A program made the position numbers and the translations under genes. A stretch of 34,083 nt of DNA. It comes from a gamma proteobacterium HTCC2207. GTDB lineage: Bacteria; Pseudomonadota; Gammaproteobacteria; Pseudomonadales; Porticoccaceae. Shown here piece after piece: positions 1 through 34,083 of this stretch (position 1 is the stretch's first letter; every line of letters starts with the position of its first letter). Below the pieces are notes generated by a model. That model ran no database searches and was not told where the DNA came from. It was given only the letters and a program-made list of their open reading frames with translations. The stretch covers positions 1 through 34,083 of the forward strand of contig CAJIZU010000080.1 of NCBI GenBank assembly GCA_905181925.1. Reading direction: 5' to 3'.

Positions 1-2
1 CC

Positions 3-320
3 GTAGCAGCGGCTTTAGTGGCTGGGTTTGTATGGTCACTTCATGATGTTGAGTCGTCATTTTGGTTGTCTAGCCTAGCTGCGATTCTTACAACGACCGC
101 CGGATTACTCATGGTGTCTAACTTTGAGTATCCAAGTTTTAAGCAGGTTGACCTAAAAGGGAAAGTCCCCTTTATTGTTATTTTATCAGCGGTGATGGGA
201 TTTGTCGTAATTACCATCGATCCACCGAGAATCTTGTTAGCCATCGCTATTGCATTTGCATTTTCGGCGCCGCTTCTGTGGGTGGGTAAAAAACTGCGGC
301 TTATTCCAGCGAGAGAATAA
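3..320 (+). CDS. pssA: CDP-diacylglycerol--serine O-phosphatidyltransferase, C-terminal part (5' truncated by window edge)
   Basis: Frame is open from base 3 (VAALVAGFVWSLHDV...) upstream of the listed start; multi-TM tail GKVPFIVILSAVMGFVVITIDPPRILLAIAIAFAFSAPLLWVGKK resembles PssA; lies upstream of leuA. Confidence 0.75.
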   Translation, partial: VAAALVAGFVWSLHDVESSFWLSSLAAILTTTAGLLMVSNFEYPSFKQVDLKGKVPFIVILSAVMGFVVITIDPPRILLAIAIAFAFSAPLLWVGKKLRLIPARE

Positions 321-368
321 GTGTTTTCAATGCTTGGATTTATTGGGTAAATCTGCTTAAATAAAAAT

Positions 369-455
369 ATGATTTTCTTGAAAAGCCTTCTTAACGTTCG
401 TGACCGCGCATTGGATGCGCCGTCTTTGCGTGCTCTGCTAGTTCTCCTGCCCTGA
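369..455 (+). CDS. Putative leucine-rich leader peptide MIFLKSLLNVRDRALDAPSLRALLVLLP (leuA attenuation leader)
   Basis: ATG at 369, TGA at 453-455; 28 aa, 9 Leu, C-terminal cluster SLRALLVLLP; about 180 nt upstream of leuA. No clear Shine-Dalgarno. Confidence 0.5.
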   Translation: MIFLKSLLNVRDRALDAPSLRALLVLLP

Positions 456-591
456 GGGGCATCTATCGTTATACCTCAAAAGTAGTGTTAAGCGGACATG
501 ATTCGCTAAAAGTAGCGCTCCATTGTGTAGAACTTGTCATTTTCCGGCGCGTCCATAAGCGAGTAGAATATAAAGTCGATTGCGTTCTACA
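453..591 (+). promoter_or_regulatory. Candidate attenuator/leader RNA of leuA with alternative hairpins
   Basis: TGAGG(453-457)/CCTCA(474-478); AGCG(491-494)/CGCT(504-507) competing with CGCTA(504-508)/TAGCG(513-517); TGTAGAAC(526-533)/GTTCTACA(584-591). Confidence 0.35.
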
Positions 592-635
592 ATAGGATCA
601 CTCGATAGGTATGGTTTTGAAAAGGTAATTTGACC

Positions 636-2183
636 ATGAAGACAAAAGAAAAGTTAGTTATTTTTGATACAACGCTTCGAGATGGTGAGCAGAGTCCGGG
701 CGCATCAATGACCAAAGACGAAAAGCTCCGAATAGCCACTGTTCTTGAAAAAATGAATGTGGATGTTATCGAGGCAGGGTTTGCGGTGTCCAGTCAAGGC
801 GACTTTGATGCGGTAAAGCTGATTGCAGATACTGTCAGAGATAGCCGAATATGTAGTCTATCAAGGGCCATGACAGGTGACATAGAGCGAGCCGGCGAAG
901 CGCTTCGTGGCGCGAGTGCAGGACGTATTCATACCTTTATTGCTACTTCCCCTATCCATATGAAATATAAGTTACAGATGGAACCTGAGGACGTCTTAGC
1001 TCAAGCGATTGGTGCGGTAAAAACTGCGAGAGATTTGATAGATGATGTCGAGTTTTCGCTTGAAGACGCGAGTCGAACAGATTTTGACTTTATGTGTCGG
1101 GTCACCGAGGCAGTCATCGCTGCTGGAGCGAGAACTATTAATTTACCCGATACAGTGGGTTACTCAGCTCCGGGTGAATATGGCTCGATGATTAAGCGTT
1201 TGATGAATAGTGTTCCTAATGCGGACAAAGCTATTTTTTCGGTTCACTGCCACAACGACTTGGGTTTGGCCGTAGCCAATAGTCTTTCTGCTGTCCAAAG
1301 CGGTGCGCGCCAGGTGGAGTGCACGATTAATGGTCTGGGCGAAAGGGCGGGCAACGCATCTTTAGAAGAGCTGGTTATGGCAATTCGAACTCGCCAAGAC
1401 TTGTACCCCGTTGAAACCATGATCGATCCGTCGCACATAGTCCCAATATCGCGTTTGGTATCAAGCATCACTGGATTTCCGGTACAACCTAACAAAGCGA
1501 TTGTTGGCGCTAATGCCTTCGCACATGAATCAGGAATACACCAAGATGGTATTTTGAAGATGCGCGAAACCTATGAAATTATGAAAGCTGAAGATGTGGG
1601 TTGGTCGACTAACAAATTGTCGCTTGGCAAGTTATCAGGCCGTGCAGCACTTGCGGCTCGGTTAGAAGATTTGGGCATCACTTTTGATAGCAAAGAAGAC
1701 TTTAATCAGGCATTTCGCCGGTTTAAAGATTTAGCAGACAAGAAGCGCGAGATTTTTGATGAAGATCTTCAGGCGCTGGTCTCTGATGTACAGATGGGTA
1801 CCGAAGATGAAGCCCTGACTCTTGTTGAATTAGAAGTGTTGTCAAAGTCGGGTCAGCTGCCACATGCAAAATTAACTATCCGTTATCAGGATCAGAATCA
1901 TGAGGCGGAAGCCAGTGGTGATGGTGCAGTTGATGCAATCTTTAATGCTATTGAAAAACTCATTAAGAGTGGTACTGAGCTACAGCTTTATTCAGTGAAT
2001 GCAGTTACCCAGGGAACAGATTCTCAAGGGGGCGTGACGGTTCGCCTAGAGAAAGATGGTCGAATTATTAATGGTCAAGGGGCCGATACTGATATTTTAG
2101 TGGCTAGCGCTAAAGCGTATCTACATGCCTTGACGCTCATGCGAAATCCAGGGCGGTTGCATCCGCAGCTCGGGGGCGTCTAG
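636..2183 (+). CDS. leuA: 2-isopropylmalate synthase
   Basis: [52 protein letters not shown] motifs and C-terminal regulatory domain. ORF track starts at TTG 630; ATG at 636 is preferred. Confidence 0.97.
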
Positions 2184-2941
2184 TGGTTGATGCTGTTCGG
2201 CATCATTATATAAAAACACTCGGTATTGTAGAATACATACCGAGAGGTTTTGTCGATGATAGCGAAAAGAGTGTGCCTTCAGCGCAGGACGAACCATCTA
2301 AAGAGACCAGGACAGCGATAATCGGTCAACTTTTAGCCGATCATGGGGGGACGCCAAAGGTTTTGGTTACTGGCAGTTCGCCTGCGGAAGTATCACCTGA
2401 CATCCCGACCGATGAAAGTGTGACTTCTGTAGAGTTGGCCTCAGTTGCCAGTGGCAGTATTGAAGTGAGAATAGCACTCTGGCAGCCTCATGATAAATTA
2501 CTTGTCTGTAGCGTCCTAGATGATGAGCTACCGGGCCCTGAGCATACTCAGTTGTTGACTAATATTCTCATCTCAATGGGTCATAACAGCGGAGCTTTGC
2601 CTCAGTTCGAGATTGCACAATGGCCGCCATTTGCCAATATGCAGGATGGGGAGGCAGATGCTAGAGAATTTTTGTCGACGCTTATTAGTGCCAGGTTGGA
2701 AAGTAGTCAGACGGAAATGATATTGATGTTAGGTTCAGTGACAACTGATTGGATACTGTCAGATCAGCAAAAATCTGATCTTAAACATGGACAAGTAAAG
2801 ATTGATGAGCATGTCATTGCGGTTGTAATCCCATCACTGACCGACATGATTGCACAACCTGAATTAAAACGTCATGCGTGGGATATTATTAGACCTTTAG
2901 CGCCCAACGGTGAGGTTCATCGGCAGCAAGAGACGCCATGA
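2183..2941 (+). CDS. Putative DNA polymerase III psi (HolD-like) subunit; uncharacterised protein upstream of rimI
   Basis: N-terminal YIKTLGIVEYIPRG recalls HolD LQQLGITQW; C-terminal PSLTDMIAQPELKRHAWDII recalls HolD ASPALTDLRANPTARAALWQQI; immediately upstream of rimI as in E. coli holD-rimI. Confidence 0.55.
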   Translation: MVDAVRHHYIKTLGIVEYIPRGFVDDSEKSVPSAQDEPSKETRTAIIGQLLADHGGTPKVLVTGSSPAEVSPDIPTDESVTSVELASVASGSIEVRIALWQPHDKLLVCSVLDDELPGPEHTQLLTNILISMGHNSGALPQFEIAQWPPFANMQDGEADAREFLSTLISARLESSQTEMILMLGSVTTDWILSDQQKSDLKHGQVKIDEHVIAVVIPSLTDMIAQPELKRHAWDIIRPLAPNGEVHRQQETP

Positions 2942-3387
2942 CCGCCAGCGCTAGCTCAGTTGATGTACGCCAAATGATTTATAATGATCTTGATGCAGTG
3001 CTTGAAATTGAACAAGGAAATGCCAAACATGCCTGGAGCAAAAAGCAGTTTAGCGATGCGCTTCAGTCCATTCAGGTTTTGGTAGTAGATCAAAAAGTAG
3101 CAGGATTTATCGCGCTGATAACCATTCTTGATCAAGCTGAATTACAAAATATCTCGATTCATAATGATTATCAGCTATTGGGTTATGGTGAGTATTTGCT
3201 TGCTCATGCCGTCAATCATCTTGCTTATAGCGTTAATAAAGTCTATCTAGAGGTAAGGGTCACCAATTTCTCGGCAATTCGTTTGTATAATAAGGCCGGG
3301 TTCACAGAAATTGGTCACCGAAGAGGGTATTATCCGACTGAGTTAGGTCGAGAAGATGCGCTAATCATGTGCTTAAACATTGAATGA
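2938..3387 (+). CDS. rimI: Ribosomal protein S18 alanine N-acetyltransferase
   Basis: GNAT fold: YQLLGYGEYLLAHAV, VYLEVRVTNFSAIRLYNKAGFTEIGHRRGYYP, typical of RimI; overlaps the upstream gene by 4 nt. Confidence 0.9.
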   Translation: MTASASSVDVRQMIYNDLDAVLEIEQGNAKHAWSKKQFSDALQSIQVLVVDQKVAGFIALITILDQAELQNISIHNDYQLLGYGEYLLAHAVNHLAYSVNKVYLEVRVTNFSAIRLYNKAGFTEIGHRRGYYPTELGREDALIMCLNIE

Positions 3388-3519
3388 GTTACCTCAGCGA
3401 GTTATTTTGTGCCATCGGTGCGGGACCAAAGGTGATAGAGTGATCATTGTCATTAGTTAAGCCCGTATTGAGTCGTTGTAAATACACCACTGTTGGTTAA
3501 TTTTACATAAGGAGTTTAA

Positions 3520-3972
3520 ATGGATATTCAACTGTTGTATTGGCATTGGTTAGTCATTGGTATGCTATTGGTTGTCGCTGAAATATTTATACCCAGCTTT
3601 ACTGTCCTATGGTTCGGTCTAGGCGCACTGGTAGTTGGCCTCGTTGAAATGGTTGCTCCCATGTCGATGACCACTCAAATACTAGTGTGGACTGTGTCCT
3701 CAGTGTTGTTTGCCGTAGGCTGGTTTAAAGCCATCAAACCGAAAATGGCTGCAGCTAATCAAAATAAGCAATCACGTCAATCGGCTATCGGCGAATCTGG
3801 ATTGGTAATAAAGTTACCCTCAGAGAGCACCCTAGGAACGATGCGGTTCAGTACCCCCGTTCTTGACCGTGACGAGTGGCAGTTTAGCTGTGACGTCGCG
3901 GTTGAACTTGGAGATAGGTTACACATACAGGAAATTTCTGACCAAACCCTCGTGGTGGTTAGGCTCGATTAA
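3520..3972 (+). CDS. NfeD family membrane protein
   Basis: WHWLVIGMLLVVAEIFIPSFTVLWFGLGALVVGLVE N-terminal TM region and C-terminal OB-like domain; upstream of an SPFH protein. Confidence 0.85.
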   Translation: MDIQLLYWHWLVIGMLLVVAEIFIPSFTVLWFGLGALVVGLVEMVAPMSMTTQILVWTVSSVLFAVGWFKAIKPKMAAANQNKQSRQSAIGESGLVIKLPSESTLGTMRFSTPVLDRDEWQFSCDVAVELGDRLHIQEISDQTLVVVRLD

Positions 3973-3994
3973 TTAATTAAGGAGATGTTGAAAA

Positions 3995-4846
3995 ATGGGT
4001 AATCTTATTGCTATAGGTACAGTTTTTTTAGTGGTGTTAATCACCTTATTTAAGGCTGTTAGGTTGGTGCCTCAGGGCTCAAAGTGGGTTGTACAAAGAT
4101 TAGGGAAGTTCCATAAGTCGCTAAGCCCTGGATTAAACTTCTTGGTTCCTTATATTGATGTGGTCGCCTTTAAAGCGACGACTAAAGATATTGTCTTAGA
4201 AATTCCTTCTCAGGAAGTTATTACTCGTGACAATGTCGTGATTATAGCCAATGCAGTGGCGTATATTAATATTCTGTCGCCAGAAAAGGCGGTCTATGGT
4301 GTAGAGGACTATGAGCTAGCAATTCGCACATTGGTTCAGACATCCTTACGTTCTATTGTGGGTGAGATGACGCTCGATGATGCTCTTTCTTCACGTGATC
4401 AAATTAAAGCAAAACTTAAAACATCCATCTCTGATGATATTGCCGACTGGGGTATTACACTAAAAACTGTAGAAATCCAGGATATCCAGCCGTCAGGAAC
4501 AATGCAGTCAGCGATGGAAGAGCAGGCTGCTGCTGAGCGTCAGAGACGTGCAACGGTCACTCGAGCTGATGGTGAGAAAACGGCTGCAATTCTTGAAGCT
4601 GACGGTCGTCTTGAGGCCTCTCGACGTGATGCTGAAGCAAAAGTGGTTTTAGCTGAAGCAACGAAGTCTGCGCTTTCAAAGATTAACGAAGCGATTCAAG
4701 ATAAAGAACTGCCTGCTATGTACATGCTGGGTGAAAAATATATTGAAGCAATGCATTCCATGGCCAAGTCTGACAATTCAAAATTGATAGTGTTGCCAGC
4801 TGATATTCCTGCGGCAGTACGCGGAATTATGAACAATACCAAATAG
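3995..4846 (+). CDS. SPFH/stomatin-like (QmcA/slipin-type) membrane protein
   Basis: VPQGSKWVVQRLGKFHKSLSPGLNFLVPYID, SLRSIVGEMTLDDALSSRDQI, EEQAAAERQRRATVTRADGEKTAAILEADG. Confidence 0.92.
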   Translation: MGNLIAIGTVFLVVLITLFKAVRLVPQGSKWVVQRLGKFHKSLSPGLNFLVPYIDVVAFKATTKDIVLEIPSQEVITRDNVVIIANAVAYINILSPEKAVYGVEDYELAIRTLVQTSLRSIVGEMTLDDALSSRDQIKAKLKTSISDDIADWGITLKTVEIQDIQPSGTMQSAMEEQAAAERQRRATVTRADGEKTAAILEADGRLEASRRDAEAKVVLAEATKSALSKINEAIQDKELPAMYMLGEKYIEAMHSMAKSDNSKLIVLPADIPAAVRGIMNNTK

Positions 4847-4871
4847 TGCGCAGCGTTAAAGTGGTTTAATT

Positions 4872-4890
4872 CAATCCAATCCAATCCAAT
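4872..4890 (+). repeat. Short tandem repeat, 5-bp unit CAATC (3.8 copies)
   Basis: CAATCCAATCCAATCCAAT directly before the terminator stem. Confidence 0.85.
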
Positions 4891-4915
4891 AAAAGGCCAG
4901 CATCGCTGGCCTTTT
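4891..4915 (+). terminator. Intrinsic terminator downstream of the NfeD-stomatin operon
   Basis: AAAAGGCCAGC-ATC-GCTGGCCTTTT, perfect 11-bp stem, 3-nt loop, T tract. Confidence 0.85.
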
Positions 4916-5078
4916 ACAATGAGCTTCCTTTAGCGTCTCATTGACTAGTTTAGAGTGTTGTCCTCAGATTTGCTGCGCTTAGATCATACCGCTTGACGAT
5001 GATTGGGTATTGGGCTGGTAGCCTAAAACGGGTACTATGGGCGCCCTGGTAAATGTCAGTTAAAATTGGAACAGTCCT

Positions 5079-5444
5079 ATGCAACCTCTGTCGGATAACC
5101 TTCAAGAAAATTTTGATCGCCTAATTGTTGAATGTCTCGAACAGGGCTGTATTTGGGGGCTTCAAGATGCCGCTGAAAATTGGGCGCTAGTGGGTTCTAC
5201 TGACCATGATGATATTGATGTGATTCCATTTTGGTCATCCAAATCGCTAGCTGAAGCACTGTGTGTTGGCGATTGGGATGTATACAAGCCCCTAGCTATC
5301 GAGATGGAAGAGTTTTTAGATGATTGGCTGCCAGGTATGCACAGTGATGTGCTGCTGGTCGGTGTAAATTGGAATATGGATCTTGAAGGTGCAGAAATTG
5401 AGCCTCTTGATCTGCTCGAAGAATTTGAAGCAGAATTGGATTAA
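5079..5444 (+). CDS. DUF2750 domain-containing protein
   Basis: WGLQDAAENWALVGS, VIPFWSSKSLAEALC, EEFLDDWLPGMHSDVLLVGVNWNMDLEGAEIEP. Confidence 0.75.
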   Translation: MQPLSDNLQENFDRLIVECLEQGCIWGLQDAAENWALVGSTDHDDIDVIPFWSSKSLAEALCVGDWDVYKPLAIEMEEFLDDWLPGMHSDVLLVGVNWNMDLEGAEIEPLDLLEEFEAELD

Positions 5445-5447
5445 CGC

Positions 5448-6158
5448 ATGTTTATTGACCAATTCGCCAGCCAAAGCGGTGCCCAGTTGTCTATTAATGT
5501 GCACCAGGCCAGTCAGTTCGCTAAATCTGTTAGTGGTGACTTTAATCCTATCCATGATCCCGGTAATCGACGCTTTTGTGTCCCGGGTGATTTGCTATTT
5601 GCCTTAGCTGTTGAGCGATATGGTCTTGCGAATTCAATGGCGTTTCATTTTTCGGGTTTAGTCTCTGCGGATACCCCTCTGATTTTTCCTTTTGAGCAAA
5701 GCGATCAGTTTCAGATTTTAGATGGCAGAGGAAAGGAGTATCTAAGAGTTTCGCGGGATGGAGAACGGATTTCCGCTAATGCTGGAGTGGAAGAGCTTAT
5801 CCGAGCCTATGTACGCTTTTCAGGACAAAATTTCCCACATATTTTAGTACCATTGATGACTGAGCAGAACGTAATGATTAATGCGCAACGTCCATTGGTA
5901 ATCTACCAGTCTATGTCCCTGCAATTGGATAAACTTAATCTAACTAAGCCGACCTTAAAACTATCGAAAACTACTTTGAAGATTAACGGCAAGCGTGGGG
6001 ATGCTCATCTGTGTTTCGACGTACTGGATGGTCCAACGCTTATAGGTAGGGGCGTTAAGCACCTCATTCTCAGCGGGTTAAGGCCTTTTGATCAAGGGGC
6101 GGTGGACATCATGGTCTCAGACTATCTCGGTTGGCAGTCTGAGCATAGTTACCTATAA
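5448..6158 (+). CDS. DUF3581 family protein with MaoC/hot-dog-like motif
   Basis: VSGDFNPIHDPGNRRFCVPGDLLFALAVERYG resembles the MaoC hydratase motif GDxNPIHxDP. Confidence 0.65.
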   Translation: MFIDQFASQSGAQLSINVHQASQFAKSVSGDFNPIHDPGNRRFCVPGDLLFALAVERYGLANSMAFHFSGLVSADTPLIFPFEQSDQFQILDGRGKEYLRVSRDGERISANAGVEELIRAYVRFSGQNFPHILVPLMTEQNVMINAQRPLVIYQSMSLQLDKLNLTKPTLKLSKTTLKINGKRGDAHLCFDVLDGPTLIGRGVKHLILSGLRPFDQGAVDIMVSDYLGWQSEHSYL

Positions 6159-6159
6159 C

Positions 6160-8982
6160 TTAGACCGCTAGAGCGGTTTTTAGGAAATGTCCGGTGTGGG
6201 ACCCAGCTGTTTCTGCAACCTGTTCCGGCGTACCTTCGGCAATGATTAGACCGCCTCCAGAACCACCTTCTGGGCCCAGATCGACCACCCAGTCCGCGGT
6301 TTTGATGACATCTAGAGTATGCTCAATAACTACCACAGTGTTGCCGTGATCACGCAGTCTGTGAAGTACCGCGAGTAATTGCTCAATGTCATGAAAGTGT
6401 AACCCGGTCGTGGGTTCGTCGAGGATATACAGGGTCTTGCCAGTATCTCGTTTAGACAGCTCCTTAGACAATTTAACGCGCTGAGCCTCACCGCCTGAGA
6501 GTGTGGTCGCGGCTTGCCCTAACTTAATATATGAGAGCCCTACATCAATTAAGGTTTGTAGTTTTCTGGAGATTGCTGGGATAGCATCGAAAAATTCCCG
6601 AGCATCTTCAATGGTCATATCTAGGACTTGATGGATATTCTTGCCTTTAAAATGAATATCCAGAGTTTCCCGGTTATAGCGTTTGCCAATGCATACATCG
6701 CACGGCACATAGATGTCCGGAAGAAAATGCATCTCTACTTTGGTAACACCGTCACCCTGGCATGCCTCACAGCGACCTCCCTTCACATTAAAGCTAAATC
6801 GGCCAGGCGCATAGCCGCGCGAACGCGCTTCCTGAGTACCGGCAAATATCTCTCTAACAGGTGTGAAGATTCCTGTGTAGGTAGCCGGATTTGAACGCGG
6901 GGTGCGACCGATGGGACTTTGGTTAATATCGATACACTTATCTAGAAGATTCAGCCCAGTAATTTTGTTATGAGCAGCAGGCTTCAATGTGGTGGCTTTA
7001 TTCAACGCAACAGCGGCAGCTGGATATAACGTTTCGTTGATCAACGTCGATTTTCCAGAACCCGAAACCCCAGTAATACACGTAAATACGCCGATGGGGA
7101 TATTCAGATTGACGGATTGTAAATTGTTTCCCGTAGCGGCTTCCACCGATAGCATCTTGCCCTTACCCGCATGCCTTTTCTTTGGGATTTCAATGGATCG
7201 AACACCCGATAGAAATTGACCTGTTACCGAGTTTTTATTATTTCGAATATCATCGACTGAGCCCTCTGCGACAATTTCACCGCCATGAATGCCGGCGCCG
7301 GGACCAATGTCGACAACGTAGTCAGCCGCGGCAATCGCTTCCTCGTCATGCTCTACAACGATCACTGTATTGCCAAGATCGCGCAGTCGGATCAGCGTTT
7401 TTAGAAGCCTTTCATTATCGCGTTGATGCAGACCGATGGACGGCTCGTCTAGAATGTACATTACACCCACCAGACCTGCGCCAATTTGACTAGCAAGCCG
7501 AATACGCTGTGCCTCGCCACCCGATAGTGTGTCGGCACTGCGGTTTAACGACAAATAATTGAGACCAACATCCACTAGGAAGGTAAATCTCTGGCGGATT
7601 TCTTTGACAATCTTTTCGGCAATTTCACCCTGACGCCCGACTAGACTGAGTTGTTCAAAGTAATCGGCACAATCACCCACTGGCATGCACACAATATCTT
7701 CAATGCGTTTGTTGTCGATAAAAACGTTACGTGCTGATTTCCGTAAACGAGTACCTGAGCATTCCGGGCAATCTGATGTTGCCATAAACTTAGTCAGTTC
7801 TTCCCGAACAGACTGAGACTCGGTCTCACGATAGCGGCGTTCCATGTTGTGGATAACGCCTTCAAACTTGTGTTCGCGACGAAAAACAGTGCCACGATCG
7901 TTAACATAATTAAATGTAATCTCTTCGTCATCACTACCAAACAGAATTTTTTGTTGGTGTATGGGAGACAATTTTTCCCAAGACGTATCTATGTCGAACG
8001 CATAGTGCTCTGCTAACGACGTCAGCATGTTGTAGTAAAATAATGTGCGCCTATCCCAACCACGAATAGCACCTTCGGCGATAGAGGCTTCAGGATGCTG
8101 TATGACTCTATCAATATCGAAAAACTGATGAACGCCCAGGCCATCGCAGGTAGGACAAGCTCCAGCCGGATTGTTAAATGAGAATAATCGTGGTTCAAGT
8201 TCGTTTAAGCTGTAATTACAGACTGGGCATGCAAATTTAGCAGAGAAGAGCTGATCAGGTTGTTCTTCCTCCATGTAGCTAATCACGACTAAGCCTTCAG
8301 CCAGGGTTAGTGCAGTTTCAAACGATTCAGCTAACCGCAGGGCGATGTCACCTTTTACCTTAAACCGGTCTACGACAACTTCCACGGTATGCTTCTGTTT
8401 CTTGTTGAGCGTTGGAGCTTCATCAAGATCGCAAACTATCCCGTCGATTCTTGCACGAATAAATCCCTGACGACGCAATGTTTCAAACAGATGTAAGTGT
8501 TCCCCTTTACGGTCTTTGACGACCGGAGCCAAGAGCATGAGTTTAGTGCCCTCTGGCATCTCCATGACTTGGTCTACCATCTGGCTGACAGTTTGCGCTT
8601 TTAACGGATTGTTGTGATCTGGGCAGCGAGGCTCTCCTGCACGAGCAAACAATAAGCGCAGATAGTCATAAATTTCGGTAATAGTGCCGACCGTAGATCG
8701 GGGATTATGAGAGGTAGATTTCTGCTCAATAGAGATCGCGGGCGAAAGTCCTTCGATATGGTCGACATCGGGCTTTTCCATCATGGATAGAAATTGGCGC
8801 GCATAGGTCGATAGAGACTCGACATAGCGCCTCTGACCTTCCGCATAGAGAGTATCGAATGCGAGGGAGGACTTACCTGACCCCGATAATCCCGTGATAA
8901 CAATAAACTTATCACGCGGGAGGTCTAAATCAATATTTTTAAGATTGTGGGTGCGAGCACCGCGAACCTGAATGGTATCCAT
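6160..8982 (-). CDS. uvrA: Excinuclease ABC subunit UvrA
   Basis: [35 protein letters not shown], zinc-finger Cys motifs, two ABC signatures ([24 protein letters not shown]). Confidence 0.99.
6164..6181 (+). terminator. Intrinsic terminator of the DUF3581 gene, lying inside the 3' end of uvrA
   Basis: ACCGC-TAGA-GCGGT followed by TTTTT on + strand. Confidence 0.55.
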
Positions 8983-9144
8983 TAAAGCGTCTTTTTGTCA
9001 GATTTAACCTCCGATTATAGAGGTCGGAACACCCGCTGGGCAAAGGAAATATATTATCTTTACACTACGGCCATTGCCCCTAGCTAGACTTCAAATAGAG
9101 TGTTAATTTTTTATTAACATAGGATGAAAAAATAAGGGATAAAT

Positions 9145-9207
9145 ATGTCGCCTTTTATAATGCGCTGTTATTATGTAGCTTATTATTTCCCCTTAATTAC
9201 AATCTGA
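9145..9207 (+). CDS. Possible short upstream ORF MSPFIMRCYYVAYYFPLITI
   Basis: ATG with upstream AAGGGA at SD-like spacing; TGA ends 8 nt before the TTG start of the MFS gene. Confidence 0.2.
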   Translation: MSPFIMRCYYVAYYFPLITI

Positions 9208-9214
9208 ATCCACC

Positions 9215-10573
9215 TTGACTGATAATTTTCACTTTTCGTCTACTGAAAGGCGCGCAACCTTCTCTATAGCTAGCTTGTTTGGCTTTAGAATGCTGGGTCT
9301 GTTCATGGTTTTACCGGTACTCGCTTTAGCCACCGCGGACTATCCGGATTTTACCCCCTTAATGTTAGGAATGACTCTTGGTGCCTATGGACTGACTCAA
9401 GCGATACTGCAAATTCCCCTGGGTCTCCTTTCTGATCGGGTAGGTCGCCACCCGGTAATTATTGGTGGCTTGTTAATGTTTATTGCTGGAAGTGTTGTCG
9501 CCGCGTTAGCCGACACTATGGCCGGATTGGTGTTCGGACGTGCCTTGCAAGGAACAGGAGCAATAGCCAGTACATTAATGGCTTTGGTCGCTGATTTAAC
9601 AGTAGAGCAGAATCGTTCCAAGGCCATGGCTGCTATCGGCGGAAGCATTGGCTTTTCCTTTATGCTGGCAATGATGCTTGGACCAGTCTTGGCCGCAAAT
9701 TTTGGGCTTTCAGGTGTTTTTTGGGCAACTGCGTTACTTGGTGTGATCGGCGTCTTCGTGGCTTTTTTCTTGATACCCAAGGCGGCTTCCATGAGACGCA
9801 ATCGTGAATCAATGGCAGATACTCGACAGATGAAGGGATTGTTAAGAGAGCCAAATTTAATGCGTCTCAATTTTGGCATCTTTGCTCTGCACTTTGCGCT
9901 GATGGCTGCCTTTGTCGCTATTCCCACTATGCTGTCTAATGAGCTCGGTATTAACGAGAGTAACCTCCCTTGGGTTTACTTGGGGTTACTCGGAGGCGGT
10001 TTTTTCGTCATGTTACCGCTCATGATTCTGGCCGAAAAGTTCGGTTATCAAAAGTTGATTTTTATCGTCTCTGTTGCAATTATGGCAATGGCAACTGCTG
10101 TTTTAAGCGGCCAGCGCGGGCCCTTACTAACACCGCTGATGTTGCTGATTTTTTTTGCAGGGTTTAATCTTTTAGAAGCGACTTTACCGTCTTGGTTGAG
10201 CAAAATGTGTCCGGTTGGGAATCGAGGAACTGCTATGGGAATTTATTCCACTAGCCAATTCTTTGGAGCGTTCGCAGGCGGATTAGCAGGTGGTTGGAGT
10301 TTGCATGAATTTGGTGTAGATGGTCTGTTTGTGACCATTACTCTAATTTTGTTAAGTTGGGCTTTTGTTTCGGTAGGGTTGAAGTCTCCCCGGCCGTTGC
10401 AGACAGTGGTGTTGTCGGTGGGAAGCATGGAACAGCAAGATTTCTTAAAAATAGTTTCAAATGTGACCGGCGTTGAAGATATACTTCTGGTCAAAGGTGA
10501 GCATTTGGCCTATGTTCAAGTAGATCGATTGCAGGTTGATATGCCGAGTCTGCAACCATACATAAATCGTTAA
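9215..10573 (+). CDS. MFS transporter, YajR-like with C-terminal ferredoxin-like (YAM) domain
   Basis: ERRATFSIASLFGFRMLGLFMVLPVLAL, QIPLGLLSDRVGRHPVI, GTAMGIYSTSQFFGAFAGG plus soluble C-terminal domain; strongly resembles E. coli YajR. Confidence 0.88.
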   Translation: MTDNFHFSSTERRATFSIASLFGFRMLGLFMVLPVLALATADYPDFTPLMLGMTLGAYGLTQAILQIPLGLLSDRVGRHPVIIGGLLMFIAGSVVAALADTMAGLVFGRALQGTGAIASTLMALVADLTVEQNRSKAMAAIGGSIGFSFMLAMMLGPVLAANFGLSGVFWATALLGVIGVFVAFFLIPKAASMRRNRESMADTRQMKGLLREPNLMRLNFGIFALHFALMAAFVAIPTMLSNELGINESNLPWVYLGLLGGGFFVMLPLMILAEKFGYQKLIFIVSVAIMAMATAVLSGQRGPLLTPLMLLIFFAGFNLLEATLPSWLSKMCPVGNRGTAMGIYSTSQFFGAFAGGLAGGWSLHEFGVDGLFVTITLILLSWAFVSVGLKSPRPLQTVVLSVGSMEQQDFLKIVSNVTGVEDILLVKGEHLAYVQVDRLQVDMPSLQPYINR

Positions 10574-10590
10574 TAAACTAGGGGAATAAA

Positions 10591-11088
10591 ATGGCACGCG
10601 GAGTAAACAAAGTTATCATCGTGGGTAACTGCGGTCAGGATCCAGAAACTCGGTTCATGCCTTCAGGAGGTGCTGTCACCAACCTGAGTGTTGCAACGTC
10701 AGAGTCGTGGAAAGATAAAACCAGCGGTCAACCTCAAGAGAGAACTGAGTGGCATCGGGTGGTGTTCTTTAATCGACTTGCTGAAATTGCTGGTGAGTAT
10801 GTGAAAAAAGGGTCGAAGTTATATGTAGAAGGGTCCCTGCGTACACGTAAATGGCAAAACAAAGAAGGTCAGGATCAATATACCACTGAAATTGTCGCCA
10901 GTGAGATGCAAATGCTTGATAGCCGCGGTGGTCAAGATGGTGGTCAAGGCGGTGGTTATCAGGCTCCTCAGCAGGGCGGATATCAGCAGCCAGCAGCTCA
11001 GAGTAAACCGCAGGGAGGCCAACAGCCGGCTCCTCAGCAGCAAGCTCCACAGGGTATGGACAGTTTTGACGATGACATACCGTTCTAA
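10591..11088 (+). CDS. ssb: Single-stranded DNA-binding protein
   Basis: [42 protein letters not shown]-rich linker, canonical acidic tip [10 protein letters not shown]. Confidence 0.98.
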
Positions 11089-11128
11089 AGTCTAGTTTTC
11101 TGTTTATTTAGATAACGAATTTCACAAT

Positions 11129-11157
11129 ACCGGTGTCATTGAAGCCACCGGTTTATT
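11129..11157 (+). terminator. Intrinsic terminator after ssb
   Basis: ACCGGTG-N10-CACCGGT followed by TTATTT. Confidence 0.6.
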
Positions 11158-11181
11158 TAATCATGTTTATTAGAGGTAGTT

Positions 11182-11658
11182 ATGACAATTAAGGTAGGCG
11201 ATAAAATTCCAGCAGGAATGTTCACAATGATGGGAGCAGAAGGACCCACAGGGATTAGTACTTCAGAAATTTTTGATGGTAAAAAGGTTGTGTTGTTTGC
11301 TGTGCCTGGCGCATTTACGCCGACCTGTTCGGTTTCACATCTGCCGGGGTTCGTTGTGCATGTTGATGATATCAAGGCTAAGGGTGTCGATACCGTGGCT
11401 TGTATGTCAGTGAATGATGTTTTCGTTGTTGATGCATGGGGTAAGGCGTCTAATGCAGAGCATTTGTTGATGTTAGCAGATGGTAATGCAGACTTTACAA
11501 CCGCTATTGGCCTTACGTTTGATGGTACTGGTTTTGGCATGGGGACACGCAGTCAACGCTTTGCTATGGTCGTGGATAATGGTGTTGTGAGTTTACTTAA
11601 TGTTGATCAAGCAGCCTTAGAAGGGTCAAGTGCAGAAGCAATTTTGGCGGCCCTATAA
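11182..11658 (+). CDS. Peroxiredoxin (Prx5/AhpE-TSA type, redoxin domain)
   Basis: VVLFAVPGAFTPTCSVSHLPGFV peroxidatic Cys motif, SVNDVFVVDAWGK, GMGTRSQRFAMVVDNGVV. Confidence 0.92.
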   Translation: MTIKVGDKIPAGMFTMMGAEGPTGISTSEIFDGKKVVLFAVPGAFTPTCSVSHLPGFVVHVDDIKAKGVDTVACMSVNDVFVVDAWGKASNAEHLLMLADGNADFTTAIGLTFDGTGFGMGTRSQRFAMVVDNGVVSLLNVDQAALEGSSAEAILAAL

Positions 11659-11710
11659 GTAAGATTGTATTGAGGGGTTTAACAATCCGTCAAAGACATA
11701 TATTTACAGC

Positions 11711-12040
11711 TTAGTAAAGGGTGTAGGTGACGGTAATCTCCTCGCCCTCTGCTACAGGTCTTTTAGTGGTTAGACCTCTCAAGTTATTGCCGATTAATTC
11801 AATACTCGCATTACTAGCGTCGCTATGATTAATAAATCCGCCCAACGGCGTCCTCAACCAGTCCTCGACAGAATCAATTTTAAAGTGAGTCTCACCAAGA
11901 TACACTTGCCCTTGAATATCCTGAGTAGCAAATAAACCTAGTCCATCAATTTTACTGCCCCTAATAGTTAAGCATTTAGGCAGGGGTCTATAACTATTTT
12001 TATCGAAGGTTTTAGTTGATGCGGACAGGTCCTCTAGCAT
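11711..12040 (-). CDS. Small SET domain-containing protein
   Basis: IDGLGLFATQDIQGQ, GGFINHSDASNASIE (NHS..N), GEEITVTYTLY C-terminal SET motif. Confidence 0.75.
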   Translation of the reverse strand: MLEDLSASTKTFDKNSYRPLPKCLTIRGSKIDGLGLFATQDIQGQVYLGETHFKIDSVEDWLRTPLGGFINHSDASNASIELIGNNLRGLTTKRPVAEGEEITVTYTLY

Positions 12041-12129
12041 TATCTTTTATTCCTTGCCTAATCGGATCGACAGTTTAAGTGAGGGTATGGGTTTTAGAGT
12101 AGCTCGCGTTTATAACCATTCCTTCTAAA

Positions 12130-13344
12130 TTATAACTTAAGCTTCTCTATCACTAAGCTGGCATTAGTGCCGCCAAAGCCGAAACTGTTACACATCACTC
12201 GATTGAGCACAGCGTCTTTAGTTTTAAGCAGGATCGGCAAACCATTAGCGTGTTCATCCAACGTATCTATGTGTGCAGAACCGGCCACAAAATTATTTTC
12301 CATCATCAGCATACAATAAATTGTTTCATGGACGCCTGCGGCACCTAAACTATGCCCTGATAGTGACTTGGTTGAGCTTATATCCGGGCAGCTGTCTCCA
12401 AAGGTATTACGAATAGCGCCAAGCTCAGCAACGTCGCCAACGGGCGTGCTAGTTCCATGGGTATTAATATAATCGATTGGTCCTGACGCAGTCTCCATGG
12501 CCATCTTCATGCACCGTTCAGCGCCTTCTCCAGAGGGGGAGACCATATCTGCGCCATCAGAGGTTGCACCATACCCGGTAACTTCACAGATAATGTTCGC
12601 TCCGCGAGCTAAGGCATGCTCAAGCTCTTCCACGACGACACACCCACCACCCAGAGAGGGCGCAAAACCATCTCTATTTGCGTCATACGCACGAGAAGCA
12701 ATTGCTGGAGTGTCATTATATTTACTAGTAAGTGCGCCCATCGCATCAAACATAGCGGCCATAGACCAGTGCATTTCTTCCGCACCGCCAGCGAGGAGAA
12801 CATCCTGCTTACCCAGTTGGATTAGTTCTACAGCATGTCCGATGCAGTGCGCACTAGTTGCACAGGCAGATGAAAGCGAATAATTAACTCCTTTAATCTT
12901 GAGTGGAGTAGCAACACAAGCGGAAACAGTGCTGGCCATAATTTGAGTGACGCGATACGGTCCTGCACGCTTGATGCCCCGTGCCCGCATTACATCGACA
13001 GCCTCTACAAACATCTCACCGGATAATCCGCCAGAGCCCATAATTAGGCCAGTTCTGTGGTTCGAGACCATCTCTTCAGAGAGACCGGCATCGGCAATAG
13101 CTCGGTCTGCAGCAATATAGCCATAAGCGGCGGAATCGCCCATAAATCTCAATACTTTGCGATCAATATGATCTTTAGGATCTAGGTCAATTAGCCCTCC
13201 GACATTACATCGTAGACCCATTTCAGCAAAATCTTCTCGACGCTGAATACCGGAGATACCGTTTCTTAAGGAATTTGTAACAGTGGCTTTATCGTTTCCT
13301 AAACATGAGACTATTCCCATGCCGGTAATAACTGCTCGTCTCAT
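12130..13344 (-). CDS. fabB: 3-oxoacyl-[acyl-carrier-protein] synthase I
   Basis: [14 protein letters not shown] active-site Cys, [39 protein letters not shown]; downstream of fabA. Confidence 0.97.
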
Positions 13345-13384
13345 CTAAATTCCTCGTTGAATGCTATTCGGTGAAAGTGCATAT

Positions 13385-13906
13385 TTAAAAATTGTCTGTG
13401 CTCGCAAATAGTCCTACTTTGAGATCTTTAGCAGTATAGATTTCCCGTCCATCAACCTCGACGGAACCATCGGCGATACCCATTACCAACTTGCGCTGAA
13501 TTAACCGCGTTAGATCAAGTTTGTAAGTGACCTTTTTTGCCGTTGGTAATATCTGTCCGAAAAATTTAACACCACCAGCGCCAAGAGCTCGCCCTTTTCC
13601 AGTGTTACCATTCCATACTAAAAAGAAGCCAACTAACTGCCACAGCGCGTCCAGACCCAAACAACCTGGCATGACTGGATCACCTTCGAAATGGCAATCA
13701 AAGAACCAAAGGTCAGACCTAATGTCGATTTCAGCAATAATTTGGCCTAGTCCGCTCTTGCCTCCAGTATTGTTGATTTCTACAATACGATCAATCATCA
13801 GCATATTAGGAGCGGGTAATTTCGCATTATCTGGACCAAATAACTCGCCGCGGGAGGCGCCCAAGATTTCTTCTTTAGAATAGGATGACTTTGGGGAGAA
13901 ACTCAT
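13385..13906 (-). CDS. fabA: 3-hydroxydecanoyl-ACP dehydratase/isomerase
   Basis: [42 protein letters not shown] typical of FabA. Confidence 0.98.
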
Positions 13907-14034
13907 AAATCGATGACCGTTATTAAAGCTTGTATCCTAACCATTTCTTTTGCCAGCGGCAACTGTAAAGGTTGAGCCAAAAGGCAATTCTGTCGCTATT
14001 GCTGTGTATTGACCCCGAATCCTTACCTTACTAG

Positions 14035-14063
14035 TTGACACGTGAGGCTACTCTGGCTAGTGT
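14035..14063 (+). promoter_or_regulatory. Candidate sigma70 promoter for the polyprenyl synthase
   Basis: TTGACA - 17 nt - TAGTGT upstream of the ATG at 14101; -10 match is weak. Confidence 0.35.
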
Positions 14064-14100
14064 GCTGTCTCGTTAATAAAACAGAAACTATGCGGTCTTA

Positions 14101-15054
14101 ATGCAACCTTTCCACAAAGCGGTGGAACACGAGTTTACCGCGGTCAATACACTAATCGTTAACCAGCTGCAGTCTGATGTGGGCTTGGTAGAGAACATTG
14201 GTCAGTATATCGTTGAAGCGGGTGGTAAGCGTTTGCGTCTAGTGGTCGTGTTACTTAGTGCTTTGGCCAATGGATATAAAGGAAAGGAACACCTGAAAAT
14301 GGCTGCGGTGATTGAATTTATTCACACGGCTACTCTTCTCCATGACGATGTTGTTGATGTGTCTAGTCTTAGACGTGGCCGCCAAACTGCTAATGCTCAG
14401 TGGGGCAACGCACCCAGTGTCCTGGTGGGAGATTTTCTTTACTCAAGAGCATTTCAAATGCTGGTTGAAATAGCACATATGCCAATTATGGGTGTGATGG
14501 CGAATGCGACCAATGTCATTTCTGAGGGAGAAGTCCAGCAGATGGCAAATGCCGGAAATCCAGAAATTACTGAAGATATTTATCGTCAAGTAATCTATCG
14601 GAAGACTGCGAAGCTTTTTGAGGCTGCGGCTCAGGTGGGTGCCTGTTTAGCCGGTACAGATCAAAACGCGATGATTCTTTATGGAAAGCACCTAGGTATG
14701 GCCTTTCAGATTGCTGATGACGTCCTAGATTATCAAGGTGATATCGACATTACTGGTAAAAACATTGGTAGCGACTTATCCGAAGGTAAGATGACTCTGC
14801 CGCTTATTTTCGCCCGCGACAACGCGCCAATTAAGGACGCGATGCTAATACGCAGAGCGATCGCTGATAAGACCGCGGGTGATTTTGGGGCGATTCTAGA
14901 GATCGTTAAAAATCATGGTGGCCTGTCGTACAGCCTCAAACAAGCCGTTAAAGAAGTAGAGCTTGCGAAGCGTTCTTTAGAATCAATGCCTGCAAGTGAG
15001 TATAAAAATGTACTGCTTGAACTTGCCGACTTTTCGATCTCTCGAGTCAGTTAA
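14101..15054 (+). CDS. ispB: Polyprenyl (octaprenyl-type) diphosphate synthase
   Basis: GGKRLRLVVVLL, first Asp-rich motif LLHDDVVD, GEVQQM, second motif QIADDVLDYQGD; close to E. coli IspB. Confidence 0.92.
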   Translation: MQPFHKAVEHEFTAVNTLIVNQLQSDVGLVENIGQYIVEAGGKRLRLVVVLLSALANGYKGKEHLKMAAVIEFIHTATLLHDDVVDVSSLRRGRQTANAQWGNAPSVLVGDFLYSRAFQMLVEIAHMPIMGVMANATNVISEGEVQQMANAGNPEITEDIYRQVIYRKTAKLFEAAAQVGACLAGTDQNAMILYGKHLGMAFQIADDVLDYQGDIDITGKNIGSDLSEGKMTLPLIFARDNAPIKDAMLIRRAIADKTAGDFGAILEIVKNHGGLSYSLKQAVKEVELAKRSLESMPASEYKNVLLELADFSISRVS

Positions 15055-15271
15055 ATAGTCTTTGAGACCCAATGTAAAACGCTCAAGTAGATTGTCAGAA
15101 TTAATATCGTTCTCTTTGATATTGGTTATTCAAACGACAAAGTTTATCGCTCGGACTATTTCTGATAACCTCATATCAAACATGAATAGTAGCGCTAGTT
15201 TTAATCGAGTCGTAATAATGATCACATTAGAGTTTTAAAATAAAAAATAACACCTATAAAAGGAGAGTTGA

Positions 15272-16495
15272 GTGATAATCGGGATTCCTTCGGAAATCAA
15301 AACCGGTGAGAAACGTGTCGCCTTGGCGCCAGCTAATGTGCAGTCACTGTGCAAAAAAGGTGTAGATATACTGGTTCAATCCGGGGCAGGCGTGTCGGCA
15401 GGCTATCCTGATGCTGAGTATATTAACGCCGGTGCAACGCTTGTGGACAGTCGAGAAAAGATATTTTCTGACGCTGAAATAGTCCTACAAGTTCAGAGTT
15501 TCGGTGCAAATAACGAAAATAGTGATTCAGATTTAAAATTGCTCCGACAGGGACAACTTGTCATTGGCATGATGGATCCTCTTGCTGCGCCGCAGGCAGC
15601 ACAAACAGTTGCTTCTACCGGAGCGACGGCCATAGCCTTGGAATTAGTGCCGCGCATTAGTCGGGCTCAAAGTATGGATGTTCTTTCATCTATGGCTACC
15701 TTGGCAGGTTATAAATCGGTACTAATGGGTGCATCTGCTTCTCCGCGAATATTTCCGATGCTAATGACCGCGGCTGGGACATTACAGCCGGCTCGGGTGT
15801 TGATTATGGGTGTTGGTGTCGCAGGGCTGCAAGCCTGTGCAACGGCAAAGAGACTGGGTGCTGTGGTTGAGGCCTATGATGTTCGACCTGCAGCACGTGA
15901 ACAAATTATTTCAGTAGGCGCTAAGCCCGTTGAGTTGGATCTCGATACAGGTGAGTCGGAGGGAGAGGGTGGTTACGCCAAAGAGCAGGGCGATGACTTT
16001 TTGCGAAGACAGCGTGAGCAGATGACAGCGGTGGTAGCGGTGCAAGATATAATTATAACTACAGCAGCTATACCTGGGGCAAAATCGCCGATACTGGTCA
16101 CCGAGGATATGGTCAAAGCAATGAAGCCGGGTGCTGTGATTGTTGACTTAGCAGCAGAGCGCGGAGGCAACTGTGATTTGACTCAACAGGGTAAAACGAT
16201 CATGGCACATGGCGTCACCATCATTGGCCCAGAGAACGTTCCCTCCGAACTGGCATACCATGCGAGCCAGATGTATGGGAAAAACATGCAAACGCTGTTG
16301 GAACTGATTCTTGATGACAACGGTAATCTACACCTTAATTTCGATGACGAAATCGTAGCCGGAACAGTCGTGGCTCACCAAAACGATGTGCCACACGCAC
16401 ACATGAGAAAACTACTCGGCTTAAGCGAAATCAGTGTAGCGGGAACTCCAGAGCAAGAAAAGGCTGAAGACACTCCAACGACCGACCAAAAATAA
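15272..16495 (+). CDS. pntAA: NAD(P) transhydrogenase subunit alpha part 1
   Basis: GIPSEIKTGEKRVALAPANV, GVGVAGLQACATAKRLGAVVEAYDVRPAAREQ, QDIIITTAAIPGAKSP. Confidence 0.95.
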   Translation: MIIGIPSEIKTGEKRVALAPANVQSLCKKGVDILVQSGAGVSAGYPDAEYINAGATLVDSREKIFSDAEIVLQVQSFGANNENSDSDLKLLRQGQLVIGMMDPLAAPQAAQTVASTGATAIALELVPRISRAQSMDVLSSMATLAGYKSVLMGASASPRIFPMLMTAAGTLQPARVLIMGVGVAGLQACATAKRLGAVVEAYDVRPAAREQIISVGAKPVELDLDTGESEGEGGYAKEQGDDFLRRQREQMTAVVAVQDIIITTAAIPGAKSPILVTEDMVKAMKPGAVIVDLAAERGGNCDLTQQGKTIMAHGVTIIGPENVPSELAYHASQMYGKNMQTLLELILDDNGNLHLNFDDEIVAGTVVAHQNDVPHAHMRKLLGLSEISVAGTPEQEKAEDTPTTDQK

Positions 16496-16507
16496 GGGAA
16501 ATCATCT

Positions 16508-16789
16508 ATGGAAATCTTAATTTTACTGTTAGCGCTATTTGTCCTCGCCCTTTTTCTTGGTGTCGAACTGATTACGAAAGTTCCACCCACATTGCATACT
16601 CCTTTAATGTCGGGAACCAACGCGGTATCTGGTATTACCCTGGTAGGCGCTTTGCTGGCTGCAGGTACTGATAGCTCCCCCGCACTGGTTAACTGGCTCG
16701 GTTTTACGGCTGTCACACTTGCCACGATTAATGTTGTTGGTGGGTACTTGGTGACTAATCGTATGCTTGCTATGTTTAAAAGGAAATAG
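16508..16789 (+). CDS. pntAB: NAD(P) transhydrogenase subunit alpha part 2
   Basis: ELITKVPPTLHTPLMSGTNAVSGITLVGAL, small membrane subunit between pntAA and pntB. Confidence 0.95.
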   Translation: MEILILLLALFVLALFLGVELITKVPPTLHTPLMSGTNAVSGITLVGALLAAGTDSSPALVNWLGFTAVTLATINVVGGYLVTNRMLAMFKRK

Positions 16790-16792
16790 ACG

Positions 16793-18238
16793 ATGAATCC
16801 AAATTTAATCAACTTTATTTATTTAGTGGCGGCAATTCTGTTCATTCTTGGCATTAAAGGTCTCACAAAACCAAAAACAGCAGTTCGAGGAAATATGCTG
16901 TCTGCATTGGGCATGTTGGTCGCAGTGGTCGTTACTCTAATAAATATAAATGATGTCGACTTTACCTACGTTATTGCCGGAGTCATTGTTGGCGGTATTA
17001 TTGGAGGTGTGATGGCATTAAAAGTACAGATGACTTCAATGCCACAAATGGTTGCGTTACTTAATGGTTTTGGTGGTGGGGCCTCTCTAACAATTGCACT
17101 GGCAGAATATGCAACTCGAGTTGGAATGGCACCGTCGTCTCTGGCTAACTTTTTCGATCCAGTTGTCGTTTCCAGCAATGCCTTCGGCGACGGATTGGTC
17201 GGTACTATTGCGATTTTATCGATCGGGCTTACGGTACTCATTGGGGCGGTAACCTTAACCGGTAGCTTAGTTGCCTTTGGAAAACTTCAAGAATTAATCA
17301 AGAAAAGTCGTGGTCTCCCTGGTGGCCCTATTGGCAATGGCCTCATGTTGGCCGGTGCGCTATTTTCGGTCTATCTCTTAGTTAATAATCCTGGTGATGT
17401 TGCCGCTATGGGTGCTATTTTATCGCTAGCTCTCTTATTAGGGCTATTCTTGGTGATGCCTATTGGCGGCGCAGATATGCCAGTGGTTATTGCGTTATTA
17501 AACTCTTACTCAGGCATTGCAGCGGCCCTAGCCGGCTTTATTCTGGGCAATACAGTACTTATTGTTGCCGGCTCTTTGGTGGGTACTTCTGGCCTTATTT
17601 TGACACAAATAATGTGTATTGCTATGAATCGGTCACTGGCTAATGTGTTGTTTGGCAAGATGGCTGCCGGTGGTGAAGAGATAGATGCCGATGAAATTTA
17701 TGCTGGGAAAGTGAAGAGTGCGCAACCAGATGAAGTAGCAATGATGCTCGAAACGGCTCAGCGGGTTGTTATTGTGCCTGGCTTCGGAATGGCAATGGCA
17801 CAGGCTCAGCATGCTGTGCGTGAGTTGGCAAATGCTCTTGAGAAAAATGGTACTGAGGTTGAGTACGGTATTCATCCGGTTGCAGGTCGTATGCCTGGCC
17901 ATATGAATGTATTGCTTGCGGAAGCAGAGGTTCCCTATGATAAGTTGGTCGAGATGGATCGAATCAACCCAACCTTTGAGGACACCGATGTAGTTATTGT
18001 CATTGGTGCAAATGATGTAACTAATCCCATGGCGAGAGATTCTGAAGGTAGCCCAATTTATGGCATGCCTATTTTGAATGTTGATAAGGCTAAAAATGTC
18101 GTGGTTATCAAACGCTCTCTGAGTCCAGGGTTTGCAGGTTTGCCTAATCCGCTTTTTGCGATGGACCACACTATTATGGTTTACGGTGATGGCAAGAAAG
18201 CAGTTGTGGAAATGACAACAGCACTCAATCAAGCCTAA
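16793..18238 (+). CDS. pntB: NAD(P) transhydrogenase subunit beta
   Basis: LLNSYSGIAAALAGFILGN, VIVPGFGMAMAQAQHAVRELA, EYGIHPVAGRMPGHMNVLLAEA, VVIVIGANDVTNP. Confidence 0.97.
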   Translation: MNPNLINFIYLVAAILFILGIKGLTKPKTAVRGNMLSALGMLVAVVVTLININDVDFTYVIAGVIVGGIIGGVMALKVQMTSMPQMVALLNGFGGGASLTIALAEYATRVGMAPSSLANFFDPVVVSSNAFGDGLVGTIAILSIGLTVLIGAVTLTGSLVAFGKLQELIKKSRGLPGGPIGNGLMLAGALFSVYLLVNNPGDVAAMGAILSLALLLGLFLVMPIGGADMPVVIALLNSYSGIAAALAGFILGNTVLIVAGSLVGTSGLILTQIMCIAMNRSLANVLFGKMAAGGEEIDADEIYAGKVKSAQPDEVAMMLETAQRVVIVPGFGMAMAQAQHAVRELANALEKNGTEVEYGIHPVAGRMPGHMNVLLAEAEVPYDKLVEMDRINPTFEDTDVVIVIGANDVTNPMARDSEGSPIYGMPILNVDKAKNVVVIKRSLSPGFAGLPNPLFAMDHTIMVYGDGKKAVVEMTTALNQA

Positions 18239-18252
18239 GTTGTTATGGAAAA

Positions 18253-18285
18253 TTAGCCAGCTCTGTTCTATGCAGAGCTGGCTAA
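18253..18285 (+). terminator. Strong hairpin, probable terminator after pntB
   Basis: TTAGCCAGCTCTG-TTCTATG-CAGAGCTGGCTAA, perfect 13-bp stem; no strong T tract follows. Confidence 0.55.
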
Positions 18286-18474
18286 CATAAATTCTAATTT
18301 ATCAGTAATTCATTAAACTTTAGTAATCTACCTCGGTAAAACCTCAACCTAATTCAAGATTATAGGTTTCTGATAGATCGCCAAAAAACACTATGCCTCC
18401 TACTAAAGTCTAGCCGAGAAATTTATTAATTGTCTCTAAGACTTACCTTTGATGTGCTCATTTTTAAAAGGACA

Positions 18475-18501
18475 TTGAAATTTGAACATATCACCCCCAA
18501 C
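18475..18501 (+). promoter_or_regulatory. Candidate sigma32 (RpoH) heat-shock promoter of clpB
   Basis: TTGAAA - 13 nt - CCCCCAAC, about 40 nt upstream of the clpB ATG; consensus-like CTTGAAA-N11-16-CCCCATNT. Confidence 0.65.
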
Positions 18502-18541
18502 TCTTTTAATAGAAGGCGGACTAAATTAAAAAGGCAGTGTT

Positions 18542-21121
18542 ATGCGAGCGGAAAAATTAACCAACCTATTGCAACAAGCTTTTGCTGAGGCGCAGTCGAT
18601 CGCAATTGGGAATGACCAGTCAGCGATTGAAGTTGTGCATGTATTGATTGCGCTACTCAACCAGCAGGGGGGAAGTGTAAGACCGATTCTAAATCGAGCT
18701 GGGTTTGATGTGAATGGGCTTCAGCAGCAACTAAATAAGCACATGGACAATTTTCCTAAAGTCAGTTCACCGACGGGCGAAGTCAATATCAGCCAAGAAC
18801 TTGGTCGTTTAATGAACTTGGCGGATCGCGCCGCACAAAAAAATAATGATCAATACATGTCCAGTGAAATTTTACTGCAAACATTGTTACAAGACACGGG
18901 GCAGATAGGAAAAATGCTCAATAAGTTTGGTGACTCTAAAGCGGCGATCGCCGGAATAGTTAGCATACGTGGGGGGGATACAGTGAATGATCCAGACGCA
19001 GAAGGTCAGCGCGAAGCACTGGATAAATACACCATCGATCTGACTGAAAGTGCTGAGCAGGGGAAGCTCGACCCTGTTATCGGTCGAGATGATGAGATTC
19101 GTCGAACGATTCAGGTTTTACAGCGGCGTACAAAAAATAATCCCGTATTGATTGGTGAGCCTGGTGTTGGTAAAACGGCGATTGTTGAGGGTCTTGCTCA
19201 GCGTATTATCAACGGGGAAGTGCCGGAGGGCTTAAAAAATAAACGAGTGTTGACGTTAGATTTGGGTGCACTGCTAGCTGGCGCTAAATTTCGTGGTGAC
19301 TTCGAAGAGCGATTGAAAGCAGTACTTAAAGATCTTTTTAAGCAAGAGGGTCAAGTTATTTTATTTATCGATGAGCTTCATACTATGGTAGGTGCAGGTA
19401 AAGCTGAAGGCTCTCTTGATGCGGGCAATATGCTAAAACCCGCTCTGGCGCGTGGCGAACTGCATTGTGTTGGTGCAACTACTTTGGATGAATACCGTAA
19501 CTTTATTGAGAAAGATGCCGCTCTTGAACGGCGATTTCAGAAGGTCCTCGTCGAGGAGCCTAATGAAGAGGACACTATTGCTATATTGAGGGGTTTAAAG
19601 GAACGCTATGAGGTGCATCATGGTGTTGAGATTACAGACAGTGCAATTTTAGCAGCGGCACGACTGTCTGCGCGCTACATTACCGATCGTCAGTTACCGG
19701 ACAAAGCCATAGATTTAGTCGATGAGGCCGGTAGTCGTATTCGTATGGAAATAGACTCAAAGCCTGAGGTGATGGACAGGTTAGAGCGACGTTTGATTCA
19801 ATTAAAAATCGAACGTGAAGCGATGAGAAAAGAGACCGATACAGCAGTCAAGAAGCGACAAAAAAAGCTTCAAGAGGACATTGGTAATTTAGAAAAAGAG
19901 TATGCCGATCTTGAGCAAATTTGGATGGCTGAAAAAGCGTCTATGCAGGGAGCGACTCACATCAAGAGTGAGATCGAACAGGCTAAATCTGATTTGGAGA
20001 TTGCCCATCGAGTGGGTAACTTAGAGAAAATGGCGGAAATTCAATACAGTATTATTCCCCAGTTAGAGAAACAATTGGCTGATGCCAGTAGCCATGATGT
20101 AGTGGAGAAACAACTGCTGCGTAATAAAGTCACTGAGGATGAGATTGCCGAGGTCGTCGCTAAGTGGACCGGTATTCCGGTTACAAAAATGCTTGAAGGT
20201 GAGCGAGATAAGCTAATGCGCATGGAGGACGCACTGCATCAGCGAGTGATGGGGCAAAACGAAGCGGTGAAAGCAGTCTCTAATGCGGTACGGCGAGCTC
20301 GTGCTGGCTTAGCGGATCCTAATCGACCTAACGGATCGTTTTTGTTTCTCGGGCCTACTGGCGTCGGTAAAACAGAGCTCTGCAAGTCATTAGCTGAATT
20401 TCTGTTCGATAGTGAAGATGCAATTATTCGGATCGATATGTCAGAGTTTATGGAAAAACATTCGGTAGCAAGACTGATAGGAGCTCCTCCGGGCTATGTA
20501 GGTTATGAGGAGGGTGGATACCTGACAGAGGCAGTCCGTCGCAAGCCTTACTCTGTTATTCTCCTAGATGAGGTCGAAAAGGCTCACAGTGATGTTTTTA
20601 ACGTGCTTTTGCAGGTACTTGATGATGGACGACTGACAGATGGCCAGGGTCGTACTGTGGACTTTAAAAATACAGTGATCGTTATGACGTCTAACCTTGG
20701 ATCAGATGTTATTCAGCTACTTTCTGGTGAAGACAATTATGAGGTGATGAAGTCGGCAGTGATGGATGTAGTAACCATGAACTTTAGACCTGAATTTATC
20801 AATCGAATTGATGAGTCGGTAGTTTTTCATCCGCTGGATAAAACTGAATTGCGCGGTATCGCTAGCGTTCAATTGGCGTTGTTGCAAAGACGTTTGGCAG
20901 ACCATGATTTAAGCTTGAGTATTGATGATGAGCTACTTAATCAAATAATGGAGATCGGGTTTGACCCCGTCTATGGCGCTAGACCCCTGAAGCGGGCACT
21001 TCAGCAGCTGGTTGAAAATCCATTAGCGGAGGCTATTTTGTCAGGAGCATTCTCCCCCGGAAGTTGTATTATCGGAAGTTTGCAGGACGGAGTTACTGTA
21101 TTTCTAGAGGATCAGAGATAA
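18542..21121 (+). CDS. clpB: ATP-dependent chaperone ClpB
   Basis: Two AAA+ modules ([37 protein letters not shown]), coiled-coil middle domain, [15 protein letters not shown]-terminus. Confidence 0.99.
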
Positions 21122-21939
21122 CCTACCAGAGGGTCTCCTCCCTCATAGTTGGTTAGACTGGCCAAAGAATCAATGAACAGATAAAACAGCTCCGCCTGCG
21201 AAGACACATCTAGCTTGGCGTAACTATTTTTACGATGCAATTTGACGGTCTCTGGTGAGATACCCAGGCGCTCGGCAATCGATTTGGTTGAGTGTCCGTG
21301 CAAAAAAAGCTGTACAACTTGAGTCTCACGGTCGGTGAGATAGGCGGTGCCAAAACACTTTAGCGCACTGTCTAATTGGCCAGGAAGCTGACTGACCTGA
21401 TTGGAAGAGCTTTTTTCTTTACTAGACCATTGTAAATTACAAATACTTTCAATGATGGGTGTAATATCTTCAAGTATGGCAAGTTGACTACGGTTAAACC
21501 GTTGCACCAGGCCTAGCCGCCCCAGAGATATATTTATAAACTGTTTATTGTCCAGATGAACAATGTAGCCAATCTCATCTTTAATTTTTGTGAACTTAAA
21601 GTAGCTGCGGTAATACTCTGTTTTCTTGAATCCTTCAGGCGCCAGATTACTAAGCCTATAAAGTCCGCCAATACCTGTATCGATGGCAGCGCGATAGAAC
21701 GGATCTAGCAAGAATGCGCCGTTCACAAAACCTTCAATTTGACTTTCTCGTTGCAATGGTGGCATGTCGTTATAGTGTACCTGAGGCTTTTCTCCCCCCT
21801 GATAATGAACAATCACTGCATTATCAAACGGTACAAGCGTTTTTAGCATACTCACTAGGAGCGACGGCATGCGCTCTCCACCTAGCTCCGGCAGTATAGC
21901 GGCAAAATGAAGACTAAAAGTGGCGAGATGAGATGTCAT
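21112..21939 (-). CDS. LuxR-type HTH transcriptional regulator
   Basis: C-terminal [53 protein letters not shown] is a canonical LuxR HTH; overlaps the clpB 3' end by 10 nt, convergent. Confidence 0.9.
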
Positions 21940-22029
21940 ATTGGCATAGTAAAGTTCTAACCGAATGTTCGCAAATAATACTTAACAACACGGACTCATA
22001 ACATAGTATTTCGTGGTACAGACAGTTCT

Positions 22030-22040
22030 CCCCCCCCCCC
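22030..22040. repeat. Homopolymer tract of 11 C
   Basis: gttctccccccccccctaag between the LuxR gene and coxB. Confidence 0.9.
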
Positions 22041-22198
22041 TAAGTTAGGCTCCTCGATAAGCTTTCAGCAGAATTTTTCCTGTGTGCTAGACTCAAAGAA
22101 GAGTTTAAAAATAATTATATATTGGCGACTAAGGTCTCAATTCACAGAGTGCTCCAAAAAGGCTCTGAATATTTAGTGTGGACTAGTAGCTCGTCTTT

Positions 22199-22241
22199 TT
22201 GGCAAAGTGCCAATATAAGGCACCTGCCCTTTGTAACAGGG
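22199..22241 (+). promoter_or_regulatory. Overlapping hairpins in the coxB leader
   Basis: TTGGCA-AAG-TGCCAA (22199-22213) overlaps GTGCC-AATATAA-GGCAC (22207-22223); followed by CCCT...AGGG (22227-22241). Confidence 0.3.
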
Positions 22242-22252
22242 GTCCAATCAAT

Positions 22253-23383
22253 ATGACTTTTGCAGTTATTTTGGTCGCTATTGTTATTGCTTCAGTATTA
22301 TTCCATTTCTTAAGTCCATGGCAAGCAACGCCACTGGCATCGAATTGGGGTTCGATCGATACAACCATCACTATTACCTTGGTTATTACCGGTATTTTCT
22401 TTGTCGCTATTGTTATTTTCATGGCGTACTGCGTGTACAAATATCAAGAGGATCCGAACCGTAAGTCGGAGTACAAGCCTGAAAATAAAAAACTTGAATG
22501 GTGGTTAATTGGTATCACCACTGTGGCCATCTGTGGGCTACTTGCCCCAGGGCTAGTGGTTTACAATGACTTTGTTCACGTCCCGTCAAATGCCGTAGAG
22601 TTTGAAGCGGTCGGTGAGCAGTGGCGATGGAGCTATAGGTTGCCAGGAACTGATGAAAAGTTTGGTCGCAGTAGTGTTAGTCGAATGGATGAAATCAATA
22701 CTTTTGGTCTTGATCCTGATGACGCCGACGGGCAAGACGATATTTTAGTGGCGGGTAATCAAATGCACCTTTTGGTTAATCAACCGACCAAAGTTCTTCT
22801 CCGGTCTAAAGATGTTTTGCACGATTTTTATGTCCCTCAATTTAGGGCCAAGATGGATCTTATCCCGGGCCAGATTACTTATTTTTGGTTTACACCCACG
22901 GTGCCAGGAACCTTTGAGATTCTTTGTGCTGAATACTGCGGTATTGGCCATTACAACATGCGCGGCGAAATTATTGTCGATACTGCCTCTGACTACCAGG
23001 AATGGCTATCAGAGCAGATAACCTTTGCACAGGTACTCACTGGAGGCACGGTTGAAGGGCTAGTAGAGCAGGGGCAGCTTTTAGCCTCGAGCCGTGGCTG
23101 TCTTGCCTGTCATAGTGTCAATGGCGGCCCGAGTTTAGGCCCGGGATGGCTAGACTTATTTGGTAGCCAAGAGAGTCTTATTGATGGCAGTCAGGTCTTG
23201 GTCGATGCCGATTACCTTATTGAATCTATTATCGATCCGGCGGTGAAAATTGTCGCGGGATATCCACCGGTAATGGTTGCCTACCAGTTTAGCGATGAGC
23301 AATTGGACAGCCTAGTTGCTTATATTGAGTCGCTGTCTACAGAGAGCGCTGACTCACCCCCTAAACCGATAGCTGAGGATTAA
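22253..23383 (+). CDS. coxB: Cytochrome c oxidase subunit II with fused cytochrome c domain (caa3-type)
   Basis: CuA motif CAEYCGIGHYNM; heme c motif CLACH (GCLACHSVNGGPSLGPGW). ATG at 22253 preferred over ORF-track start 22199. Confidence 0.93.
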   Translation: MTFAVILVAIVIASVLFHFLSPWQATPLASNWGSIDTTITITLVITGIFFVAIVIFMAYCVYKYQEDPNRKSEYKPENKKLEWWLIGITTVAICGLLAPGLVVYNDFVHVPSNAVEFEAVGEQWRWSYRLPGTDEKFGRSSVSRMDEINTFGLDPDDADGQDDILVAGNQMHLLVNQPTKVLLRSKDVLHDFYVPQFRAKMDLIPGQITYFWFTPTVPGTFEILCAEYCGIGHYNMRGEIIVDTASDYQEWLSEQITFAQVLTGGTVEGLVEQGQLLASSRGCLACHSVNGGPSLGPGWLDLFGSQESLIDGSQVLVDADYLIESIIDPAVKIVAGYPPVMVAYQFSDEQLDSLVAYIESLSTESADSPPKPIAED

Positions 23384-23386
23384 CAC

Positions 23387-25135
23387 ATGGCCTATGTCGA
23401 GGATGTAGAACACCAAGAACTCCACGAGCCAACTAGCTTTTATGCTAAGTATGTTTGGAGTCAAGATCATAAAGTCATCGCTATACAGTACTCGCTTACG
23501 GCTATTGCTGTGGGTCTAGTGGCGTTGGTTCTCTCTGGCATGATGCGTATGCAGATTGGGTTTCCAGGTAGTATTGATATGGACTCTACTGGCTATTATC
23601 AGGCCATGACTATGCATGGCATGATTATGGTTATCTACTTGCTCACGGCGCTATTTTTAGGGGGATTTGGTAATTATTTAATTCCGCTAATGGTGGGGGC
23701 TCGGGACATGGTTTTCCCGTTCGTTAATATGCTCAGTTACTGGTTTTATTTAGTGTCGGTTCTTGTCCTAATTGCGAGCTTCTTTGTCCCAGGAGGGCCC
23801 ACAGGTGCGGGTTGGACCCTGTATCCACCGCAAGCTATAACCGCGGGAACCCCCGGTTCTGAGTGGGGGATTATCTTAATGTTGGTGTCACTCATTATCT
23901 TTATCATCGCTGCCACCATGGGAGGGCTTAACTACGTAACCACGGTATTACAAGCTCGTACTCATGGAATGACTATGTTCAGGTTGCCGCTGACTGTATG
24001 GGGTATTTTCGTCGCGACGATATTAGCGTTATTGGCATTTCCAGCATTGTTTGTCAGTGGGATCATGATGCTTTTAGATAAAACGATTGGCACTAGTTTC
24101 TTTATGCCTGAGATGATGCAGTTTGGTACCCAGTTGGATCATACCGGAGGCAGCCCGATATTATTCCAACATCTGTTCTGGTTTTTCGGTCATCCAGAGG
24201 TCTACATTGTTGCGTTACCGGCATTTGGTTTGGTATCAGATTTAATAAGTGTCCATGCCAGACGAAGTATATTTGGCTACAGAATGATGGTTTGGGCAAT
24301 CGTAGCGATCGGTGTACTTAGTTTTGTGGTGTGGGCTCACCACATGTATGTCAGTGGTATGAATCCGTACTTTGGTTTTTTCTTTGCAACTACGACGCTT
24401 GTGATCGCAGTGCCTACTGCTCTTAAAGTGTATAACTGGTTGCTAACGCTTTGGCGCGGAAATATTCATCTCACCGTGCCTATGCTTTTTTCCTTAGCGT
24501 TTATTGTGACCTTTTTGGTGGGTGGCTTGACGGGGCTATTTTTAGGCAATGTCGTGGTAGATATTCCTTTATCTGATACTTACTTTGTCGTCGCACATTT
24601 TCACATGGTGATGGGTGTTGCTCCTATTTTGGTCGTATTTGGAGCGATCTACCACTGGTATCCCAAAATTACCGGACGGATGCTTCATGATGGGATTGGT
24701 AAGTTACATTTTTGGATAACTTTTCTTGGCACTTATCTTATTTATTTCCCTATGCATTACCTAGGTTTTCTCGGTATGCCCCGGCGTTATTATGCCTATG
24801 AAGACTACCAGTTTATTCCTGATTCGGCTCAGAGTCTAAATGCCTTTATTACAGTGGTCGCCATTGTGGTCGCTATCAGCCAGTTATTATTCATATTTAA
24901 CCTTATCTATAGCTTATTTAGAGGTAAGCCCTCAGGTGGAAACCCATGGCGTGCTAACTCACTGGAATGGTTGACGCCAGATACCCCGCCTAAGCATGGG
25001 AATTGGGGCGAATCTATGCCCGTTGTGCATCGTTGGGCCTACGATTATGGGGTGCCCGAGGCAGAACTTGATTTTGTGCCTCAAACAACATCGGGTGATG
25101 TGGTACCGGTTCATGAGAGTGATTTAGATGAATAG
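23387..25135 (+). CDS. coxA: Cytochrome c oxidase subunit I (A-type heme-copper oxidase)
   Basis: HGMIMVIYLLTALFLGGFGNYLIPLMVGARDMVFP, FWFFGHPEVYIVALPAFG, WAHHMYVSGM, DTYFVVAHFHMVMG. Confidence 0.98.
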   Translation: MAYVEDVEHQELHEPTSFYAKYVWSQDHKVIAIQYSLTAIAVGLVALVLSGMMRMQIGFPGSIDMDSTGYYQAMTMHGMIMVIYLLTALFLGGFGNYLIPLMVGARDMVFPFVNMLSYWFYLVSVLVLIASFFVPGGPTGAGWTLYPPQAITAGTPGSEWGIILMLVSLIIFIIAATMGGLNYVTTVLQARTHGMTMFRLPLTVWGIFVATILALLAFPALFVSGIMMLLDKTIGTSFFMPEMMQFGTQLDHTGGSPILFQHLFWFFGHPEVYIVALPAFGLVSDLISVHARRSIFGYRMMVWAIVAIGVLSFVVWAHHMYVSGMNPYFGFFFATTTLVIAVPTALKVYNWLLTLWRGNIHLTVPMLFSLAFIVTFLVGGLTGLFLGNVVVDIPLSDTYFVVAHFHMVMGVAPILVVFGAIYHWYPKITGRMLHDGIGKLHFWITFLGTYLIYFPMHYLGFLGMPRRYYAYEDYQFIPDSAQSLNAFITVVAIVVAISQLLFIFNLIYSLFRGKPSGGNPWRANSLEWLTPDTPPKHGNWGESMPVVHRWAYDYGVPEAELDFVPQTTSGDVVPVHESDLDE

Positions 25136-25159
25136 TAAGACCAACGTATTTAAGCGGAG

Positions 25160-25837
25160 ATGATTATGCTAGCCCAAACTACCTCGATCCCAATTACCGC
25201 ACCGCGTAGCTATTTCCAGCGTCGTAGCGCGAGTGCTAAAACAGGCCTACATTTACTGATGGCAGCCATCAGCTCCATGTATTTGTTGTTTTTACTATCT
25301 TATATTCTGCGGTCACAAGTGTCGGATTGGGAGGCATTGTCAGAGCCATGGCAACCACTGGCCCAGACTGGTCAGCTTTGGATAAATACGGCGTTGCTTT
25401 TGGTGGCGAGCATTGCCTTTGAAATGGCTCGAAGAAATATAGATCGATTTGAACAAGGAAATACCCGGGAGTTACTATGGCTAGCAGGGCTATCCTCATT
25501 TGGTTTTTTAATTGGTCAGTTAGTATTTTGGCAATACCTCACTGATCATGGCTATCTGGCTAGTAGTAATCCAGCCAATGCTTTTTTCTTTTTACTGACG
25601 GGGTTGCATGGGTTACATCTTGTTGGAGGTATGTTCGCATGGATGGTTGCCACATATAGACTGAGAGTTGTCGGTCAAAATGGAGACAACAGATCTGTTT
25701 CTTTAGCCAAGCTAAGTATTGAGTTATGCACTACCTACTGGCACTTCTTACTGGTTATCTGGATGTTACTCTTTGCTCTTTTATCAAGTTCTCCTGGTAC
25801 TTATGCGGCGATCGCTAAATTCTGTGGGATAGGGTAG
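25160..25837 (+). CDS. Cytochrome c oxidase subunit III family protein (first copy)
   Basis: FFLLTGLHGLHLVGGMFAWMV, ELCTTYWHFLLVIWMLLFALL; multi-TM, in cox operon. Confidence 0.85.
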   Translation: MIMLAQTTSIPITAPRSYFQRRSASAKTGLHLLMAAISSMYLLFLLSYILRSQVSDWEALSEPWQPLAQTGQLWINTALLLVASIAFEMARRNIDRFEQGNTRELLWLAGLSSFGFLIGQLVFWQYLTDHGYLASSNPANAFFFLLTGLHGLHLVGGMFAWMVATYRLRVVGQNGDNRSVSLAKLSIELCTTYWHFLLVIWMLLFALLSSSPGTYAAIAKFCGIG

Positions 25838-25845
25838 TAAATACT

Positions 25846-26520
25846 ATGAAAAATTCCGTATCCTCAAGTACTTCAGGTGTTAATGGATTAGTTCAGGACT
25901 GGGCCTCAGATAAAGATGCATTTAAAAATGTTTCCTGGGGAAAAACCATGATGTGGATTTTTCTACTTAGCGATACATTTATTTTTAGTTGTTTTTTAGT
26001 GGCCTATATGTCGGTAAGAATGACGACTGCGGTGCCTTGGCCTAATTCAAGCGAGGTGTTCGCACTGACTATTGCAGGCGAACATATTCCCTTGATCCTC
26101 ATTGCGATTATGACTTTTGTGTTGATTACAAGTAGTGGCACTATGGCAATGGCCGTTAATTGTGGTTATAGAGGTCAGCGTAAAAAAGCTGCCATGTTAA
26201 TGTTGTTGACGGCTTTGTTTGGTGTATTTTTTGTGGGTATGCAGGCCTTTGAGTGGACCAAATTAATTGTTGAGGAAGGCGTGCGGCCTTGGGGTAACCC
26301 CTTGGGTGCTGCGCAGTTCGGTGCCGCTTTTTTCATGATCACAGGTTTCCATGGTTTCCATGTTTCTATTGGGGTGGTTTATCTCACTGTCGTAGCTCTA
26401 AAAGTGTTGCGTGGCGACTACGAAGAGAGAGGTTATGAAATTGTTGAGATTACTGGGCTCTATTGGCACTTTGTCGACCTTGTTTGGGTCTTTATATTTG
26501 CTTTCTTTTATCTTTGGTAG
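25846..26520 (+). CDS. Cytochrome c oxidase subunit III family protein (second copy)
   Basis: FFVGMQAFEWTKLI, FFMITGFHGFHVSIGVVYL, GLYWHFVDLVWVFIFAFFYLW, canonical subunit III C-terminus. Confidence 0.92.
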   Translation: MKNSVSSSTSGVNGLVQDWASDKDAFKNVSWGKTMMWIFLLSDTFIFSCFLVAYMSVRMTTAVPWPNSSEVFALTIAGEHIPLILIAIMTFVLITSSGTMAMAVNCGYRGQRKKAAMLMLLTALFGVFFVGMQAFEWTKLIVEEGVRPWGNPLGAAQFGAAFFMITGFHGFHVSIGVVYLTVVALKVLRGDYEERGYEIVEITGLYWHFVDLVWVFIFAFFYLW

Positions 26521-26532
26521 GAGGAGTTAACA

Positions 26533-26856
26533 ATGCAGCATACTAGTGAAGCGCAGGTTCAAGAACATCCTATAAGTCTTTATTTTAAGGTTTGGGGGTT
26601 ATTGTTCGTTCTCAGCAGTTTTTCCTACCTAGTTGATTACATGCAAATTCAAGGTGGGCTGCGCTGGACACTGATTTTAGTATTTATGTTCCTTAAGGCA
26701 GGGTTAATCATTGCTGTATTTATGCACATGATATGGGAACGCGTTGCTTTTGTACTGGCGATCTTGATGCCGCCCCTATGTATTCTGGTACTGATTGTAT
26801 TAATGGCTAGTGAGGCTAGCTATACGTACTTTAACCGCCTACTGTTTTTTCAGTGA
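26533..26856 (+). CDS. Cytochrome c oxidase subunit IV (prokaryotic type)
   Basis: ~107 aa, three TM segments (WGLLFVLSSFSYLVDYM, ILVFMFLKAGLIIAVFMHM, FVLAILMPPLCILVLIVLM); terminal gene of the cox operon. Confidence 0.82.
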   Translation: MQHTSEAQVQEHPISLYFKVWGLLFVLSSFSYLVDYMQIQGGLRWTLILVFMFLKAGLIIAVFMHMIWERVAFVLAILMPPLCILVLIVLMASEASYTYFNRLLFFQ

Positions 26857-26857
26857 T

Positions 26858-26876
26858 AAGCTATGGCATAGCTTTT
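26858..26876. terminator. Shared hairpin between convergent genes
   Basis: AAGCTA-TGGCA-TAGCTT-TT; contains the TAG stop of the minus-strand gene. Confidence 0.4.
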
Positions 26877-27418
26877 ACAAAGCGCTTGAAACGATCCTGC
26901 AGGCGTATGAACCAGTGGGGTACCGACGGGCCCTCTCCAGCAAGAACTAACTGCGGGTGAGCGCGTATTACATCTCCTAAAATAGTCTCTTTTTCTGCTT
27001 CAATATCTACAAAAAACAAATGCTTACCCGCTTTTAGCTCAGACTCAAAGTGGGAGAAGCGTTTGTTCTTTATTTGGATACCAAAGAATCCACCTTCCCA
27101 GGTACAAAATCCCAGCACAACGATAGATAAAAACACAAAAGGGATCCATGTGGGACCCTGTGCCCAGCCGGATAGATGGGCTATGAGTAGGATGCTGATA
27201 GCCATGAAAAATCCAATTAATGCCCCAACTTCAGTGCCATGAACCACGTCAGTCCGCAGCACTGCTTCAACCTCATGAAGATGACTGTGTTGTGCGACAG
27301 CAGCGTCATCGAGACTTAATACATGAATATGTGGTGTCGAGATACCTTGACCCTCCAGCTCTCTCTCCACATCCTCTAGTTCATCAAGACTACTACTGAT
27401 ATAAAAATGGCGTCTCAT
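26861..27418 (-). CDS. Uncharacterised membrane protein with soluble N- and C-terminal regions
   Basis: 185 aa, two hydrophobic segments (VGALIGFFMAISILLIAHL; WIPFVFLSIVVLGFCTWEGGFFG); no secure family recalled. Confidence 0.7.
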   Translation of the reverse strand: MRRHFYISSSLDELEDVERELEGQGISTPHIHVLSLDDAAVAQHSHLHEVEAVLRTDVVHGTEVGALIGFFMAISILLIAHLSGWAQGPTWIPFVFLSIVVLGFCTWEGGFFGIQIKNKRFSHFESELKAGKHLFFVDIEAEKETILGDVIRAHPQLVLAGEGPSVPHWFIRLQDRFKRFVKAMP

Positions 27419-27534
27419 AGTCCAACCCCTTAAATTTTATTATTAGATTAGGCGAATGAGGTTTTTGGGTGCACTAAAAAATAGTTAATGCGCCGAATAA
27501 TCATGCGCCTTCTATTTCAGTATAGGACAGGTAT

Positions 27535-27560
27535 TGAGGTGTGTCGAAAGACACACCTCA
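27535..27560. terminator. Perfect hairpin with GAAA tetraloop on + strand, likely terminator/transcript end
   Basis: TGAGGTGTGTC-GAAA-GACACACCTCA downstream of the minus-strand gene ending at 27598; no clear T tract. Confidence 0.45.
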
Positions 27561-27597
27561 TTTAGAGCAATGAGAGATCTTTAAAGGTAATTCAGAC

Positions 27598-28074
27598 CTA
27601 AGCCTGGAATTGTTCTGGATTCATGAACATCAGCTTCACAACCAAGGTATCATCTACAGGCTCCACTGCCATCATAAGAACATTAATGTCCTCACCAATC
27701 TTGACGCCAGTAGGTACGTTGAACAGTAATCCGCCGGTGGCTTCATTAGTTAACGTGTGTAAGTCTTTTAAATCTTTGTCTTTGCGTACTTCAGTTTCAA
27801 ATTTCTGCAGCATAGTTTTGACTGAAATTTCAAAATTTGGGTAGTTAAATTGACCGCGATATTCGCTCCGATCTAGTTGCAGCTTGATCGGGATTACCAT
27901 TCCGTTTTGTTCAGATGTAAGCTGCCCTGACTGCACTGTATCGCCTTGCTTAAGTTCTTTAAAAAGCTTTTTGGCATCCTCTGGCTTCTGTCGGATAAAG
28001 CCCGCCACTAACAAATTCACACCAAGGTTAAAAAGCTTTCTTGAGTCTATATTAATATTCTTTTCTTCAGTCAT
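27598..28074 (-). CDS. Conserved-looking hypothetical protein, 158 aa
   Basis: Single clean ORF between purC and a hairpin; MTEEKNINIDSRKLFNLGVNLLVAGFIRQKPEDAKKLFKELKQGDTVQ... Confidence 0.7.
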   Translation of the reverse strand: MTEEKNINIDSRKLFNLGVNLLVAGFIRQKPEDAKKLFKELKQGDTVQSGQLTSEQNGMVIPIKLQLDRSEYRGQFNYPNFEISVKTMLQKFETEVRKDKDLKDLHTLTNEATGGLLFNVPTGVKIGEDINVLMMAVEPVDDTLVVKLMFMNPEQFQA

Positions 28075-28125
28075 TGTTATCGCCTGGTGTGTGTTAATTC
28101 TTTAATAGCCGTAATGTTGGACATG

Positions 28126-29235
28126 CTAACCTTGGTCAACGAGTCCATAGTCTTCATTCAATATCGCAATTATCTCCGCCTTTGGGTTGTCGGAAATTAT
28201 CAGTGGCTGACCCGTTATTTTCTCTGCAAGACTAACATAGGTATCGGACACCTGCATCATTACGCTTTCGGGTAGTTCATTGTTTTTTGCTAATGCGTTA
28301 CGCTCATCCATGCGGTTCTTATCCAGCAGAATGTCAGGTTCAGGGAAATGTGCTAAGAGCAATTGGCGGAACCCTTCTTTAGAATTCTCGACCACTTTTC
28401 CATCTCTATAGTTGGACCCATCCCATATTCTGGAGGAGTCTGGCGTGCCTACTTCATCCATGTAAATTAGCTTTTCGTTGCCTTGTTTGTCGGTGACATA
28501 ACCAAATTCAAATTTAGTATCGACAAAAACTTGATCGAGATTTGCAAGCTGTGAACTTATAACACCGAAACCTTCTCTGAGTAACTTTTCATACTCATTG
28601 ATATCGTCTTTGTTATTAAATTTAAAGGCAGCGGCATTATTTTCTATGTCAGCTCTGGAGATATTCACATCATCCACCTCAGGTACGCCAGGAATACCAG
28701 TGAGAACACCTTTGGTAGATGGGGTAATGAGTAACTCAGCTAATTTCTGATCGCGTTCTAAGCCATCTTCCAGTTGGATGCCGCAGAAGTCTCTCTCGCC
28801 TTTTGCATAGGATCGCCACATAGAGCCAGTGATATACTGACGGCATATGGCTTCAATCATTACTGGTTTAGCCCTTTGGACAATCCACACCAGAGGGTGA
28901 GGAACATCAAGGATATGGCTATCAGCAAGACCTTGTTCACGAAATAATTTGAACCAATGGTTAGAGATTGCATTGAGCGCAGCTCCTTTTCCAGGAACAC
29001 CGCGCATGTCGCCTTCACCGCGCCAAATGCACTCAAACGCCGAAATACGATCACTAATAACCATTATGGCTAAAGGTGCATCCGGAGCCACATCGTAATT
29101 TTTTTCAGCAATTAGTCGTCTGCTATCACTCTCTGTTAGCCAATAAACAGATCTTACTTTACCGCTGTGTACCGGTTGATCTGAGCGAATGGGGAGATCA
29201 TTGTTGGATGCTAATACTTTGTTCGCAAGACTCAT
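28126..29235 (-). CDS. purC: Phosphoribosylaminoimidazole-succinocarboxamide synthase (long form)
   Basis: [75 protein letters not shown]. Confidence 0.94.
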
Positions 29236-29393
29236 TATTGTTGCCTAGGTTATTATTTCAAAAAGTATGTGATTTAAAAGTCCGAAGCAGGATTCTAGCA
29301 ACTCAGAATCACTTGGGTAAAGTAAAGAATGCCTCTAAACTGCGTTATTATAAAAACTAGCTCAGTATGACCATCAAACTAAGGAATATTTAA

Positions 29394-30317
29394 ATGCCAA
29401 CAATTCTAATGACTGGCGGTAGTGGCTTTATTGGTAGGCATTTCTGCCGTGAGGCCGATAAGTTGGGCTGGTCCATGATCGTGCTGAGTCGGAATGTTAA
29501 TTCCGCGAAGGACCTGTTACCCAATTCAACGGAGTTAATCTCTTCTCTTGATGAAATATCCAGTGATCGAAAAATTGATACGGTCATTAATTTAGCGGGG
29601 GAACCGCTAGCCGAAAAGCGTTGGACTGAGTCACGTAAAAAACACTTTTATTCAAGTCGCAGTGGTCTTACTGACGGGCTCTATAAGTTTTTTAGTCACC
29701 GAAAATCAGCACCGGATTCTTTAATTAGTGGCTCTGCTATTGGTTATTATGGGCCAGGCAGCGAGCCTATGGATGAATCAAGCAGCGGTAAATCCGGATT
29801 TTCTCACAGTCTTTGCGCTAACTGGGAGTCCAGCGCATTGCAATTTGAAAAGCTAGGCACACGGGTTTGTTTAGTGCGCACGGGTATCGTGTTGGGTGAA
29901 AATGGCGCACTTGCTAAAATGCTACCTCCTTTTAAGTGGGGTCTCGGAGGGCCTATTGGCGATGGTCTGCAGTTTATGTCTTGGATACACATTCACGATA
30001 TGGTCGAGTTATTAAAGTACTGTGTTTCAAATACTGACCTAAAGGGAGCGGTTAATGCCACGGCGCCGAGTCCTGTGACCAATCGAGAATTTACACAAAT
30101 ACTAGCAACGGTTATACGCAGGCCTGCGTTTTTGCCAATGCCAGCTTTTATGGTCAAGTTACTGTTTGGTGAAATGGGCCTCGAATTATTGCTGCAAGGT
30201 CAGCAGGTAATACCCAAAAAAGTCATTGATCAAGGTTTTGAATTCAAGTTTCCACAACTTCAGCCAGCACTGAGCGATTTAATCCATAAATCCTCCGAGA
30301 ATCCTAAAAAGAGCTAG
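29394..30317 (+). CDS. TIGR01777 family epimerase (SDR39U1/YfcH-like)
   Basis: ILMTGGSGFIGRHFC, NLAGEPLAEKRWTESRK, SGSAIGYYGPGS, VNATAPSPVTNREFTQ. Confidence 0.92.
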   Translation: MPTILMTGGSGFIGRHFCREADKLGWSMIVLSRNVNSAKDLLPNSTELISSLDEISSDRKIDTVINLAGEPLAEKRWTESRKKHFYSSRSGLTDGLYKFFSHRKSAPDSLISGSAIGYYGPGSEPMDESSSGKSGFSHSLCANWESSALQFEKLGTRVCLVRTGIVLGENGALAKMLPPFKWGLGGPIGDGLQFMSWIHIHDMVELLKYCVSNTDLKGAVNATAPSPVTNREFTQILATVIRRPAFLPMPAFMVKLLFGEMGLELLLQGQQVIPKKVIDQGFEFKFPQLQPALSDLIHKSSENPKKS

Positions 30318-30385
30318 AGACAGATACGAGAAAATGTATACTTACCGCGTGTTGAAAAAGAACCATTAACGAGATAGAGAACCCT

Positions 30386-31213
30386 ATGGGCCATTTGTTT
30401 GAAGGAAAAACCATCATTATTACAGGGGCATCTGCGGGCGTCGGAGCCGCTTGTGCACGCGCATTTGCAAGACATAAAGCAAACTTAGTGCTCTGTGCTC
30501 GCGGTCAAGCTGGCTTGGACAAAATTTCCGAAGAGTTATCATCGCAATGTTCAGTACTCACGGTCGCTATGGACGTCTCAGATACCGACCAATGTCTGGC
30601 GCTTTTAACTAAGGCAGAAGACGAATTCGGCAGAGTTGACGTACTTATCAACAATGCAGGTATGCATCATCGTGGCGATCTTGAAAAAGTGAAGCCAATT
30701 GATGTGGGGTCAATGGTAGATATTAATCTGCGTGCGCCATTAATTCTGTCTTGTGCGGCTATACCCTTTATCAAAAAATCGGATGGCGGTGCAATCGTCA
30801 TGGTGGGTTCACTTGCCGGCATGGCTCCATTGCAAGGTGCGGCAACGTACTCTGCCACTAAAGCGGGTCTGCGAGCCTTTGCATATGCGCTTGCTGATGA
30901 GCTTAAAGACTCCGAGATTAACGTCGGTGTAGTCTCTCCAGGGCCTATTGATACTGGTTTTATTATGAGTGAAATTGATGTTGTTGAAGATATTGTGTTC
31001 TCGCAACCGATGAGTAGTGCAGATGGCGTTGCAGATGCAGTGCTGAGTATCGCTAGAGGCGATAAAGTTGAAATAGCAATGCCTGCGGCCAGTGGCCGGC
31101 TGGTTATGTTAAGTTACCTTTTCCCTGCGTTGCGGCGCTTCATGCGTCCAAGTCTTTATGCCAAGGGCCGTAAAAACAAAGATAAATATCGTAATCGCAG
31201 TGTGGTTGATTAG
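30386..31213 (+). CDS. Short-chain dehydrogenase/reductase
   Basis: GASAGVGAACARAFA, NNAGMHHRG, YSATKAG catalytic motif. Confidence 0.92.
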   Translation: MGHLFEGKTIIITGASAGVGAACARAFARHKANLVLCARGQAGLDKISEELSSQCSVLTVAMDVSDTDQCLALLTKAEDEFGRVDVLINNAGMHHRGDLEKVKPIDVGSMVDINLRAPLILSCAAIPFIKKSDGGAIVMVGSLAGMAPLQGAATYSATKAGLRAFAYALADELKDSEINVGVVSPGPIDTGFIMSEIDVVEDIVFSQPMSSADGVADAVLSIARGDKVEIAMPAASGRLVMLSYLFPALRRFMRPSLYAKGRKNKDKYRNRSVVD

Positions 31214-31228
31214 GGAGCCAAAAAGAGT

Positions 31229-31996
31229 ATGCAACTAAATTTCAGTGAGCAGGGGGATGGGCATGCGGTGATACTTATGCATGGTATGTTTGGCTCTCTT
31301 TCAAATTTGGGTAACTTGGCAAGACATTTGGCTACCCATTGCAGAGTTATTAGTGTTGACCTGCGCAACCATGGGGACTCACCGCATGAGTCAATAATGG
31401 ATATTCCGTCAATGGCCAATGATGTTGTTGAACTAATGGATGACTTGGCATTGTCAGAGGCAAGCCTAGTCGGTCATTCATTAGGCGGTAAAGTCGCTAT
31501 GCAAGTCGCGCTTAATTATCCTGAACGCGTTACAAAGTTAGTGGTGGCTGATATATCCCCGATTGCTTATAGTCCTCGTCAAGATGCTGCCTTAGATGCG
31601 CTAACACAGCTTTCATTAGCCAATGTTCTAAATCGAGCTGAAGCTGATGCCTTGGTTGCTATGCATGTACCTCACGCCCAAACACGTGCTTTCTTGCTGA
31701 AAAACTTGGTTCGTAATACCCAGGGAAGCTATCAGTTGAAACTCAATATGAGTGCAGTTGAAGCGAATTATGGTACCACTCTAGTGGCCGCTCCAGACGG
31801 TTTGCCATATCAGGGCCCTAGTTTGTTTTTAAAGGGTGAAAACTCTGCGTATATTCAAACCAAGCATCAGCCGATTATTAGTCAGCTTTTTCCGAACAGT
31901 GAAATTCGGATTATAGGGGGAGTGGGGCATTGGCTACATGCTGAAAAGCCTGATGAATTTAATACTAATGTTAGCGAATTTATTAATAGCCTCTGA
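31229..31996 (+). CDS. Alpha/beta-fold hydrolase (YbfF-like esterase)
   Basis: LMHGMFGSLSNLGNLARHL, DLRNHGDSPH, VGHSLGGKVAMQVAL, GVGHWLHAEKPDEF. Confidence 0.9.
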   Translation: MQLNFSEQGDGHAVILMHGMFGSLSNLGNLARHLATHCRVISVDLRNHGDSPHESIMDIPSMANDVVELMDDLALSEASLVGHSLGGKVAMQVALNYPERVTKLVVADISPIAYSPRQDAALDALTQLSLANVLNRAEADALVAMHVPHAQTRAFLLKNLVRNTQGSYQLKLNMSAVEANYGTTLVAAPDGLPYQGPSLFLKGENSAYIQTKHQPIISQLFPNSEIRIIGGVGHWLHAEKPDEFNTNVSEFINSL

Positions 31997-32057
31997 ACAA
32001 ATTACTTTAATCGTAGTAGAATCTTTCTATTGAAAATCCATTATCAGGACACCACGT

Positions 32058-33251
32058 ATGTTTGAAAATTTAAAGCCCGTTGCCATTGATCCTATCCTTG
32101 GTCTTATGGCCGCCTTTAAGGCCGATACTCGCACGCAAAAAATTGACCTTGGCGTGGGCGTTTATCAAGACGATCACGGAAGAACACCCGTTATGGCGGC
32201 AGTTAAAGAAGCAGAGTCACGCCTTATGGAGTTAGAGACTACTAAATCCTACCAAGGCATGGCTGGGGATCCGGAATATAATCAACGCATGATGGGACTT
32301 TTATTTGGTGAAGATCACAGCATACTAGCTTCGGGCAGAGTGAAGAGTATTCAAGCGCCAGGTGGTTCTGGTGCTTTGCGAGTGGGTGCTGAGGTGATAC
32401 GCAAGGCGCGGCCGGAATCTAAATTATGGATAGGTGTTCCGACTTGGCCCAATCATATTCCTCTGTTAGGCAGTGCCGGATTTGAGATAAACCAGTATCC
32501 TTACTATGACATGGCTAGCTGTCAGATAAATGTCCAGGCCATGATGGAGACACTTCGCTCTGTACCCGCGGGAGATATGGTTTTATTACACGGCTGTTGT
32601 CACAACCCTACGGGCGCAGATCTAACACATGAGCAATGGGATGAAGTTGCTGATATTGCACTTGAGAGAGGATTTATTCCCTTTATTGATACGGCATATC
32701 AGGGGTTGGGTGATGGTCTCAATGAAGACGCTTATGGAATGCGTATGATGGCTGAGCGATTACCTGAGCTAGTCATTGCTTCTTCTTGTTCAAAAAACTT
32801 TGGTCTGTATCGAGAACGAACAGGTTCTATCACGTTTATTGCTGAAAGTGCAGAGCGCGCAGATGTTGTTGTCAGTCAAGCAATGTCTACTGCACGCTCT
32901 ATTTACTCGATGCCACCCGCGCACGGAGCTCTGTTGGTTTCAATGGTGTTGGGCGACCAAGATCTTCGCAGTCAGTGGCAGATCGAGCTTGAGGAAGTTC
33001 GGCTCAGAGTTAAGGCGATGCGAGGCTTGCTTTGCGATAGTCTTCAAGATAACGATGCCGGAATGGATTTCAGTCACATTAATAGGCAAAAAGGTATGTT
33101 CTCTTTTTTGGGAATTACTACACCGCAATTAGAGCGTTTGCGGACTGAATTTGGCGTTTATATTGTGTCTTCCACGCGGATTAATTTAGCCGGTGTTAAT
33201 TCTAACAATATAGGGTACTTGAAGCAGTCATTGTTAACAGTATTGAAATAA
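32058..33251 (+). CDS. Aromatic amino acid/aspartate aminotransferase (class I)
   Basis: DPILGLMAAFKADTRTQKIDLGVGVYQDDHGRTPVM, LLHGCCHNPTGADL, SCSKNFGLYRERTGS. Confidence 0.93.
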   Translation: MFENLKPVAIDPILGLMAAFKADTRTQKIDLGVGVYQDDHGRTPVMAAVKEAESRLMELETTKSYQGMAGDPEYNQRMMGLLFGEDHSILASGRVKSIQAPGGSGALRVGAEVIRKARPESKLWIGVPTWPNHIPLLGSAGFEINQYPYYDMASCQINVQAMMETLRSVPAGDMVLLHGCCHNPTGADLTHEQWDEVADIALERGFIPFIDTAYQGLGDGLNEDAYGMRMMAERLPELVIASSCSKNFGLYRERTGSITFIAESAERADVVVSQAMSTARSIYSMPPAHGALLVSMVLGDQDLRSQWQIELEEVRLRVKAMRGLLCDSLQDNDAGMDFSHINRQKGMFSFLGITTPQLERLRTEFGVYIVSSTRINLAGVNSNNIGYLKQSLLTVLK

Positions 33252-33276
33252 TCCAGAGTGTTGAATCGGGTATCTT

Positions 33277-33801
33277 TTAACAGCTGAGATGTTCAGTTGA
33301 AATAGTGACTAGTTCGGCGAGTAACTGTTCAATGGATTTGTTGCCGCAATCTACATTAATGTCGGCATAGCGTACATAGAGAACGCGGCGCTCATCAAAC
33401 AGGCTAGAGAGACTCTGATTCGGCCGTCTAGCGATGCCCCGAGTGGTAAAGTTGGTCATTCTGAGTTCTAGCTGTTGCTTGGGTAAATCCAAAAAGATCA
33501 CTGTGGCTTGGGACTTTAAATGGTCCATTCCTGCCTCTGAATAGACCGCGCTTCCACCGGTGGCCGTGACTTTTCCATGCGCGATCTCGGTGAGGAGCAC
33601 CTTTTCCTCCACAGCTCTTAGCGCTTTGTAGCCATTCGTATTGACAAAGGTTTGTAAATCGCCTCCAACAAAAAGCTCGATACTGTGATCAGTATCTACG
33701 AATCCCATATCTAAGGCCTCGGCCAAAAGCACTCCTAGTGTGCTTTTACCCGCACAAGGCATACCTATGAGAACGATACCTTTAGACATTGTTTCCCTCA
33801 T
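33277..33801 (-). CDS. Shikimate kinase-like P-loop kinase
   Basis: Walker A GMPCAGKST, DTDHSIE, ATGGSAVY, RRPN lid, ERRVLYVRYADINVD. Confidence 0.75.
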   Translation of the reverse strand: MRETMSKGIVLIGMPCAGKSTLGVLLAEALDMGFVDTDHSIELFVGGDLQTFVNTNGYKALRAVEEKVLLTEIAHGKVTATGGSAVYSEAGMDHLKSQATVIFLDLPKQQLELRMTNFTTRGIARRPNQSLSSLFDERRVLYVRYADINVDCGNKSIEQLLAELVTISTEHLSC

Positions 33802-33991
33802 ATGATGATCCCTGTAACCTGAATAGCTTGCAAAACTGCATTATGCATCAAATCATGCTTTTCAATAATAAAAATTATTGAAAATTGGTGTGAAATGGTT
33901 ACACGATATTGATGCGTGGTTTTGTAAGAAAGTAATAGCATTGTTGGTTGAGGCTGTATAATGGTTGAAAACATTACAAGAGCTATGGTGT

Positions 33992-34083
33992 ATGGCCCAT
34001 TTTCAGCGAGTCGGTTTACTTGGGAACCTTGATTTACCTGAAGTTAAGGAGTCTCTTCATAGGCTGGAGACCTTTCTTGTCAG
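33992..34083 (+). CDS. nadK: Probable NAD kinase, N-terminal fragment (runs off window)
   Basis: ATG at 33992 reads MAHFQRVGLLGNLDLPEVKESLHRLETFLV without stop; resembles pseudomonad NadK MEQFRNIGIIGRLGSSQVLDTIRRLKKFL. Confidence 0.6.
   Translation, partial: MAHFQRVGLLGNLDLPEVKESLHRLETFLV

Follow-up and report, generated by a model that had tools for sequence, protein, structure and literature searches.

A candidate leucine leader-peptide attenuator of a variant type upstream of leuA in SAR92/HTCC2207 and other Gammaproteobacteria

The usual account of leucine attenuation in Gammaproteobacteria is based on the leuL of enteric bacteria, which works with a terminator. Enterobacterial leuL and Shewanella leuA attenuators switch between an antiterminator and a terminator (PMC2659441). 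Upstream of actinobacterial leuA there is the LEU element, which has a leader peptide with a run of Leu codons and no terminator (Seliverstov et al. 2005, PMC1262725). In the LEU element the Leu run pairs with the leuA Shine-Dalgarno box to give the base stem, and a conserved pseudoknot lies between them (PMC1262725). In the present work copies of this element were found in Streptomyces and Sanguibacter. The locus discussed here lies in a stretch of 34,083 nucleotides, referred to as the window, which belongs to an incomplete MAG (1.35 Mb, 76% complete) of the genus SAR92/HTCC2207. An earlier note on this DNA had claimed a Leu-rich leader ORF at 369-455 upstream of leuA as a candidate leucine leader. 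The ORF is present at 369-455, and the candidate is strongly supported by synonymous conservation of its Leu codons, by its recurrence across the class and by a promoter fixed at its ATG.

In the window leuA occupies 636-2183 on the plus strand and encodes a 2-isopropylmalate synthase (profile matches to HMGL-like, 7e-96, and LeuA_dimer, 2.9e-36). The incomplete ORF at 3-320 corresponds to the end of pssA, a full-length copy of which is present in locus L003. On the other side of leuA, an ORF of 252 codons (2183-2941) overlaps the leuA stop codon and lies directly 5' of a RimI-like GNAT gene (2938-3387); it has no Pfam match, and its position suggests that it is holD. The features of the region between pssA and leuA are as follows.

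334-339, plus strand: -35 element TTGGAT (class consensus TTGGCA) of the best-scoring promoter, found without using the ATG
354-362, plus strand: extended -10, TGC followed by TTAAAT (hexamer at 357-362); the genus alignment reads TGnTTGAAT/TTAAAT
369, plus strand: predicted transcription start at the A of the leader ATG, the seventh nucleotide after the -10
369-455, plus strand: leader ORF MIFLKSLLNVRDRALDAPSLRALLVLLP plus stop, 28 codons, ending RALLVLLP-stop, with orthologues in 45 genus loci
435-449, plus strand: Leu-rich putative sensing codons CTG CTA GTT CTC CTG (L L V L L), with synonymous Leu conservation
448-461, plus strand: hairpin P1, TGCCC-TGAG-GGGCA, with the last Leu/Pro codons in its 5' arm and the stop codon in its loop
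453-478, plus strand: post-stop segment TGAGGGGCATCTATCGTTATACCTCA, near-invariant in the main genus clades and diverged in L042-L048
491-517, plus strand: alternative hairpins AGCG/CGCT and CGCTA/TAGCG, present only in L002-L006, the close clade of the window
584-593, plus strand: GTTCTACAAT, the genus element GTTYTACAAT, found in most genus loci and here 42 nt upstream of leuA
619-625, plus strand: putative leuA Shine-Dalgarno sequence GAAAAGG, read from the sequence

The leuA gene was located in 49 of 50 genomes of the same genus, and 47 upstream loci were examined. In 45 of the 47 the leader ORF is conserved together with its Leu codons and the bases that surround the stop; the leaders of L025 and L044 are cut by contig ends and fall outside this count. 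Genus leaders are typically 27-33 codons long and end in R/G-L-L-L-L-L-P-stop followed by GGGGC, with TGA as the stop codon in 41 loci and TAA in 4. L018 retains the leader frame and has no ATG. In L029 and L033 the ORF is enlarged by in-frame repeats (LFSGSLFTASLFTFSG) between the start and the Leu run, which shows that the middle of the peptide is free to vary. As the earlier reading expected, Leu codons in the leaders of relatives are kept synonymously. In three sets of leaders the counts are 146 against 134.5 (sd 3.2), 175 against 150 (sd 4) and 189 against 166 (sd 4), where the null is independent shuffling of codon columns and the observed count was reached in none of the 500 shuffles for any set. 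The Leu fraction in the same three sets is 0.48-0.57 in frame and 0.02-0.17 in the other frames.

The leader is not confined to the genus. A blind scan of GTDB genomes with the motif CTSCTGCCCTGAGGGGC found matches that include Chromatiaceae, Methylococcaceae, Thiosymbion, Sedimenticola, Methylomonas and Porticoccus. Almost all gammaproteobacterial matches lie 86-220 nt upstream of leuA, which is not true of matches in other phyla, and the genome of the window has a single exact copy of the motif. To avoid circularity, 101 leuA upstream regions across the class were picked by LeuA similarity alone and searched for an ATG ORF of 14-50 codons that has 4 or more Leu among its final 12 codons and Leu-Pro within the last 8. 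Such an ORF was found in 70 of the 101 regions, compared with a mean of 0.9 in shuffles and none on reverse complements, although the regions come from the better half of LeuA matches and the class frequency is perhaps overestimated. The suggestion that the ORF could be due to chance can be set aside on its conservation in the genus. The class leader, a Leu-rich ORF with P1 on its last Leu-Pro codons, sits about 80-280 nt before leuA, and the window copy, with 183 nt between its stop and leuA, fits this arrangement. Since the same arrangement precedes leuA in most of the sampled Gammaproteobacteria, a genuine switch that senses leucine is very probable. The window element is a real, conserved candidate leucine leader-peptide attenuator of a variant type.

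The most conserved structure of the leader is P1, with arms TGCCC (448-452) and GGGCA (457-461). It is kept in all 45 genus loci, a count to be read with caution as those loci were located by this motif. Class relatives have the form CTGCC-NNNN-GGCAG with GNRA, UUCG or CUUG loops. In a class set that was itself selected for the stem, the loops include GUAA, GUGA, GCAA, UUCG, CUUG, UUAG and CUAG, and the arms vary among CUGCC/GGCAG, UUACC/GGUAA, UUGCC/GGCAA and CUACC/GGUAG. A non-circular test used the 70 leaders chosen by the coding criteria. A stem of at least 5 bp on the Leu-Pro codons was found in 60 of them against a null of 6.4 (maximum 14), and several of the remaining ten have, by eye, shorter or shifted stems. 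The stop directly follows Leu-Pro in 44 of the 70 leaders and is displaced in 26 (for example LLPSGRD-stop and LLPLGR-stop), with LLP and the hairpin retained; the hairpin and Leu-Pro thus outweigh the position of the stop in the loop. The role of P1 in the switch is putative, because P1 masks neither the ribosome-binding site (RBS) nor a terminator. A GGGGC/GCCCC cross-pairing between P1 and a later hairpin was rejected, as it fails for the CUGCC/GGCAG types.

The earlier note had placed the stop codon in a different stem, TGAGG/CCTCA. The two strings are at 453-457 and 474-478 and are conserved in the main genus clades, but they are lost in L045-L047, and the better-conserved P1 stem had been overlooked. 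As TGAGG shares a strand with P1, its pairing with CCTCA would be an alternative to P1. Further downstream, the mutually exclusive hairpins AGCG(491-494)/CGCT(504-507) and CGCTA(504-508)/TAGCG(513-517) that it described are present, but they are clade-limited, occurring in L002-L006. The compensatory stem changes that such hairpins might be expected to show amount to one, CGCTA/TAGCG to CGTTA/TAACG in L003, which supports the second hairpin. The long-range pair of TGTAGAAC (526-533) with GTTCTACA (584-591) was rejected as a functional structure. Its coordinates were confirmed. The 3' half belongs to an element conserved throughout the genus, whereas the nearest relatives L003 and L004 lack the 5' half, and the pair is not conserved. 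The global fold of the window leader is not more stable than shuffles (z -0.27).

The GTTYTACAAT element is nearly invariant across the genus about 40-85 nt upstream of leuA. It is often accompanied by a hairpin 3' of it (for example GAGCC..GGCTC), immediately ahead of the Shine-Dalgarno sequence, and it has the look of a -10 that lacks its -35, or else of an RNA element.

The predicted promoter of the window has a 17 nt spacer between its -35 and -10 and puts the first transcribed base at the leader AUG, which would make the ORF leaderless; this was one of the options left by the earlier note and it fits the promoter geometry. The window promoter was not listed by a stricter consensus promoter scan. 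Exact TTGGCA is present in 38 of 70 de-replicated leaders from outside the genus. The predicted start falls 0-2 nt before an in-frame ATG in 32 of 44 genus leaders and in 28 of the 70 de-replicated others, compared with about 1-2 expected, and in many other leaders the gap between predicted start and ATG is 20-30 nt.

The best explanation, and the one we think probable, is a leucine-sensing leader-peptide attenuator of leuA that is leaderless, lacks an intrinsic terminator and is translational in most relatives. RNA polymerase would start at, or 1-2 nt from, the AUG of the 28-codon ORF, so that the RNA would offer ribosomes a leaderless end for loading. With charged tRNA-Leu in short supply the ribosome would stall at the Leu codons in the 3' part of the ORF, and when leucine is ample it would reach the stop inside P1 and then leave. 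In most relatives the leuA RBS would be masked in the OFF state by pairing with the Leu-codon run, which lies immediately 5' of P1 and is then free. In the ON state the stalled ribosome would cover the Leu run and the RBS would be freed, a readout that could work without an intrinsic terminator. The parts of this proposal that draw support from the sequence are the coding leader, P1, the promoter position, the absence of a terminator and the co-variation of Leu run and RBS across the class. The stalling, the sign of control, leucine as the signal and the readout in the sub-clade of the window, where the RBS helix is not evident, are what we infer.

With GC content corrected for, Leu runs pair more strongly with the leuA RBS of their own species than with that of other species (z -6.3 for 141 leaders and z -4.5 for 93 de-replicated ones). 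Controls that paired the upstream ORF with the RBS, the Leu run with other regions, or the post-stop segment with the RBS were near zero or opposite, with the one exception of the Leu run against leuA +3 to +23, which is mildly positive (z 1.7 overall and 2.6 outside the genus). The Leu run tracks the bases beside the Shine-Dalgarno sequence, as in UUCCUUCUCC/GGAGAAGGAA (L010), GCUGCUCC/GGAGCAGC (L059) and UACUACUCC/GGAGUAGUA (L069), and for one subgroup of the genus a helix between the Leu run and the RBS is part of the consensus fold. Within the genus after de-replication (n=16) the pairing is a trend only (p 0.06-0.15), and in the window a helix between the Leu run and the RBS (GAAAAGG) is not predicted (P = 0.0), unlike in many relatives. 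The pairing of Leu runs with their own RBS across the 93 leaders favours translational attenuation, in which the Leu codons would both sense leucine supply and mask the leuA RBS. P1 versus TGAGG/CCTCA, and the Leu-run/RBS pairing, are compatible with mutually exclusive structures set by the position of the ribosome.

Translational readout is therefore our best guess and Rho the main rival. The same leader sensor could have a Rho-dependent readout, in which, once the ribosome has left at the stop in P1, the C-rich, G-poor RNA after P1 is a rut site and the stalled ribosome or the resulting structure blocks Rho; tnaC and corL are precedents for such a readout. In 89-92% of leaders the RNA that directly follows P1 has more C than G (C 0.22-0.31 against G 0.14-0.20), and over the final 60 nt ahead of leuA the bias is the other way round. 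This makes Rho-dependent termination possible, as do the lack of intrinsic terminators and the long untranslated stretch of 86-245 nt. The C over G bias is weak evidence by itself, however, and the co-variation of Leu run and RBS would be unexplained, so that we consider Rho unlikely as the readout, while giving it more weight than the rivals that follow.

The leader ending LLP-stop could instead be a TnaC-like leucine-sensing arrest peptide that stalls at Pro-stop when free leucine is high. Leu-Pro is found in nearly all of the 141 leaders, a set partly selected for Leu-Pro, and the stop position in the 44 leaders noted above would suit it. The Pro codon is also constrained by P1 pairing, though, and with the stop dispensable in 26 of 70 leaders Pro-stop is not invariant; the arrest peptide was rejected as very improbable.

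It is less probable still that the leader is a protein-bound structured RNA with an incidental or untranslated ORF. The conservation of P1 would agree with this, as would a second hairpin elsewhere in the class, P2, which consists of CCUGGCGAGG followed by ACGC and is found in L200, L221, L232, L273 and about 40 other class leaders. P2 has a UGGCGA loop and a CC/GG stem with varying outer pairs. Its loop GCG goes with downstream CGC (32 cases) or CGU (4), and loop ACG goes with CGU only (3), a co-variation which suggests that P2 forms a small pseudoknot of 3 bp. A hairpin with a candidate GCG/CGC pseudoknot is present in 43 of 168 upstream regions that were not selected by genus. P2 in the form CCUGGCGAGG..ACGC is absent from the SAR92 genus of the window, and in the window the model R1 (P1 plus P2) scored only 11.2 bits (E 0.21) at 443-507. 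A search of 299 genomes of the phylum with R1 gave mostly hairpin noise of about 20 bits and was dropped as a guide to distribution. Against a protein-bound RNA stand the synonymous Leu conservation, the maintained frame and the promoter fixed at the ATG.

A Leu-rich leader upstream of leuA and mutually exclusive hairpins in the window recall the classical leu attenuators of E. coli, Salmonella and Shewanella, in which transcription stops at an intrinsic terminator, but attenuation of this kind is the least credible of the readings, since a scan of the window for a stem with a U-tract found no intrinsic terminator, only 13 of 141 leaders have a hairpin of -9 kcal/mol or better with even 4-5 T after it (weak cases), and Rfam searches, a permissive one included, returned nothing relevant to the window, with Leu_leader (RF00512) among the families. 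The remark in the earlier note that there is no classic stem plus U-tract is thus confirmed, and the translational or Rho-dependent options it named fit where a classical terminator does not.

Two side observations come from other bacteria. In L304 (Actinobacteria MAG YU_71_112) leuA follows a short ORF with the end SLLLT-stop and a strong hairpin that runs into TTTTTT, an actinobacterial arrangement that resembles a classical leu attenuator. The LeuA of Pseudomonas is of another type, and for this reason a result from P. putida, though suggestive, is left out of the evidence. P. putida without TruA has LeuA up 4.2-fold (PMC7822408), as would be expected for Leu-codon attenuation.

For a gammaproteobacterial leuA leader of this design we found no Rfam family and, in the open-access library that was searched, no description. 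The data point to a design that differs from the enteric one and is apparently more widespread, in which the start is leaderless, the stop lies in a hairpin and the Leu codons can pair with the leuA RBS. If true, codon usage in a sensor ORF would here evolve together with a ribosome-binding site, in a case simple enough to test, and leader ORFs that are naturally leaderless would become known in large number. A bolder proposal, tentative and in our judgement somewhat short of an even chance, is that one ancestral leaderless leader is spread across the Gammaproteobacteria, that its Leu codons both sense charged tRNA-Leu and, when free, close the leuA ribosome-binding site as an anti-Shine-Dalgarno strand, that transcription termination has no part in it, and that it shares its design with the actinobacterial LEU element through convergence or deep descent.

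By our comparison the LEU element is closest in logic to the gammaproteobacterial leader, followed by the terminator-type leu attenuators, Campylobacter LeuL, leaderless trpL and ilvB-OMG. The ilvB-OMG and ilvB-II uORF motifs (PMC10272879) are likewise candidate branched-chain amino-acid attenuators with a uORF, but they belong to ilvB instead of leuA, a terminator closes the ilvB-II model, and neither has an Rfam match to the window. The trpL of Sinorhizobium meliloti (PMC7298713) is an attenuator leader ORF whose RNA begins at the AUG, as is predicted here; it differs in belonging to trp and to Alphaproteobacteria and in acting by transcription attenuation. In Epsilonproteobacteria, Campylobacter among them, LeuL (PMC3847290) is, like the window leader, a 28-aa leader with C-terminal Leu codons, and it precedes leuABCD, but the candidates were sought with a ribosome-binding site and their short RNAs end just past the stop, which indicates transcription termination. 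Enterobacterial leuL (RF00512, Leu_leader) and the Shewanella leuA attenuator share with the window a Leu-rich leader peptide before leuA, whereas the window has no terminator, a start that looks leaderless, a stop in a hairpin and no Rfam match. The LEU element belongs to another phylum and another type of leuA (N-terminal DLRDGNQ), its conserved leader-Shine-Dalgarno pseudoknot is lacking in the window genus, and the copies inspected have no LP-stop hairpin P1; the likeness is one of logic. The two have in common a leader peptide with a run of Leu codons and the lack of a terminator. A base stem between the Leu run and the leuA Shine-Dalgarno sequence may be a further likeness: it is supported across the gammaproteobacterial class and is not evident in the window copy.
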